A stretch of 64,000 nt of DNA from Vagococcus hydrophili. Lineage in GTDB: Bacteria > Bacillota > Bacilli > Lactobacillales > Vagococcaceae. A program made the translations under genes and the position numbers. Location of the stretch: contig NZ_CP049887.1 of the NCBI RefSeq assembly GCF_011304195.1, positions 2,046,001 to 2,110,000 on the forward strand. The letters run 5' to 3'. How positions within the stretch are numbered: position 1 is the first letter of the stretch; each line of letters starts with the position of its first letter. Below the pieces are notes generated by a model that was not told the DNA's origin, did no database searches, and was given only the letters and a program-made list of their open reading frames with translations. Below are positions 1 to 64,000 of the stretch, piece after piece.

Positions 1-159
1 ATCCGCATGGAAGCTAAACGTTACGGCGTTAACATCATCGGAAGCGAAATCATCGGTTTAACTCCAGCTAAAGCAATGATCGATTGTGCTGAGTACTACT
101 TACAAGTAGAAGACTTTGATTACGGTAAACAAATTTTAGAAAACCACTTATTAGGATAA
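1..159 (+). CDS. ftcD: Glutamate formimidoyltransferase, C-terminal end (partial at window edge)
   Basis: An open frame runs from base 1 to a TAA at 157-159 and gives 53 residues ending in QILENHLLG. The rest lies outside the window. The text (SEIIGLTPAKAMIDCAEYYLQ) resembles the end of the formiminotransferase domain. The gene is followed after 14 bases by fchA, its usual partner. The enzyme moves the formimino group of formiminoglutamate to tetrahydrofolate, releasing glutamate. In mammals the two activities are fused; here they are separate genes. The identification rests on a short fragment plus strong context. Confidence 0.8.
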   Translation: MRMEAKRYGVNIIGSEIIGLTPAKAMIDCAEYYLQVEDFDYGKQILENHLLG

Positions 160-173
160 GGAGAGAGACATAG

Positions 174-800
174 ATGAAATTAGTAGACTTAACAGTAACA
201 GATTTTATTGAAACATTAGGTTCAGACGCTCCAGCTCCTGGTGGCGGATCTGCTGCAGCTTTATCAGCAGCAATGGGAATCTCATTAACTAAAATGGTGT
301 GTGAATTAACAATCGGCAAGAAAAAATACGCTGAGTTCGAAGATGAAATTAAATTAGTCTTTGATGAAACAAAAGCGCTTCAAGATCACTTAGTAAAAGC
401 GATTGACGAAGATACAGAAGCATTTAACGTGGTTTCTGCAGTATTCAGTATGCCAAAAGAAACAGACGAAGACAAAGCAGCAAGACGTAAAGCAATGCAA
501 TCAGCTTTAGAAGGTGCTGCTGAATCTCCATTTAGAATGATGAAATTAATGGTTAATGCTTTAGAAGTGACTCAAAAAGCCATTGGTAAATCAAACACAA
601 ACGCAGCAAGTGACTTAGGTGTTGCAGCGCTTAACTTAAAAGCAGGTCTTCAAGGGGCTTGGTTAAATGTTTTAATTAACTTATCAGGAATTAAAAATGA
701 AGAGTTCGTTGCTCAACATCGCGGCGAAGGCGAAAAATTATTAGCAATGGGAACTGCCTTAGCTGATGAAATTTATGTTGAAACATTAAAAGTCGTTTAA
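174..800 (+). CDS. fchA: Formimidoyl-tetrahydrofolate cyclodeaminase (FTCD-C domain)
   Basis: This 208-residue cytosolic protein belongs to the cyclodeaminase/cyclohydrolase family, which releases ammonia from 5-formimino-THF to give 5,10-methenyl-THF. The N-terminal APAPGGGSAAALSAAMG motif (about residues 20-36) is the family glycine-rich signature, and the remainder is predicted largely helical as in the family. The start ATG has an AAGGAG ribosome site just upstream. It lies between ftcD and fhs, so the three form a one-carbon module that takes formimino groups from histidine breakdown into folate. A cyclohydrolase-only role is the alternative, but the ftcD neighbour favours cyclodeaminase. 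Confidence 0.9.
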   Translation: MKLVDLTVTDFIETLGSDAPAPGGGSAAALSAAMGISLTKMVCELTIGKKKYAEFEDEIKLVFDETKALQDHLVKAIDEDTEAFNVVSAVFSMPKETDEDKAARRKAMQSALEGAAESPFRMMKLMVNALEVTQKAIGKSNTNAASDLGVAALNLKAGLQGAWLNVLINLSGIKNEEFVAQHRGEGEKLLAMGTALADEIYVETLKVV

Positions 801-858
801 ACAGATTAAAAAAATAAAAAATTAGTTTTTCTAAGAATGAAAGGATGAAATTTTACAC

Positions 859-2535
859 ATGTCATATTTATCAGATATCGAAATCGCAAACCAAGTTACA
901 ATGAAACCAATTAAAGATGTAGTTGCTCCTTTAGGAATTGAAGAAGATCAATTAACTCTTTACGGAAATTATAAAGCTAAATTAAGCGCTCATGAATTAG
1001 GTAAATTACAAGATAAAAAAGACGGTAAATTAATCTTAGTAACAGCTATTACACCAACTCCAGCTGGAGAAGGTAAAACAACAACTTCTGTTGGTTTAGC
1101 TGATGGGTTTGCTAAATTAGGCAAAACTGCCATGATCGCTTTAAGAGAACCATCATTAGGACCAGTTTTTGGTGTTAAAGGTGGAGCTGCTGGTGGGGGA
1201 CATGCACAAGTTGTTCCTATGGAAGATATTAACTTACACTTTACTGGTGACTTCCATGCCATTGGAGCTGCTAACAACCTTTTAGCTGCTTTAATCGACA
1301 ACCATATTCACCATGGTAACGCATTAAACATCGACAGCCGTAACATTACTTGGAAACGTGTTGTGGATATGAATGACCGTCAATTACGCCATATTGTTAA
1401 CGGCCTTCAAGGTCGCGTTAACGGTGTTCCTCGTGAAGACGGATATGATATTACTGTAGCATCTGAAATTATGGCTGTTTTATGTTTAGCTAACGATCCA
1501 GATGATTTAAAAGTAAAACTTAACAAAATGATTATTGGTTATAGTTTTGAAGGTAACCCAGTAACTGCTGGCGATTTAAAAGCTGGTGGCGCATTAGCTG
1601 CTTTACTTAAAGATGCTATCCATCCAAACTTAGTTCAAACATTAGAACACACACCAGCAATCATTCACGGTGGCCCATTTGCCAATATCGCTCATGGTTG
1701 TAACAGTGTTATCGCAACTAAATTAGCTTTAAAATATGCTGATTATGCGATTACTGAAGCTGGATTTGGTGCTGACTTAGGTGCTGAAAAATTCATCGAC
1801 ATTAAATGTCGCTTAGGAAACTTAAAACCAGACGCAGTTGTTTTAGTAGCAACAATCCGCGCTCTTAAAATGCACGGTGGCGTTCCTAAAAAAGAATTAG
1901 AACCAGAAAACGTTGAAGCTGTTGTTGCAGGTTTAACTAACTTAGACAAACATATCCAAAACATTCAAGAAGTTTATGGAATGCCAGTTGTTGTGGCAAT
2001 CAACAAATTCCCATTAGATACAGATGCTGAATTAGTAGCTGTAGAAGAAGCTTGTAAAGAGCGTGGCGTAGACGTTGTTCTTTCAGACGTATGGGCTAAT
2101 GGTGGTGAAGGTGGTAAAGACTTAGCTGAGAAAGTAATCGAATTAGCTGAACGTCCAAACAACTTCAAATTTGTTTATGATTTAGAAGATAGCATTGAAG
2201 AAAAATTAAACAAAATCGTTCAAAAAGTTTACGGTGGTAACGGCGTAGAAATCGTACCAGCTGCTCGTAAACAACTTAAAAAATTAGAAGAATTAGGTTT
2301 TGGCAACTTACCAATTTGTATGGCTAAAACACAATATTCATTCTCAGATGATCAAACTAAGATTGGTGCACCAACAGACTTTACAGTAACAATCCGTAAC
2401 TTAAAAGTTTCTGCTGGAGCAGGATTTATCGTAGCACTTACAGGAGCTGTTATGACAATGCCTGGTTTACCAAAATCACCAGCATCTGAAAGAATTGATA
2501 TTGACGGTGAAGGTAACATCACTGGATTATTCTAG
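859..2535 (+). CDS. fhs: Formate-tetrahydrofolate ligase
   Basis: This is a full-length 558-residue formyltetrahydrofolate synthetase. The P-loop TPAGEGKT lies at residues 67-74, followed by [17 protein letters not shown] and the [10 protein letters not shown] segment typical of the family. The enzyme couples formate, ATP and THF to 10-formyl-THF. Beside fchA it can run in reverse: methenyl-THF from histidine is hydrolysed to formyl-THF (by FolD, not in this window) and then yields formate and ATP. It follows fchA by 58 bases and precedes hutD by 15 bases, so it is probably cotranscribed. Streptococcus pyogenes also carries an fhs copy inside its hut cluster. Whether a second fhs exists elsewhere in this genome cannot be seen. 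Confidence 0.96.
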
Positions 2536-2550
2536 AAAAAGGTGAGAGAG

Positions 2551-3147
2551 ATGAACAAAAAAATTATCTCGCAATCTGATTATCAAGTGTCTAGCTGGAG
2601 TGGAGGAGAAACAACTGAAGTGTTTCTCTTCCCACCTAGTGGGCAATATGAACTAAATAAGTTTGATTTTCGTATTTCAACTGCTAAAGTCGCATTAAAC
2701 GAAAGTAATTTTTCAAGTTTACCTGGATACAAACGAATTATCATGTCTTTAGATAATCCTTTAGAATTGCACCACAGTGGCAAAAAAGGATTTCGAAAAG
2801 AAGTTTTGGCTCCATTTCAAACAGATTACTTTTGCGGAAGTGATGAAACTAAAAGTTTTGGCAAATGTACAGATTTTAATTTGATCTATCGACCAAACCT
2901 TGGTGGAGAGATGAAAACGAAACAAACGGGTGCTGAAATAACATTAAAAGAAAAGGTCTTTTATGTTTATTTTGCATTGGAAAATTGTCAATTAGTTGTT
3001 AATGGAACAGCGGTTGATGAAGAAATAATCGATATAAAAAAAGGAGACAGTTTAGTAATAGCTGATACTCTTGGTGGAGAAAAGGTTAAAGTTTGTTCGA
3101 CTATAGAAGAACATTTACCTGTTGTAATTGAAGTAAGTGTTCGATGA
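2551..3147 (+). CDS. hutD: HutD family protein (cupin-fold, histidine utilisation)
   Basis: A 198-residue protein with the HutD signature: SSWSGGETTEVFLFPP near the N-terminus, FRISTAKV, LPGYKRIIMSLDNPLELHH, and a later FGKCTDFNLIYRP. HutD proteins have a bicupin-like fold and are encoded in hut operons; their exact role is unsettled (a ligand-binding regulator of flux has been proposed for Pseudomonas). I chose ATG 2551 because AAGGTGAG lies just upstream; an in-frame GTG at 2542 would overlap that site. It sits 15 bases after fhs. No terminator separates it from fhs. Confidence 0.85.
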   Translation: MNKKIISQSDYQVSSWSGGETTEVFLFPPSGQYELNKFDFRISTAKVALNESNFSSLPGYKRIIMSLDNPLELHHSGKKGFRKEVLAPFQTDYFCGSDETKSFGKCTDFNLIYRPNLGGEMKTKQTGAEITLKEKVFYVYFALENCQLVVNGTAVDEEIIDIKKGDSLVIADTLGGEKVKVCSTIEEHLPVVIEVSVR

Positions 3148-3324
3148 CAAAATAATGCAAGAAGAGCATATCAAAAATTGCCAGGAAGATAGTGACAAAA
3201 CTTGAAATAGAACGTAAGTGAACCGGCCGTTTCGTCAGAAAACCGATTTGGATAGGAAGTCTTTTTGATAAACTCTTTAATATTTAATGGAAATAAAAAA
3301 GTAAAAAAAAGAACCAAAGTTAAG

Positions 3325-3339
3325 TGATCTGACAGATCA
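3325..3339. promoter_or_regulatory. Perfect inverted repeat upstream of the APC permease
   Basis: TGATCT-GAC-AGATCA is a perfect 6-bp inverted repeat with a 3-bp centre. It ends just before the ribosome site (GAGAGGGG) of the permease gene at 3355. The position suits an operator for a dimeric repressor or a small hairpin masking the ribosome site. The rest of the 207-base gap between hutD and the permease gene holds no convincing gene, promoter or terminator. No regulator is identified. Confidence 0.4.
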
Positions 3340-3354
3340 GAGAGGGGATTTTCA

Positions 3355-4665
3355 ATGAGTTCAGAAACAGAAAATGCAAAATTCAGTCTAGGCGGCGCTA
3401 CGTTATATGGGATTAACGCAGTTGTCGGTTCGGGAATTTTCTTATTACCACGTACTATTTACATGGATTTAGGTCCAGCGTCATTACTTGCTATGCTTTT
3501 TGATGCAGTTTTAGTTTTACTACTTGCTGTGTGTTTTGCAGAAGTATCTTGTTACTTTGATAAAAACGGAGGAGCTTTCCAATATTCTAAATCAGCATTT
3601 GGAGATTTTGTTGGTTTTATTGTTGGGCTACTTGGTTGGTTTGTAACGATTATCGCGTGGTCAGCAATGGCAGCAGGTTTTGCAAAACTGTTGATTATGG
3701 CTTTCCCAGCGCTAGATGGTATGAATACATTCATTAGTATTGCACTAGTTATTTTATTGTCTGTTATTAATAGTACCGGATTAAAATCATCTAAAATCTT
3801 TACGATCACAGTAACAATCGCTAAATTAATTCCAATTATTGCTTTTGTATTTATTTCAATCTTCTTCTTAAAAGGTGGTTTTGATAATGGTAACTTTAAA
3901 CCATTCTTGCAACTTAAAGAAGGTATGTCATTATCTAAAGCATTAGGTTCAACATCAATGACAATTTTCTACGCATTTATCGGATTTGAAGCTTTACCAG
4001 TTGTAGCTGGTGAAATGAGAGATGCGAAGAAAAATATGCCACGTGCGATTTTAGGATCAATTACAGTAGTATCCGTTCTTTACTTTATGATTATTGCAGG
4101 AACAATTGCGATGTTAGGTGTAGGCATTTTAGAAAGTGGCGCACCAGTGCAAGATGCATTTGGTCAAATGGTAGGTCCTTGGGGTAAATGGATTATCTCA
4201 GTGGGTGCTTTGATCTCTATCTTAGGTCTCAACGTTGGGGATTCAATGATGATTCCTAGATACGGAGCTTCAATCGCTGATGAAGGTTTATTACCAAAAG
4301 TATTTGCTAAGAAAAACTCTAAAGAAGCGCCAGTTGTTGCGATTATCGTATCATGTGTGTTAACTTCTGGTTTATTATTAACTGGTAGTTTTGAACAATT
4401 AGCAGAACTTAGTGTAGTGTTCCGTTTCATCCAATATATTCCAACAGCTTTAGCGGTAATTTTCTTACGTAAGAAAAATCCAGGAGCTAAAACAGCGTTT
4501 AGATTACCATTGGGACCAACAATTCCAATTTTAGCAATTGGAGTTAGTTTATGGATGTTGAAAGAGGGAGCTAACTCAAGTAGCTTGATTGCTGGTGGTG
4601 TTGGTATCGTCATTGCAGGAATTTTATACTTTGTTTTAAATGGAAGCAAAAAACAAACTAGTTAG
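3355..4665 (+). CDS. APC family amino acid permease, probable histidine (or urocanate) transporter
   Basis: This 436-residue integral membrane protein has about 12 hydrophobic segments. The N-terminal GINAVVGSGIFLLP is the APC-family TM1 signature (the GSGIF substrate-binding stretch). Family members are cation-coupled or exchange transporters of amino acids. It lies between hutD and hutH in the histidine-degradation locus, as does a permease in the S. pyogenes hut cluster, so histidine is the likely substrate. That substrate call is inference from context; sequence alone supports only APC. The start ATG has a good GAGAGGGG site. No terminator follows; the hutH promoter begins 9 bases after the stop. 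Confidence 0.85.
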   Translation: MSSETENAKFSLGGATLYGINAVVGSGIFLLPRTIYMDLGPASLLAMLFDAVLVLLLAVCFAEVSCYFDKNGGAFQYSKSAFGDFVGFIVGLLGWFVTIIAWSAMAAGFAKLLIMAFPALDGMNTFISIALVILLSVINSTGLKSSKIFTITVTIAKLIPIIAFVFISIFFLKGGFDNGNFKPFLQLKEGMSLSKALGSTSMTIFYAFIGFEALPVVAGEMRDAKKNMPRAILGSITVVSVLYFMIIAGTIAMLGVGILESGAPVQDAFGQMVGPWGKWIISVGALISILGLNVGDSMMIPRYGASIADEGLLPKVFAKKNSKEAPVVAIIVSCVLTSGLLLTGSFEQLAELSVVFRFIQYIPTALAVIFLRKKNPGAKTAFRLPLGPTIPILAIGVSLWMLKEGANSSSLIAGGVGIVIAGILYFVLNGSKKQTS

Positions 4666-4674
4666 TGCTAAAAT

Positions 4675-4787
4675 TTGACATTTTTTAGATAACATTGATT
4701 ATAATAAGGTTATAGGTTATGCAACATAAGTAATAAAGTTTTTAAGCATTAGGTTAAATGTAATCAGATGGCTCTAGGAAAACTAGA
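4675..4787 (+). promoter_or_regulatory. hutH promoter and leader with candidate operator
   Basis: TTGACA (4675-4680) and TATAAT (4700-4705) are perfect hexamers 19 bases apart, a longer spacer than the optimum. A perfect inverted repeat TTATG-CAA-CATAA (4717-4729) begins at about +5, a repressor-like position. It overlaps the 11-mer ACATAAGTAAT (4724-4734), whose reverse complement occurs at 11890-11900 in the hutU leader. A small hairpin TCTAG-GAAAA-CTAGA (4773-4787) lies just before the hutH ribosome site. The promoter is well supported; the operator role is inferred. Confidence 0.6.
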
Positions 4788-4809
4788 ACCCATAGGAGGA
4801 AAATTGATA

Positions 4810-6360
4810 ATGAGCGAAAAAATTATTTTAAACGGTAAAGACTTAACATTAGAACAAGTAGTTGAAGTATCACGTAAAGGCACTCAAGTAGCTTTAGCAG
4901 AAACAGCTATCGATGCAGTTAAAGCCTCTCGTAAAATTATTGATGACATCGTTGAAAGTAAACGTACTGTATACGGTGTAAATACTGGTTTTGGATCTTT
5001 AGTAAAAGTAAGTATTCCTCAAGAGGAAACTCGTCAATTACAAGAAAACTTAATCCGTACTCACTCAAGTGGATTTGGTGATCCTTTAAAAGAAGATGAA
5101 GTTCGCGCTATTATGTTAATCCGTGTTAACTCTTTATTAAAAGGACACTCAGGTATTCGCTTAAGTACTATCGAAACATTAATGGCAATGTTAAATAACG
5201 GTGTGGTTCCTCACATTCCAGAAAAAGGATCTTTAGGAGCTTCAGGAGATTTAGCACCATTATCACATATGGTATTACCAATGTTAGGTTTAGGCCGTGC
5301 TTTCTTTAACGGAGAATTAATGACTGGTAAAGAAGCAATGGAAAAAGCTGGCGTTCCAGTAATCCACTTAGAAGCTAAAGAAGGTTTAGCTTTAATCAAT
5401 GGTACTACTGTTTTAACAGCAATCGGCGCTTTAGCTACTCATGATTCAATCGAATTATTAAAATTAGCTGATATCGCAGGTGCTTTATCATTAGAAGTAC
5501 ATAACGGAATCGTTAATGCTTTTGACGAAGAATTACATATTATCCGCCCTCATAGTGGACAATTAGCAACAGCTAAAAATGTTCGCGCTTTGATTGCAGG
5601 TAGTACATTAACAACGCCAGCAACTGCTGAACGTGTACAAGATGCTTACTCATTACGTTGTATGCCTCAAATTCACGGTGCAAGTAAAGATACAATCGCT
5701 TTTGTTAAAACAAAAGTTGAAATCGAAATTAACTCTGTAACTGATAACCCAATCATTACTCGTAGTGGTGACGTTATTTCTGGTGGTAACTTCCACGGTG
5801 AACCAATGGCACAACCATTTGACTATTTAGGAATTGGTGCTGCTGAAATTGGTAACGTATCTGAACGTCGTGTGGAACGCTTAGTTAATACTAACTTAAG
5901 TGGATTACCTTCATTCTTAGTTAAACACCCAGGCGTTAACTCTGGTTTCATGATTACTCAATACGCTGCTGCTTCATTAGCATCAGAAAACAAAATTTTA
6001 GCTCATCCAGCAAGTGTTGACTCAATTACATCTTGTGAAAACCAAGAAGACTTTGTAAGTATGGGTACAACTGCAGCTCGTACAGCTCGTGATATCTTAA
6101 TCAACTCTCGTCGTATTGTTGCAACTGAAATCATGGCTGCTTGTCAAGCTATCGAATTTGTATCAGATCGTGGTGTGATGGGTAAAGGTACTCAAGTAGC
6201 TTACGATACATTTAGAAAATATGTTAATGTGATTGAAAATGACAAAGACATTGAAATCTACGATGAATTAGAAAAAGCAACTGAAGTATTAATCAGTGGT
6301 GACTTATTAAGAGCCGTTGAAGAAGTAGTTGATTTAGAAATCGAATTTGACTTCAAATAA
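4810..6360 (+). CDS. hutH: Histidine ammonia-lyase (histidase)
   Basis: This 516-residue enzyme deaminates L-histidine to urocanate, the first step of the pathway. The Ala144-Ser145-Gly146 triad, in GSLGASGDLAPLSHM, forms the electrophilic MIO cofactor by self-cyclisation. YGVNTGFGSL near residues 56-65 and the NGTT and QIHGAS-type segments are also family hallmarks. Length is normal. I chose ATG 4810, 10 bases after AGGAGG; an upstream in-frame ATG at 4768 lacks a ribosome site and would place the hairpin at 4773-4787 inside the gene. It is cytosolic and homotetrameric in known relatives. It has its own promoter although it follows the permease gene directly. Confidence 0.97.
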   Translation: MSEKIILNGKDLTLEQVVEVSRKGTQVALAETAIDAVKASRKIIDDIVESKRTVYGVNTGFGSLVKVSIPQEETRQLQENLIRTHSSGFGDPLKEDEVRAIMLIRVNSLLKGHSGIRLSTIETLMAMLNNGVVPHIPEKGSLGASGDLAPLSHMVLPMLGLGRAFFNGELMTGKEAMEKAGVPVIHLEAKEGLALINGTTVLTAIGALATHDSIELLKLADIAGALSLEVHNGIVNAFDEELHIIRPHSGQLATAKNVRALIAGSTLTTPATAERVQDAYSLRCMPQIHGASKDTIAFVKTKVEIEINSVTDNPIITRSGDVISGGNFHGEPMAQPFDYLGIGAAEIGNVSERRVERLVNTNLSGLPSFLVKHPGVNSGFMITQYAAASLASENKILAHPASVDSITSCENQEDFVSMGTTAARTARDILINSRRIVATEIMAACQAIEFVSDRGVMGKGTQVAYDTFRKYVNVIENDKDIEIYDELEKATEVLISGDLLRAVEEVVDLEIEFDFK

Positions 6361-6374
6361 AAATTAAATACAGT

Positions 6375-6409
6375 AAAGCTCTCGAATATTTAGATATTCG
6401 GGGCTTTAT
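6375..6409 (+). terminator. Hairpin after hutH
   Basis: AAAGCTCTCGAATAT pairs with ATATTCGGGGCTTT around a TTAG loop, a strong stem but with a poor T-tract (ATTTG). It probably ends or pauses hutH transcription together with the next hairpin. Confidence 0.6.
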
Positions 6410-6423
6410 TTGCAAAAAGAAGG

Positions 6424-6453
6424 GGGAGGACTTGTATCAGCTCCCTTTTTTTT
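6424..6453 (+). terminator. Second terminator (possible attenuator) upstream of hisS
   Basis: GGGAG and CTCCC flank a 12-base loop and are followed by eight T residues. It lies 39 bases before the hisS start. It can be the true hutH terminator or, if transcription enters from hutH, a control point for hisS. A TATAAA at about 6457 could be a -10 element, but no good -35 is visible. There is no T-box sequence. Confidence 0.6.
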
Positions 6454-6492
6454 GTACTATAAACTTAACAATCATAAGAGGAAGTGTTATAT

Positions 6493-7815
6493 ATGGGATA
6501 TCAAAAACCAAAAGGTACTGCTGATGTATTACCTGGTGTGGTAGAGAAGTGGCAATATGTAGAAACAATCGCAAGAAAAGTATTTAAGCGTTATGACATT
6601 CATGAAGTGAGAACACCAATGTTTGAACACATTGAAGTAATCACGCGTGGTGTTGGAGATACAACGGATATTGTGACAAAAGAAATGTATGATTTCCAAG
6701 ATAAAGGTGGCCGTCACATTACGTTACGTCCTGAAAATACAGCCCCACTTGTTAGATCTTATGTGGAAAACAAATTATATGGACCAGAACACCAAAATCC
6801 ATTTAAAGCTTTTTACATTGGGCCAATGTTCCGTTATGAACGTGCTCAATTTGGACGTTTCCGTCAATTTCACCAAATCGGTATTGAGATGATTGGGAGT
6901 GCGAATCCTGCGATTGACGTAGAAGGAATTCTTTCTGCTTTAGATTTTTATAAAGAATTAGGTGTTACTCATACGGAGCTTGTGATTAACTCTTTAGGAA
7001 CAAGAGAATGTCGTATGGAATATCGTAAAGCCTTGATTGAGTACTTAGAACCTAAGTTTGATGAATTAAGTGGCGATTCACAACGTCGTTTACATACTAA
7101 TCCCTTACGTGTTTTAGATAGTAAAGATGAAAAAGACAAAGTGATTGTAGAAAATGCTCCATCTATTTTAGATTATTTAGATGATTATTCAGCAAAATTC
7201 TTTGAAGAAGTGAAAGAATTATTAGATGCTGTAGGTGTTAATTATGTGGTTGATCACCGCATGGTTCGTGGGTTAGATTATTACAACCACACTGTATTTG
7301 AAATTATGAGTAACGCCCCAGGCTACAATGGAAAAATCACAACAATTTGTGCGGGTGGTCGTTATGACGGTTTAGTGAAAGAATTTGAAGGTCCCGATAG
7401 TCATGATGCAGCCTTTGGTTATGCTTTAGGATTAGAACGCGCGATTATTAGTATGGAAGCTGAAGGTGTGGAACTTCCAACAACTCCAGGTGTTGATGTG
7501 TACGTGGTTGGTCTTGGTGAAAAAACGAATATTGAAACCTTGAAATTAATTCAAAAAGTTAGAGAAGCAGGTTACACGGCTGAACGTGATTACTCAAATC
7601 GTAAAGCCAAAGCACAATTTAAAACAGCGTCAAAATTAAACGCAAAAGTTGCTTTAACCATCGGCGATGACGAATTAGAACGAGAAGTTGTTCGTATGAA
7701 AAATATGGACACTGGTGTTGAAGAAGAAATCAAATTAAGTGATTTATATGCTGATTTCAAAGGGAGTGTTGGCGAAAACATTCCAAAAAATTGTAAATGT
7801 AAGAGTAAAAAATAA
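6493..7815 (+). CDS. hisS: Histidyl-tRNA synthetase (divergent, hut-linked copy)
   Basis: This 440-residue class II synthetase charges tRNA-His. Motif 2 reads [20 protein letters not shown], the histidine-A motif [13 protein letters not shown], and motif 3 contains GYALGLER. An HGTP anticodon-binding domain (from about residue 330, [10 protein letters not shown]) is present, so this is not the shortened HisZ paralogue. The usual RPEGTA reads RPENTA here, and CGGGRYDG reads CAGGRYDG. Catalytic residues expected from E. coli HisRS (Glu and Thr of RPExT, the Arg of motif 2, Gln and Glu of QIGxE, Arg of RGLDYY) are kept. The C-terminus ends in a lysine/cysteine tail, NCKCKSKK. hisS normally neighbours aspS in this group, so a second copy elsewhere is likely. 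ATG 6493 follows AGAGGAAG. Confidence 0.9.
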
Positions 7816-7830
7816 AAGGGAGTTTTGAGA

Positions 7831-8715
7831 GTGAAACCTCAGATGCACGAGGAAAAAGGAATCATCCAAGAATACACACATAAGTTAACCGTTGTTTTCT
7901 TATATGCCATGTTATATGCCATCGCCTTAAATTTTTTCTGGCGACCAGCTAATATCTATACAGGAGGAATTACAGGTTTTTCTCAAATCTTTACAACCTT
8001 ATTTGAGAAATTCACTGGCTTCCAACCATCTATGTCCGTCATTTATTATTTGATCAACTTACCATTTTTAATTTATGGTTGGTTTAAGATGAATAAAAAA
8101 TTAGTCATTTTTACAGTCATTAGTGTAACCTTTGCCTCAGTGGCAATTGAAATGATACCGACGATTGTTTTAACGAAAGATCCAATTATTTGTGCTCTTT
8201 TTGGTGGAGCAATTGGTGGAGCTTCCATGGGATTAGCTTTGAAAAATGGCATAGCAACAGGTGGTTTAGATATTGGAATTATTGCGATTAGAAGAAAAAC
8301 AGGTAAGAGTATCGGCTCTATTTCAATGATTATTAATGGAATTATTGTTTTAGCTGCGGGGGCATTGTTTGGTTTTCCTTATGCCTTTTATAGTGTCATC
8401 TCGATTATTGTTAGCGGGAAAGTAATGGATTTTGTTTATACGAAACAACAAAAAATGCAGGTCTTAATTATTACAAGAAATCCAGACCAAGTGATCGCTT
8501 CTCTTAAGAAAAGATTACTTCGTGGTGTGACAGTTCTAAATGATGAAGCGCAAGGGGCTTATGATCATCGTAAGAAAACAGTCCTTTTAACGGTTATCAC
8601 AAGATATGAACTGCACCAACTAGAAGAAGCCATTGAAGAAGGGGACTCAACGAGTTTTGTGAGCATTTCTGAAAATGTCCATACTTTAGGGAAGTTTGAT
8701 GACTTTGGTTTGTAA
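7831..8715 (+). CDS. YitT family membrane protein (DUF161/DUF2179)
   Basis: This 294-residue protein has roughly five to six N-terminal membrane segments, including a glycine-rich GGAIGGASMGLALKNGIATGGLDIG stretch in two parts, and a soluble C-terminal DUF2179 domain (from about residue 210, KMQVLIITRNPDQVIASL). The family is widespread in Firmicutes and its function is unknown. I chose GTG 7831, 8 bases after the AAGGGAG site; TTG 7825 lies too close and ATG 7843 is possible. It starts 15 bases after hisS and is followed after 18 bases by the GNAT gene, so the three look like one operon. Confidence 0.85.
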   Translation: MKPQMHEEKGIIQEYTHKLTVVFLYAMLYAIALNFFWRPANIYTGGITGFSQIFTTLFEKFTGFQPSMSVIYYLINLPFLIYGWFKMNKKLVIFTVISVTFASVAIEMIPTIVLTKDPIICALFGGAIGGASMGLALKNGIATGGLDIGIIAIRRKTGKSIGSISMIINGIIVLAAGALFGFPYAFYSVISIIVSGKVMDFVYTKQQKMQVLIITRNPDQVIASLKKRLLRGVTVLNDEAQGAYDHRKKTVLLTVITRYELHQLEEAIEEGDSTSFVSISENVHTLGKFDDFGL

Positions 8716-8733
8716 TCTTGGGAGGAAAAGAGT

Positions 8734-9180
8734 ATCGAAATTAAAAAATATTTATTTGAAGAATTAAGTAACAAGGACTTAGATAGTTTATGTGAGCTTT
8801 ACAATCGAGTGAGAAAAGAAACAGCTAAATGGGTAGATAAGGAAGACGTTCTAGTTTCTGAACTTATTAAAATGATTGATGAAGAAACCATTTATATTGC
8901 TTACGAAGGGACAAAAATGATTGGTTTTTTAACACTTTATGTGCCAGACCAATTTATTCACTTCTTTTTCATTGATGCAACAATCCAAGGAAAAGGGATT
9001 GGAAGTCAGTTATTAAGTGCTGTTGAAAAAGACTGTCATACTGGTGAGATGAGTTTGAAGTGTTTAATTCATAATAAAAATGCGATTGGTTTTTATGAGA
9101 AAAAAGGCTTTGAAATCTCTGAAACTCATGAAGAAACACCAGCAACAGGTTATCATGTAATGATTAAAACAATTAAATAA
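8734..9180 (+). CDS. GNAT family N-acetyltransferase, apparent ATC start
   Basis: A 148-residue GNAT protein with the acetyl-CoA site IQGKGIGSQLLSAVE (motif A, Q/RxxGxG/A) and a C-terminal NAIGFYEKKGFE typical of the fold. The substrate cannot be predicted. Reading from the first in-frame ordinary start (GTG 8809) would remove the first 25 residues, which form the normal first strand and helix (IEIKKYLFEELSNKDLDSL). A strong GGGAGGA site (8720-8726) points instead to ATC 8734, 8 bases after GGAGG; ATT 8740 is the next candidate. No ATG, GTG or TTG exists in frame between the yitT stop and 8809. A sequencing error cannot be excluded. Confidence 0.75.
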   Translation: MEIKKYLFEELSNKDLDSLCELYNRVRKETAKWVDKEDVLVSELIKMIDEETIYIAYEGTKMIGFLTLYVPDQFIHFFFIDATIQGKGIGSQLLSAVEKDCHTGEMSLKCLIHNKNAIGFYEKKGFEISETHEETPATGYHVMIKTIK

Positions 9181-9188
9181 AACTTTTT

Positions 9189-9229
9189 AGCTAAGATGAG
9201 ACATGTTTGTTTTATCTTAGCTTTTTTTT
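9189..9229 (+). terminator. Rho-independent terminator after the GNAT gene
   Basis: AGCTAAGAT pairs with ATCTTAGCT, followed by eight T residues. It closes the hisS-yitT-GNAT unit. Confidence 0.85.
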
Positions 9230-9242
9230 GTTTTAAATTACA

Positions 9243-9271
9243 TTGTTATGTTAATTTAACTAGCGTATAAT
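9243..9271 (+). promoter_or_regulatory. Sigma-A promoter of the CPBP gene
   Basis: TTGTTA (9243-9248) and TATAAT (9266-9271) are separated by 17 bases, 49 bases before the start codon at 9321. Confidence 0.65.
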
Positions 9272-9320
9272 TAATTAAATGGTTGTTTTGTTTCAAAAAG
9301 TTTAGTTAGGAGAGGTTAAA

Positions 9321-10196
9321 ATGGAAGACAAGAAAAGTTTTAGTCGGGTTGGTTTTGGGTTAATTATTATTTTTATTGCAGGGTTAATATTTCAAACATT
9401 AGTATTAAGAAGTAGACCATTTGCAGTATTCGATAGTTCACTAATAATAGTATCGAATTTTATTGGAATGTATGGGATTGGGTTACCTATTTTTTTATAT
9501 TTATTTAAGGACAGAGAAAAATTAGATGTTCCACGAAAGGAAAAAATTTCTTTTAAAGAAGGCTTTGTTTTATTTACAATTGGATTTGCTGTTATGTATG
9601 TTGTTAATTTAGGTTGTACCGTTATCTTTACGTTATTAGGGGCAAAGATAACGAATCAATTAGGTGAAACGATTATGGGGTTAAATATAGTATCAGCGTT
9701 TTTATTAATTGTCATTATTGGCCCGATTTTAGAAGAGTTATTATTTAGAAAAACCTTGTATCGTTTTTCTGATACGTTAGGAGAGAATGGTTACATTATT
9801 TTTAGTAGTATTATGTTTTCATTGTTTCATTTAAATATTACTCAAAGTATTTATACTTTCTTTTTAGGAATAATCTTAGCGTATTTATATGTTAAAACAG
9901 GGAAACTGATCGTACCGATAGTCATGCATATGGTAGTCAATTTCGTGGGTAGTATTATTCCGTTATTACTTTTTGGTTCAGAAACGGCAGTGGTTTTTTA
10001 TAGTTTAATTGCATTAATTCTCGTCGTTGCTGGACTTGTCTTTTTAATTGTTAATTTCAGTCAAGTGAAAGCAATATTTAAAACAGATAATCATTTTTCA
10101 TTGAGTCAATCAGTTAGAAATCCTGGAATGATTATTTTTCTAATCTTGTCTATAGGAATGATTCTTTTAGGAATATTTGGAGCATTTTTTATTTAA
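9321..10196 (+). CDS. CPBP family intramembrane glutamic endopeptidase
   Basis: This 291-residue protein has about eight hydrophobic segments. It carries the CPBP (Abi/Rce1-like) motifs: EELLFR at 138-143, a FHLN histidine at about 170, and HMVVN at about 202-206. The glutamates and histidines form the membrane protease site in known members such as Rce1. Lactobacillales often have many paralogues, some linked to bacteriocin immunity; no bacteriocin gene is seen nearby, so the substrate is unknown. It has its own promoter and stands alone between terminators. The ATG follows AGGAGAGG. Confidence 0.85.
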   Translation: MEDKKSFSRVGFGLIIIFIAGLIFQTLVLRSRPFAVFDSSLIIVSNFIGMYGIGLPIFLYLFKDREKLDVPRKEKISFKEGFVLFTIGFAVMYVVNLGCTVIFTLLGAKITNQLGETIMGLNIVSAFLLIVIIGPILEELLFRKTLYRFSDTLGENGYIIFSSIMFSLFHLNITQSIYTFFLGIILAYLYVKTGKLIVPIVMHMVVNFVGSIIPLLLFGSETAVVFYSLIALILVVAGLVFLIVNFSQVKAIFKTDNHFSLSQSVRNPGMIIFLILSIGMILLGIFGAFFI

Positions 10197-10206
10197 ATAT
10201 AGTAAA

Positions 10207-10321
10207 CAGGGTGGGTCAAAAGTCGTTTTGCTCTGAGCAACTGGAGGGAAAATCGAACAATCGCTCTTTTTGATTGATCGATTTTCGTGAAGTTGTCGTG
10301 GGAGCAGACTTTTTACCCCTG
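10207..10321. repeat. Intergenic long-hairpin repeat, copy A
   Basis: A 115-base irregular hairpin runs from CAGGG (10207) to its partner at 10317-10321. The inner stem 10248-10262 (GAAAATCGAACAATC) pairs with 10272-10286 (GATTGATCGATTTTC) with a single mismatch around a GCTCTTTTT loop. Outer blocks AAAAGTC/GACTTTT, TGCTC/GAGCA and CAACT/AGTTG also pair. Copies B (23301) and C (27938) share the architecture and the stretch GCAACTGGAG (A and C). It lies between the convergent CPBP and hutI genes, 31 bases before a terminator. Confidence 0.75.
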
Positions 10322-10352
10322 ACTATTAAAGATTATTCGTATAAATAAAATG

Positions 10353-10382
10353 GAGGCTGACATTTGAGTCAGCCTCTTTTTT
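10353..10382. terminator. Terminator between CPBP gene and hutI
   Basis: GAGGCTGAC and GTCAGCCTC form a perfect 9-bp stem followed by six T residues on the + strand. It may also help end hutI transcription on the minus strand, where the T-tract is weaker. Confidence 0.85.
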
Positions 10383-10420
10383 ACTATTTTCGAAAAACTG
10401 AACACTTTAGTCATAACCTC

Positions 10421-11686
10421 TTATAGAATTTGATGATTTTTTGATACTAGTTCACCGTGTTTGTACACGTCTTGAACTAAGTTTGTTGCAAAGAAGTACA
10501 ATGGATAATCAACATTTGGCGCATCCCAAATGGCAATATCAGCTAATTTGCCTTCTTTAAAGCTACCAATTTGATCTCCTAAACCAACAGAGTAAGCAGC
10601 GTTAATTGTTACAGCATTGAAGACTTGGACTGGGGTTAAGTACATTTTGAAACAGCCTAGTTGCATAATAAATTGAATATTAGACGTAGGACAGCTTCCT
10701 GGGTTACTATCTGTTGATAAGGTAATAGCCATACCAGCATCTAGCATTTTTTTAGCTGGAGCGTAAGTGTCTTTCATTAAACTGAAAGTTGTTCCTGGAA
10801 GTAGGTTACCAATCACGCCACTTTCACTCATTTTTTTGATTCCTTCATCAGTTGCTGCCATTAAATGCTCAGCACTAACAGTGTTCAATTCAGCAGCCAC
10901 ATCAACGCCGCCGATTGAATCAATTTCATCTGCATGAATACGTAATTTGAAACCTAATTCTTTTGCTGCTTCTAATAAACGTAATGATTGTTTTGCTGTG
11001 AAGACACCTGTTTCACAGAAGATATCACAAAATTCTGCTAAGTTTTCTTCTTTAACTTGTGGTAACATCTCAGCGATAATCATTTCGATGAACGCATCCC
11101 CGTCCCCGTCAAATTCAGGTGGAACAGCGTGAGCTGCCATAAATGTTGAAACTAAATCAATTGGATGATTGTGGTTTAATTCTTTCACCACTTCTAATTG
11201 ACGTTTTTCAGTTTCCCAATTTAAACCATAACCACTTTTTGCTTCGACAGTTGTTACACCATGAATGATCATTTGATCTAATAAGCGTTTTGATTTGTCA
11301 TATAAGTTTTCAAAAGAAGCAGAGCGAGTAGAACGAACCGTACTTAAAATACCGCCACCTTCTTTAAGAATATCTAAATAGCTCACACCATTTAATTTTT
11401 TAGCAAATTCATTTTCACGACTTCCACCATAAACTAAGTGAGTGTGACAGTCGATTAAACCAGGAGAAGCTAATTTTCCAGAGTAATCAACGATTTTTGT
11501 GTGAGAACCAATCAGTGATGCTTCAGGTTCACCTGCTGCTACTTTTAATATTTTGCCATCTTTAATGGCGATAAAACCATTTTCAATAACGTTTGCTTGA
11601 TCCATCTCAGCCCCTTTTAAAGGTTGACCATTATCGATGGGACAAAAAATCTGACTAAAATTTGTTAAAATCTTATCTGCTATCAT
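10421..11686 (-). CDS. hutI: Imidazolonepropionase
   Basis: This 421-residue enzyme of the amidohydrolase superfamily hydrolyses 4-imidazolone-5-propionate to N-formimino-L-glutamate, the third step of histidine degradation. The metal-binding HxH is in [10 protein letters not shown] (about residue 80). [12 protein letters not shown] carries a further metal histidine and the catalytic glutamate, and STDSNPGS has the metal aspartate. Length is normal. ATG 11686 is preceded by AGGAGG. It is divergent from hutU, with 280 bases between them, so both can be controlled from one region. Confidence 0.96.
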
Positions 11687-11966
11687 ATTGCTTTTTTCCT
11701 CCTTTGATTTACAATATATTATAACAATATTTATTCGTAATTACTGTAGCTTTTTATCGACTAATTTTTGTCAAATAATTGTAATCGTTTTATTTAGAAT
11801 GTTTTTTTGTAATTTTTTTAAATTAACATAGAGGATAGACAGTAAATTGACTATTGACCTTTATAGTAATGGCATAACCTAAACGAAACATTACTTATGT
11901 AAAAAAACAGTAATAACGTATCAACATTTATGCACTTTTTATTGATAATTTTAAGGAGGAAGTAAA
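11687..11966. promoter_or_regulatory. Divergent hutI-hutU control region
   Basis: This 280-base AT-rich gap carries both promoters. On the minus strand a TATAAT (11723-11718) serves hutI, with no good -35. On the + strand TTGACT (11847) and TTGACC (11854) are present but no well-spaced -10, so the hutU promoter is unresolved. ATTACTTATGT (11890-11900) is the reverse complement of the 11-mer in the hutH leader; with its flank it forms ACAT-TACTT-ATGT (11888-11900), a possible operator. A TGTAATCGTTTTAT (11780-11793) is two mismatches from a CcpA cre site and too weak to call. Confidence 0.5.
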
Positions 11967-13991
11967 ATGATTAGTAACACAGATATTAGTAAAGCAATGA
12001 CAATTAAATTACCAGAAGTATTACCAGACATGCCAGTATTCCAAGAAGGCATCAGACGTGCGCCAGACAGAGGGTTCCGTCTATCTGAATCTCAAACAAA
12101 ATTAGCATTAAAAAATGCTTTAAGATATGTACCAGAGCAATTCCATGATCAAGTTATTCCAGAATTCTTAGAAGAATTAAAAACTCGTGGACGTATTTAC
12201 GGCTATCGTTGGTATCCAAAAACTCGTGTTTACGGAAAACCAATTGATGAGTATAAAGGTAAATGTGTGGCTGCTAAAGCAATGCAAGTTATGATTGATA
12301 ACAACTTAGACTTTGATATTGCTCTTTATCCATATGAATTAGTAACTTACGGAGAAACTGGACAAGTATGTTCAAACTGGATGCAATATCAATTAATTAT
12401 GAGCTACTTAGAAGAAATGACAGATGAACAAACTTTAGTAGTAGAATCTGGACATCCAATGGGATTATTCTCTTCTAAAAAAGATGCACCACGTGTTATT
12501 ATCACTAATGGTTTATTAATTGGTGAATATGACAACATCAAAGATTGGGAAATCGGCGAACAAATGGGTGTGACTAACTACGGTCAAATGACTGCTGGTG
12601 GTTGGATGTACATTGGCCCTCAAGGTATCGTTCATGGTACGTTCAATACATTATTAAATGCTGGTCGTTTGAAATTAGGCGTAGCAGATGATGGTGATTT
12701 AAGAGGTAAATTATTCATTACATCAGGACTTGGTGGAATGAGTGGGGCTCAAGGTAAAGCTGGAGAAATCGCTAAAGCTGTTGCGATCGTAGCTGAAGTT
12801 GACCGCTCTCGTATTGATACTCGTTTAGAACAAGGCTGGATTTCTCACGTAACGGAAACACCAGAAGCAACAATGACATTAGCGAAGGAATACATGGACA
12901 AAGAAGAAACTACTTCTATTGCTTACCATGGTAACATCGTTGATTTATTAGAATACATTAACGAAAATGATATCCACGTACACTTATTATCAGATCAAAC
13001 GTCTTGTCATAATGTTTACGAAGGTGGCTATTGTCCAGCTGGTATGTCATTTGAAGAAAGAACTCGCCTTTTAGGTGAAGATCAAGATAAATTCCGCGTT
13101 GAAATTGATAAAACATTGAAACGTCATTTTGAAGTAATTAAATCATTAACAGCTAAAGGAACTTACTTCTTTGACTATGGTAACTCATTCATGAAAGCTA
13201 TCTATGACACAGGAATTAAAGAAATTTCTAAAAATGGTGTGGATGATAAAGACGGATTTATCTGGCCATCATACGTAGAAGATATCATGGGACCTATGTT
13301 ATTTGACTATGGTTATGGACCATTCCGTTGGGCATGTCTAAGCCGTAAACACGAAGATTTAATGGCAACTGACAAAGCTGCTATGGAAGTAATTGATCCA
13401 ACTCGTCGTTATCAAGACCGCGACAACTATAACTGGATCCGTGACGCTGAAGAAAATAAATTAGTTGTTGGTACAGAAGCACGTATTCTTTATCAAGATG
13501 CTATGGGACGTGTTAATATTGCCCTTAAATTTAACGAAATGGTTAGAGAAGGAAAAATCGGTCCTGTTATGATTGGTCGTGACCACCATGATGTGTCTGG
13601 TACTGACTCTCCATTCCGTGAAACTTCAAACATCAAAGATGGTAGTAATATTACTGCTGATATGGCAACACAATGTTACGCAGGTAACGCAGCTCGTGGT
13701 ATGAGTTTAATCGCTCTACATAACGGTGGTGGTGTTGGTATTGGTAAATCTATCAATGGTGGCTTTGGTTTAGTATTAGACGGAAGTGAAATGACTGATG
13801 AAATTATCAAATCAGCTATTTCATGGGATACTATGGGTGGAGTTGCTCGTCGTAGTTGGGCTCGTAATCCACATGCCATTGAAACTTCTATGGAATACAA
13901 TGAAATGCGTAAAGGATTAGATCATATTACAATTCCTTACATCGCTGACGATGCGAAAGTAGAAGCAGCAATTAGTCCTTTATTTAAATAA
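11967..13991 (+). CDS. hutU: Urocanate hydratase
   Basis: This 674-residue protein converts urocanate to 4-imidazolone-5-propionate using tightly bound NAD+. FITSGLGGMSGAQGKAGEIAK in the middle is the NAD-binding signature of urocanases. DQTSCHNVYEGGYCPAG and VMIGRDHHDVSGTDSPFRET are further family blocks. It is longer than the roughly 555-residue proteobacterial and Bacillus enzymes and matches the long form, about 675 residues, that I recall from S. pyogenes. The ATG follows AAGGAGGAAG. It is the second pathway enzyme and faces hutI across a shared control region. Confidence 0.95.
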   Translation: MISNTDISKAMTIKLPEVLPDMPVFQEGIRRAPDRGFRLSESQTKLALKNALRYVPEQFHDQVIPEFLEELKTRGRIYGYRWYPKTRVYGKPIDEYKGKCVAAKAMQVMIDNNLDFDIALYPYELVTYGETGQVCSNWMQYQLIMSYLEEMTDEQTLVVESGHPMGLFSSKKDAPRVIITNGLLIGEYDNIKDWEIGEQMGVTNYGQMTAGGWMYIGPQGIVHGTFNTLLNAGRLKLGVADDGDLRGKLFITSGLGGMSGAQGKAGEIAKAVAIVAEVDRSRIDTRLEQGWISHVTETPEATMTLAKEYMDKEETTSIAYHGNIVDLLEYINENDIHVHLLSDQTSCHNVYEGGYCPAGMSFEERTRLLGEDQDKFRVEIDKTLKRHFEVIKSLTAKGTYFFDYGNSFMKAIYDTGIKEISKNGVDDKDGFIWPSYVEDIMGPMLFDYGYGPFRWACLSRKHEDLMATDKAAMEVIDPTRRYQDRDNYNWIRDAEENKLVVGTEARILYQDAMGRVNIALKFNEMVREGKIGPVMIGRDHHDVSGTDSPFRETSNIKDGSNITADMATQCYAGNAARGMSLIALHNGGGVGIGKSINGGFGLVLDGSEMTDEIIKSAISWDTMGGVARRSWARNPHAIETSMEYNEMRKGLDHITIPYIADDAKVEAAISPLFK

Positions 13992-14043
13992 TGACTGTGT
14001 GAACTTCCTATCCAAGTCATTATATCTAAAAGAATAAACTACC

Positions 14044-14091
14044 AAGACCTTAAGAATTTAGAGAATATCTTTCTTCTTAAGGTCTTTTTTT
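14044..14091 (+). terminator. Terminator after hutU
   Basis: AAGACCTTAAGAA pairs with TTCTTAAGGTCTT over a 17-base loop, followed by a T-rich tract. gltS starts 41 bases later with no obvious promoter, so partial read-through is likely. Confidence 0.85.
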
Positions 14092-14132
14092 ATAGATTAT
14101 TTCTTAAAACAAAGAAAGGATTGTGTGGGAAA

Positions 14133-15374
14133 ATGAAAATTGAAATGGTGGAAGGTATTAGGACGCTACAGCTTGATATGATTGCAACGCTTGCTCTTGC
14201 TGCGGTCTTGTTGATGTTAGGTTATTTTATTCGAGACAAGGTTAAGTTACTAGATAGGTTATGTATTCCAGCACCTGTCATTGGTGGGTTATTATTTTCA
14301 TTAATCGTATGGGTTTTTAGACTAACTGATCTTTTAGTGATTAATATGGATATCACTCTACAATTACCTTTTATGTTAACCTTTTTTACTTGTGTTGGTT
14401 TTGGAGGGAGTTTCAAATTGCTTAAAAGTGGTGGACGTTTATTAATCGTATTTTTAGTGTCTTGTTGGATTTTAGCAATTATTCAAAATGTAGTAGGGGT
14501 TAGCTTAGCATCTGCATTAGGGCTTAATCCTGTTTTAGGTGTGATGGCTGGAACGGTTTCTTTAGTTGGCGGGCATGGCAATGCGGCTGCTTTTGGTCCA
14601 GTTGCTGAGAGTTTAGGCGTTGAAGGCGCTACAACAGTCGCTGTGGCTTCGGCAACGTTTGGATTAATTGCGGGAAGTTTGATTGGCGGACCTATTGGCA
14701 ACTGGTTGATTAAAAAGAATAAGCTAGAAATCAAAACAGATGATACGGTTGAAGGTAAACAAGAAATCAAAAAAGAGAGAGTGATTGAAAAAGATGATTT
14801 TACTGTTAAGTCTTTTTTAAGTCATTTAACCCTTATTTTTGTCTTCATGTTTGGTGGGATTGTTATTTCCGATTTAGTAGCTATGTTAGGAATTAAGAAC
14901 TTTGCACTACCTAATTATGTGGGTGCTATGTTTTTAGCGATTATTTTTAGAAATATTAATGATAAAACGAATATGTTTGAAATGAATTTTAAAGAAGTCA
15001 ATATCATCATGGAAGTAGGGTTATCCTTCTTCTTAACGATGGCAACCATGACACTTAAAATCTGGGAGTTGGCAGATCTTGCAGCACCCTTATTGATTCT
15101 TTTATTTGTTCAATTAATTATCGTGATTCTGTTCTCCATTTTTGTCGTCTTTAGAATGCTTGGAAAATCATATGACAGTGCGGTAATGACAGGTGGTTAT
15201 GCTGGTTGGGGACTTGGAATTTCAGCCACAGCAGTCGTTTGTATGAGTGCTATCTGTGAGAAATACGATTTAAAATCAACAAAAGCATTTCTGATTGTGC
15301 CTTTATGTGGAGCTGTTTTTGTGGATATTGTGGCGGTACCAATTATAATTTTCTTTATTACTAAATTTGCATAG
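14133..15374 (+). CDS. gltS: Sodium/glutamate symporter (GltS family)
   Basis: This 413-residue membrane protein has about ten or more hydrophobic segments in two inverted halves. Each half carries a glycine-rich pore signature: GGHGNAAAFGPVAESLG (about residues 147-163) and GGYAGWGLGISATAV (about 355-369). GltS carriers move glutamate with sodium. Histidine breakdown ends in glutamate, so a role in glutamate export or exchange fits the hut context; other substrates (histidine, urocanate) are possible. I chose ATG 14133, 12 bases after AAAGGA; TTG 14121 and GTG 14123 abut or overlap the site. Confidence 0.85.
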   Translation: MKIEMVEGIRTLQLDMIATLALAAVLLMLGYFIRDKVKLLDRLCIPAPVIGGLLFSLIVWVFRLTDLLVINMDITLQLPFMLTFFTCVGFGGSFKLLKSGGRLLIVFLVSCWILAIIQNVVGVSLASALGLNPVLGVMAGTVSLVGGHGNAAAFGPVAESLGVEGATTVAVASATFGLIAGSLIGGPIGNWLIKKNKLEIKTDDTVEGKQEIKKERVIEKDDFTVKSFLSHLTLIFVFMFGGIVISDLVAMLGIKNFALPNYVGAMFLAIIFRNINDKTNMFEMNFKEVNIIMEVGLSFFLTMATMTLKIWELADLAAPLLILLFVQLIIVILFSIFVVFRMLGKSYDSAVMTGGYAGWGLGISATAVVCMSAICEKYDLKSTKAFLIVPLCGAVFVDIVAVPIIIFFITKFA

Positions 15375-15603
15375 TAAAAAAAGCATCATTTTATTTATTG
15401 TTCGTATATTGAATAAAAAGTGTGATTTTTATAGATACCGACTCTTTCACAAAAAAATCATTAATTTAATCCGTAAATAGCGATTCTTTGTAGACAGTTT
15501 GTTTATTTTATCACTAAAAAAAGGTATAATGGATTTTGTAAATGTTTTAATAGATATTATGTATGACTGTTTATAATGAATGACTAGTTAGGAGGAAACA
15601 ATC

Positions 15604-18600
15604 TTGTCTAACCGCTTAAGCTGCAAAATGTTTGGACATCCTGAAATAAGATTAAATAATGAAGCTATCCTATTTTCTTTTTCTAAAATAGATGCTTTGC
15701 TTTATTACCTATTAGTAACTAAATCTGCAAGTCGAGATGAAGTTGCTGGACTTCTTTGGCCAGATAAAAGCGATCAAAATGCTAAAAAGAATTTAAGAAA
15801 TGCTATTTATCAGGCAAATAAAATGTTAGGTGTCGAGGTCATAAGTTCTCCCAATAAGGCGCTACTCGTATTAAATGAAACCGTTGATATTGATATTGAC
15901 GTAGATAATTTTATGAAACAAACTCAAGAAAATTTATCTTTATACCGAGATGAATTTTTAAAAGGATTCTTTTTAAAAGACTGTGAAGGTTTTGAGATTT
16001 GGGTTGTTAAGATGCGTAGTTTTTACGAGAAGAAATTTTTACAAGAATGCTTGAAAAAAATTGAGCAAGACATAGAAGCTGGTCTTTTAGAAGATGTAGA
16101 AAAAAATATTAACCGCTTAATACATATCGATGAATTTGATGAGTCGAACTATCAGTTACTCATGAAATTTTATCAATCCAATCAACGAGATGGCAAGGTA
16201 GTAGAAACATACTACAATCTTTCCAACACCTTAAAAACTGAATTAGGCATTACACCTAATAAACAAACCAAAAAAATATATGAAGATTCCTTAGAGCGAC
16301 TAAATATTCAAAATAATCATGGCAAACAACGGTTTAACTCTCTTTTTTATGGTCGATTTGAAGAACTAAGACAAATCGAAACACAGTTAAGTTCTTTTAA
16401 GAATAGTCAACCTTTCGCTTCAATGGTCATCAGTGGAGAAGCTGGGATAGGAAAGAGCGCCTTAGCCAATGTTATTTTAGATAACGCCCAAAGTGAAGTG
16501 ACAATTATCGAAACTCAGTGCTATCAAGTAGAGGAGAAGTATTCCTTTAGACCATGGAAAAAAATCATCGATAGTTTATCAAAAATTATCAAAACCAATC
16601 AACAAATCGATCCAGAAATTTGGGAAGAAGCTATTTCGAAAGTGTTTCCTAATATTGAGGCTCATTTAGCAGGTGCTAAATTAGTTGAGAGAGAGTCTTC
16701 TGTTAACTTGAATGTTTTATCCGGTGTATTAGTGGATACGATTAATCGAATTGCTAAAGAGAAGAAATTGTTAATCTTTGTGGAAGATATTCAGTGGATG
16801 GATTCTAATAGTTTGGAATTACTAACAAATGTGATGATGCAAGCGAGTAAAAATATCATTTTCTTAATGACTTCAAGAAACGTTAATCGAAGTGAATTAG
16901 ATTTCTTTTTAAATAATTTAATTCAGTGTTCTTTGCTTGAGATGGTTAAACTAAGCCCTTTTACGTATCAAGAAACCAATGAGTTTATTTTGAAAAAATT
17001 AGATAATCGTCATGTGACGGATGACCTAGTGGATAATGTTTATCAACATACAGAAGGAAATCTCTTCTTCTTAATTGAATATGTAAGCCTGCTTCAAAGT
17101 AACTCAAATCTTAATACGATGACGGTTAAAATGAAAGATGCCTTAAAAAATCGCTTTTTATATTTAAATGAAGGCGAGCAAGAAATTGTTAACATTGTTT
17201 CTTACTTTTACGACTATGCCTTACTAGATGATTTAGTTGAGATTTTAGGAATGGATAGTTTGGTAATCGTCAATATGATTGAAAGCCTCGTTAAGAAAAA
17301 CATCTTAAAAGAGCTAGATATAAATGGTGAGATGGGAACAACCTTCACTCACATTAAATTAAGAGAATTTATCTATATGAATCAATCGATTGGTAAAAAA
17401 CGGATTATTCATAAGAAAATTGCTCATTACCTAGAAAGTAAGATTAATACAAGTTGTGTGGACAATCTACTTTATGATAATATCTCTTTCCATTACAAAA
17501 AAGGAAAAGATGATTTGAAGGCACTGAAATACAAATTGATGTATCTTGAAAAATATTTAGGCTTTTATCATGAGTTATTTCCAATTGATGTGGAAGCACA
17601 AGGGACCTTCAAAGAGGAGTTAACCTTTAGCCAAGAGAAGGTCTTTAAACAATTTGATAAAATTCAAAATTCTTTAGATATCTTGAAAGAGCAATACCAA
17701 GGAAATGATGTGTTTGAACAATTAAGCCGTCAATTTTTATACTTGGAAGGCCGCTATTTGATTAAATATGGTGAGTATCAAAAAGGGGTTCAGGATATTG
17801 AACAGGTCATTAATCAATCAAAAGATTTAAAGGATCATGACTATCTTTTAGCTGGTTACAAACAAATGATTTATTATTACATTCAAATTGATGAACCAGA
17901 GAAAATGATTGGGTATATCGAACTGGCTTTAGATTTATCCATTAAAGAGAATAATCACCAATCGATTGGGATTTTATTGAGATTAAAAGGGCTATATCAA
18001 ATCATGTGTGGAAATAATCTAATCGCTGAAAAATTAATCCAAGAATCGATTAATACGTTTATGCTGACCGATGAGATTGCTAAGAAATACGCGGTGAATA
18101 TAGCAGCTGCTTACAATTATCTAGGTGAAATTAGATTCAATGAAAATAATTACAGTGAAGCTTATGAGATGTTTATCAAGTCCATTGAACTATGTGCTGA
18201 AAAAAACACCTTATCTAGTTTGTCTGTATTCTATACAAATGCAGGAGCGGCTTGTTTTGCTCAAGGGGATTTCGAAAAAGCGAAAGAATTACTGCTTAAA
18301 TCTCGTGGGATTTATGAAGAACTTCATACGTTCTGGAAAAGACCTCGTTTAGATGCGTATCTAGCTTTAGTTTATTTAAAAGAAAGAGAATACGACGAAG
18401 TGAAATACTATTTAGATAAAGGGAAAGAATTTGCTGAGCGGATGGGGAATAATCGTGATATTGGAATTGTTGAGTTTGGTAAATCAATTGTTTCAAAAGA
18501 ATTGGAAGAACAAGGTCAAGATTTAGCTGATTGGAAAAACTGGCTTTCAAGAGACTCAGCGGCTTACGCGGCAGATGCTTTAATTCATTTAAATAAATAC

Positions 18601-18642
18601 CAAGATGTTTATGAAATTAATGTCTTAAAAGGTGAAATCTAA
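15604..18642 (+). CDS. Large BTAD/STAND-type transcriptional regulator (winged helix, BTAD, AAA ATPase, TPR)
   Basis: A 1012-residue soluble protein. Residues 1-95 look like a SARP-type winged helix (FSFSKIDALLYYLL, AGLLWPDK, ARKNLRNAIYQ-like), and 96-240 match the BTAD helical repeat. An ATPase follows with Walker A GEAGIGKS at 278-285 and Walker B LLIFVEDIQW near 388-396. From about 620 to the end there are TPR-like repeats. Such proteins resemble MalT/SARP regulators, with the ATPase sensing a ligand. It follows gltS by 229 bases, which hold a TATAAT at 15525 and no other gene. Control of hut or gltS is inferred from position only. The start is TTG 15604, 8 bases after AGGAGG. Confidence 0.8.
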   Translation: MSNRLSCKMFGHPEIRLNNEAILFSFSKIDALLYYLLVTKSASRDEVAGLLWPDKSDQNAKKNLRNAIYQANKMLGVEVISSPNKALLVLNETVDIDIDVDNFMKQTQENLSLYRDEFLKGFFLKDCEGFEIWVVKMRSFYEKKFLQECLKKIEQDIEAGLLEDVEKNINRLIHIDEFDESNYQLLMKFYQSNQRDGKVVETYYNLSNTLKTELGITPNKQTKKIYEDSLERLNIQNNHGKQRFNSLFYGRFEELRQIETQLSSFKNSQPFASMVISGEAGIGKSALANVILDNAQSEVTIIETQCYQVEEKYSFRPWKKIIDSLSKIIKTNQQIDPEIWEEAISKVFPNIEAHLAGAKLVERESSVNLNVLSGVLVDTINRIAKEKKLLIFVEDIQWMDSNSLELLTNVMMQASKNIIFLMTSRNVNRSELDFFLNNLIQCSLLEMVKLSPFTYQETNEFILKKLDNRHVTDDLVDNVYQHTEGNLFFLIEYVSLLQSNSNLNTMTVKMKDALKNRFLYLNEGEQEIVNIVSYFYDYALLDDLVEILGMDSLVIVNMIESLVKKNILKELDINGEMGTTFTHIKLREFIYMNQSIGKKRIIHKKIAHYLESKINTSCVDNLLYDNISFHYKKGKDDLKALKYKLMYLEKYLGFYHELFPIDVEAQGTFKEELTFSQEKVFKQFDKIQNSLDILKEQYQGNDVFEQLSRQFLYLEGRYLIKYGEYQKGVQDIEQVINQSKDLKDHDYLLAGYKQMIYYYIQIDEPEKMIGYIELALDLSIKENNHQSIGILLRLKGLYQIMCGNNLIAEKLIQESINTFMLTDEIAKKYAVNIAAAYNYLGEIRFNENNYSEAYEMFIKSIELCAEKNTLSSLSVFYTNAGAACFAQGDFEKAKELLLKSRGIYEELHTFWKRPRLDAYLALVYLKEREYDEVKYYLDKGKEFAERMGNNRDIGIVEFGKSIVSKELEEQGQDLADWKNWLSRDSAAYAADALIHLNKYQDVYEINVLKGEI

Positions 18643-18646
18643 AAAA

Positions 18647-18680
18647 GATCAATGAGGGGAAAACTCTCATTGATCCTTTT
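18647..18680. terminator. Bidirectional terminator
   Basis: GATCAATGAG and CTCATTGATC form a perfect 10-bp stem, with A6 before and T7 after, between the convergent regulator gene and the minus-strand gene at 18682. Confidence 0.9.
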
Positions 18681-18681
18681 T

Positions 18682-19164
18682 TTATTTATCGGTGTATCTT
18701 TTAAATAATTTATTCCGTGCTTTATCACTCATTCGGTAAAAAATGCTTACTAAACAAAGAATCATTAGAACCATAAACAAAAGTGCAAAAAGAAAATCAT
18801 TGAGTTCAATGTTCAGAAAATCTAAAAGAGCGTCTGTCGTTCCCACACAGTTTAATAAACTACCAATCCCAACATAAAACCAAGCAGTGGCTTTATTAGA
18901 AATCGTAAATACTTCCTCAAAATCATCATTTTGAGATGAGAACTCTTTAAAAATGGCTTTAAAACGTTTCGTTTCCAAATGGATTTTTAAAGGAGGGAAG
19001 AACCAATATAAGGGAGATACGTCTTTATACGATTTTGAGACATCTTTAATTTTATGAATAATACTTTTTTGTTCAGCTATCTCCATAGCCCCTTGATAGG
19101 TGGAAAAAGTGTAAATAATCCAACCACCAAGAAAATTAAGTATCGTTATCAGTGAATCTCTCAA
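18682..19164 (-). CDS. Hypothetical membrane protein
   Basis: I do not recognise this 160-residue protein. It has one hydrophobic stretch near the N-terminus (LITILNFLGGWIIYTF) and two in the C-terminal half (FYVGIGSLLNCV and FLFALLFMVLMILCLVSIF). A charged middle (residues 30-95) may face the cytosol and the tail is basic (MSDKARNKLFKRYTDK). It is monocistronic, between a terminator and the histidine kinase gene, and its ribosome site is AAAGGAGGG. No domain call is justified. Confidence 0.65.
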   Translation of the reverse strand: MRDSLITILNFLGGWIIYTFSTYQGAMEIAEQKSIIHKIKDVSKSYKDVSPLYWFFPPLKIHLETKRFKAIFKEFSSQNDDFEEVFTISNKATAWFYVGIGSLLNCVGTTDALLDFLNIELNDFLFALLFMVLMILCLVSIFYRMSDKARNKLFKRYTDK

Positions 19165-19222
19165 AAAATCCCTCCTTTTATTTATAAATATCGTATAACT
19201 TTTTTCATAAAATGTCTATAAG

Positions 19223-20362
19223 TTATCTACTAGTAAGCGGAAGGATGATTTGAAAGACGCTGCCTTCATTAAGGGTACTCGTTACCTTGATTTTTCCGTG
19301 GTGCATATCAATGATTTTTTTAGTAAGAGATAACCCAAGTCCAGAACCACCTAAACTTCTTGTTCTGGATTCATCAACCCGGTAAAAAGGTTCGAATAAA
19401 AAAGGAATATCTTTTTGATCAATTCCGATTCCGTTATCAGTTACTTTTATCATGATGTTCTCCTTCGTTTTAGAATAAGAGATATTTATTGCACCATTTG
19501 CAGGAGTGTACTTAATGCCATTATTAATAATGTTGTTAAGCGCTTGAGTTAAAAGAACCTTATTACCGATGATTTTAACAGGTGTCCCTTGATGAGTTAA
19601 CTCAATATTTTTTTCAATCGCATCTGTTTCATTTAGTGTGACTAAATCCATAATAAGTAAGTCAAGAGAGATTTCTTCGATGTTTTGTAAGAGTTCATTA
19701 TTTGAAACTAAAAGCAGTTGATCCACGATATCGATTAATTGGTTAATGCTGTTTTTTGAAATATCATGATGCTCTTTATAATCATCCAGAGTTGGTTTTT
19801 CTTCTAAGTCTAAAATTTGTAAATTTAATTTCATGGTTGTTAATGGAGTTTTTAGTTCATGAGCAGCATTTTCAGCAAAACTTTTTTGATAAGCAAAAGA
19901 CTGTTCCAAGCGCTCAAGCATTAAGTTATACTCATGTGCTAATTGGCCCACTTCATCCTCTTTATTTGGTAAATCTATTCGGCTAGATAAACGATGCTCA
20001 TTCACATCTTGAACACTATTTTTTAGTGTTAAGAGTGATTTCAGATTTTTTTGAATCAAATAATAACAAATAAGAATGCCAAGTAAAGCAATACCAATCA
20101 TCCAGTAAACGTAACTAAGTTGAAAATTTTTATTTAACCCTTGGATTTCTTCGGCTGGACTAGTCACAACGGGTGCCACGTCACTTAAATCTTCAGTAGG
20201 TGTAGAAGGAGCTGCGGGTTGCGAGAGTTCAAAATTTTGAATGGGTTGAAGTATTCGATTATCCACATTTTTAAAGGTGATAAATGTTAAAAGAGCGACA
20301 GTCCCAATTAAAACTAAACTAATTAAAATGGTTAATTTTATTTTTAAAGATTTAAATTTCAA
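19223..20362 (-). CDS. Two-component sensor histidine kinase
   Basis: This 379-residue kinase has TM segments at about 9-31 and 83-103 enclosing a roughly 50-residue proline/threonine-rich external loop. It continues with HAMP (about 104-157), HisKA with phospho-acceptor His168 in FAENAAHELKTPLT, and an ATPase domain with N box NNIINNGIKYT, G1 DNGIGI and G2 GGSGLGL. The small sensor loop suggests sensing in or near the membrane; the signal is unknown. It is encoded 4 bases after the response regulator, so the two are translated together. Confidence 0.93.
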   Translation of the reverse strand: MKFKSLKIKLTILISLVLIGTVALLTFITFKNVDNRILQPIQNFELSQPAAPSTPTEDLSDVAPVVTSPAEEIQGLNKNFQLSYVYWMIGIALLGILICYYLIQKNLKSLLTLKNSVQDVNEHRLSSRIDLPNKEDEVGQLAHEYNLMLERLEQSFAYQKSFAENAAHELKTPLTTMKLNLQILDLEEKPTLDDYKEHHDISKNSINQLIDIVDQLLLVSNNELLQNIEEISLDLLIMDLVTLNETDAIEKNIELTHQGTPVKIIGNKVLLTQALNNIINNGIKYTPANGAINISYSKTKENIMIKVTDNGIGIDQKDIPFLFEPFYRVDESRTRSLGGSGLGLSLTKKIIDMHHGKIKVTSTLNEGSVFQIILPLTSR

Positions 20363-20366
20363 TAAC

Positions 20367-21062
20367 TTATTCTCCTTTGTCTATGGATTCTGAAGAAATT
20401 AATCGGTAACCTGAACCACGAATGGTTTCAATTTTAGGTGTATCTTCTCCAAATTCTCCTAATTTTTTTCTAAGTGAGAATAAGTGAAATTTTAAAGAGT
20501 TAGAAAATAAATCAACCTCACTATCCCAAACATGCTCGATTAGAGTTTCAGCGCTGGTAATTTGGTTTTGATGAAGGGTTAAGTACCTTAGAATACTGTA
20601 TTCTTTAAGTGTTAATGAGAGTAGTTCATCTTTGATTTTTACTTCATTTTGATGAACATTGAGAGTCAGAGAATCAAAAGAGGCTATTTCTGGTTTCTGA
20701 TAGAAAGAACGTCTTAACAGTGATTGGATTCTAGCCTCAAGAATAGGGAAATCAAAAGGTTTTGTGACGTAATCATTAGCTCCTTCAAGTAATCCTTTAA
20801 CCACATCATCTGTTTCTGATTTGGCACTGAGAATCAAAATATTGATATCTTGATTTGTTTGGCGAATGATTTCAAGTAACGCAAAGCCATTTATTTTTGG
20901 TAGATTTAAATCTAAAAGGATTAAATCATAGTCGTTTTCGTGAAAAAATTCCAGTCCTTCTTCCCCATCAAAAGCTAAATCAACAGCGTAGCCTTTTTTA
21001 GTTAACCCTTTTTTCAAAAGAGTAGCCAATGTGTGTTCATCTTCAATTAAAAGTAACTTCAT
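20367..21062 (-). CDS. OmpR-family response regulator
   Basis: A 231-residue regulator with a receiver domain (acidic pair Glu7-Asp8, phospho-acceptor Asp51 in LILLDLNLP, and the TKPF lysine near residue 100). It ends in a winged-helix DNA-binding domain closing with ETIRGSGYRL. It forms a pair with the kinase gene downstream. OmpR-type regulators bind direct repeats about 11 bp apart. Exactly such a repeat lies in front of the secreted-peptide gene upstream (21482-21501), which makes that gene a likely target. The ATG is preceded by AGGAGA. Confidence 0.94.
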   Translation of the reverse strand: MKLLLIEDEHTLATLLKKGLTKKGYAVDLAFDGEEGLEFFHENDYDLILLDLNLPKINGFALLEIIRQTNQDINILILSAKSETDDVVKGLLEGANDYVTKPFDFPILEARIQSLLRRSFYQKPEIASFDSLTLNVHQNEVKIKDELLSLTLKEYSILRYLTLHQNQITSAETLIEHVWDSEVDLFSNSLKFHLFSLRKKLGEFGEDTPKIETIRGSGYRLISSESIDKGE

Positions 21063-21085
21063 GATTTAATCTCCTAACCAAAACT

Positions 21086-21132
21086 AAGGCTAAGACAAAA
21101 CATCTTTTTGTTTTGCCAAAGCCTTTTTTTAT
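21086..21132. terminator. Hairpin between response regulator and secreted-peptide gene
   Basis: AAGGCTAAGACAAAACA pairs with TGTTTTGCCAAAGCCTT with a few mismatches. Seven T residues follow on the + strand, the orientation opposite to the neighbouring genes. On the minus strand the tract after the stem is only AGTTTTGG. It may partly stop peptide-gene transcripts before the regulator gene, or stop an antisense RNA. Confidence 0.55.
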
Positions 21133-21183
21133 ACTACTTCTATCATACTAGATTTAACCCTTTTTTTCTAAAAAAAGATCGTC

Positions 21184-21432
21184 TTATTTAGCCGATGTTC
21201 CTTCAGAAATAACTTGTGGTTCAACAGAAGAGACAGGTTTAATTGTTTCTGCTGATGTTTTTTCCTCTTCTTTAACTTCAACACCCGTTTGCGCTGGAGT
21301 ACTTGCTACAGAAGAAACTGATTCTGCTTCTTCTTTGACTACTGGTTCATTGACACTACTGGCGTTTACAAGTGTACCTACTCCGATAATTGATAAAATT
21401 CCTGCTGCGACTGCTAATTTTTTTAATGACAT
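21184..21432 (-). CDS. Small secreted acidic protein of unknown function
   Basis: An 82-residue protein with a clear signal peptide (MSLKKLAVAAGILSIIGVGT, cleavage probably after NA near residue 26). The mature part, about 56 residues, is rich in Glu, Ser, Val and Thr, lacks cysteine, and has no recognised domain. I chose ATG 21432 because AGGAGG lies 8 bases upstream; ATG 21450 has no such site. The gene lies upstream of the two-component genes on the same strand, with a hairpin between. Its promoter carries an OmpR-type direct repeat, so it may be an output of that system or a modulator of the sensor. Confidence 0.75.
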   Translation of the reverse strand: MSLKKLAVAAGILSIIGVGTLVNASSVNEPVVKEEAESVSSVASTPAQTGVEVKEEEKTSAETIKPVSSVEPQVISEGTSAK

Positions 21433-21468
21433 ATGAATGTCCTCCTTCATAGTTTTAGTAACACTCTT

Positions 21469-21501
21469 AGTATATAAAATAGAAGGTTAGATGAAGGTTA
21501 G
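21469..21501 (-). promoter_or_regulatory. Promoter with 11-bp-period direct repeat upstream of the secreted-peptide gene
   Basis: On the minus strand a TATACT -10 lies at 21474-21469. The -35 zone is occupied by two copies of CTAACCTTC (plus-strand GAAGGTTAG at 21482-21490 and 21493-21501), exactly 11 bp apart. Read on the plus strand this is GTTAG-N6-GTTAG, the same layout as the known SaeR site GTTAA-N6-GTTAA. A weaker third unit (GTAAA) follows at 21508. This suits activation by the neighbouring regulator. Confidence 0.6.
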
Positions 21502-21613
21502 TTTTTAGTAAACGATGAGAAATTAAATCAGATTAACAAATACGAAAGCTATTTGAGAGGTTTAATGTTAAAATAAATATACAAAATAAAATTTTTTGAT
21601 AAGGAATGAGAAA

Positions 21614-22600
21614 ATGTTTATTTGGATAATTGCTATTATTTTAATCATCGTAATAGGTATTTGTATTTATGGGGCTCATTTTTTTGTGAATGTTGCTTTT
21701 TATAAGGATTCAACGTGGTTTGCAAAAAAAGGGCATGCTTTGTTCAATCCGGATAACTTTAACCGAGAAAAAACGGTGTACACAGAAATAGAAGATCGCC
21801 AAAATGAAGAAGGTCATCGCTTTTGGGAAGAAGAAGCCACAGAAGAAATTTTTATGAAATGGAACAATGAAACGTTGTGTGCTAGAGAATTTAAAGCAAT
21901 GCCTCACAGCAATAAATGGATCATTGCCGTTCATGGTTACCGATCTTCTGGGAAAAGAGACATGTCTTATCCTGCAAAAGTATTTAATGAAGTAGGGTTT
22001 AATGTTTTAGTACCTGATTTACAGTCTCACGGTAAAAGTACGGGGAATGAAATCGGTATGGGATGGCTTGAAAAGGAAAATGTCAAAGCATGGATTGATA
22101 AAATTATTAGTCACTATCCAGAAGCTGAGATTACTCTTTTTGGTGGATCGATGGGAGCTGCCACTGTCATGATGACAAGTGGGGAAGAACTTCCCAAACA
22201 GGTAAAAGTACTAGTCGCAGATTGTGGCTATACAACTGTTTATAATGAATTTTCGTATCTGTTGTCATCAGCACTTAAATTACCAGCAAGCCCAATTTTA
22301 TTTTTTGCTAACTTTTTTGCTAAATCTAAATTAGGTTTTACTTTAAAAGAAGCATCTAGTGTGGACCAGCTTAAAAAGAATACGCGTCCTATTTTGTTCT
22401 TCCACGGAACGGCTGATAAGTTTGTTCCTCACGAAATGGTTTATCGAAACATGGAAGCTACAACGAGCGTGAAAGAAGTGATGATTGTGGAAAATGCGCC
22501 ACATCTTTGTTCTTGGGTGTATGATGAAACAAGATATTTTAAAACAGTTCTAGAATTTATAGATGAAAATTTAACAAAGGGAGAAGGACATGGAAACTAA
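21614..22600 (+). CDS. Membrane-anchored alpha/beta hydrolase
   Basis: A 328-residue protein with one N-terminal membrane segment (FIWIIAIILIIVIGICIYG) and an alpha/beta hydrolase domain outside or at the membrane. HGYRSSGKRDM is the oxyanion region, GGSMGAA carries the nucleophilic serine, TADKFVPHE the acid and NAPHLCSW the histidine. It resembles the YqkD/serine aminopeptidase-like hydrolases; the substrate is unknown. ATG 21614 follows AAGGA by 8 bases. Its 3' end overlaps the next gene by 11 bases, so it heads an operon with the DMT pair. Confidence 0.85.
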   Translation: MFIWIIAIILIIVIGICIYGAHFFVNVAFYKDSTWFAKKGHALFNPDNFNREKTVYTEIEDRQNEEGHRFWEEEATEEIFMKWNNETLCAREFKAMPHSNKWIIAVHGYRSSGKRDMSYPAKVFNEVGFNVLVPDLQSHGKSTGNEIGMGWLEKENVKAWIDKIISHYPEAEITLFGGSMGAATVMMTSGEELPKQVKVLVADCGYTTVYNEFSYLLSSALKLPASPILFFANFFAKSKLGFTLKEASSVDQLKKNTRPILFFHGTADKFVPHEMVYRNMEATTSVKEVMIVENAPHLCSWVYDETRYFKTVLEFIDENLTKGEGHGN

Positions 22601-22952
22601 AAAAAATATGAAACTAGCCATGATGCTGATTTTATTCGCAGCAACAATGAGTAGTTTAGGGCAATTAGCCTGGAAAATTGGAGCCGATGCCACAGATTCA
22701 AAATTTGCCATTTTAATGTATATTGTGGGGTTAATTTTGGCGGGAGTCGGGATGGTCGTGTTAATGATTTCCTTTAGATTTGGAGATGTTTCGATTTTAC
22801 AACCAATGATGAGTGTTGGTTTTGCCTTATCGATAGTTTTTGGGGCAATGTTTTTAAATGAAGGCATCACAACAATGAAAGTTATTGGAACACTGTTTAT
22901 TATTGGTGGATCAGCTCTTTTAGGCTATGAAGGAGGTAAAGACAATGACTGA
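22590..22952 (+). CDS. Small DMT/EamA-type membrane protein, subunit 1
   Basis: A 120-residue protein with four hydrophobic segments, an EmrE/ArnE-like half transporter. The AATMSSLGQLAWKIGA segment in TM1 and FGDVSILQPMMSVGFALS in TM3-TM4 follow the DMT pattern. It overlaps the hydrolase gene upstream by 11 bases and the second DMT gene downstream by 8. Paired overlapping genes of this size usually form heterodimers (as EbrAB or ArnEF). The substrate is unknown; a lipid-linked sugar is possible by analogy with ArnEF. Confidence 0.8.
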   Translation: METKKNMKLAMMLILFAATMSSLGQLAWKIGADATDSKFAILMYIVGLILAGVGMVVLMISFRFGDVSILQPMMSVGFALSIVFGAMFLNEGITTMKVIGTLFIIGGSALLGYEGGKDND

Positions 22953-23292
22953 TATTTTAAAAATTGTTCTGATTTTAATTGTCACGACTCTTTCAGGTAG
23001 TATTGGGGCATTAGCTTTAAAACAAGGGATGAATGAATTAGCGGAAGTAACGTTTGTTAAGGCGATTACTAACAAGTGGTTACTCATTGGCTGTTTCCTA
23101 TACATTGTCAGTGCCGCGACTAATATTGTATTATTTAAATTTTTGGATTATTCAATTGCTTTTCCAATGACTTCCTTAACTTATGTTTGGACGGTCTTTA
23201 TTTCTTATTTTACGTTCAAAGAAAAGATTACACCTTTAAAATTATTGTCAGTCGGTTTGATTATGATTGGCGTTGTTATCATAAGTCAATAA
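22945..23292 (+). CDS. Small DMT/EamA-type membrane protein, subunit 2
   Basis: A 115-residue, four-segment partner of the preceding gene. TM1 reads SGSIGALALKQGMNEL and the C-terminal half YSIAFPMTSLTYVWTVFISYFTF, again DMT-like. ATG 22945 lies 8 bases after AAGGAGG, which is inside the upstream gene, so translation is coupled. The two proteins differ enough to suggest a heterodimer with opposite membrane topology. The operon ends at the hairpin repeat and terminator that follow. Confidence 0.8.
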   Translation: MTDILKIVLILIVTTLSGSIGALALKQGMNELAEVTFVKAITNKWLLIGCFLYIVSAATNIVLFKFLDYSIAFPMTSLTYVWTVFISYFTFKEKITPLKLLSVGLIMIGVVIISQ

Positions 23293-23300
23293 AATTAAGA

Positions 23301-23411
23301 GGTTGTGACAGAAGTGTTCAGCTTCAAGAAATAAGAAGGAAATCACGAAAATTGCTTTTCAAATTTTTGTGATTTTCGGCTTATTTCTGAAGAAGCTACT
23401 TCTGTGACACC
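23301..23411. repeat. Intergenic long-hairpin repeat, copy B
   Basis: A 111-base, nearly continuous hairpin. TGTGACAGAAGT (from 23304) pairs with ACTTCTGTGACA with one mismatch; AGCTTC with GAAGCT; AGAAATAAG with CTTATTTCT; and 23340-23353 (AAATCACGAAAATT) with 23361-23375. The loop GCTTTTC resembles the loops of copies A and C. It lies after the DMT pair and 17 bases before a terminator, the same context as the other two copies, but its arms differ more in sequence. Confidence 0.7.
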
Positions 23412-23427
23412 GTTTAGATTGTAAAAA

Positions 23428-23469
23428 AGGGACTGCGACGTACTTATAAAATGTCGCAGCCTCTTTTTT
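23428..23469 (+). terminator. Terminator after the hydrolase-DMT operon
   Basis: AGGGACTGCGAC pairs with GTCGCAGCCT across an AT-rich loop, followed by a T6 tract. It directly follows hairpin repeat B. Confidence 0.85.
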
Positions 23470-23542
23470 GTTATTTGTAGAAAACAGTCAATAAATGTTA
23501 AAATAAGTGAAGTGAAACTTATATAAAGGTGGAATTCAACAT

Positions 23543-24937
23543 ATGTATCGATTAGCCGTAGATATTGGAACAACCAACATAAAACTTTGCTTATTTGAAA
23601 ATTATCGTTTAGAAGAAAAAATAGATGTTAATATTGAAACACAGTTTGAAGGAAGCGGGAAGGTCTTTCAAAACCCAGCTAAAATTTTACAACAAATTAA
23701 AAGAAATATTCGAAAAATAACTCAAAAAGGCTTTGAAATTGATGCAATCAGTTTTAGTACCGCCATGCACAGTATCATGCCAGTCATGGAAACCGTCTAT
23801 GACGAAGAAATGTTTATTTGGTTAGACACCCAAGCGAGTGACTTTGTTAAGAAGTTTAAAAAAATAGATTTAGCAGATCAATTTTATCAAAAAACGGGAA
23901 CACCGATTCATGAGATGTCGCCTTTTTCTAAAATTGCTGTTTTAAGTAGAAAAAATGACTATCAAAAAGCTCAAAAATGGATTGGTTTTAAAGAATATCT
24001 CATGAAGGCTTTTACAGGTGAAGAGGTAATTGATTACTCCACTGCCTCGGCTACTGGGTTATTCAATATTCATGAGATGAAATGGGACGAAGATATTTTA
24101 AGTTTTCTAAAATTAGAAGAGAGCAAGTTAGCCAAATTAGTGGACACAGATACTCATTATCCTATCAAAAAAGACATTGCTGATGAACTTCTTCTATCTC
24201 GAGAGCTCCAAGTTTATGTAGGAGCTTGTGATGGCTGTTTGGCGAGTTTAGCTAGTTATTTAGGCAATGGTACAGCGAGCACGTTAACTGTTGGAACAAG
24301 TGGAGCAGTTAGAAAACTAACGAAAAAAATTGAACTAGATGATGAAGGTAAGACCTTTTGTTATTACTTAAATAAAGAGTATTGGGTCGTGGGCGGCGCA
24401 ACGAATAATGGTGGACAAGTTCTTTCATGGGCGAATAAAATGTTTTATCAAGAGTCAACAATCTATAAGGATTTAGAGCATATTTTTAAAGTGTCTCCTA
24501 TTGGTAGTAATGGCATTCAGTTTTTACCTTATATTGCTGGTGAGCGGGCACCTTTATGGAACGGAGAGGCAACAGGTAGTTTTTCTGGTATGTCAATTAA
24601 TCATCAACGGGAAGATATGTTGAGAAGTCTAATCGAAGGAGTCATATTTAATTTGCGCTATATTAGTGAGTTGGTTGAGCTGGATACAAGAGATTTATCA
24701 ATTAGTGGTGGTTTCTTTGATTCACCCTATCTATCAACCTTAGCAGCTGATATTTTTGGTAAAAATTGCATTCAATCTGTCTTTTCAGAACCTAGTTTTG
24801 GCCTGATTTGTTTAATGAATCCACCGAAAAAATCAATTATTTCCGATCAAAAAAGAATTTTTACAAGTCTAGAAAATCATCTTTTATATGAAAAAGAGTA
24901 TGCAAAATTCTTGAATGAAGTTAAAACCGAACTATAG
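23543..24937 (+). CDS. FGGY-family carbohydrate kinase, probable gluconokinase
   Basis: A 464-residue sugar kinase. The N-terminal YRLAVDIGTTNIKLCLFE is the phosphate-1 motif of the ASKHA fold, and GACDGCLASLASYLGNGTAS plus TVGTSGAVRK are typical of gluconate kinases in the FGGY family. AGERAPLWNGEATGSFSG is another conserved block. It is somewhat shorter than the usual 490-515 residues at the C-terminus but not obviously broken. Gluconate, giving 6-phosphogluconate, is the likely substrate; no permease or dehydrogenase is adjacent. The last codons overlap a perfect PurBox serving purE. Confidence 0.8.
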   Translation: MYRLAVDIGTTNIKLCLFENYRLEEKIDVNIETQFEGSGKVFQNPAKILQQIKRNIRKITQKGFEIDAISFSTAMHSIMPVMETVYDEEMFIWLDTQASDFVKKFKKIDLADQFYQKTGTPIHEMSPFSKIAVLSRKNDYQKAQKWIGFKEYLMKAFTGEEVIDYSTASATGLFNIHEMKWDEDILSFLKLEESKLAKLVDTDTHYPIKKDIADELLLSRELQVYVGACDGCLASLASYLGNGTASTLTVGTSGAVRKLTKKIELDDEGKTFCYYLNKEYWVVGGATNNGGQVLSWANKMFYQESTIYKDLEHIFKVSPIGSNGIQFLPYIAGERAPLWNGEATGSFSGMSINHQREDMLRSLIEGVIFNLRYISELVELDTRDLSISGGFFDSPYLSTLAADIFGKNCIQSVFSEPSFGLICLMNPPKKSIISDQKRIFTSLENHLLYEKEYAKFLNEVKTEL

Positions 24938-24998
24938 AATAAAAAATATAAGTAAAATTCGTTTATTAGTTGACCCGTTTCCTCAGCCTTGCTAGAAT
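24923..24998 (+). promoter_or_regulatory. purE promoter with PurBox
   Basis: AAAACCGAACTAT (24923-24935) matches the Lactococcus PurBox AWWWCCGAACWWT at every position; it overlaps the stop codon of the kinase gene. TTGACC (24970-24975) and TAGAAT (24993-24998) are 17 bases apart. With a start near 25005 the central G of the PurBox lies at about -76, the position reported for PurR activation in Lactococcus lactis. Confidence 0.7.
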
Positions 24999-25019
24999 GA
25001 AAGAAATGAAAGGGGTCAT

Positions 25020-25511
25020 ATGCTAATGATTGATGTATCCGTTATAATGGGAAGTATTTCTGACTGGGAAACAATGAAAGAAGCCTGTCAGATATTAGAT
25101 GATTTTGGGATTTCTTATGAAAAAAAGATTGTTTCAGCGCATCGGACACCAGATGTAATGTTCGACTTTTCTGAAAAAGCGAGAGGTAGAGGGATTAAAG
25201 TTATTATTGCTGGAGCAGGTGGTGCGGCTCATTTACCAGGAATGGTCGCAGCCAAAACCACATTACCAGTAATTGGCGTTCCCGTTGAGTCAAAAGCATT
25301 AAAAGGAATGGATTCATTATTATCAATTGTTCAAATGCCAGGAGGAATACCTGTGGCAACAACGGCCATTGGTAAAGCTGGGGCTAAGAATGCAGGTCTA
25401 CTTGCCACACAAATATTATCAATCACCAATGATGAGCTACAAGGAAAATTAGCAGATTACCGAGAAGAATTGAAACAGCTAGTAATCGAAAGTGAGGCCG
25501 ATTTTGACTAA
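25020..25511 (+). CDS. purE: N5-carboxyaminoimidazole ribonucleotide mutase
   Basis: This 163-residue class I PurE converts N5-CAIR to [13 protein letters not shown] (about residues 11-19), SAHRTPD (about 40-46) and [11 protein letters not shown] are the substrate-binding motifs. It is the first gene of purEKB and overlaps purK by 8 bases, consistent with PurK and PurE acting in sequence. ATG 25020 lies 4 bases from GGGG and ATG 25026 lies 10 bases away; either could start the protein. Confidence 0.96.
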
Positions 25512-26625
25512 GATGATTTTACCTCAAGATACGATAGGCATTATTGGCGGTGGTCAATTAGGTCAAATGATGGCTTTAAGCGCTAAAGAGATGGGTTTTG
25601 TTGTTGGAATCCTTGATCCGACACCTAATTGTCCAGCCTCACAAGTAGCTGATTGGCACATTCAAGCGAACTATGACGACTCAAAAGCGATTGAAGAATT
25701 AGTGACTAAATCAGATGTTGTGACCTATGAATTCGAAAATGTGGATGCTGATGTTTTAGCCAAATGTGCGGAACTAGGCAAATTACCTCAAGGCTTAGAT
25801 TTACTTAAAATTAGCCAAAATAGAAAACACGAAAAGGCCTTTTTGACTAAACTCAATCTACCGACAGCGGCTTATGACATTGTGGCAAGTCAAGAAGAAT
25901 TAATTCAGGCACTAGATTTGTTAGGCTACCCTTCTGTTTTAAAAACCTGTTCAGGTGGCTATGATGGAAAAGGTCAAGTGGTTATTAAAAGCGAAGCTGA
26001 TATCAAAGAAGCAACAGTTTTATTAACTTTAGGTGAGTGTGTGTTAGAAAAATGGTTAACCTTTGAAAAAGAAATTTCGGTGATTGTGTCTGGTAGCAGT
26101 CGGGGACAATTTGAAGTTTTCCCAATTGCTGAGAATAGACATCAAAACAACGTGCTACACACTTCTCTTATTCCTGCCGATATTTTAGGCGATTGTGAGT
26201 CTCAAGCAAAAGAGATGGCAAAAAAAATAGCTGAGAACCTTGAAATTAAAGGAACGATTACCGTAGAGATGTTTGTGACGAAACATGGTGGTATAATTAT
26301 TAATGAGATGGCACCTAGACCTCATAATTCGGGTCATTATTCCATTGAAGCTTGTAATGTGAGTCAGTTTGATTTACACATTAGAGGGATTTGCGGTTGG
26401 CCACTTCCTAAAGTTGTTTTACACGAATCAGCAGTGATGGTTAACTTACTTGGAAAAGAAGCAGATCTGGCTAAAGAGTGGATTTATTTAAAACCTGAGT
26501 GGTATTTTCATTATTATGGAAAAAAAGAAGTAAAAGATGGTAGAAAAATGGGCCATATTACGATATTATCAAATAGTCTTAATGAAACATTAGAAGAAAT
26601 CAACCAAACCAATATTTGGAAATAG
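25504..26625 (+). CDS. purK: 5-(carboxyamino)imidazole ribonucleotide synthase
   Basis: A 373-residue ATP-grasp enzyme that carboxylates AIR to N5-CAIR using bicarbonate and ATP. The N-terminal [13 protein letters not shown] is the PurK nucleotide-binding signature; GGYDGKGQ lies in the ATP-grasp core and [17 protein letters not shown] is the C-terminal active-site block. I chose TTG 25504, 6 bases after GTGAGG and overlapping the purE stop; ATG 25513 lies too far from the site. Translation is probably coupled to purE. Confidence 0.95.
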
Positions 26626-26638
26626 AGAGGATAAGACA

Positions 26639-27934
26639 ATGTTAGAACGTTATACACGAGAAGAAATGGGTAAAATTTGGACAGACGACAATCGTTATCA
26701 AGCTTGGTTAGAAGTAGAAATCTTAGCAGATGAAGCTTGGGCTGAATTAGGAGAAATTCCTAAAGAGGACGTAGTAAAAATTCGTGAAAATGCAAGTTTT
26801 GATGTTGATCGTATTTTAGAAATTGAAGCTGAAACAAGACATGATGTGGTAGCTTTCACACGTACTGTCTCTGAAAGTTTAGGGGAAGAACGCAAGTGGG
26901 TTCATTACGGTTTAACAAGTACAGACGTGGTTGATACGGCTTATGGTTACCTTTTAAAACAAGCCAATGACATTTTAAGAAAAGATTTAGCTAACTTCAC
27001 TGAAATTATTGGTGAAAAGGCTAAAGAACATAAATACACAGTTATGATGGGTAGAACTCACGGGGTTCATGCTGAGCCAACTACTTTTGGTTTGAAACTA
27101 GCTTTATGGTATTCAGAAATGAAACGTAACGTGGAGCGTTTTGACCATGCAGCTAAGGCTGTTGAAGCAGGTAAAGTGAGTGGAGCAGTTGGAACATTTG
27201 CTAATACACCACCATTTGTAGAAGAATATGTTTGTGAAAAATTAGGTCTACGTGCTCAAGACATCTCAACACAAGTCTTACCTCGTGATTTACATGCAGA
27301 ATACTTGTCATCAATGGCTTTAATCGCCACAAGTATTGAAAAATTTGCCACAGAAATTCGTGGATTACAAAAATCTGAAACACGTGAAGTGGAAGAATTC
27401 TTTGCTAAAGGTCAAAAAGGTTCATCAGCAATGCCACATAAACGTAACCCAATTGGTTCTGAAAATATGACAGGTTTAGCTCGTGTGATTCGTGGACATA
27501 TGGTGACAGCTTATGAAAATGTTGCTTTATGGCATGAAAGAGATATTTCTCATTCATCAGCTGAACGTATCATTATTCCAGATACAACGATTCTTTTAAA
27601 CTATATGTTAAATCGTTTCGGAAATATCGTTAAAAATCTAACGGTTTTCCCAGAAAATATGAAACGCAACATGGATGCAACATTTGGCTTAATTTACAGC
27701 CAACGTGTATTACTTAAACTAATTGATAAAGGGATGTCTCGTGAAGGCTCTTATGATTTGGTTCAACCAAAAACAGCCTACGCTTGGGATCATCAAGTTC
27801 AATTTAGAACACTTTTAGAAGAAGATGAAAAAATTACTTCTGTCTTAACACCAGAAGAAATCAACGACGCTTTTGATTATAACTATCATTTAAAAAATGT
27901 CGATGTTATTTTCGAAAGAGTTGGATTATCTTAA
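26639..27934 (+). CDS. purB: Adenylosuccinate lyase
   Basis: This 431-residue member of the fumarase/aspartase superfamily cleaves SAICAR to AICAR and adenylosuccinate to AMP, so it acts twice in purine synthesis. [11 protein letters not shown] is the superfamily signature, carrying the flexible catalytic loop; [13 protein letters not shown] and [14 protein letters not shown] are the other two conserved regions. It starts 13 bases after purK with an AGAGGAT site. The purEKB operon ends at hairpin repeat C and the terminator that follows. Confidence 0.97.
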
Positions 27935-27937
27935 AAC

Positions 27938-28042
27938 AGAGTGGTGAAAAAGGCGCTTAGCTCCAAGCAACTGGAGTGAATACTAAACAATCCGTGCTTT
28001 TGGGATTGATTAGTATTTGTGAAGCTGCTATTTGAACCAAAA
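27938..28042. repeat. Intergenic long-hairpin repeat, copy C
   Basis: The inner stem 27979-27993 (AATACTAAACAATCC) pairs with 28003-28017 (GGATTGATTAGTATT) with one A-A mismatch at the same place as in copy A, although the stem sequence differs from A. AGCAACT pairs imperfectly with AGCTGCT outside it, and GCAACTGGAG and ACTATTAAA are shared with copy A. It fills the gap between purB and a terminator. The rest of this 316-base gap, 28104-28250, is AT-rich and shows no clear promoter for the amidase gene. Confidence 0.75.
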
Positions 28043-28066
28043 CTATTAAAAATTATTCATATATAG

Positions 28067-28103
28067 GACTGTAATCTTTAAATTGGGTTACAGTCTTTTT
28101 TTG
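28067..28103 (+). terminator. Terminator of the purEKB operon
   Basis: GACTGTAA pairs with TTACAGTC over a 13-base loop, followed by a T7 tract. Confidence 0.88.
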
Positions 28104-28250
28104 ATTTAAAAAACGAAATTGTATTTTTGGAATGTTGAATTGATAAGCTTTGTTATTTTTAGTCGACATAGAAAAACTATTTTTAAGCGCAGAATTATCA
28201 CTATTTCACATAGTTCGTTAAACTAGTTCTCGGATAAGGGAGTGGTTTAG

Positions 28251-30140
28251 ATGAAAATGAAAAAAATAATAACATTAGGGTTAATGACTGGATTGTTTGC
28301 TTTAGTTAATCCAGTCTTTGCTGAGGAAATAAAAAGTGATCAGCAAGAAGTAACAACTCAAAGTGTAAATTTAGAAAAAGACTATTCGAAATACTCAGCA
28401 GAGGAATTAGCTGAACTAGTTAGAAGTAAAAAAGTAACCAGTGAAGAATTAGTTAAACAAGCAACACGAAAAGTTAATCAAGAAAATCCAGCTCTAAACG
28501 CAGTTATCGGCTTAAGAGAAGAGGAAGCTTTAAAAGAAGCCAGAGAAATCCAAGATACTGGACAGCCTTTTTTAGGTGTTCCAATTTTAGTTAAGGGCTT
28601 GGGACATACAATTAAAGGAATGCCAAATTCAAATGGGTTTCCCTTTGCAAAAGATCAAATTGCAGGTGGGACAAGTTCTTTTGTTAAGGCTCTTCAAAAT
28701 GCTGGCTTTATTGTGATTGGTCAAACTAATTTTCCTGAGATGGGATGGCGTAATATTACGGATTCTGCTCTTTATGGACCTACTGGAAGCCCGTGGAATC
28801 CAAATTATCAAGCGGGAGGCTCATCAGGTGGTGCAGCATCCAGTATTGCTTCAGGGATGAATCCTGTCGCTTCTGGGAGTGATGCAGGGGGTTCAATTAG
28901 AATTCCAGCTTCATGGAACGGGATTGTAGGCTTAAAACCCTCAAGAGGTGTCTTAAAAGGAAACAGCGCTTCAACAAAAGGGCAAGTCGTTCACTTTGCC
29001 AATACGAAATACATGAATGATACAAGAACTTTATTTAACACGTTAAAAAATGACCCAACAGCTAAAGGGCAAACTTTATCAAAAGATATGAAAATAGCTT
29101 ACTCTACAGAATCACCAGTGGGCACACCAGTCACGAAGGACGCAGTAGCGGCTGTAGAAAATGCAGTTGCCTTTTTGAAATCTCAAGGCTATCAAGTGGA
29201 AGAAGCTAAGCCAGAGATTGATGGTGTCAAATTAATGGAAAACTACTATACTATTGCAGCTGGTTCAGGTGGCATGGCAGAGTATTTAGGTAAGCAGATA
29301 TTAAAACGTCCGATTACAATTGATGACGTGGATATTTTAACTTGGGCACTCTATCAAACAGGAAAAGTGACCACTAAAGATGAAATAAATGCAGCATGGG
29401 ATTTTAACCATCAAGCAGAAGCGACTATGGCAGAGTTTCATAAACAGTACCCGATTTATTTAACGCCAACAACCGCTTCAACAGCGCCAAAAGTCGGTGA
29501 TCCTCTCATCACACCAGCTAATTTAGAAAAAATGAAAAACATCGAAACAGCGTCAGCAGAAGATCGAAAAAAATTGATTTATGATCAGTGGTTAGAGGCA
29601 TTAACCTATACACCCTATACACAACTAGCTAATTTAACAGGAGAACCTGCGATTAGTTTGCCGACCTATGTCTCTAAAGAAGGTCTACCACTAGGGATTC
29701 AGTTTAATGCTGGTTTTGGCAATGACGAGTTACTGATGGATTTAGGTGATTTATTTGAAAAGAACAACCAATTTAAGTTATTAGAAAACCAAAAAACAGA
29801 GACAGAACCAAGTACAAGCACAACTGAAGAGAGTAGCTCAACAGAAAGTACCAGTGAAGTAAGTAGCACTTCAACAGAAACAACAAGTAAGAGTGAATCT
29901 AGTTCAAGCACCACGGAATCAAGCCAAAATACGAATAGTTCAACCACTAACTCTAAAACTGGCGTTGGAACTGTGAATTCTTCATCCAATAAGAAAGAAT
30001 GGTTCCCAGAAGCTAAAAAAATATTGCCACAAACAGGAGAAGAAAATTCAATGCTTCTAATCTTGTTTGGTGTATTAGGTGTGATTGTTGTTTTGGCTTA
30101 TATCGGCTTTAAACTAGAGTTTAAAAAGACGGATAATTAA
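28251..30140 (+). CDS. Cell-wall-anchored amidase-signature enzyme (LPXTG)
   Basis: A 629-residue secreted protein. A signal peptide (MKMKKIITLGLMTGLFALVN, cleavage probably after VFA near residue 24) precedes an amidase-signature domain. Its Ser-cisSer-Lys triad is visible as Lys115 (VPILVKG), Ser191 (GGSSGG) and Ser215 (SDAGGSIRIPA); the Ser spacing of 24 equals that of FAAH. A Ser/Thr/Glu-rich stalk (about 515-590) leads to LPQTGEE, a hydrophobic stretch and a charged tail, the sortase-A sorting signal. The substrate on the cell surface is unknown. It sits alone between the two purine operons. The ATG follows AAGGGAG. Confidence 0.92.
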   Translation: MKMKKIITLGLMTGLFALVNPVFAEEIKSDQQEVTTQSVNLEKDYSKYSAEELAELVRSKKVTSEELVKQATRKVNQENPALNAVIGLREEEALKEAREIQDTGQPFLGVPILVKGLGHTIKGMPNSNGFPFAKDQIAGGTSSFVKALQNAGFIVIGQTNFPEMGWRNITDSALYGPTGSPWNPNYQAGGSSGGAASSIASGMNPVASGSDAGGSIRIPASWNGIVGLKPSRGVLKGNSASTKGQVVHFANTKYMNDTRTLFNTLKNDPTAKGQTLSKDMKIAYSTESPVGTPVTKDAVAAVENAVAFLKSQGYQVEEAKPEIDGVKLMENYYTIAAGSGGMAEYLGKQILKRPITIDDVDILTWALYQTGKVTTKDEINAAWDFNHQAEATMAEFHKQYPIYLTPTTASTAPKVGDPLITPANLEKMKNIETASAEDRKKLIYDQWLEALTYTPYTQLANLTGEPAISLPTYVSKEGLPLGIQFNAGFGNDELLMDLGDLFEKNNQFKLLENQKTETEPSTSTTEESSSTESTSEVSSTSTETTSKSESSSSTTESSQNTNSSTTNSKTGVGTVNSSSNKKEWFPEAKKILPQTGEENSMLLILFGVLGVIVVLAYIGFKLEFKKTDN

Positions 30141-30182
30141 CTTCTGTGTTATAATTAAGCAAAAGCATAGGAGTTGATCAAG

Positions 30183-30413
30183 ATGTCAGACAAGAAACTA
30201 TTGAAATCTGAAAAAATAAGACTCAAAAACGATAAGTTACGTGCTAAAGGAAAAAATCCCGTTAAAGGTTGGGGACAAATGATTAATACAGGACTTGGTG
30301 GTATTAACAAAGGTGAAAATTTATCTGCAAGGTTTGATAATAAGGGATTCATCGCCAGTGAGCAGAAAACGATAGCCGAAGATAATCAAAGAAAACGAGA
30401 AAAGAATAATTAA
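30183..30413 (+). CDS. Small basic hypothetical protein
   Basis: A 76-residue, highly charged (Lys/Arg-rich) protein without signal peptide or membrane segment. A glycine-containing middle, GWGQMINTGLGGINKGE, separates two basic helical ends. I do not recognise the family with certainty. ATG 30183 lies 9 bases after AGGAG (30169-30173); a TTG at 30174 would sit on the ribosome site. It follows the amidase gene by 42 bases with no terminator between and is closed by its own terminator. Confidence 0.65.
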   Translation: MSDKKLLKSEKIRLKNDKLRAKGKNPVKGWGQMINTGLGGINKGENLSARFDNKGFIASEQKTIAEDNQRKREKNN

Positions 30414-30432
30414 TATAAAACTGATAATCAGT

Positions 30433-30471
30433 GAGTGTTAGACGAAATTAACGTCTAACACTCTTTTTTTT
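30433..30471 (+). terminator. Terminator before the purC promoter
   Basis: GAGTGTTAGACG and CGTCTAACACTC form a perfect 12-bp stem followed by eight T residues. Confidence 0.93.
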
Positions 30472-30477
30472 ATAACT

Positions 30478-30635
30478 ATTGTTCGGTTTTTGTTTGAGAT
30501 TAAATTAATAAAATCAGCAAAAAATTATAATTAATTAAAACACGAACTATAAATATAAAAACATCAGTAAAAGTTAATAAATATTTGACTATCATTTTAA
30601 AGGTTGATACACTCAAAGTGAATTAACCGAACTTT
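30478..30635 (+). promoter_or_regulatory. purC promoter with three PurBox-like sites
   Basis: TTGACT (30585-30590) and TACACT (30608-30613) are 17 bases apart, giving a start near 30620. Box 1 (30478-30490, minus strand, AAAACCGAACAAT) is a perfect PurBox. Box 2 (30538-30550, AAACACGAACTAT) has two mismatches, with its central G at about -76. Box 3 (30623-30635, TTAACCGAACTTT) lies just after the start with one mismatch. The arrangement suggests PurR control as in Lactococcus. A 5' leader of about 60 bases without a purine riboswitch follows. Confidence 0.7.
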
Positions 30636-30682
30636 TAGTTTTGAGATTAAAAAAATGATCATTAATAGGAGATGAATTAAGC

Positions 30683-31396
30683 GTGGTTTCAACTATTTTA
30701 TATCAAGGTAAAGCTAAAAACGTACATTCTACAGAGGATAAGGATGTGTTGCGTTTAGAATACCTTGATCAGGCAACTGCTTTAAATGGTAAAAAGAAAG
30801 ATGCGATTCGTGGTAAAGGTGAATTAAACAATCAAATTACTTCCCTAATTTTTTCAGAATTAACTAAGCAAGGAATTAAGAATCATTGGCTAGAAAGTAT
30901 TTCTGATAAGGAACAATTAGTTAAGAAAGTTGAGATTATTCCTTTAGAAGTTGTTTTAAGAAATATTGCGACAGGTAGTTTTACTAAACGTTTAGGCGTT
31001 AAAGAGGGCACTAAATTACCTTTTCCAATTATTGAATTTTATTACAAAGATGATGAATTAGATGATCCTTTTATTAATGAAGATCATATCAAGTACTTGG
31101 ACATTGCAAGTGAGAGTGAAGTTGCTAATCTGAAAAAACAAGCCCTTGAAATTAATCAAAAATTGCAAGAATTATTCCAATCCATTGATGTGACCTTAGT
31201 TGATTTTAAACTAGAGTTTGGTAAAGACACGTTTAACGAGATTATTTTATCTGATGAAATTACACCGGATACTTGTCGTCTATGGGATCAAAAAACAGGA
31301 CAGTCCCTAGATAAAGATATCTACCGTAAAGACTTAGGTGAAATTATTCCCGTATATCAAGAAATATTAAATCGCTTAGAAGAAAGAGGAGAATAG
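30683..31396 (+). CDS. purC: Phosphoribosylaminoimidazole-succinocarboxamide synthase
   Basis: A 237-residue SAICAR synthetase joining CAIR and aspartate with ATP. ILYQGKAKNVHST at the N-terminus is the family start; LRNIATGSFTKRLGVKEG and LVDFKLEFGKD are the signatures around the ATP and substrate sites. The start is GTG 30683, 11 bases after AGGAG, matching the usual family N-terminus. It is the first gene of a nine-gene operon and is followed by purS after 2 bases. Confidence 0.97.
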   Translation: MVSTILYQGKAKNVHSTEDKDVLRLEYLDQATALNGKKKDAIRGKGELNNQITSLIFSELTKQGIKNHWLESISDKEQLVKKVEIIPLEVVLRNIATGSFTKRLGVKEGTKLPFPIIEFYYKDDELDDPFINEDHIKYLDIASESEVANLKKQALEINQKLQELFQSIDVTLVDFKLEFGKDTFNEIILSDEITPDTCRLWDQKTGQSLDKDIYRKDLGEIIPVYQEILNRLEERGE

Positions 31397-31398
31397 AC

Positions 31399-31650
31399 AT
31401 GTTTAAAATGAGAGTGTACGTAGGTTATAAGGAATCAGTATTAGATCCACAAGCAGAAGTGATTGAAGGTGCTATTACTCGTTTAGGTTATGAAAATATT
31501 TCTGATTTAAAACTAGGAAAATTCTTTGATTTTGATGTGTTGGCAGAGACAGAACAAGAAGCCATCGAAACGGCTGAAAAAATTAGTGATCAATTATTAG
31601 CCAATATCAATATGGAAAGCTTCCGTGTCCAAGTACTGGAGGCAAAATAA
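31399..31650 (+). CDS. purS: Phosphoribosylformylglycinamidine synthase subunit PurS
   Basis: An 83-residue protein that bridges PurQ and PurL in the FGAM synthase complex and helps channel ammonia. VYVGYKESVLDPQAEVIEGAI at the start and GKFFDFDV in the middle are typical. It directly abuts purQ. Small-type PurL with separate PurQ and PurS is the Gram-positive form of the enzyme. Confidence 0.95.
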   Translation: MFKMRVYVGYKESVLDPQAEVIEGAITRLGYENISDLKLGKFFDFDVLAETEQEAIETAEKISDQLLANINMESFRVQVLEAK

Positions 31651-32331
31651 ATGAAATTTGGGGTACTGGTTTTTCCAGGTTCAAACTGTGATATTGATTT
31701 ATATTTAGCCATTAAAGATATTATCAAGGAAGAAGTCGAATACATACGTCACACACAAACAGATTTATCAGAATTTGACGCAATTTTAATTCCTGGTGGC
31801 TTTTCTTATGGGGACTATTTAAGATGTGGAGCGATTGCTCGTTTTTCATCAGTGATGGATGAAGTAGCAAAATTTGCTAAAGCGGGTAAACCTGTGTTTG
31901 GAACGTGTAACGGATTCCAAATTTTAACAGAAGCAGGACTGTTACCAGGTGTTTTACTTAAAAATGATTCCCTTAAATTTGTCTGTCAAACGCAAAGTGT
32001 TAAGGTTTCTAACAATCAAAGTTTATTTACTTCTCAATATGAGAAAGATGAATTATTGGCTTTACCGATTGCTCACGGAGAAGGAAATTACTACTGTGAT
32101 GAAGAAACATTGGCAGAATTAAAGAAGAACAATCAAATTATTTTTACCTATGAAGGAAATAATCCAAATGGAAGTTTAGAAAATATTGCAGGAATTACTA
32201 ATAAAGCGGGAAATGTTTTAGGCATGATGCCCCATCCAGAACGTGCTATGGAAGAATTATTAGGCAGCGATTCAGGGCGTAAGTTATTTGCCTCAATGGT
32301 TGATTATCTAAGAAAGGTGAGTCAAAATTAA
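31651..32331 (+). CDS. purQ: Phosphoribosylformylglycinamidine synthase subunit PurQ
   Basis: A 226-residue class I glutamine amidotransferase that supplies ammonia to Pur[10 protein letters not shown] carries the nucleophilic cysteine near residue 87, and [11 protein letters not shown] holds the catalytic His and Glu. [15 protein letters not shown] forms the oxyanion region. It begins immediately after the purS stop and its last base is the first base of purL, so the three subunits are coupled in translation. Confidence 0.97.
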
Positions 32332-34553
32332 TGTTAAAAATTCATGAACTGACACCAGAAGAAGTGAGAGATCAAAAAATTTATCAAGAGTGGGGTTTAA
32401 CTGATGAAGAGTATCAATTAATTAGCGAAAAGATTTTAGGTCGCTTACCTAATTATACTGAAACAGGACTTTTTTCAGTGATGTGGAGCGAACATTGTTC
32501 TTACAAAAATAGTAAACCTGTCTTGAGAAAATTCCCAACTTCTGGCAAACACGTGTTACAAGGACCTGGAGAAGGTGCAGGGATTGTTGATATTGGTGAT
32601 GATTTAGCGGTTGTTTTCAAAGCAGAAAGTCATAACCATCCCTCAGCTGTTGAGCCTTATGAAGGAGCAGCCACAGGTGTGGGCGGAATTATTCGTGACA
32701 TTTTTAGTATGGGAGCAAGACCTGTTGCTATGCTAAATTCATTACGCTTTGGTGAACTAGATAATAACCGAACAAAATATTTATTAGAACAAGTTGTGGC
32801 TGGAATTGGTGGCTATGGTAACTGTATTGGAATTCCAACTGTGGGTGGCGAGATTGGTTTTGATCCTTGTTATGAGGGGAATCCTTTAGTCAACGCCATG
32901 TGTGTTGGTTTAATAGAACATAAAGATATCCAAAAAGGGCAAGCCAAAGGAACTGGTAACACGATTATGTACGTTGGGGCTAAAACTGGACGTGACGGAA
33001 TTCACGGAGCGACATTTGCTTCTGAGGAATTTACTGAAGGGGAGGAACAACAACGCTCAGCAGTTCAAGTTGGGGACCCATTCATGGAAAAGTTATTAAT
33101 GGAAGCTTGCTTAGATTTAATTTTAAATCACTCAGATATTTTAGTCGGCATTCAAGACATGGGAGCGGCTGGTTTAGTGTCGTCAAGTTCAGAAATGGCT
33201 TCAAAAGCGGGTTCTGGCTTAGAACTTTATTTAGATGATGTGCCTCAAAGAGAAACAAATATGACGCCTTACGAGATGATGTTATCAGAATCTCAAGAAA
33301 GAATGTTGTTATGTATTCAAAAGGGAGAAGAACAACGAGTTGTTGATTTGTTTGAGTCTTACGGTTTAGATGCGGTAAACATTGGGAAAGTAACAGATGA
33401 CAAACATTACCGATTATTCCATAAAGGTATCCAAGTGGCAGATTTACCAGTTGATGCTTTAGCAGAAGAAGCGCCTGAGTATCAAAAAGAGCAAAAAGAA
33501 CCAGCTAGAATTCAAGCGTTTAAAGAATTAACTCCTTTTAACCCAGAACTCACAAATGCAACACAAACATTATTAGACTTATTACAACAACCAACAATTG
33601 CCTCTAAAAAAGCCATCTTTGAAACCTATGATTCTCAAGTGAGAACAAACACAGTTGTGGGTCCTGGAAGTGATGCGGCTGTTTTAAGAGTGCGAGGAAC
33701 AAACAAAGGTTTAGCTATGACAATGGATTGTAACAGTCGCTACCTTTATTTAAATCCTGAAATTGGTGGACAAATGGCAGTAGCCGAAGCAGCAAGAAAT
33801 ATCGTGGCTAGTGGTGCTCGTCCTTTAGCGATTACAGATTGCCTAAATTACGGTTCTCCTGATAAACCAGAAGGCTTCTGGGAATTAAGCACCTCAGCAG
33901 ACGGCATTGCTAAAGCGTGTCGTGAACTTGAAACCCCGGTTATTTCAGGAAATGTTTCTTTATACAATGAGACAAATAATAATGGGGTTTATCCAACACC
34001 AGTCATTGGGATGGTTGGTCTTGTAGAAGACATGAAACATGTGACAACCCAAGATTTTAAAGCGTCTGAGGATTTGGTTTATGTAGTTGGTGAAACAAAA
34101 GTAGACTTTAACGGTTCAGAACTTCAAAAATTATTAACAGGAAAAATTGAAGGTGTTCTGAATGAGTTTGACTTAGAAAAAGAGAAACAAAACCAAGCAC
34201 TAGTATTAGAAAGCATTCAAAAAGGACAGCTTCAAAGTGCTCACGATTGTTCTGAAGGTGGCTTAGGGGTTGCCTTAATGGAAGCTTGTTTTAGAAATAA
34301 TCTAGGATTTACTGGCGAATTTAACAGGACAGCTCAGTTACTATTTTCTGAAACACCATCACGTTTTGTGCTATCAATTAAACCAGAAAATCAAGAGACA
34401 TTTGAAGGTTTACTAGGAGAAAAAGCTGTTTTACTTGGGCAAGTGACAAGTGAACCGATATTTAATTTAGTAACTGAGACAGAAACGATTAATGTGGAGA
34501 TAACAAGAGCCAAAGAACTTTGGGAGGACGCCATCACATGTCTTATGAAGTAA
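32331..34553 (+). CDS. purL: Phosphoribosylformylglycinamidine synthase subunit PurL
   Basis: A 740-residue small-type PurL, the ATP-dependent synthetase subunit that turns FGAR into [17 protein letters not shown] near the N-terminus, [24 protein letters not shown] and GMGARPVAM-like segments ([10 protein letters not shown]) are diagnostic. VQDMGAAGL-type text ([17 protein letters not shown]) closes the first repeat; a second AIR synthase-like repeat follows. Full length. It overlaps purQ by one base and purF by 16. Confidence 0.97.
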
Positions 34554-35950
34554 AAAGTTTAAATGAAGAGTGTGGCGTTTTTGGTATTTGGGGACATCCT
34601 GAAGCTTCAAGAGTGACTTATTTTGGTCTTCATTCACTTCAACACAGAGGACAAGAAGGTGCTGGGATTGTTTCAAATGATCAAGGAAAATTAAAAGGTC
34701 ACCGTGATTTAGGACTCTTAACAGACGTTTTTGGAAAATCAGAAAACTTAGAAAAACTAACAGGAAATGCTTCGATTGGACATGTTCGTTATGCTACTTC
34801 TGGAACTGGTGAAGTGAACAACATCCAACCTTTCTTGTTTAAATTTTTTGATGGTGATTTTGCTTTAGCTCATAACGGTAATTTAACAAATGCCAAAACA
34901 TTACGCCATGAAGTAGAAAAAGAAGGTGGCATTTTCCATTCGAATTCAGATACGGAAATTTTAATGCATTTAATTAGACGAAGTGAAAAAGAAACGTTTA
35001 AAGATCGTTTGAAAGAAGCGTTGAATCAAGTGAAAGGTGGCTTTGCATACGTTCTTTTAACAGATGATGCGTTGTATGCGGCACTTGATCCTAATGCTTT
35101 TAGACCTCTTGCGATTGGTCAAATGAAAAGTGGGGCGTATGTTGTCGCCAGTGAAACATGTGCTCTTGATTCTGTAGGTGCAGAATTTGTTCGCGACGTT
35201 GAACCTGGCGAAGTGATTATAATAAATGACGCTGGTATGACCATTGAAACCTACACGAAAGAAACACAATATTCGATTTGTTCTATGGAATACATTTATT
35301 TTGCCAGACCCGATTCAAATATTAAAGGAATCAATGTCCACTCAGCCCGTAAAAAAATGGGAAAAACCTTAGCCAAAGAAGCGCCAGTTGAAGCAGACAT
35401 GGTGATTGGTGTTCCTAACTCATCTCTCTCAGCTGCCAGTGGTTATGCGGAAGAAAGTGGCATTCCTTATGAGATGGGGCTTGTCAAAAATCAGTATGTG
35501 GCAAGAACATTCATTCAACCCACCCAAGAATTACGTGAAGAAGGCGTTCGTATGAAACTGTCAGCTGTGCGTGGTGTGGTTGAAGGGAAAAAAATTATCT
35601 TAGTTGATGATTCTATCGTTCGTGGGACAACGAGTCGTCGAATTGTGAAGTTATTAAAAGATGCGGGAGCCAAAGAAGTTCATGTTAGAATTTCAGCCCC
35701 GCCTTTGAAATATCCTTGTTTTTACGGCATTGATATTCAAACGAAAAAAGAACTGATTGCAGCAAGTCACACAAATGAAGAAATCAAAGAATTAATTGGA
35801 GCCGACTCATTAGAATTTATTAGTGAAGAGGGATTAATTAACTCAATTGGTCTTAACCTAGACGCTCCTTATTCAGGATTATGTATGGCTTATTTTAATG
35901 GAGATTATCCAACGGAACTTTATGATTACCAACAAAATTTAACTAACTAA
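34538..35950 (+). CDS. purF: Amidophosphoribosyltransferase
   Basis: A 470-residue enzyme for the first committed step: PRPP plus glutamine to phosphoribosylamine. Translation from ATG 34538 gives an 11-residue propeptide ([11 protein letters not shown]) before Cys12, the glutamine-site nucleophile in CGVFGIWG, as in Bacillus PurF, which is matured by cleavage. The PRPP loop is [21 protein letters not shown] lies 10 bases before this ATG. It overlaps the end of purL by 16 bases. As the entry enzyme it is the expected target of nucleotide feedback. Confidence 0.97.
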
Positions 35951-35962
35951 AGGAGCAAATCG

Positions 35963-37009
35963 ATGAAGAACGCCTATCAAAAAGCAGGAGTTAATGTAGA
36001 AGCGGGTTACGAAGTGGTGGATCGCATCAAAAAACATGCGAAAAGAACAGAACATTTAGGTGTTATGGGCGGTTTAGGTGGTTTTGGTGGTGCTTTTGAT
36101 TTAAGTACTCTTGATGTGAAAGAACCAGTACTAATCTCTGGGACAGACGGAGTGGGTACAAAATTAATGTTAGCAATCGAAGCAGACAAGCATGACACAA
36201 TAGGAATTGATTGTGTGGCAATGTGTGTGAATGATATCTTAGCAGCAGGAGCAGAACCTTTATACTTTTTAGACTATTTGGCAACTGGGAAAACGAACCC
36301 TGAACAAGTAGAACAAATTGTGGCTGGTGTGGCTGAAGGATGTCATCAAGGTAATATGGCTTTAATTGGTGGAGAAACCGCTGAGATGCCTGATATGTAT
36401 GCTGATGCTGATTATGATTTAGCTGGTTTTGCTGTTGGTGTGGCTGAGAAAAGTCAGTTGTTAGCTCCAGAAAAAGTCAAAAATGGTGATATTTTAATTG
36501 GTTTGCCTTCAAGTGGGATTCATTCAAATGGTTATTCTTTAGTTAGAAAGATTTTCTTTAAGGATAATGACTTTTCATTAACAGATACGTTGCCTGAATT
36601 AGGAGGAAAAACCTTAGGTGAAGCCTTACTTGAGCCAACTAGAATATATGTTGAAAGTGTCCTACCGCTAATCAAGGAATCTTTAATTAACGGTATTTCT
36701 CACGTAACAGGTGGTGGCTTTGTTGAAAATTTACCAAGAATGTTACCTGAAAACTTAGCGGTTGAAATTAATAAAGGCACATGGGAGATTCCGGCTATTT
36801 TTTCAGTGATGAAAGAGCAAGGAGATTTAAAAGAAGCTGAAATGTACGAAATTTTTAATATGGGAATTGGTATGGTTTTAGCTGTTTCTCCTGAGAAGGT
36901 CTCAGAAGTGAAAACTAAGTTAGCTGAACGCAATGAAGTCTATTTTGAAATCGGTCAAGTGGTAGAAAAAGAGCAAGAGGCTATCCTGTTTAATGAGGTA
37001 GAAAAATGA
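35963..37009 (+). CDS. purM: Phosphoribosylformylglycinamidine cyclo-ligase
   Basis: A 348-residue AIR synthase that closes the imidazole ring of FGAM with [43 protein letters not shown] and [11 protein letters not shown] are the family motifs in order, followed by [14 protein letters not shown] and [14 protein letters not shown]. Length is standard. It starts 12 bases after purF with AAAGGAGC and overlaps purN by 4 bases. Confidence 0.97.
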
Positions 37010-37575
37010 GATTTGCTGTTTTCGCCTCAGGAAACGGCTCGAATTTCGAGAGAATCATTGAGGTTGTCGAACAAGGAAAGATAAGTGGTGAATTAGTTTG
37101 TTTATTTTCAGATCAAAAAGATGCTTTCGCTATAGAAAGAGCTAAAAATCATCATATTCCTTACTATGTTTTACCAAAATCAGAGGAGATGAGTAAATCT
37201 GAGTATGAAGCTCAGATTATCGCTCTACTTGAAAAAGAAAATATTGAGTTGATCGTTCTAGCAGGGTACATGAAAATTTTAGGAATCACCCTTTTAAGAG
37301 CTTATCCTAAGCGAATCATTAATCTGCACCCGTCTCTTTTACCTTTATTTCCTGGAAAACAAGGAATTCAAGATGCCTATGAAGCAGAGGTCAAAGAAAC
37401 AGGCATTACAATTCATTTAGTAGATGAAGGGATTGATACAGGCCCCATCATCTTTCAAAAAAGTTTAAAATTAGCTGAAAATGAAACACTTGAAAGCTTA
37501 GAAACAAGCATCCACGAATTAGAACATGAGTATTACCCGAAAATCATTGAAGAATTCATAAGGGAGAACAAGTAA
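37006..37575 (+). CDS. purN: Phosphoribosylglycinamide formyltransferase (10-formyl-THF dependent)
   Basis: A 189-residue GAR transformylase. [12 protein letters not shown] is the phosphate loop; [13 protein letters not shown] carries the catalytic Asn and His, and [13 protein letters not shown] the catalytic Asp. It uses 10-formyl-THF, one possible link to the folate genes at the start of the window. Its ATG overlaps the purM stop (ATGA) and purH follows after 2 bases. Confidence 0.96.
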
Positions 37576-37577
37576 CC

Positions 37578-39119
37578 ATGACAAAAAGAAGAGCTCTATT
37601 AAGTGTTTCAGATAAAACAGGCATTGTAGAATTTGCTAAAAAATTAGTAAGTTTGGATTTTGAAATCATCTCAACAGGAGGGACTCAAAAAACATTAACT
37701 GACAATCAAATTGAAACAGTTGGAATTGAAAGTGTGACTGATTTTCCTGAGATGTTAGACGGTCGTGTAAAAACACTACATCCTAAAATCCATGGTGGAT
37801 TACTTGGGAAAAGAAGTAATGAAGAACACGTTGAAACCATGAAAAAACACGCCATCCTTCCCATTGATTTAGTCTGTGTTAACCTCTATCCCTTTAAAGA
37901 AACGATTCAAAAAAGAGATGTAACTGAAGAAGAAGCCATTGAAAATATCGATATTGGTGGACCTAGTATGTTACGTAGTGCCAGTAAAAATTGTGAGAGC
38001 GTGACAGTGATTATTGATCCAATTGATTACGAAACAGTGATTTCTGAATTATCAGAAACAGGCAATACAACCCTTGTAACAAGAAAAAAATTAGCAGCCA
38101 AAGCCTTCCGACATACAGCTAGTTATGATGCGTTAATTGCTGATTATTTAACGAATCAAGTTGAAGAAGGCGAGCAAGAATCATTAACTTTAACTTTTGA
38201 TTTAAAACAAAGTCTACGCTACGGAGAAAACAGTCATCAAAAGGCCAGCTTTTATGCTTCAAGTATTCCGACAGCCTTCTCTATTGCATCAGCTAAGCAA
38301 TTACACGGGAAAGAATTATCATACAATAATATTAAAGACGCTGATGCTTGTCTTCGTATGATGAGTGAGTTTAAATCACCAACAGCTGTTGCGGTAAAAC
38401 ATATGAATCCTTGTGGTATTGGTAATGGAAAAGATATTTATACAGCATTTATGAATGCCTATGAGAGTGATCCAGTGTCAATTTTTGGTGGAATTATTGC
38501 TTTAAATCGTGAGGTGGATGCTAAAACTGCTGAAAAGCTAGCTAATATTTTCTTAGAAATTATCATTGCTCCAAGTTTTTCAGAAGAAGCTTTAGAGATT
38601 CTAACTAAAAAGAAAAATATTCGCTTACTAGCACTTGAAATGAGAGAGCAAAAAGATATTTCTGAAAAAGAGTACGTCTCTGTTCTAGGTGGTTTACTTG
38701 TTCAAGAGATGGATACTTTAGTTGAAGATGAAACGACTTGGAAAATTGTCACCAAACGTCAACCCACTCAAACAGAATTAGAAGCGCTAGTGTTTGCGAA
38801 TAAATGCGTGAAACACGTGAAAAGTAATGCCATTGTGATTGCTAATAATGAACGTACTTTAGGAATCGGAGCAGGGCAAATGAACCGTGTGGGATCAACT
38901 AAAATCGCTTTAGAGCAGGCAAAAGAACAATTAGATACTGCTGTGCTTGCTAGTGATGCCTTTTTTCCAATGGCTGATAGTGTGGAATTAATTGGTCAAA
39001 GTGGTGTGAAAGCCATTATTCAACCAGGTGGTAGTATTAAAGATCAAGAGTCCATTGAGATGGCAGATAAATATGGAATTACCATGATTTTTACTGATGT
39101 AAGACATTTCAAACATTAA
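37578..39119 (+). CDS. purH: Bifunctional AICAR transformylase / IMP cyclohydrolase
   Basis: A 513-residue two-domain enzyme for the last two steps to IMP. The N-terminal MGS-like cyclohydrolase domain has [14 protein letters not shown] and [14 protein letters not shown]. The transformylase domain begins near residue 200 with [14 protein letters not shown] and carries the [12 protein letters not shown] block. FKH at the C-terminus is typical. It lies 2 bases after purN and 13 before purD. Confidence 0.97.
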
Positions 39120-39132
39120 AAGGAGCCTAAGG

Positions 39133-40377
39133 ATGAAACGAAAAATTTTAGTCATTGGTAGTGGTGGTCGAGAACATGCTTTATGTAAAAAATTACTTGA
39201 AAGCCCACATGTAGAAACTGTTTTTTGTGCCAAAGGCAATGCTGGGATGAAGAAAGACAACATTCAATTAGTGGATATTTCAGAAGAAGCTCATGATGAA
39301 TTGATTGCTTTTGCGAAAGAAACAAAAATTGATTGGGTGTTAGTTGGTCCAGAAGTTCCTTTGATGAACGGGATTGTGGATGATTTTAAAGCTGTAGGTA
39401 TCCCAATTTTTGGTCCTAGTAAAGATGCTGCTTTGATTGAAGGGTCAAAAGAATTTGCTAAAAAAATTATGATGAAATACAACGTACCTACAGCTAAGTA
39501 TCAAGGTTTTTCTGATTATGAAGAAGCTGTGTCATACGTAGAGGAACAAGGATTACCCATTGTCATTAAAGAAGATGGTCTTGCAGCTGGTAAAGGGGTT
39601 ACCATTGTAGAAACAAAGGAAGAGGCTCAACAAGTACTAAAAGAAGTCTTAGTGGATGTTTCATCTCGTGTTGTGATTGAGGAGTTTCTAATCGGACGAG
39701 AATTTTCATTACTTTCATTCGTGAATGAGACAGGTTTTTATCCAATGGTGGCAGCCAAAGATCATAAGGCTATCTTTGACGGGGATAAGGGTCCTAATAC
39801 TGGTGGAATGGGTGCTTATAGTCCGGTGGATTATGTGACTGAAGACATTCAACAAACAGTAATTAAAGATATTATTGAACCAACAATTAATGGAATGAAA
39901 GAAGAAGGTCGCTCTTTTGAAGGCATTCTTTATACTGGTTTGATTTTAACAAAGGAAGGCCCAAAAGTTATTGAGTATAATGCCAGATTTGGAGATCCAG
40001 AAACCCAAGTGTTACTGGAAAGATTAGACTCTGATTTATGTGAAGTGATTGAAGTGTTACTTAAACAAGAAGTTCCTGAAATTAAGTGGAAAAATAAAGG
40101 TGTCAGTTTAGGAGTCGTCGTTTCGGCTAAAGGTTATCCAGGTGAGTATGAAAAGGGAACACTTCTCCCTGAATTTGAAGATAGGGAAGATATCAAAATT
40201 ATCTACTCAGGTGTTGCTCAAACAGAACAAGGGTTAGCTTTGAATGGCGGGCGTGTTTTTTTAGTGGCTGTGTCTGAAGCAACCCAAGAAGAAGCTCATG
40301 GGAAAGTTTACGGCTGGTTAGAAAAGCAAAATTTAAACCAATTTTATTACCGAACAGATATTGGAACCATAAAATAA
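39133..40377 (+). CDS. purD: Phosphoribosylamine-glycine ligase
   Basis: A 414-residue ATP-grasp GAR synthetase joining phosphoribosylamine and glycine. VIGSGGREHAL at the N-terminus, VLVGPEVPL, KEDGLAAGKGV in the ATP-grasp loop and ARFGDPETQVLL are diagnostic. It is the last gene of the purCSQLFMNHD operon and is followed by a terminator. The ATG follows AAAGGAGCC. Confidence 0.97.
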   Translation: MKRKILVIGSGGREHALCKKLLESPHVETVFCAKGNAGMKKDNIQLVDISEEAHDELIAFAKETKIDWVLVGPEVPLMNGIVDDFKAVGIPIFGPSKDAALIEGSKEFAKKIMMKYNVPTAKYQGFSDYEEAVSYVEEQGLPIVIKEDGLAAGKGVTIVETKEEAQQVLKEVLVDVSSRVVIEEFLIGREFSLLSFVNETGFYPMVAAKDHKAIFDGDKGPNTGGMGAYSPVDYVTEDIQQTVIKDIIEPTINGMKEEGRSFEGILYTGLILTKEGPKVIEYNARFGDPETQVLLERLDSDLCEVIEVLLKQEVPEIKWKNKGVSLGVVVSAKGYPGEYEKGTLLPEFEDREDIKIIYSGVAQTEQGLALNGGRVFLVAVSEATQEEAHGKVYGWLEKQNLNQFYYRTDIGTIK

Positions 40378-40382
40378 AAAAC

Positions 40383-40425
40383 ATCGTTTTCTATCAGTTT
40401 TATGCTGTTAGGGAACGATTTTTTC
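40383..40425 (+). terminator. Terminator of the purC-purD operon
   Basis: ATCGTT pairs with AACGAT, with an inner CTATCAG/CTGTTAG stem, followed by a T6 tract. Confidence 0.82.
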
Positions 40426-40777
40426 GATTAAGAACTATTTATAGGGTTTTTATACATAATATGCGTGTTTTGAGCATATAATTTCACAAAATATGCAAAT
40501 GAGGTTCTAATTAAAGTAGAAAGAAGGGTGGTGAAGGGACAAGTAATCAAAAATTTAGCCGTTTAAATGAATAAAACCTCACGTACAGTCACCTGACTAA
40601 CTCTAATTTTGAACAACTGCTCTTGTTAACCCCAAAAAGCCCATCAGAAGAGTTGCAAAAGGATAATACCTCATGAAACAATCCCCTAAAATACAGTGTT
40701 TGACAATTAAATAAGTTATTATCGGACTGTCGATTTGATCTATTAACCTAATATAAAAAATGTTAGGAGAAAACTAT
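40426..40777 (+). other. Unassigned leader before the sortase-like pseudogene
   Basis: About 350 bases without an open gene. A TATAAT at 40477-40482 may start a transcript. GAGGTT (40501-40506) can pair with AACCTC (about 40575-40580), enclosing GGGTGGTGAAGGGAC and AGCCGTTTAAATG. I could not match this to any riboswitch or T-box I know. TTGACA near 40700 has no well-placed -10. It may be a structured leader RNA or simply decayed sequence next to a broken gene. Confidence 0.3.
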
Positions 40778-41463
40778 TTGATTTCAAAAAATATAAAACG
40801 CGTCTTAAAAATTTTACCGATTATTGCTATGGCACCGGTGGTAATTGCCAATTCCCCGTGGAAACACTCAGAAAAAGAGAAAACACCTAAAAAGATTAAA
40901 ACAGAGCAAATTACAAAGATAAAAGAAGACACACCTACCTAAAACACACCTTCAAAAAATCCAACCATAAAAGAGCCAGCTGCTAAACAACAACTATCAG
41001 AAAAAACAACCTCTCAAAATAAAACCACAGCAAAAAATACTCCAAACGAGAAACAAAGCCCAGAAACAACCTTTAATAATGATTCCGCAACATCAGATGG
41101 TGAGCTTAATTCAGAAACCAATGCTGAAGCAAGTAGGGTGACTCAAACATGGCCTCAACATGGGGAGGAGCTGCCACTCAAAGTGGAAATGATGGCTTGA
41201 GTACACATTTCATCGCTCATAATCCAGGCGTGTTTTCAGTATTGTTTCACTTGTCACTAGGCGAAGAAATAGTTATTACCGACGGAGCAAATCAGGCTAA
41301 AAGTTATCACGTGGCACGTATCTGGACCGTCAATGACTCAGGCATAGATATCGCAACAGGAGAAGATACGTGGGATTTAATTACAGGATCAAATAATGGA
41401 GAAGCAGTTGCTCTTCAAACGTGTATTGATGATAGCACGAATTTAATAGTTTTCGCTAATTAG
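40778..41463 (+). pseudogene. Secreted sortase-like domain protein, broken by a stop and a frameshift
   Basis: The frame opens at TTG 40778, 8 bases after AGGAG, with a signal peptide (MISKNIKRVLKILPIIAMAP) and a Lys/Thr-rich linker. It meets a TAA at 40940-40942 but stays open in the same frame afterwards (PSKNPTIKEPAAKQQ, ETNAEASRVTQTW) to about 41153. The sortase-like domain then continues one frame over (ASTWGGAATQSG from 41152), ending at 41463 with STHFIAHNPG, holding the His, and VALQTC, holding the Cys. The usual Arg after the Cys is absent (DSTNLIVFAN). One stop and one single-base shift would need reversal to restore about 228 codons. Sequencing error is an alternative for the shift. 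Confidence 0.75.
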
Positions 41464-41484
41464 AACGCTTTAATGCATTATGTA

Positions 41485-41518
41485 AAGGGCCTTCAAATTA
41501 AAACCTTGGAGGTCTTTT
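41485..41518 (+). terminator. Weak terminator after the sortase-like pseudogene
   Basis: GGGCCTTCAA pairs imperfectly with TTGGAGGTC, followed by TTTT. The remaining gap to yqeG (41519-41668) has a TATAAT at 41606-41611 without a good -35, probably the -10 of the yqeG operon. Confidence 0.5.
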
Positions 41519-41668
41519 AGATAGGGCATTAATATGTGGAAGTCCTCACATCATTTTTTTAGGGTTATTCTAGTTGTTTTTAGTGAATTATTTGAGTAAA
41601 TAGCGTATAATAAGGAAAAGTGTGGGAGGCCAAGATGTGTCTCCTATTTTTTATGAAAGGAAGTCACT

Positions 41669-42199
41669 ATGTTTGAACAATATAAACCAACGTGGATGAT
41701 TGAAGCAATTTATGATATTACGCCTAGCCAATTAAAGGCTCAAGGGATTGAAGCTGTCTTGACAGATTTAGATAATACATTGATTGCTTGGAATAATCCT
41801 GACGGAACACCTGAGTTATTAGCGTGGATTGAAACCATGAAGGCTGCTAACATTCCGGTCATCGTTGTTTCTAATAATAAAGCGTCACGTGTGGACCGTG
41901 CAGTGATGCATTTAGGTCTTGAGTATGTTTCTCGCGCGATGAAACCTTTTCAAAAAGGATTCAATGAAGTTGAAAAAAAATATAACTTACCCAAAGAAAA
42001 GTTAATAATGGTTGGGGATCAATTAATGACGGATATCAAAGGCGCTAATAGTGCAGGTATTAGAAGTGTCCTAGTGAAACCGATTATTGAGACAGATGCA
42101 TGGAATACGAAGTTTAATCGATCTATGGAGAAAAAAATAAAAAGACATCTACATAAAAAGAATTCAGATATGAAATGGAGGAAATCACTTAATGACTGA
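41669..42199 (+). CDS. yqeG: YqeG family HAD-IIIA phosphatase
   Basis: A 176-residue HAD-superfamily phosphatase. DLDNTLI (about residue 32) holds the nucleophile and general acid, VVSNN is motif II and GDQLMTDIKGAN motif IV. The physiological substrate is not established; phosphatidylglycerophosphate has been proposed for relatives. It opens the conserved Firmicutes operon yqeG-yqeH-yhbY-nadD-yqeK-rsfS-yqeM and overlaps yqeH by 8 bases. The ATG follows GAAAGGAAG. Confidence 0.93.
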   Translation: MFEQYKPTWMIEAIYDITPSQLKAQGIEAVLTDLDNTLIAWNNPDGTPELLAWIETMKAANIPVIVVSNNKASRVDRAVMHLGLEYVSRAMKPFQKGFNEVEKKYNLPKEKLIMVGDQLMTDIKGANSAGIRSVLVKPIIETDAWNTKFNRSMEKKIKRHLHKKNSDMKWRKSLND

Positions 42200-43301
42200 G
42201 GAAATACGTTGTATTGGTTGTGGGACAGTTATTCAGACAAAGGACAAAGAAGGCATTGGTTACACGCCGAATTCAGCTCTTGAAAAAGGATTAGAAACAG
42301 GGGACGTTTATTGTCAACGCTGTTTTAGATTAAGACATTATAATGACATTCAAGATGTAGCGATTACAGATAAAGAGTTCTTAGCTCTTTTAAATGGCAT
42401 TGGAGATGCGGATGCGTTAATCGTTAATGTGGTAGACATCTTTGATTTTAATGGTAGTTTGATTCCAGGATTACACCGCTTTGTTGGAAGTAATCCAGTG
42501 TTACTTGTTGGAAACAAAGTGGATATTTTACCTAAATCATTAAAAAAAGGTAAAATGACACAATGGATGAAAGAAAGAGCCTTTGAAGTTGGTTTAAGAC
42601 CGACTGAAGTGACATTAACAAGTGCTAAAAGCAAATCAGATATTGAAGAATTACTTGAATTAATCGAAGAGCATCGCGATGGTCGTGATGTGTATGTCGT
42701 TGGTGTAACCAACGTTGGTAAATCAACATTGATTAATGCGATTATTAATCATTCAGCAGGTGTGAAAGATTTAATCACAACGTCACAATTTCCAGGAACA
42801 ACCTTAGATAAGATTGAAATTCCATTAGAGGACGGTCACTTCTTAATTGACACACCAGGAATTATTCACCGTCATCAAATGGCTCATTATTTAGGTAAAA
42901 AAGATTTAATGCTTGTTTCACCTAAAAAAGAAATCAAGCCAAAAGTTTATCAATTAAATGCTGGACAAACGCTATTTCTAGGTGGTTTGGCACGGTTTGA
43001 CTTTATTCAAGGAAATAAACAAGGCTTTATTACCTATGTTTCTAATGATTTAATGATTCACCGCACTAAATTAGAAACAGCCACAGAATTTTATGAAAAA
43101 CATGCAGGTGGACTATTACAGCCACCAAGAAAAAACGAACTAGGTGAGTTTCCTGAACTTGTTCGCTTTGAGTTTTCAGTCAAAGAAAAAACAGACTTAG
43201 TGTTTGCGGGACTTGGTTGGGTAACTATTCCAGATGCTGGAGTGGTTGCTGGTTGGGCGCCAAAAGGTGTTGACGTGATTCAAAGAAAGTCACTAATTTA
43301 A
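42192..43301 (+). CDS. yqeH: Ribosome biogenesis GTPase YqeH
   Basis: A 369-residue circularly permuted GTPase needed for 30S assembly. An N-terminal zinc finger (CIGCG and CQRCF) is followed by the G domain in the order G4 (VGNKVD), G5 (TSAKS), G1 (GVTNVGKS), G2, G3 (DTPG), the permuted order that defines the family. The C-terminal region is the RNA-binding part. It overlaps yqeG by 8 bases and is followed by yhbY after 22. Confidence 0.96.
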   Translation: MTEEIRCIGCGTVIQTKDKEGIGYTPNSALEKGLETGDVYCQRCFRLRHYNDIQDVAITDKEFLALLNGIGDADALIVNVVDIFDFNGSLIPGLHRFVGSNPVLLVGNKVDILPKSLKKGKMTQWMKERAFEVGLRPTEVTLTSAKSKSDIEELLELIEEHRDGRDVYVVGVTNVGKSTLINAIINHSAGVKDLITTSQFPGTTLDKIEIPLEDGHFLIDTPGIIHRHQMAHYLGKKDLMLVSPKKEIKPKVYQLNAGQTLFLGGLARFDFIQGNKQGFITYVSNDLMIHRTKLETATEFYEKHAGGLLQPPRKNELGEFPELVRFEFSVKEKTDLVFAGLGWVTIPDAGVVAGWAPKGVDVIQRKSLI

Positions 43302-43323
43302 AAATAGAAGAGGTCGATATACA

Positions 43324-43635
43324 ATGAAATTAAGAGGAAAACAAAAACGCTTTTTAAGAAGCGAAGCACATCATATGAGTCCAATGGTACAAATTGGAAA
43401 AAACGGAATTAGTGAAACATTACTTGATCAAGTAGACGAATTACTTGAAAGAAGAGAGTTAATTAAAGTTAACTTACTACAAAACACAGATGAAGAAGCA
43501 ACTGAAGTGGCAGGTATCTTTGAAGAAACACTTCATTGTGAAGTTGTCCAAATTATTGGTCGTATTCTAGTTGTTTACCGTGCATCATCTAAAGAAAAAT
43601 TCCAAAAATATTCAAAACAAGTTCAATCAGTTTAA
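43324..43635 (+). CDS. yhbY: Ribosome assembly RNA-binding protein YhbY (CRM domain)
   Basis: A 103-residue CRM-domain protein binding pre-50S particles. KLRGKQKRFLRSEAHH and MVQIGKNGIS are the family hallmarks (the GxxG-like loop lies in GKNG). It starts 22 bases after yqeH and is followed by nadD after 15 bases. Also known as YqeI in Bacillus. Confidence 0.95.
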   Translation: MKLRGKQKRFLRSEAHHMSPMVQIGKNGISETLLDQVDELLERRELIKVNLLQNTDEEATEVAGIFEETLHCEVVQIIGRILVVYRASSKEKFQKYSKQVQSV

Positions 43636-43650
43636 TTTAAGGTGAGTGGG

Positions 43651-44292
43651 ATGAAACAAGAAATTAAAGTTATGACTGACGAGAAAACAAGGTTAAGTCA
43701 ACACCCAGTTAAGAAAAAGAGAGTCGGTATTTTAGGTGGCGGATTTAATCCGGTTCATATGGGGCATTTAATCATGGCTGATCAGGTCTGTCACCAACTA
43801 GACTTGGACGAATTTTTCTTAATGCCTTCTTATCAATCACCTCATGTGGACAAGAAAGAAACCATTGACTCTGAAGAACGAGTTGAGATGCTCAAATTAG
43901 CCATTAATGATAATCCAAAATTAGGCTTAGAGCTAACAGAGGTGGTTCGAAAAGGTAAAAGCTATACCTATGACACCATGAAATCACTCGTTGAAGCTAA
44001 TCCAGACATTGATTATTATTTTGTGATTGGCGGAGATATGGTAGAATATTTACCTAAGTGGCACAAAATAGATGAATTAATGAGAATGATTCATTTTGTA
44101 GGTGTTGAAAGGGTAGGCTCTAAAAAAGAGACACCTTACCCAATTATTTGGGTAGATATGCCCTTAATTGAAATCAGCTCCAGTGATATCCGAAAAAAAT
44201 TGACTACTGGTTGTTCTGTCAAATACTTTTTACCTGAGAATGTGTTAAACTATATTCATAAAAAAGGATTGTATCAAAATGGAATACAGTAA
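43651..44292 (+). CDS. nadD: Nicotinate-nucleotide adenylyltransferase
   Basis: A 213-residue NaMN adenylyltransferase of the NAD pathway. GGGFNPVHMGHLIMA carries the nucleotidyltransferase HxGH motif, and ISSSDIRKK is the ISSTxIR phosphate-binding motif. I chose ATG 43651 after TAAGGTGAG; an in-frame GTG at 43642 overlaps the site. The N-terminus is about 27 residues longer than a minimal NadD before the first strand. It overlaps yqeK by 14 bases. Confidence 0.95.
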   Translation: MKQEIKVMTDEKTRLSQHPVKKKRVGILGGGFNPVHMGHLIMADQVCHQLDLDEFFLMPSYQSPHVDKKETIDSEERVEMLKLAINDNPKLGLELTEVVRKGKSYTYDTMKSLVEANPDIDYYFVIGGDMVEYLPKWHKIDELMRMIHFVGVERVGSKKETPYPIIWVDMPLIEISSSDIRKKLTTGCSVKYFLPENVLNYIHKKGLYQNGIQ

Positions 44293-44863
44293 GCAGTATA
44301 CAAAACATACAAGAGTAGAACTTACATCACTTGTCGCAGCTCAGATGAGTGATAAACGATTTCAACATGTCTTAAGAGTTGAAACAAAAGCATTAGAACT
44401 AGCTGAAAAATATCACGTTGATTTAGAAAAAGCGAGTATTGCAGCTCTAACTCATGATTATGCGAAAGAAAGACCAGATGAAGAGATGATAGCTATCATC
44501 ATGAATTCTGAAATTGATAACGAGATTATTCGTTATGGTAATAATATTTGGCATGGAGTTGTAGGATCTCGTCTTGTTTTAAAAGAATTAGGCATTTCAA
44601 ATCAAGACATTTTAAATGCTATTGAGTCACACACAACGGGACGCAGTAACATGAGTGAATTAGAAAAAGTTATTTATGTGGCAGATTACATTGAGGAAGG
44701 TCGAAATTTTCCTGTAGTGGAAGAAGCACGAAAAATAGCAGAAGTCAGTTTAGATGAAGCGGTTGCCTTTGAAACCAAACATACCTTGCTTTATTTAATC
44801 AACAATCAAAATAAAATTTACCCCAAAACATTAGAAACGTATAATGCTTGGGTTGTGAAGTAA
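44279..44863 (+). CDS. yqeK: HD-domain nucleotide hydrolase YqeK (Ap4A hydrolase)
   Basis: A 194-residue HD-superfamily protein. HVLRVETKALELA and AALTHDYAKE give the metal His and HD pair, and SHTTG a later metal histidine. Members hydrolyse diadenosine tetraphosphate symmetrically. It overlaps nadD by 14 bases. Its TAA stop is in the same frame as the following rsfS and ends 18 bases before the ATT chosen as the rsfS start. Confidence 0.94.
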   Translation: MEYSKQYTKHTRVELTSLVAAQMSDKRFQHVLRVETKALELAEKYHVDLEKASIAALTHDYAKERPDEEMIAIIMNSEIDNEIIRYGNNIWHGVVGSRLVLKELGISNQDILNAIESHTTGRSNMSELEKVIYVADYIEEGRNFPVVEEARKIAEVSLDEAVAFETKHTLLYLINNQNKIYPKTLETYNAWVVK

Positions 44864-44881
44864 AAATTAGGAGGAATTATT

Positions 44882-45235
44882 ATTAATAGTAATAACATAT
44901 TAGAATTAGTTGTTAAAGCAGCTGATTCAAAACGCGCAGAAGATATCGTAGCATTAGACGTAACACAAGTTTCTTTATTGGCAGATTATTTCGTGGTGTG
45001 TCACGGTAACAGTGATAGACAAGTAATGGCAATTGCTGAAGAAGTTATAGATGTAGCTCAAAAAAATCAAATCCAAGTCAAACGTGTCGAAGGAAAAGAG
45101 TCAGCACGTTGGGTCCTAATCGATTTAGGTGATGTGATTATTCATGTCTTCTATGGTGAAGAAAGAGACTTCTATAATTTAGAAAAACTTTGGTCAGATG
45201 CACCACTTGTTAATATTTCAAGTATGGTTGACTAA
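44882..45235 (+). CDS. rsfS: Ribosomal silencing factor RsfS with apparent ATT start
   Basis: A 117-residue protein that binds uL14 on the 50S subunit and blocks subunit joining in starvation. ILELVVKAADSKRAEDIVALD, DYFVV, GNSDRQV and GDVIIHVFYGEERDFYNLE cover the family domain in full. The first ordinary start in frame (TTG 44978) would delete 32 conserved residues. No ATG, GTG or TTG lies in frame between the yqeK stop and there. AGGAGG (44869-44874) is followed by three ATT codons at 44876, 44879 and 44882; the last, 7 bases from GGAGG, fits best. A sequencing error remains possible. Confidence 0.88.
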   Translation: MNSNNILELVVKAADSKRAEDIVALDVTQVSLLADYFVVCHGNSDRQVMAIAEEVIDVAQKNQIQVKRVEGKESARWVLIDLGDVIIHVFYGEERDFYNLEKLWSDAPLVNISSMVD

Positions 45236-45237
45236 TT

Positions 45238-45972
45238 ATGGCAAGTTATGAAACATTTGCTAAAATATATGATGAAGTCATGGATGAAAATCTATATTTA
45301 GATTGGTTAGAATTTACTTGTCGTCATCTTGATAAAAAACAGCAAAACCTTTTAGAGCTTGCTTGTGGAACAGGTATTTTATCTGTGGAACTAGCCAACT
45401 TAGGCTTTAATGTGACTGGCTTAGATTTATCTGAGGATATGATCACTTTAGCCAAAAAGAGAATTACTGAAGGCGATGAAGGATTATCTTTTCAAACAGG
45501 AGACATGCTTAAATTAACTGAGAAAAACAGCTATGATGCTGTCACTTGTTACTCTGATTCAATTTGTTACATGTCAGATGAAAAAGCAGTAGGCCAGGTC
45601 TTCTCAGGTGTTTATGATGCACTGAATGAAAAGGGGACGTTCATTTTTGATGTTCACTCAATTTATCAAATGGAAGAATCTTTTGCTGAATATAGCTATC
45701 ATTATCAATCAGACGAATTTGCCTTTCTTTGGGAAAGTTATCCAGGTGATTATGATCATAGTGTGGAACACTTTTTAACATTCTTTGTTTCTGATAAAAA
45801 GGGGAAATTTGAGCGTTTTGATGAGCTTCATGAGGAACGAACGTATGAAATTGTAACGTATGAAAAATTACTAAAAGAAGCAGGTTTTACATCGGTTTCA
45901 GTGTATGCTGATTTTGAAGATGCAGCACCGACAGAAGAGTCGAATCGTTGGTTCTTCGTTTGTGAGAAATAA
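45238..45972 (+). CDS. yqeM: Class I SAM-dependent methyltransferase YqeM
   Basis: A 244-residue methyltransferase. LLELACGTGILSVELA is motif I of the SAM fold, GLDLSEDMI motif II, and YDAVTCYSDSICYM the region after strand 4. The substrate is unknown. It starts 2 bases after rsfS with no convincing ribosome site of its own, so translation probably depends on rsfS. This would pass any effect of the unusual rsfS start on to this gene. Confidence 0.9.
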   Translation: MASYETFAKIYDEVMDENLYLDWLEFTCRHLDKKQQNLLELACGTGILSVELANLGFNVTGLDLSEDMITLAKKRITEGDEGLSFQTGDMLKLTEKNSYDAVTCYSDSICYMSDEKAVGQVFSGVYDALNEKGTFIFDVHSIYQMEESFAEYSYHYQSDEFAFLWESYPGDYDHSVEHFLTFFVSDKKGKFERFDELHEERTYEIVTYEKLLKEAGFTSVSVYADFEDAAPTEESNRWFFVCEK

Positions 45973-46000
45973 AAAAATTAAAAAAACTAATATTATATGT

Positions 46001-46042
46001 AAAGCTGTGTTATCTTTAAATAAAGGATAACCAGCTTTTTTT
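46001..46042 (+). terminator. Terminator between yqeM and tmcAL
   Basis: AAAGCTG-GTTATC pairs with GGATAAC-CAGCTTT, followed by T7. tmcAL starts 14 bases later with no obvious promoter between, so it probably depends on read-through or a promoter hidden upstream. Confidence 0.85.
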
Positions 46043-46056
46043 AAGGATGTGAAGAG

Positions 46057-47241
46057 ATGAAAAGTTGTGGCGTCGTCGTGGAATATAATCCCTTTCATAA
46101 TGGGCATAAATATCACTTAGAACAAGCACGTGAGAAATCGGGGGCAGACGTGATTGTCGCTGTGATGAGTGGTAATTTTTTACAAAGGGGTGAGCCGGCT
46201 GTTATTGATAAATGGTTACGCACTAAGGAATCGTTATTAAATGGAGCTGATTTGGTTATCGAATTACCATTTGCTTACGCCGTCCAATCTGCTGATTATT
46301 TTACCCGTGGTAGTGTTCAAATTCTCCAAAATTTGAAAGTCGATAGTTTATGTTTTGGAACAGACAGTAACGAATGCTTAGATTATGGTGCTTTTGGAAA
46401 GTTTCATCAAGAAAATAGTGATAAAATTAACCAAAAGTATCAAGAAATAAAAAACAATGGGAGCAACTATCCTCAGTTAATGACCCAAGTTTACCGAGAA
46501 CTTTATCCAGAGTGGGCGCTAGATTTTTCGTCACCTAATCATATTTTAGGTATGGGATATGCAAAAGAAAATGCATCACATGAAAAACCAATGATGCTTT
46601 ATCCTATTCAACGAGTAGGAAATGAGTATCATGATAAAGAAATTTCACATGATCGTTTTGCTAGTGCCACATCGATTAGAGAAAAAGTTTTATCAGGTGA
46701 ACGAATAGATTTAGAAAAATTAGTGCCAAAAGAAACGCTGAAAGATTTAGAGGAGTCAGAATTAGTTTATTTAGAAAAAAGTTGGTCGTATTTGAAGTAC
46801 CAATTAATCATTCAACCAGTGGAACAACTTAGAAAAACATATCAAATGGTTGAAGGATTAGAGTATCGTCTAAAAGAAGCAGCAATATCTTCTACTAATT
46901 TTAATGAATTTCTTCAAAAAGTTAAAAGCAAGCGTTACACTTGGACGAGAATTCAACGATTGTGTATGTATGTCTTACTTCAAGTCACTCAATCTGAAAT
47001 TGAAGGAACTTGGAACCAGCCGTATCTAAGAGTCTTAGGGTTTAATGACCAGGGTAGACAATTTTTAAAAGAGAAAAAGAAAGAGATTACTTATCCTGTC
47101 ATTACGAATATTAATAAAAAGAATGAACAGCTTCTGAGTTTGGATATTAAAGCAGGTAGGATGTATTCTTTGATTAGCCAAAGTGAGAAATATCAAGATT
47201 ATTATCAAGCACCAATTTACATAAAGGAGGAAGAAAAATGA
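46057..47241 (+). CDS. tmcAL: tRNA(Met) cytidine acetate ligase TmcAL
   Basis: A 394-residue HIGH-superfamily nucleotidyltransferase. VVEYNPFHNGHKYHLEQA at the N-terminus carries the HxGH motif; MSGNFLQRGEPAVIDKW and FGTDS follow. In Bacillus TmcAL uses acetate and ATP to make N4-acetylcytidine at the wobble position of elongator tRNA-Met. It often follows the yqeG-yqeM operon, as here. It overlaps the DsrE-like gene by 4 bases. Confidence 0.92.
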   Translation: MKSCGVVVEYNPFHNGHKYHLEQAREKSGADVIVAVMSGNFLQRGEPAVIDKWLRTKESLLNGADLVIELPFAYAVQSADYFTRGSVQILQNLKVDSLCFGTDSNECLDYGAFGKFHQENSDKINQKYQEIKNNGSNYPQLMTQVYRELYPEWALDFSSPNHILGMGYAKENASHEKPMMLYPIQRVGNEYHDKEISHDRFASATSIREKVLSGERIDLEKLVPKETLKDLEESELVYLEKSWSYLKYQLIIQPVEQLRKTYQMVEGLEYRLKEAAISSTNFNEFLQKVKSKRYTWTRIQRLCMYVLLQVTQSEIEGTWNQPYLRVLGFNDQGRQFLKEKKKEITYPVITNINKKNEQLLSLDIKAGRMYSLISQSEKYQDYYQAPIYIKEEEK

Positions 47242-47567
47242 AGGTAGTCTTTCATATTAATGAATTAGAAAAATGGGAAATGGTTTTAGGAAATATTATT
47301 AATTTACTGGAAGCTGGAAAAAAAGACATCCGTAGTGTCGAGGTTGTCGCAAGTGGCGATGCTGTTTTAGGTTATATCGATTCCAAATTAGCTATTCCAA
47401 TGCATGAATTAACAGAGCTTGGTGTTCGCTTTAATAGTTGTCAAAATGCGATGAATGCTAATAATGTAGACAAAATTAGTATTCATCCCTTTATTAAAGT
47501 CGTTCCAGCAGGCGTTCTTCGGTTAGTAGAGTTACAAACGGCTGAATATGCTTATATTAAACCATAA
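47238..47567 (+). CDS. DsrE/DsrF-like family protein
   Basis: A 109-residue cytosolic protein with the alternating strand-helix pattern of the DsrE fold (VVFHINELEKW, VEVVASGDAVLGY) and one cysteine in GVRFNSCQNAM, placed where DsrE-like proteins keep a sulfur-carrying cysteine. A direct role in sulfur relay is unproven. The start overlaps the tmcAL stop (ATGA), so the two are coupled. Confidence 0.75.
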   Translation: MKVVFHINELEKWEMVLGNIINLLEAGKKDIRSVEVVASGDAVLGYIDSKLAIPMHELTELGVRFNSCQNAMNANNVDKISIHPFIKVVPAGVLRLVELQTAEYAYIKP

Positions 47568-47583
47568 CAAATAGAGAAATTAA

Positions 47584-47613
47584 GGGACTGGCGGATTGTG
47601 CTAGTTCTTTTTT
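47584..47613 (+). terminator. Terminator after the DsrE-like gene
   Basis: GGACTGGC pairs with GCTAGTTC (with G-U pairs), followed by T7. Confidence 0.75.
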
Positions 47614-47720
47614 TATTGATTAAAGATATTTTTTTATTGTTTTACAATAAAAAAATGTTGACTTACGAAAAAACAGGTGCTATATTTAGTTCATCAAATA
47701 AAAGAAAGCAGGAAATAAAG

Positions 47721-47948
47721 ATGAAAAAAAATAAATCACCAAAACTAACAATGACAGCAATTGGCTTCTTAATAATTGGCATGGGATGTTTAATAGTTAA
47801 GAATTTTTTACCAGAATATGTTGATGCTCAAGGTCTACTACATGAACCCTACTTTTTTCTAATTCCTATTGGCTTTTTAATTGTATTTATCGCTCTAATC
47901 ATAGGATCCATCGCGTTTATTAATAATATGATTAAGTTAAAGAGATAA
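47721..47948 (+). CDS. DUF3955 family small membrane protein
   Basis: A 75-residue protein with two hydrophobic segments (MTAIGFLIIGMGCLIV and FFLIPIGFLIVFIALIIGSI) and a HEPYFFLIPIGF motif typical of DUF3955. Function unknown. I chose ATG 47721 after an AGGAAA site; an in-frame stretch further upstream has no ribosome site. It stands alone between two terminators. Confidence 0.7.
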   Translation: MKKNKSPKLTMTAIGFLIIGMGCLIVKNFLPEYVDAQGLLHEPYFFLIPIGFLIVFIALIIGSIAFINNMIKLKR

Positions 47949-47956
47949 AAAAGAAA

Positions 47957-47998
47957 GGTAGCTATTATTTTTGGGAAACCAACAATAGCTATCTTTTT
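47957..47998 (+). terminator. Terminator after the DUF3955 gene
   Basis: GGTAGCTATT pairs with AATAGCTATC, followed by TTTTT. Confidence 0.85.
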
Positions 47999-48048
47999 AG
48001 GTATTAGGTTATGATATAATAAGAACCATACGCATAAGGAGTTAGAAA

Positions 48049-48513
48049 ATGACAGTCAAAAAAATTAATTTAGTTTTCAAATCAATTATTATTATTTTAG
48101 GTGTGAGTGGTCTTAGCTTGTTATTAGTAGTAGGGCCTAAAATTAGTGACTATCTTGAAACAACTAGTTTTGAATATCTTATTTTAGGATTATTATGGGT
48201 AACAGCTCTTCCTGTGATCTTTATATTATTTAAGCTTTGGAAAATTAGTTCAGATTTACTTAAATCAGATATTTTTTCTATAAAAAATAGTCAACGATTA
48301 ATCCAAATTGCTTATGCTAGTTTAGTTGAAAGTGGTATTTATGGTATTGGTATCGTTATTGGTTTAGTTGAATTAAAAGGCAATTATCCCTTCTTTTTAA
48401 TTTGTTTCTTTTTCTTTTTTGTTGGATTAACACTATCTGTGATTGCGTCTTTACTATCTTATATTTTTAAAATAGCAGGGAACATCAAAGAGGAAAATGA
48501 TTTAACAATATAA
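48049..48513 (+). CDS. DUF2975 family membrane protein
   Basis: A 154-residue protein with four hydrophobic segments, the DUF2975 pattern. A TATAAT at 48015-48020 marks its promoter. It is followed after 16 bases by a small XRE regulator gene; this pair occurs widely in Firmicutes (as with yozG in Bacillus), suggesting the membrane protein signals to or is controlled by the regulator. The function is unknown. Confidence 0.78.
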   Translation: MTVKKINLVFKSIIIILGVSGLSLLLVVGPKISDYLETTSFEYLILGLLWVTALPVIFILFKLWKISSDLLKSDIFSIKNSQRLIQIAYASLVESGIYGIGIVIGLVELKGNYPFFLICFFFFFVGLTLSVIASLLSYIFKIAGNIKEENDLTI

Positions 48514-48529
48514 AAAGGAGTGATAGAGG

Positions 48530-48745
48530 ATGCCGATTCGAGTGAATCTAGATGTAATGCTAGCTAAAAGAAAAATGTCTGTGACTGAGTTGTCTGAGCA
48601 TGTGGGTATCACTATGGCGAATCTATCCATTCTAAAAAATGAAAAAGCCAAAGCAGTAAAATTTTCAACTTTAGAAAAAATATGTGAAGCCCTAGATTGT
48701 CAGCCAGGAGATATTTTAGAATATGAAAAAATGAGTGAGACTTAA
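48530..48745 (+). CDS. Small XRE-family helix-turn-helix regulator (YozG-like)
   Basis: A 71-residue protein that is almost entirely one HTH domain: VNLDVMLAKRKMSVTELSEHVGITMANLSILKN, in two helices plus the recognition helix, then LEKICEALDCQPGDILEYE. It is encoded with the DUF2975 protein and probably represses its own operon. The last codons form one arm of a terminator shared with the convergent fni gene. Confidence 0.88.
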   Translation: MPIRVNLDVMLAKRKMSVTELSEHVGITMANLSILKNEKAKAVKFSTLEKICEALDCQPGDILEYEKMSET

Positions 48746-48774
48746 GTTTAAAACTTTTGTCTTACTCATTTTTA
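48730..48774. terminator. Convergent terminator between XRE gene and fni
   Basis: AATGAGTGAGAC pairs with GTCTTACTCATT, followed by TTTTATT on the + strand and preceded by an A-tract serving the minus strand. It overlaps the end of the XRE gene. Confidence 0.75.
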
Positions 48775-49821
48775 TTATTGATGTTTAAAGTTAATATATC
48801 TCTGACTACACCAGTTGGTTAAATCAGTGGAAAGGATAATCGGTTTCTTTTCAATATCAACGATTGTTTTAGCACCAATCATAGTCATTAAGAACGTTAA
48901 TTCTTCTTTCCAACTTTCGATTTGTTCAATGGAGACTTGATTGCCTTTGGTTAAAATCATATGCAAGAATTCACCAGAAATACCCACGGCTTTAGCACCT
49001 AGACCAAAAGCGGCCAACATATGAAGAGGGTTTTTAATGCCACCTGAAGCAATAAAATCGGCTTGCTTACGGTAGAAATGAGCTTCTAGTAAAGATTCCG
49101 CGGTTGTTTGTCCCCAGTTCAGAAGGTAGTCAAATTCTTTATGATCTCGGCGTTCATTTTCAATATGAATAAAATTAGTGCCACCACGCCCGCTCACATC
49201 AATGATATCAACACCAATATCCAGTAATTGCTGGATTGTTTCTTTCGACATACCAAAACCAACTTCTTTAACAATGACTGGCACACTAATTGATTTAACA
49301 ATTTCTTCAATATTATTAAGCCAATTGGTAAAATCGCGATCACCTTCAGGCATGACCAGTTCCTGTGGTGTATTGACATGGATTTGAAGAGCGTTAGCCT
49401 CAAGTAAATCCACCGCTTTTTTCGCATTATCAGCTGAATGATGAGCCCCTAAATTCGAAATGATTAACCCATTTGGATTTGTTTTTCTCACTATTTTAAA
49501 GCTTTCAGCGGTTTCAGGTTCTTTAAGAGCGACACTGACTGAACCTACTGCCATAGCTAGGTTGGTTTCTTTAGCGATGGTTGCTAAGTTTTGATTAATG
49601 ACATGGGCTTTTTCACTGCCACCAGTCATAGCATTTATGAAGAAAGGATAGTCTAATGAAAGACTACCCAATTGTGTATTAAGTTGAACATCTTCGGTTT
49701 TAATTTCTGAGAAAGATTGATGAACAAAGCGAACACCGTCTAAACCATTTGTTGAAGTGTTTTGGTACTGCATCTCAGCTAAATGAATGTGCTGATCTTT
49801 TCGGTTCCAATGAGTTGTCAT
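48775..49821 (-). CDS. fni: Isopentenyl-diphosphate delta-isomerase, type 2
   Basis: A 348-residue FMN- and NADPH-dependent isomerase interconverting IPP and DMAPP. RKDQHIHLA at the N-terminus, FFINAMTGGS, and DVSGRGGTNFIHIENERR are the type 2 signatures, with a TIM-barrel pattern of VIVKEVGFG and FIASGGIK. ATG 49821 follows GGAGG; a GTG at 49836 would overlap the site. It is the last gene of the mevalonate operon and starts 2 bases after the mvaK2 stop. Confidence 0.95.
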   Translation of the reverse strand: MTTHWNRKDQHIHLAEMQYQNTSTNGLDGVRFVHQSFSEIKTEDVQLNTQLGSLSLDYPFFINAMTGGSEKAHVINQNLATIAKETNLAMAVGSVSVALKEPETAESFKIVRKTNPNGLIISNLGAHHSADNAKKAVDLLEANALQIHVNTPQELVMPEGDRDFTNWLNNIEEIVKSISVPVIVKEVGFGMSKETIQQLLDIGVDIIDVSGRGGTNFIHIENERRDHKEFDYLLNWGQTTAESLLEAHFYRKQADFIASGGIKNPLHMLAAFGLGAKAVGISGEFLHMILTKGNQVSIEQIESWKEELTFLMTMIGAKTIVDIEKKPIILSTDLTNWCSQRYINFKHQ

Positions 49822-49823
49822 CT

Positions 49824-50930
49824 TTAGTCCTCCCACATGATTGAAGTATAATCAGTTTTTTCTTCTTTATAAACTTGAAGAGGTAAATTAACAATTCCTT
49901 GTTCACGCCATGTGTTAACCATAGGTAAGATTTCATCGTGTTGATTGAATAAAACAATCCCACAATCTCCACCGCCAGCACCAGAGGATTTGGCAGCACC
50001 ATTGAAACTTTCCGCAATGGTACAAAGGTCAGTTAAAGCCTGAGTCTCGATATCAACCCCACTTTTTTGAGCCAAGGATTTTAAAAGCTCGCGATTAGTA
50101 CGAATGCCTTTTTGAATGTCTGTAATATTTCTCGCTTTAAAGGCACTGATAATAGCTGAAACACATTGATCACTATCAGTTAAAAATTGTTTATAAAAAC
50201 CATTCATCTCATTTTGCTCATCGTTTAATTGATCCACAAGGGAAGTTGTTGAAGCAGGAGAGCCTGTCCAACCAATTAAAAGTCTCAAATCATTAGGCGC
50301 TTTTAAAGGTTCAATCATCAGTTTCGGCCATTCTTGCTCAAGTAAGCTATTAATGCTCTCACCATTAGCTAATTTTTCTAAGACCCATTCTCTTTCAAAA
50401 CAAGAGTAGGCAATCCAACCACCGTAAGAGCTAGCAGCTAAGTCACCAAAAGAGCCATTACTATTTAATGAAAGGTGAGTAATAGCGGCTAATTTATAAA
50501 GTAATTCTGAATCATAGCTAATTTTATAAAGTGATAATATCGCTTTAATGGTAGCAATTGTCACCGCACCACTTGAACCTAAGCCATATTTACGACCATC
50601 TTTATTATCTAATTCACTTTCAATCGTTAAATCAAAATATTTTAAATCATAATTTGATTCTTGTAAGTACTGCTCCACAATGGTCACAGATTTAGTGATA
50701 TAGGAGAAGGGATTTTCTCTTTCATCAATATAAAATTTACCGTTTTTTCTTGTCCAAGGGATTGAAATACCGTTGGAGTAGCTTGAACAAATACTACCTT
50801 GTTTGTCAGCTTCTTTTAATGTCACGGTAATAAATTGATCCAGGGCAACAATTAGGGCAGGGTGGCCTGGTTCAAGGACCGCATATTCTCCTGCAATGTA
50901 TAATTTTCCTGGAGCACTTGCTTTTATCAA
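49824..50930 (-). CDS. mvaK2: Phosphomevalonate kinase
   Basis: A 368-residue GHMP kinase making mevalonate diphosphate. ASAPGKLYIAGEYAVLEPGHPA at the start, KYGLGSSGAVTIA (motif 2, ATP loop) and SSGAGGGDCGIVL (motif 3) are clear. I chose TTG 50930, 6 bases after GGAGAG, which gives the family N-terminus MIKASAPGK; the in-frame ATG at 50966 lies inside mvaD and has no site. It is therefore encoded 13 bases after mvaD. Confidence 0.95.
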   Translation of the reverse strand: MIKASAPGKLYIAGEYAVLEPGHPALIVALDQFITVTLKEADKQGSICSSYSNGISIPWTRKNGKFYIDERENPFSYITKSVTIVEQYLQESNYDLKYFDLTIESELDNKDGRKYGLGSSGAVTIATIKAILSLYKISYDSELLYKLAAITHLSLNSNGSFGDLAASSYGGWIAYSCFEREWVLEKLANGESINSLLEQEWPKLMIEPLKAPNDLRLLIGWTGSPASTTSLVDQLNDEQNEMNGFYKQFLTDSDQCVSAIISAFKARNITDIQKGIRTNRELLKSLAQKSGVDIETQALTDLCTIAESFNGAAKSSGAGGGDCGIVLFNQHDEILPMVNTWREQGIVNLPLQVYKEEKTDYTSIMWED

Positions 50931-50943
50931 AAAAATCTCTCCT

Positions 50944-51942
50944 TTAATAATTCCATTCTGATGCATTTAATAATTTAATGCCTTCCCCAACAGTTGAAGG
51001 GATAATTTGTTCTCTATTAAAATCTTCTAGTAGAAGTTCTTCAATTTTTTTCATGTCTGATTGTTGACATAATACCTTAACATTCGGACCAGCGTCCATT
51101 GTAACATAGCAAGGAATGCCTGTCTCACGAATTTCTTTGACTTTTTGAATCGCCTTAACACTGTCTGGCTCCCAGTATGAAATTGGCGGGAAAGCACCTA
51201 ACATGGTAGCGTGCATTTTCATGCCATTTGATTCAGTGATCTCACCTAACGTGATAAAATCATGACCCTTGATTGCTTCTTTCATTTTTGTAAGGTCAGA
51301 CGTAGCCGTTTCTACCCAAGAAGAGTAAAAAGGAGAGGTCTCGATGGTTTGTTTCATGCCAACACGACTCGATAATTTCTTGCGTCCTGTATTAACCGCA
51401 ATCACAACCATGCCTATGTCCCATTTAGCGTCGTCAACAGGGACGGCATGACTTGTTGATGATTTATCATCTTCACCCATAGACCACTCTACAAAACCTC
51501 CGTAGACACTTCTAGTAGCACTGCCACTTCCTTGTCTAGCAAAAGTTGATAACGTCTTTAAATCTAAATTAAGACCAACTGCTTGATTCATCGCACCAGC
51601 TAAAGCTGAAAAAGCAGAAGCAGAAGAAGCTAATCCTGCGGCAGTCGGAACATGATTATAACTCTTTACACAAGCTTTTGTCTCGATATTGGCTAAATTC
51701 CTAAACAAATTTAAGAATTCTGTAATCTTTTGAGTTTCTTTGTCGCCTTGTTTAGTATTGTCTAAATAGAATTCATCAGAGTCTAAATCATCATCTAAAA
51801 CAACTTCTGTGTCAGTATAAAACGCATCTAGGGTTAAGGAGAGACTGCTATTCATTGGTAAAAATAGTTCCTCATTTCGCTTTCCCCAATATTTAATTAA
51901 AGCAATATTTGTATGTGCACGGCATCGTCCAGTTGATTTCAT
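50944..51942 (-). CDS. mvaD: Diphosphomevalonate decarboxylase
   Basis: A 332-residue GHMP-fold enzyme that decarboxylates mevalonate diphosphate to isopentenyl diphosphate. ALIKYWGKRNEELFLPMNSS near the N-terminus and TAAGLASSASAFSALA (ATP loop) are diagnostic. YVTMDAGPNVKVL is the C-terminal block. It begins immediately after the mvaK1 stop, so expression is tightly linked. Confidence 0.96.
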   Translation of the reverse strand: MKSTGRCRAHTNIALIKYWGKRNEELFLPMNSSLSLTLDAFYTDTEVVLDDDLDSDEFYLDNTKQGDKETQKITEFLNLFRNLANIETKACVKSYNHVPTAAGLASSASAFSALAGAMNQAVGLNLDLKTLSTFARQGSGSATRSVYGGFVEWSMGEDDKSSTSHAVPVDDAKWDIGMVVIAVNTGRKKLSSRVGMKQTIETSPFYSSWVETATSDLTKMKEAIKGHDFITLGEITESNGMKMHATMLGAFPPISYWEPDSVKAIQKVKEIRETGIPCYVTMDAGPNVKVLCQQSDMKKIEELLLEDFNREQIIPSTVGEGIKLLNASEWNY

Positions 51943-52890
51943 TTAAATTCCTCTTCTCATATCATAAACCCAAGTTTTTTTAGCGCCACTTGCAACTAAA
52001 TCTTGGCTGATTTTCTCAGCATCTATTCTATCATGGGCCAAGGCAATCATACAACCTCCGCGACCGCCACCAGTTAATTTCGCTCCAATTGCACCAGATT
52101 TTTGAGCTGTTTCAACTAATTGATTTAATTCAGGACTAGAAACACCAAGTTTTGTTAAAAGTTGATGAACATGTGTCATGATTAATCCAAGTTTAGTAGG
52201 TTCGTTATTTTCTAAGAAGAAACGTCCTTTTTTAGCTAATTCCCCTAATTGATCAATAGATTTTTTTGTTTCAGCTGAATCAGAGCCAGTTAGTTTTTTT
52301 GAAATACTAGCAACAGCTTCTTTTGTTTGGCCTGTTTTACCTGTATCGCCTACTACAAGATAGGCGTCTAGATTTAAGTTGATTGCTTCAAATGGTTGTC
52401 CCTTAATATAGTAAAAAGGCATTGAACTACTTGTCATAAGTGCGTCTAACCCACTAGGATTACCATGAGCGATTTTTTCCGATATATCGACAATAGCCAA
52501 TAAATTTTCTTGAGTAAGGTTTGTGTCAAAGAAATCGAATAAAGCGCGAGTTGTCGCAACTGAAACAGCCGCACTTGATCCCATGCCGCGTTCAGCTGGT
52601 ATTTGACTTTCAATCGTAATTTCTAGTGGGTAATTTTCTTTCCCAAGCTGTTTTAGTGTGACACGAATGGTTTCTTTTAAACTTTCAAGTAACTCTGGCA
52701 TTTCATCTAATAAACCGTGATAAAATTCGCAGTGAATAATCGTTTGATCAACTGTTTCTTTAATCGTTGCAGTCGTTTTTGCAGCAGGAAAAGGAATTGC
52801 GATAGACGGTTGATTGTAGACAACAGAATGCTCTCCTAAAAGAATAATTTTGGCATTAGCTTCCCCAATACCTTGTTTTTCTTTTTTCAT
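51943..52890 (-). CDS. mvaK1: Mevalonate kinase
   Basis: A 315-residue GHMP kinase that phosphorylates mevalonate. AKIILLGEHSVVYNQPSIAIP is motif 1, PAERGMGSSAAVSVA the ATP loop and KLTGGGRGGCMIAL motif 3. The kinase order mvaK1-mvaD-mvaK2 is the standard one in Gram-positive cocci. It lies 13 bases after the TctA-type gene, with an AAGGAG site. Upper-pathway genes (mvaE, mvaS) are not in the window. Confidence 0.96.
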   Translation of the reverse strand: MKKEKQGIGEANAKIILLGEHSVVYNQPSIAIPFPAAKTTATIKETVDQTIIHCEFYHGLLDEMPELLESLKETIRVTLKQLGKENYPLEITIESQIPAERGMGSSAAVSVATTRALFDFFDTNLTQENLLAIVDISEKIAHGNPSGLDALMTSSSMPFYYIKGQPFEAINLNLDAYLVVGDTGKTGQTKEAVASISKKLTGSDSAETKKSIDQLGELAKKGRFFLENNEPTKLGLIMTHVHQLLTKLGVSSPELNQLVETAQKSGAIGAKLTGGGRGGCMIALAHDRIDAEKISQDLVASGAKKTWVYDMRRGI

Positions 52891-52903
52891 AAATGTAACT
52901 CCT

Positions 52904-54244
52904 TTATTGATTACTTATTATTTGAATGATAAATGGTGCAGCGTAAAGTGACATGAATTGAACACCGTAGCTCACACCCAACCGGTTTAGTGTACCACAA
53001 ATAACACCTATTAATAAAACCCCAAATATATTTATTAAGCCGGCATCAATATAAGCGAGCAGAAAAACAAGCCCAATAAACAACGCCAGTAAACTTTCAT
53101 GAGGAATTTTGGTTAAAACAAAGGCGGTTAATTTTTCAGAAAGTTTTGTCGCAATAAAGTAAACCAGTACGAGAGCAACCAAACTGCCCACAACAAAAGC
53201 TGTAATTAATTCAGACTGTGAATACGCTTGAGTAATCGTTGCACCAATTTTAAAAACAGGAGGAGACTCAAAAAAAGCAGCTCCTGGTCCAATCGCAGTT
53301 GGTGCAAGAGGAATTCCAATGGCAACGATTGAAATTAACAGACCTGAAATATAGGTTCCTTGAGCCAAAGCATTCATGGTAGTCACCGTTAACTCCGCTC
53401 GTTTTAGTTCATCTTTTTCTTTTTTACCAACTGTTTCGCCAATAAGTAAAATTAACCCGACAGGACTTAAGACAAAGAGGAAATTAGCAATGGCAGTGGA
53501 GAAACCAGCTGAAAGACGTTCTTTTTTAGAGAGTGGTTGTTTGCTTTTTTTAATAGTAGGTAAAGTGATTTCTTTTTTAGTAGTTGTGGTCACTTTATCC
53601 AGTTCTTTCTTTTGTAATAAAGATAATAAAGAAAGCATCAGAGGGGCAACGGTAATTCCTAGAAAAAATGACGTGGTAATATTTTTATCTAGTGGAACAG
53701 CACCTGTTTCCCAGTAAAGATGACGAATACTTTGAAAAAGCATAGCTAACGGAACAATACTAATCATTGATAAAATTTTAGCAGAACTTAACAAAGATAG
53801 AAAAATAGCACCACCAATAAATAACCAACTAGCATATGACGTAATCGTTGAGGCAAAAGGTGCTATCAAGTTAGCAATCAAAATGCTAAGAGATAAAGAA
53901 ACTAGAACGCCGATAATACTAGCACGAGCGATTTTTTTAATGACGGCACTGGTGCGACCGTGTTTTTTGATAATTAACGAGTGCTCAATCATTGGTGCAG
54001 ATAAGACCCCACCAGGAAGACCTGCAATCAATGTAGGAATAGCATTCATTAAATTAAGAGAAACGCAAGCTGCGATAAAAAAGGCAAGAACTACAAGTGG
54101 ATGAATGCCTCCTAAAATTAAAGCTAAAGTCACAGGCATTAAAACGCTGGTTTCATCTGTTCCAGGAATCAAGCCGATAAAAGAATAAAGGATGACAGCA
54201 AGAGAACTTGCAATCAACATTTGAATAAGTAAATTAATTGTCAT
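52904..54244 (-). CDS. TctA-family (tripartite tricarboxylate type) permease in the mevalonate operon
   Basis: A 446-residue membrane protein with about ten to twelve hydrophobic segments. LYSFIGLIPGTDETSVLMP near the N-terminus matches the TctA substrate-domain signature (G-x-x-P-G), and NAIPTLIAGLPGGVLSAPMIEH continues it; a second repeat-like LAPTAIGPGAAF occurs later. Neither a TctC binding protein nor a normal TctB is adjacent; only an 83-residue membrane protein overlaps its start by 11 bases. It lies 13 bases before mvaK1, so a substrate linked to mevalonate or isoprenoids is plausible but unproven. Confidence 0.8.
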   Translation of the reverse strand: MTINLLIQMLIASSLAVILYSFIGLIPGTDETSVLMPVTLALILGGIHPLVVLAFFIAACVSLNLMNAIPTLIAGLPGGVLSAPMIEHSLIIKKHGRTSAVIKKIARASIIGVLVSLSLSILIANLIAPFASTITSYASWLFIGGAIFLSLLSSAKILSMISIVPLAMLFQSIRHLYWETGAVPLDKNITTSFFLGITVAPLMLSLLSLLQKKELDKVTTTTKKEITLPTIKKSKQPLSKKERLSAGFSTAIANFLFVLSPVGLILLIGETVGKKEKDELKRAELTVTTMNALAQGTYISGLLISIVAIGIPLAPTAIGPGAAFFESPPVFKIGATITQAYSQSELITAFVVGSLVALVLVYFIATKLSEKLTAFVLTKIPHESLLALFIGLVFLLAYIDAGLINIFGVLLIGVICGTLNRLGVSYGVQFMSLYAAPFIIQIISNQ

Positions 54245-54485
54245 GAGTTGTCTCCTTTGTTATCTCTTCTGGTTTTAATTTTCTTTTTGGTTTGATAAAA
54301 AAAGAATTTAGAGTAAAAGCGATCATCGCACCTAACAAACCAAAAAATAATTGTTGAGTGGGACTGTTTTTGTCCGCAAGCATATATAATCCCATAGTTA
54401 ATCCAATTGAGATAAAAAGAGCTTTAATTAAATCAATGACACCAACAATATCTCCCCATATAGTAATTAAACGTTGTTTTTTCAT
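54234..54485 (-). CDS. Small two-segment membrane protein heading the mevalonate operon
   Basis: An 83-residue protein with two hydrophobic segments (LIKALFISIGLTMGLYMLA and QLFFGLLGAMIAFTLNSFF) and a basic, charged tail. I do not recognise a family; its size and place suggest an accessory subunit of the TctA-type permease, perhaps a reduced TctB. It overlaps that gene by 11 bases. The ATG follows AAAGGAGA. It is the first gene of the operon. Confidence 0.7.
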   Translation of the reverse strand: MKKQRLITIWGDIVGVIDLIKALFISIGLTMGLYMLADKNSPTQQLFFGLLGAMIAFTLNSFFIKPKRKLKPEEITKETTHDN

Positions 54486-54512
54486 TTATTTCTCCTTTTT
54501 AGTAAAATGTTT

Positions 54513-54528
54513 GTTATTTTATAATAAC
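54513..54528 (-). promoter_or_regulatory. Inverted repeat in the mevalonate operon promoter
   Basis: GTTATT-TTAT-AATAAC is a perfect 6-bp inverted repeat 27 bases upstream of the first gene. Its centre supplies a TATAAA/TTATAA -10-like sequence on the minus strand, so a protein bound here would block the promoter. It lies between the divergent ilvE and mevalonate operons. Confidence 0.4.
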
Positions 54529-54626
54529 GAACTTTAAGTAAGGATGATACATTTAATTTCTAGGCTTTATAAATTCTTACAGTATTTTCATTCTGTTTTC
54601 ATAAAAGATTAAAAAAAAATGAGAAA

Positions 54627-54655
54627 TTGAAATTAAATTGTGATAAACTTATAAA
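54627..54655 (+). promoter_or_regulatory. ilvE promoter
   Basis: TTGAAA (54627-54632) and TATAAA (54650-54655) are 17 bases apart. The start would fall near 54662, leaving a short leader of about 19 bases that contains the GGAAGGTGGA ribosome site. Confidence 0.7.
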
Positions 54656-54680
54656 AAAAGTTTGGAAGGTGGAATGTAAA

Positions 54681-55700
54681 ATGGTAGATATAAATTGGGA
54701 AGAGTTAGGTTTTTCTTACATTAAAACACCCTTAAGATATCTTTCGTATTGGAAAGATGGTGCGTGGGATGAAGGGGTTATGACTGAGGACAATCAGTTA
54801 CACATTAGTGAAGGCTCACCGGCAATTCATTACGGGCAACAATGTTTTGAAGGTCTAAAAGCATATCGCTGTAAAGATGGATCAATTAACTTATTTAGAG
54901 TAGAGGAAAATGCCAAGCGTATTAATCGAAGTGGCAGACGTTTAATTATGCCAGAGCTCCCTGAAGAAAAATTTATTGAAGCTGTCAAAAAAGTGGTGGC
55001 AGCTAATTATGACTATGTTCCTCCTTATGGAACTGGTGGAACCCTTTATTTAAGACCGATTATTATTGGTGTGGGAGACTCGATTGGTGTGGCACCTGCT
55101 AATGAATATATCTTCACTGTCTTTTGTATGCCAGTAGGGCCTTATTTCAAAGGTGGCATGAAGCCAACTAATTTTATTGTTTCAGATTACGATAGAGCAG
55201 CACCAGCCGGAACAGGAGCGGCTAAAGTCGGCGGAAATTACGCGGCAAGTTTACTGCCTGGAACAGAAGCTAAAGAACGATCATTTTCAGATTGTATTTA
55301 TTTGGATCCTGCAACACACACTAAAATTGAAGAAGTAGGTGCAGCGAACTTTTTTGGAATCACGAAAGACAATCGTTTTATCACACCAACGTCACCTTCA
55401 ATCTTACCAAGTATTACAAAATATTCATTGCTCTATTTAGCCAAAGAACGTCTAGGAATGGAAGCTATCGAAGGCGATTGCTACTTGAACGAATTAGATC
55501 AGTTTAGTGAAGCTGGCGCCTGTGGAACGGTAGCCGTTATTTCACCAATTGGAGGCATTCAAATTGGTGAAGAGTTCCATAAATTTTATTCAGAGGATGA
55601 AGTAGGTCCTGTGACCAAACGCTTGTATGATGAGTTAGTAGGAATTCAATTTGGAGATGTAGAAGCACCAGAAGGATGGATTACCAAAGTAGAGTATTAA
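54681..55700 (+). CDS. ilvE: Branched-chain amino acid aminotransferase
   Basis: A 339-residue class IV PLP enzyme exchanging the amino group between branched-chain amino acids and 2-oxoglutarate. GQQCFEGLKAYR near residue 55, and GAAKVGGNYAASL carrying the PLP-binding lysine near residue 180, are the signatures; EEVGAANFFGI and EAGACGTVAV follow. ATG 54681 is set by the ribosome site; reading from further upstream would include the promoter. It is monocistronic and divergent from the mevalonate operon. Confidence 0.95.
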   Translation: MVDINWEELGFSYIKTPLRYLSYWKDGAWDEGVMTEDNQLHISEGSPAIHYGQQCFEGLKAYRCKDGSINLFRVEENAKRINRSGRRLIMPELPEEKFIEAVKKVVAANYDYVPPYGTGGTLYLRPIIIGVGDSIGVAPANEYIFTVFCMPVGPYFKGGMKPTNFIVSDYDRAAPAGTGAAKVGGNYAASLLPGTEAKERSFSDCIYLDPATHTKIEEVGAANFFGITKDNRFITPTSPSILPSITKYSLLYLAKERLGMEAIEGDCYLNELDQFSEAGACGTVAVISPIGGIQIGEEFHKFYSEDEVGPVTKRLYDELVGIQFGDVEAPEGWITKVEY

Positions 55701-55702
55701 AA

Positions 55703-55741
55703 AAGAGCTAAGGGAGATTTTTTTCTCCCTAGCTCTTATTT
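55703..55741. terminator. Bidirectional terminator between ilvE and the cyclophilin gene
   Basis: AAGAGCTAAGGGAG and CTCCCTAGCTCTT form a 13-bp stem around a T-rich loop, flanked by A5 and followed by T6. It touches the stop codon of the minus-strand gene. Confidence 0.92.
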
Positions 55742-56512
55742 TTTAGCTTCTTTTAAAATATTGATTTTTTCGATTTTAACGTCTTTTGTTGGAGTTGATG
55801 CTTCGCCACTTGGTCCAGCTTTAACTTCTGTTTTAGCGATTTTATCAACAGTATCCATACCTTCGATTACTTGACCAAAGACGGAATAATTAAAGTCTAA
55901 CATAGGTGTACCACCTTTTTTATAGGCTTCAATAATTTTATCTGGGTAATCTTCTGAAAGTAATCCATCAGATTTATCTTCTGTATTGTGAACAATATAG
56001 AATTGGCTACCTTGAGTTTTTTCAGTTACAGGAGCATTTGTTCTAGCCATAGCTAGGGCGCCATCTAAATGATACAATTGGTTTGAAATTTCAGGAGCGA
56101 ATTCTTCCTTCCAAATACTTTCCCCACCAGTTCCATCACCTTTAGGATCACCACTTTGAATCATAAACTCATCCATAATACGGTGGAATTTAACACCGTT
56201 ATAATAACCATCTTTTGCGTGAGTCATAAAATTTTCAACGGCTTTTGGTGCTTGTTCTGGAAATAGTTTGATTTTAATATTCCCTTCACTTGTCACCATC
56301 TCAACTAAAGCTTCATTTTCTGCCACTTCTTTATTTAATTGTGGTAACTCAAGTTTATTGATATCAACTTTTTCTTTCTTTTCAGTTGAAGATTGAGCTG
56401 TATCACCTGATTTAGGTTTAGTTTCTTTGGTGCTACCATTCCCACATGCTCCTAGTAAAGCAACAGATAATAGAAGAGCAGCAGAGCTGATGATTAATTT
56501 ATTTCTTTTCAT
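55736..56512 (-). CDS. Cyclophilin-type peptidyl-prolyl isomerase, lipoprotein
   Basis: A 258-residue secreted foldase. The signal peptide ends in a lipobox LLGAC (Cys near residue 22), so it is lipid-anchored on the outer face of the membrane. A Ser/Lys-rich linker leads to the cyclophilin domain: FMTHAKDGYYNGVKFHRIMDEFMIQSGDP, in which FHR carries the catalytic Arg, then GALAMAR and SQFYIV. It catalyses prolyl cis-trans change in exported proteins. ATG 56512 follows AAAGGAAA; upstream in-frame codons include no site. Related lipoproteins are also common in streptococci. Confidence 0.9.
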   Translation of the reverse strand: MKRNKLIISSAALLLSVALLGACGNGSTKETKPKSGDTAQSSTEKKEKVDINKLELPQLNKEVAENEALVEMVTSEGNIKIKLFPEQAPKAVENFMTHAKDGYYNGVKFHRIMDEFMIQSGDPKGDGTGGESIWKEEFAPEISNQLYHLDGALAMARTNAPVTEKTQGSQFYIVHNTEDKSDGLLSEDYPDKIIEAYKKGGTPMLDFNYSVFGQVIEGMDTVDKIAKTEVKAGPSGEASTPTKDVKIEKINILKEAKK

Positions 56513-56600
56513 ACGAATTTCCTTTCGGTGTTCAAATATTGTGTTCTTAATTATAGTAACAAAAATACACGTGTCTGCCAACAAGTAAAATAGATAAAAG

Positions 56601-56634
56601 TGGTCTAGACAATTTAAGGCGAGCTTGTTATAAT
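56601..56634 (+). promoter_or_regulatory. mupG promoter with a NagR/DasR-like operator
   Basis: TAGACA (56606-56611) and TATAAT (56629-56634) are 17 bases apart. TGGTCTAGACAA (56601-56612) overlaps the -35 and matches the dre operator TGGTCTAGACCA of the GntR/HutC-type regulators NagR (YvoA) and DasR at 10 of 12 positions; those regulators respond to amino-sugar phosphates. The gene it precedes acts in muropeptide recycling, which fits. Confidence 0.6.
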
Positions 56635-56669
56635 GAAAAGGCATTCAGAATAAACTAGGGGGTTCTTCA

Positions 56670-57761
56670 ATGGGACAATTAGGTATTTCGATTTATCCAG
56701 AACGTTCAACATTTGAGAAAGATAAGGCTTATTTAGATTTAGCACACAAATATGGTTTTAAACGCGTTTTTACAAGTTTACTTCAAGTCAATGATGATAA
56801 GGAAAAAGTATTAGCAGACTTTAAGAAAGTCGTAGATTATGCAAACTCACTCGATTTTGATGTGATGGTCGATATTAATCCAGCACTTTTTGGTCAATTA
56901 AATATCTCTTATGATGATTTATCCTTTTTCCACGAAATGGGCGCAGATGGTATTCGTTTGGATCTCGGCTTTACTGGAGCAGAAGAAGCGAAGATGACTC
57001 GTAATCCGTACGGAATTAAAGTAGAAATCAATATGAGTTCAGGCACACGTTATGTAGATAATATTATGAGTTATTCTCCTAATGTAGATCATTTATTAGG
57101 CTCACATAATTTCTATCCTCATCGTTATTCAGGGTTAGAGTATCAACATTTTGTGAATTGTTCTAAACAGTTTAGACAATACAATATTAATACAATGGCT
57201 TTTGTTAATTCTCATAGTGCCACATTTGGTCCATGGCCAACTCAGGATGGTTTATGTACCTTAGAGGATCACCGTGACTTAGCAATTGGGACACAAGTGA
57301 AACACTTCTTATTAACAGGTTTAATCGATGACATTACTATTGGGAATGCGTATGCTTCAGAAGAGGAATTAAAAGAAATGTCAGAAGCCTTCTTTTCTGA
57401 AAATCCTAAAATTAAAGTCGACTGTCTAGATACGATTACAGAAGACGAGCGTGTGGTTTTATTTGAGAATTTACATAATTACCGAGGAGATCGTTCGGCT
57501 TACATCTTACGTTCAACGATGACTCGAATTAAATATAAAGACCTTCCATTTCCTAAGACCAATACACCGGACATGGTGAGGGGAGATGTCTTGATTGATA
57601 ACGTGGATTATGGTCAATACAAAGGTGAAACCCAGATTGCTCTTAAAGAGATGAAAAACGATGGTCGCGTCAACGTGGTAGGAAAAATTGCGAAAGACGA
57701 ATTGTTTTTACTGGATTTTCTAAAACCATGGTCAAGTTTTGAATTGATTGAAAATAAATAA
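56670..57761 (+). CDS. mupG: MupG family 6-phospho-N-acetylmuramidase (DUF871)
   Basis: A 363-residue cytosolic protein of the DUF871 family: a TIM-barrel (LGISIYPERSTFEKDKAYL, GADGIRLDLGFTGAEEA, GSHNFYPHRYSGL) and a C-terminal cyclophilin-like domain from about residue 240. Staphylococcal MupG cleaves MurNAc-6-phosphate-GlcNAc inside the cell during wall recycling. No murQ, PTS or other recycling gene is adjacent, so the partners lie elsewhere. The ATG follows a GGGGG-containing site. It is a single-gene unit. Confidence 0.85.
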   Translation: MGQLGISIYPERSTFEKDKAYLDLAHKYGFKRVFTSLLQVNDDKEKVLADFKKVVDYANSLDFDVMVDINPALFGQLNISYDDLSFFHEMGADGIRLDLGFTGAEEAKMTRNPYGIKVEINMSSGTRYVDNIMSYSPNVDHLLGSHNFYPHRYSGLEYQHFVNCSKQFRQYNINTMAFVNSHSATFGPWPTQDGLCTLEDHRDLAIGTQVKHFLLTGLIDDITIGNAYASEEELKEMSEAFFSENPKIKVDCLDTITEDERVVLFENLHNYRGDRSAYILRSTMTRIKYKDLPFPKTNTPDMVRGDVLIDNVDYGQYKGETQIALKEMKNDGRVNVVGKIAKDELFLLDFLKPWSSFELIENK

Positions 57762-57765
57762 GTGA

Positions 57766-57803
57766 AAAAATGAGATTGAGCGTAATGGTTCGGTCTCATT
57801 TTT
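57766..57803 (+). terminator. Terminator after mupG
   Basis: AAAAATGAGA pairs with TCTCATTTTT over an imperfect 18-base middle. Confidence 0.8.
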
Positions 57804-57868
57804 GTTTATCTTTATCAAGTTTTAGGCTAGAATAGGGAAGTAAGAAGCGATAAAAGGAGAACTGGTTC

Positions 57869-58852
57869 ATGGATCATAAGGAGATCATTGATCTTTTGGA
57901 GAGAAATTATAAAATTTTAAACGAATCTAATGCTAAATGGTTAGATAAGAGAGCAAAATATTTATTAGCAAGAATTTTTACAGGTAAGAAACAGATTTTA
58001 CCTCTAGCAGAATTTGATTGGTTAGATACTGCGTTTATTCATAAGTCAGGTTTATTTACGAGTTTTTCGAAAGTAACGAGATATACATTAACTGGTTTGA
58101 TGATTTCTGGGCAGCTGAATTCAGTAGAAGGCATTGAAGAATTATTCTTTAATAAGAAAATACTAAAAGATAATGGCTTTAAATCATCATCAGCAACCTA
58201 TTTTGCAGCCTACCAACTTTTTCTATCTAAAAGTGAAAGAAGAACAGAGATTGTTCAAAGAGCAGATAGAATTTATAAAGAAATCAAGGCACTGCACCCA
58301 TTTATTACGACGACCAACGATTACAGTGCAGTGGTGTCATTAGCTCAAGCGGAGCAACTAGCTCACCTGAGTGAAGAGGAAATTTGTGAGATAGTCGAAT
58401 ATTATTTTGAAGAGTTTCAGGGTATTGGACTTAAAAATAGGGACAGTTGTTTAGTAGCCTCAACGTTAGCGACGCTTATGATTGGAAAAAAAGATTGGGA
58501 TTTCTTAGCTCATTTGAGTTCTTTGATTACATTTTTTGAGAACAATCAAGTTAAAATTAAGAGTCTTCATTTTGTTCCGTTGGTTTCGTTAACTTACCTT
58601 AAACAACAAACGGATTTAGTTGATTTGGAGGAGTTACTTGTCTTTATGGAAGAAATTAGTAAGAATATTTCGATTTACTTTGAGTCAGATTACAAAGAGT
58701 CTCTAGCAATGAGTTTATATGCTGAAAGTAAATCAAATAGTTTGAGTCAGACAAATGTAACAACTCTTTCAGTTTCCTTTAACCAAATAATTGTTCAAGA
58801 ACAAACGATGCTTGCGAGTAATGCTGTCGCACTAATCAATAAGAATATTTAA
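57869..58852 (+). CDS. DUF4003 family protein
   Basis: A 327-residue, soluble, mostly helical protein that resembles DUF4003. AKWLDKRAKYLLARIF, FIHKSGLFTSFSKVTRYTLTGLM and GFKSSSATYFAAY are the stretches I associate with that family. The function is unknown. It stands between mupG and obg; the 94 bases after it hold no clear gene (only short peptides such as an 8-codon ATG frame at 58888) and no strong terminator. The ATG follows AAAGGAGA. Confidence 0.65.
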   Translation: MDHKEIIDLLERNYKILNESNAKWLDKRAKYLLARIFTGKKQILPLAEFDWLDTAFIHKSGLFTSFSKVTRYTLTGLMISGQLNSVEGIEELFFNKKILKDNGFKSSSATYFAAYQLFLSKSERRTEIVQRADRIYKEIKALHPFITTTNDYSAVVSLAQAEQLAHLSEEEICEIVEYYFEEFQGIGLKNRDSCLVASTLATLMIGKKDWDFLAHLSSLITFFENNQVKIKSLHFVPLVSLTYLKQQTDLVDLEELLVFMEEISKNISIYFESDYKESLAMSLYAESKSNSLSQTNVTTLSVSFNQIIVQEQTMLASNAVALINKNI

Positions 58853-58946
58853 AATTACAAGAGAAACATTAGAAGAAATTGGACAAATGCAGTGGCAACA
58901 AGTACAATGATGAAGAGATTTTTTTAGAATATGAGGAGGACAAGAG

Positions 58947-60260
58947 ATGTCCATGTTTTTAGATCAGGTAACAATTAATGTAAAAGCCGGTAAAGGTGGC
59001 GACGGAATGGTTGCTTTCCGCCGTGAGAAATATGTACCAGACGGTGGCCCAGCTGGTGGTGACGGTGGTAAAGGTGGTAGTGTGATTCTCGTTGTAGATG
59101 AAGGCTTACGTACTTTAATGGATTTTAGATTTAACCGCCATTTTGCAGCAGATGCTGGTGAAAATGGGATGAGTAAAGGAATGCATGGTAGAGGATCAGA
59201 AGATAAATATATCAAGGTCCCTGCTGGAACAACAGTGAGAGATAAAGAAACTGGTAATTTATTAGGGGATTTAGTTAAACACGGTGAGCAATTACTAATT
59301 GCTCGTGGTGGACGTGGTGGTCGCGGTAATATTCGTTTTGCGACACCAAGAAACCCTGCACCTGAAATTTCAGAAAATGGTGAACCAGGACAAGCACGCG
59401 AAATCGAAATGGAATTAAAAGTGTTAGCAGACGTTGGATTAGTAGGATTCCCATCAGTAGGTAAATCAACACTACTTTCAATCGTTTCAAAAGCTAGACC
59501 AAAAATTGGTGCTTATCATTTCACGACCCTTGTACCTAATTTAGGTATGGTAGCAACTCAAGATGGTGACAGCTTTGTTATGGCTGATTTACCAGGCTTA
59601 ATCGAAGGAGCTTCTCAAGGTATTGGGTTAGGAACACAGTTCTTACGTCATATTGAGCGCACGAGAGTTATCTTACACGTGATTGATATGAGTGGTATGG
59701 AAGGTCGCGATCCTTATGAAGATTATGTTTTAATCAATAAGGAATTAGAAACACATAATATGCGTCTTCTAGAGCGTCCACAAATTATTGTGGCTAACAA
59801 AATGGATATGCCAAATGCTGAAGAGAATTTAGCAATCTTTAAAGAGCAAATTGCTGCTTTAAAAGAAGACGAGTACGCAGATGATATTCAAATCTTCCCA
59901 ATTTCTAGTGTAGCTAGACAAGGGTTAGAGCCTTTATTAAATGCAACAGCTAAATTAGTGGATATTACACCTGAATTTCCAATGTATCAAGAGGAAGAAG
60001 TGGAAGAAGTGGTTCACTATGACTTTAAAGAAGAAGATCCAGACTTTAATGTTTCTCGTGATGATGACGCTACTTGGGTTCTTTCAGGAGATAAATTAGA
60101 GAAATTATTCATCATGACAAACTTCGACCGTGAAGAGAGTGTTATGAAATTTGCTCGCCAATTAAGAGGCTTAGGTGTGGATGAAACCTTAAGAGGTATG
60201 GGAGCTAAAGATGGTGACATCGTACGTATTAAAGAATTTGAATTTGAATTTGTGGATTAA
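58947..60260 (+). CDS. obg: GTPase ObgE/CgtA
   Basis: A 437-residue essential GTPase of 50S maturation. The glycine-rich Obg fold spans about 1-158 ([19 protein letters not shown]). The G domain has G1 [10 protein letters not shown]2 TTLVPNLG, G3 DLPGL and G4 NKMD, and an OCT domain closes the protein (about 355-437). Length is normal for Gram-positive Obg. ATG 58947 lies 7 bases after AGGAGG; a second ATG follows two codons later. Confidence 0.97.
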
Positions 60261-60274
60261 AACAATGAATTTAC

Positions 60275-60318
60275 AAGGGTCAAAATTGAGGATATTTCTC
60301 AGTTTTGACTCTTTTTTG
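60275..60318 (+). terminator. Terminator after obg
   Basis: AGGGTCAAAATTGAG pairs with CTCAGTTTTGACTCT, followed by T6. Confidence 0.92.
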
Positions 60319-60327
60319 TTTTTTTAC

Positions 60328-60383
60328 TTGTGATAATCATTTTCATTTGCTATACTATGGATAAGTTTTAGGTAACCCTAAAA
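60328..60383 (+). promoter_or_regulatory. efaCBA promoter with Fur-like and MntR-like sites
   Basis: TTGTGA (60328-60333) and TATACT (60351-60356) are 17 bases apart. TGATAATCATTTTCA (60331-60345) in the spacer resembles a Fur box. TTTTAGG-TAAC-CCTAAAA (60366-60383) is a perfect 7-bp inverted repeat near +3 to +20, the TTAGG-N4-CCTAA form expected for a DtxR-type manganese regulator (EfaR/MntR). Regulation by metal is therefore likely; which protein binds is inference. Confidence 0.65.
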
Positions 60384-60425
60384 ATATAATTAATTTAACC
60401 GAAATAGAAAAGAGGGTGTTCGTTT

Positions 60426-61214
60426 ATGATGAATACAACAACAGCATCTTTTGAGATGTGTGAAGAATTAACTAATAAGCCAATTGATGTATCAAACATG
60501 ACTGTGGCTTATCAACATAAAAAAGCAATCGAAGAAGTAACTGTATCGATTGAACCAGGAAAAATCACAGGGATTATTGGACCAAATGGTGCAGGAAAAT
60601 CAACGCTATTAAAAGCAGTAATTGGTTTAATCAAAACAGAATCAGGGGAAGTTACTGTTTCTGGCAAGTCATTAGATGTTATCAGAAAGAAAATTGCTTA
60701 TGTGGAACAAAGAAGCGCCATTGATTTAACATTTCCAATTAAAGTCGATGAAGTGGTACTATTAGGAACATTTCCTAATCTAGGGTTGTTTAGAAGACCT
60801 AAGAAAGCGCAAAAAGAAAAAGTAATGGAATGCTTAAAACAAGTGAAGATGGAAGATTTTTCAAAACGACAAATCGGTAATCTATCTGGTGGACAATTAC
60901 AACGTGTCTTTATCGCTAGAGCTTTAGCGCAAGAAGCGGATATTATTTTTTTAGATGAACCATTTGTTGGGATTGATATGGTGAGTGAAAAAGTCATTGT
61001 TGACCTACTCAAAGAATTAAGAAATCAAGGTAAGACAATTGTCATCGTCCATCATGATTTACATAAAACACGTGAGTACTTTGATAATTTAATTATTTTA
61101 AACAAAAAATTAGTCGCATCAGGAAGTGTCGACACAACTTTTGTCACTAAAAATATCCAAGCAGCATATGGGGATTCGATGGGTGAAATTGTTATAAAAG
61201 GAGTGAATGACTAA
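60426..61214 (+). CDS. efaC: Manganese/metal ABC transporter ATP-binding protein
   Basis: A 262-residue ABC ATPase. Walker A GPNGAGKST near residue 57, the LSGGQLQRVFIARAL signature, Walker B IIFLDEPF and the switch histidine in IVHHD are complete. It powers import of Mn2+ (or Zn2+) with EfaB and EfaA. The gene order ATPase-permease-binding protein equals efaCBA of Enterococcus faecalis. Its stop shares one base with the permease start. Confidence 0.92.
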   Translation: MMNTTTASFEMCEELTNKPIDVSNMTVAYQHKKAIEEVTVSIEPGKITGIIGPNGAGKSTLLKAVIGLIKTESGEVTVSGKSLDVIRKKIAYVEQRSAIDLTFPIKVDEVVLLGTFPNLGLFRRPKKAQKEKVMECLKQVKMEDFSKRQIGNLSGGQLQRVFIARALAQEADIIFLDEPFVGIDMVSEKVIVDLLKELRNQGKTIVIVHHDLHKTREYFDNLIILNKKLVASGSVDTTFVTKNIQAAYGDSMGEIVIKGVND

Positions 61215-62071
61215 TGATACAAAATTTTATTAATGGGTTAATACAGTATGAATTTTTACAAAATGCGTTGATGACGTCAATCATCGTTGGTGTGGTATCG
61301 GGTGTTATTGGAAGTTTTATTATTCTTAGAGGAATGTCTCTCATGGGGGATGCAATATCTCATGCGGTATTACCTGGGGTTGCGGTAAGTTATATTGTGG
61401 GAGCTAATTTCATGATTGGTGCTTCAATCTTTGGTGTTGCAGCAGCTGGTTTAATTGGCTTTGTGACACAAAAGAGTAAATTAAAGAGTGATACAGCCAT
61501 TGGGATTGTTTTTAGTTCATTCTTTGCTTTAGGGATTATTTTAATCTCATTTGCTCAAAGTTCTACCGATTTATATCACATTTTATTTGGGAATGTATTA
61601 GCAGTGCGACCAAGTGATCTATACACAACATTAGGTGTTGCGGTTGCTGTTATCCTGTTTGTCGCACTATTTTATAAAGAATTACTTGTCAGCTCATTCG
61701 ATCCAGTAATGGCTAAAGCTTACGGATTAAAAGTCCAAGTAATCCACTATGCGTTAATGTTTTTCTTAACACTTGTGGCAGTATCTTCACTACAAACAGT
61801 AGGGACTGTTTTAGTTGTTGCCATGTTAGTAACACCAGCTGCGACAGCTTATTTATTAACAGATAGATTGTCAGTCATGATTTTCTTATCAAGTTTAATT
61901 GGTGGTATTAGTGCGGTAGTAGGATTGTTTTTCAGCTATTCGTACAACTTGGCTTCAGGAGCAACGATCGTTTTAACAACAGCGGTGTTCTTTATCATAG
62001 CATTTATTTTTTCACCAAAACAAGGATTTATATTTAAAAAGAAAGAGGTCGTTATTATTGAAGAAGTTTAA
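61214..62071 (+). CDS. efaB: Manganese/metal ABC transporter permease (ABC-3 family)
   Basis: A 285-residue membrane protein with eight or nine hydrophobic segments. [23 protein letters not shown] is the ABC-3 (ZnuB/MntB) signature containing the coupling region. The ATG overlaps the efaC stop by one base, and the gene's end overlaps efaA by 14 bases. It forms the channel for the metal delivered by EfaA. Confidence 0.93.
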
Positions 62072-63011
62072 AGTCTTATTAATCAGTTTAATCTCCGCAC
62101 TAGCTGTTTTCACATTAGCAGGTTGTGCTCAGGGAGGCTCATCTAAAGCAGATAGTAAAAAAGAAGATGAGGGAAAATTAAAAATTGTAGCGACAAACTC
62201 AATCTTAGCTGACATGGCTGAACAAGTTGGAAAAGATAAAGTATCTATTCATAGTATTGTACCTCGTGGGACAGATCCTCATGAATTTGAACCTTTGCCA
62301 GAAGATATTGCCAAAGCGACAGATGCAGACATTATTTTCTACAATGGGTTAAACCTTGAAACGGGTGGCGATGGCTGGTTCATGAAGTTAATGAAAACAT
62401 CTAAAAAAGAAGAAGGTAAAGATTACTTTGTGACAAGTAAAGATGTGAAACCAATGTACTTAACAAGTAAAGGTCAAGAAAGTGAACAAGATCCTCATGC
62501 TTGGTTATCCTTAGCTAATGGTATTATCTACGTGAACAATATTAAAGATGTCTTAGTCGAAAAAGACCCAGAAAATAAAGAGTTTTATGAGAAAAATGCT
62601 AAAGAATATACAAATGAATTACAAGCACTACATGATAAAAATGTAGAACGTTACAAAGATATTCCAGAGGATAAAAATCTGTTAGTAACAAGTGAAGGTG
62701 CCTTTAAGTATTATTCAGAAGCCTACGGAACTAAAGCAGCTTATATTTGGGAAATCAACACAGAAAGTCAAGGAACACCAGAACAAATGAGTCAAATTAT
62801 CGATGAAATTAAAGAAACAAAGGTACCTGCTTTGTTCGTTGAACAGAGTGTAGATCCAAGAAGTATGGAATCTGTTTCAAGAGAAACGAAAATTCCTATT
62901 TTTGATACTATCTTCACTGATTCTTTAGCTAAAGAGGGAGAAACAGGAGATACATATATTACTATGATGACTTGGAATTTAGATAAGATACATGAAGGAT
63001 TAACGAAATAA
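62058..63011 (+). CDS. efaA: Manganese-binding lipoprotein of the EfaA/PsaA family
   Basis: A 317-residue cluster A-I binding protein. The lipobox LAGC puts the lipidated Cys at residue 23. The expected metal ligands are present as His75 (DPHEFEP), His147 (DPHAWLS), Glu213 (TSEGAF) and Asp288 (FTDS), each exactly 8 residues beyond the PsaA ligands H67, H139, E205 and D280, which supports manganese. EfaA is also an enterococcal surface antigen. The start is TTG 62058, 7 bases after AGAGGTC. Confidence 0.94.
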
Positions 63012-63021
63012 GAGTGTTTTT

Positions 63022-63060
63022 AAGGAGGTTAACTATATAAATAGTTGGCCTCCTTTATTT
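63022..63060 (+). terminator. Terminator of efaCBA
   Basis: AAGGAGG-AACTAT pairs with ATAGTT-CCTCCTT with a short mismatch, followed by TATTTTT. Confidence 0.9.
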
Positions 63061-63194
63061 TTCATGTCAATTGAAAGGAAAAATTGATACAATAATAGAA
63101 AGAAACTCTTAATTTTACAAAACAATTGTTGCTTAACAAGTAAATTTTTCATAAAATATATAGGGTAAACTTAAAATAGAAAAGTAGGTACAAT

Positions 63195-64000
63195 ATGGAA
63201 ATCCAATTTTTAGGAACAGGTGCAGGTGTACCTTCAAAGCAGCGTAATGTCACAGGAATTGCGCTTAAATTATTAGATGAAAGAAATGCTGTCTGGTTAT
63301 TCGATTGTGGTGAAGGAACGCAGCAGCAAATTTTAAATACAACGATTCGACCAAGAAAAATCGAAAAAATCTTTATTACTCATTTGCATGGTGATCATAT
63401 TTTTGGATTACCAGGTCTTTTAAGTAGTCGTTCATTCCAAAGTGGTGAAGGTGTGTTAGAAATTTATGGTCCTAAGGGTATCCGTAATTTTGTTTTAACC
63501 AGTTTGAAAGTATCAGAAACTCATCTGAAGTATCAAATTAAATTTATCGAAATTGAAGAAGCTGGTTTGATTTTTGAAGATCAAGGATTCAAGGTATATT
63601 GTGAAGAGTTAGATCACCGGATTAAGTGTTACGGTTACCGCGTTGAGGAAGCTGATTTCCAAGGAGAATTACTTGTCGATAAATTAAAAGAGTTGAATAT
63701 TCCTTCAGGCCCAATTTATAAACGAATTAAAAATGGCGAAATATGCGAATTAAATGATGGTCGTGTCATTGATGGGAAAGACTTTATCGGAGAATCTCGT
63801 GATGGTCGTATTGTCACTATCCTGGGTGATACAAGACTGCATCCCAATAGCTTAAAATTAGCTCAAGATGCGGATGTCTTGGTACATGAGAGTACCTTTA
63901 GTCGTGATGAAAGTAAAATGGCGAAAAGTTACTATCATTCAACATCAACACAAGCAGCAAGTGTGGCTCGTGATAGCAAGGCAAAACAGTTACTATTAAC
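63195..64000 (+). CDS. rnz: Ribonuclease Z (partial, runs off the window)
   Basis: An open frame from ATG 63195 continues past base 64000, giving 268 residues of an expected 305-315. [18 protein letters not shown] is the N-terminal metallo-beta-lactamase start and [15 protein letters not shown] the zinc-binding HxHxDH motif; ILGDTR and HESTF carry later ligands. RNase Z cuts the 3' trailer from tRNA precursors. The site AGTAGG lies just upstream. The 63061-63194 gap is AT-rich and may hold its promoter (TTGAAA at 63071, no firm -10). Confidence 0.95.

Follow-up and report, generated by a model that had tools for sequence, protein, structure and literature searches.

Conservation of a probable non-AUG start codon of rsfS in the family of Vagococcus hydrophili and a sister family

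Where does translation of rsfS begin in Vagococcus hydrophili? We examined a 64-kb stretch of DNA (hereafter the window) in which the rsfS coding sequence occupies positions 44882..45235 of the + strand and encodes 117 amino acids followed by a stop. Between the stop codon of the upstream gene, yqeK, and a TTG at 44978..44980 (+), the frame contains no ATG, GTG or TTG, and reading the in-frame codons confirmed the statement of a preliminary description of this DNA that the first canonical start lies only at codon 33, counting from 44882. From 44864 the frame reads AAA TTA GGA GGA ATT ATT ATT AAT AGT AAT AAC ATA TTA GAA, with its three ATT codons at 44876, 44879 and 44882. The same description held that rsfS begins at ATT, that the AGGAGG at 44869..44874 (+) serves it as a Shine-Dalgarno (SD) sequence, and that initiation at the ATT at 44882..44884 (+), separated from the AGGAGG by a 7-nt spacer, yields the normal N-terminus of the protein. 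These proposals were borne out by the spacing, by profile and structure alignments, and by a genome comparison which strongly supports AUU 44882 and places it in a column conserved among relatives.

Translated from 44882, the product belongs to the RsfS/YbeB/Iojap family of ribosome silencing factors, with matches above the curated cut-offs of both PF02410 (1.2e-34; 118.9 bits, cut-off 21.6; residues 9-104) and TIGR00090 (2.6e-36; 123.8 bits, cut-off 56.9; residues 7-104). It aligns with solved chains from B. halodurans and S. aureus (2o5a, 6sj6 and 6sj5) from residue 2 or 3, and V11, A13, K17, L25 and S31, all within residues 1-32, are invariant across 24 aligned RsfS sequences selected from 80 named loci. 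Judging from the similarity to 2o5a, 6sj5 and 6sj6 and from excerpts of published work (PMC3400551, PMC13246957), this protein would bind uL14 and block subunit joining. One might instead suppose that RsfS starts at TTG 44978 or further 3', the upstream frame being a remnant or a product of yqeK read-through; this TTG is the first canonical in-frame start, and yqeK and rsfS lie in one frame with a TAA between them. However, the TTG lacks an SD sequence, the SD duplex energy being 0.0 kcal/mol there versus -10.2 kcal/mol for ATT 44882 (calculated with an assumed 16S tail sequence). Starting there would also drop residues 1-32, with their five invariant positions and their alignment to the solved RsfS chains. 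Two observations described below speak further against a read-through fusion: in 10 of 100 related genomes a TGA stands in frame three codons 5' of the start column, and the distance to yqeK varies in the sister family. We therefore rejected TTG 44978 as the main start and consider this whole reading very unlikely.

At rsfS, then, the SD sequence has no canonical start at a distance suited to initiation, and the N-terminus of the family is restored from an AUN codon. We asked how often such an arrangement occurs in the window. Among 161 frames (stop-to-stop, at least 60 codons, both strands), two loci have an ATA, ATT, ATC or CTG at SD spacing with the next canonical start at least 10 codons on. 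Given two such loci in 161 frames and a start column conserved in 100 genomes, the rsfS ATT start exceeds chance.

Because the window represents one genome, an error of sequencing or assembly could in principle have produced the missing start codon. We found rsfS in all 14 genomes of the genus, V. hydrophili included; the start is ATT in 10 and ATC in two, while the other two (L005 and L013) carry an ATG one codon 5' of the start column, at the column of 44879-44881. The 13 genomes other than V. hydrophili accordingly show ATT in nine, ATC in two and the upstream ATG in two, which in effect refutes an error and leaves that explanation a negligible probability. The nearest named loci are likewise from Vagococcus, with 81, 80 and 73% identity. 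The preliminary description had raised the prospect of an ATG or TTG at 44879-44884 in sister genomes; ATG does occur there, but in the two genomes just named, as an exception and not the rule.

We extended the comparison to the family of V. hydrophili (f1; 29 genomes, rsfS in 29/29) and, from an order-wide sample of 395 genomes which all contain rsfS, to a sister family (f3; 71 genomes, all read). The sister family appears to be Enterococcus-like, as some of its rsfS contexts match those of named Enterococcus loci exactly (e.g. L160, L044). In these 100 genomes the start column holds ATA in 69, ATT in 15, ATC in 13, AAA in two and TTA in one; a canonical ATG, GTG or TTG occurs there in 0/100. 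Altogether, rsfS starts with ATA, ATT or ATC in 93 of the 100, at the column itself in 92 and two codons 5' of it in L173, where an ATA has the usual SD spacing. The alignment across related Vagococcus and Enterococcus genomes, which the preliminary description had suggested as a check, shows a conserved non-AUG start. The exceptions are the seven genomes with an ATG one codon 5' of the column (L005, L013, L019, L023, L150, L155 and L156). In the sister family an ATA or ATC start is retained in 68/71 genomes.

No canonical codon exists anywhere from -12 to +8 in 67 of the 100 genomes. Among the 33 which have one, seven carry the well-placed upstream ATG, and in the other 26 the codon lies in or 5' of the SD sequence, 2-3 nt past it, or 3' without an evident SD sequence. 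Named loci, which overlap partly with the genome set and were kept out of the 100-genome counts, agree: 28 of the 80 are titled Vagococcus or Enterococcus, and in 24 of these 28 the column is ATA, ATT or ATC, with no canonical codon there or immediately 5' of it, the remainder being three with an upstream ATG (L030, L045 and L077) and one ambiguous locus (L053). Gene start prediction relies on ATG, GTG and TTG, and we predict that finders so limited will shorten RsfS in these genomes or put its start in the wrong place.

The columns around the start help to decide which of the ATT codons is used. Column +2 is Ser in 100/100 genomes. Column -1, aligned with the ATT at 44879..44881 (+) one codon 5' of the proposed start, is variable (Ile 64, Thr 15, Lys 10, Met 7, others; by codon, ATC 52, ACC 13, ATT 12, AAA 10, ATG 7, others), as is column -2 (Ile 47, Thr 24, Phe 12, others). 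Since its aligned column varies, ATT 44879 is the less likely start, even with ATG at that place in seven relatives. Column -3 is the in-frame TGA in the 10 genomes mentioned above.

In order to judge how unusual this column is, we applied the same rule (an ATG, GTG or TTG between -12 and +8 relative to the aligned N-terminus) to the two neighbouring genes and to other families. As controls, yqeK has a canonical start in 97/97 readable genomes of the two families (three were missed) and yqeM in 100/100. Outside these families, in 46 genomes picked by hand and not at random from seven other families of the order, rsfS itself has a canonical start in 45/46, and in 21 of them it lies in the same column. 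That column is ATG or TTG in 8/8 genomes of f8, 5/5 of f4 and 7/9 of f9, which suggests that it is the ancestral start position. The rule can miss starts in divergent genes: five of the eight yqeK genes of f8 (L217-L224) lack a canonical codon in this range, either because their N-terminus has diverged or because they, too, start in an unusual way. Separately, rsfS of one f9 genome, L246, has CTG at the start column with AGGAG 5' of it, and its -12 to +8 range is free of canonical codons.

The weak codon is paired with a strong SD sequence. An exact GGAGG lies 7, 8 or 9 nt 5' of the column in 86 of the 100 genomes and is absent from the 20 nt 5' of it in the other 14. Measured from the start column in all 100, the median SD duplex energy of rsfS is -11.3 kcal/mol (n=100), compared with -8.7 kcal/mol for yqeK (n=97) and -4.7 kcal/mol for yqeM (n=100). 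The rsfS SD sequence is thus stronger than those of both neighbours, and the gene shares the combination of weak start codon and strong SD sequence seen in infC and sigR. We saw no sign of a further regulatory element: Rfam gave zero matches at the gathering score between 42000 and 47500, the RNA fold at the rsfS start was no stronger than in shuffled sequences (z 0.56), and promoter-like (25 versus 23.1) and terminator-like (5 versus 3.2) sites were near their shuffled numbers.

Is the identity of the codon itself under selection? ATA makes up 69/97 of the AUH codons at the start column, but in the rest of these rsfS genes it accounts for 47/1074 (Fisher odds ratio 54, p 1e-56). The p value is descriptive only, since the genomes are related and the counts are not independent. 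We placed the start states on a quick tree built from yqeK, rsfS minus the start column, and yqeM, in which 27/97 inner branches remain open. At least 12 changes are required; four switch between an upstream ATG and an AUH start, and parsimony leaves about eight among ATA, ATT and ATC at the column. On the assumption that a change at the third base yields G one time in three, the chance of zero G in eight would be about 4%. With so few changes, in related genomes, this is modest evidence, suggestive but not proof, of selection against AUG at the start column. The weak start is also dispensable: an upstream ATG is present in 7/100 genomes, by at least four changes on the tree, and the constraint can therefore be lost. 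With ATA, ATT and ATC exchanging and ATG in 0/100 genomes, this column lends itself to testing whether selection acts on the identity of a start codon as a regulatory signal.

The classic gene with such a start is infC, which encodes IF3, and we located it by motif in the same families (G000:C1:1604555-1604764 and relatives L118-L147 and L257-L286; L132 and L138 of f1 and two f2 genomes were unmatched). Its start column is ATA, followed by GCA or GCT, in 27/27 readable f1 and 25/25 f3 genomes, and ATT in two f8 genomes. The SD sequence 9 nt 5' of the ATA is GGAGG, or AGAGG in some f1 genomes. In 27/27 f1 and 24/25 f3 genomes there is also an ATG two codons 5' of the ATA, spaced 3 nt from the SD core; it could be an alternative infC start. 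This extra ATG is absent in L279 (f3) and in L273, an f9 genome which also has ATA. In published excerpts, the infC start is AUA in S. aureus, as determined by Ribo-Ret (PMC13009471), and ATT in Listeria (PMC13068326). Similar to rsfS, then, infC has an AUN start behind a strong SD sequence and a product acting on the association of ribosomal subunits. It differs in that IF3 regulates its own synthesis, and in the extra ATG two codons upstream in f1 and f3. Since RsfS is not the factor which discriminates among start codons, no such autoregulatory loop is expected for rsfS.

We consider it likely that rsfS has a real and old non-AUG start which limits the synthesis of RsfS and exposes it to IF3. 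The position of the start, its wide conservation and its strong SD sequence are established here by comparison of sequences; low output and sensitivity to IF3 we infer from published work. Initiator tRNA would start rsfS with fMet at ATT 44882, the near-perfect SD sequence permitting initiation at a non-AUG codon. The weak codon would hold RsfS, as an anti-association factor which blocks the joining of 50S and 30S subunits, at a low level, and its synthesis would be IF3-sensitive because IF3 rejects non-AUG starts, as at infC. Such sensitivity is plausible by analogy, since excerpts of published work show IF3 discriminating in E. coli and Streptomyces (PMC5472188), and infC has an AUA start in these families. 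In E. coli, RsfS reportedly prevents the subunits from joining and is important during stationary phase and when cells are shifted to poor medium (PMC3400551), and low, conditional synthesis of RsfS therefore makes sense. A role for the rsfS start as a physiological switch is speculative.

It may quite possibly be, instead, that a real non-AUG start merely fixes a low, constant level of the silencer, a protein which could do harm, with IF3 varying too little to matter. Published excerpts lend this idea some support: the relative efficiency of the S. aureus cvfC1 AUU does not depend on the medium, unlike that of the ccpN AUA (PMC13009471), and the Streptomyces study was unable to demonstrate that oxidative stress enhances SigR translation (PMC5472188). 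However, the simplest way to cut output would be a weaker SD sequence, yet that of rsfS is strong, and a strong SD sequence with a weak codon is also the infC arrangement in f1 and f3.

A bolder extension of the IF3-sensitive start, which we advance tentatively and think rather doubtful, is that IF3 and RsfS, acting on the 30S and the 50S side respectively, belong in Enterococcus- and Vagococcus-like bacteria to a single regulon of anti-association factors defined by AUA, AUU and AUC start codons. When free 30S subunits outnumber IF3, infC and rsfS would be derepressed together and the subunits held apart; when IF3 is in excess, both genes would be shut down. In E. coli without RimM, the two anti-association factors IF3 and RsfS are reported to increase jointly (PMC13246957); this concerns another organism and does not count as evidence of control through the start codon. 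One possible wiring of such a joint rise would be a start-codon class common to both genes.

How does rsfS compare with other known non-AUG starts? The E. coli gene pcnB reportedly starts with AUU, and it resembles rsfS as a case in which a non-AUG start limits the expression of a cellular enzyme, in a different protein and phylum. Closer relatives are found in S. aureus, where excerpted text describes extended SD motifs at the infC AUA, cvfC1 AUU and ccpN AUA starts, and where cvfC1, ccpN and citZ reporters give about 10% of the AUG value, ccpN reaching up to 30% in rich medium (PMC13009471). Like rsfS, cvfC1 and ccpN have conserved non-AUG starts in the Bacilli with extended SD sequences, and their reporters stay below AUG (PMC13009471); their starts were identified by ribosome profiling, whereas our route to the rsfS start was comparison alone. 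The terms rsfS and silencing factor occur zero times in that paper (PMC13009471). Streptomyces sigR, which has a GTC start and is repressed by IF3, is a case besides infC in which the start codon brings a gene under IF3, and its SD sequence is extensive (PMC5472188). It differs from rsfS in having GTC instead of AUN and in that its repression by IF3 was shown by experiment. In Listeria, reporter activities follow the order ATG > ATA > ATT, and six conserved genes are reported to have fixed non-canonical starts, infC and rnhC among them (PMC13068326).

Very few bacterial non-AUG starts have been characterised experimentally, as the sigR paper notes (PMC5472188). Excerpts of a paper on the structure of S. 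aureus RsfS (PMC7125091) make no mention of the terms N-terminal, start codon, beta-strand, dimer interface or IF3. Among the full-text matches listed, in a search mostly outside subscription journals and with sources seen in excerpt, there was no report of a non-AUG rsfS start. IF3-sensitive non-AUG starts are a known kind; within the literature searched, neither the rsfS case nor its presence across two families appears to have been described.

The neighbours of rsfS offer one more way to account for its start. The upstream gene yqeK encodes an HD-domain protein (44279..44863, +), and its TAA stop (44861-44863) lies 18 nt 5' of the rsfS start codon. Ribosomes ending yqeK might therefore restart at the ATT, making the weakness of the codon a minor matter and letting RsfS track YqeK. 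The short distance fits this within f1, where the yqeK stop lies 12-24 nt 5' of the rsfS column in 27/29 genomes. In f3, however, this spacing is anywhere between -8 and 401 nt, though the ATA or ATC start stays in 68/71; coupling to yqeK is thus not a general reason for the rsfS start. The strong SD sequence of rsfS also suggests independent initiation, and we regard re-initiation as an improbable explanation. Downstream, a methyltransferase gene occupies the place of yqeM (45238..45972, +), its ATG lying 2 nt past the rsfS stop (45233-45235). This gene is possibly coupled translationally to rsfS, as the preliminary description had proposed in firmer terms; the 2-nt gap and the weak yqeM SD sequence fit such coupling. 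Since that SD sequence is weak across f1 and f3, translation of yqeM may depend on that of rsfS.

The window also contains a second candidate for a non-canonical start. In a GNAT acetyltransferase gene (PF00583; 8734-9180, +), the homologous N-terminus begins at ATC 8734, with GGAGG 8 nt 5' of it; a canonical codon follows only after 25 codons. Among the three closest relatives aligned from the genus, the corresponding column is ATA in L290, whereas an ATG stands one codon 5' of it in L288 and L289.
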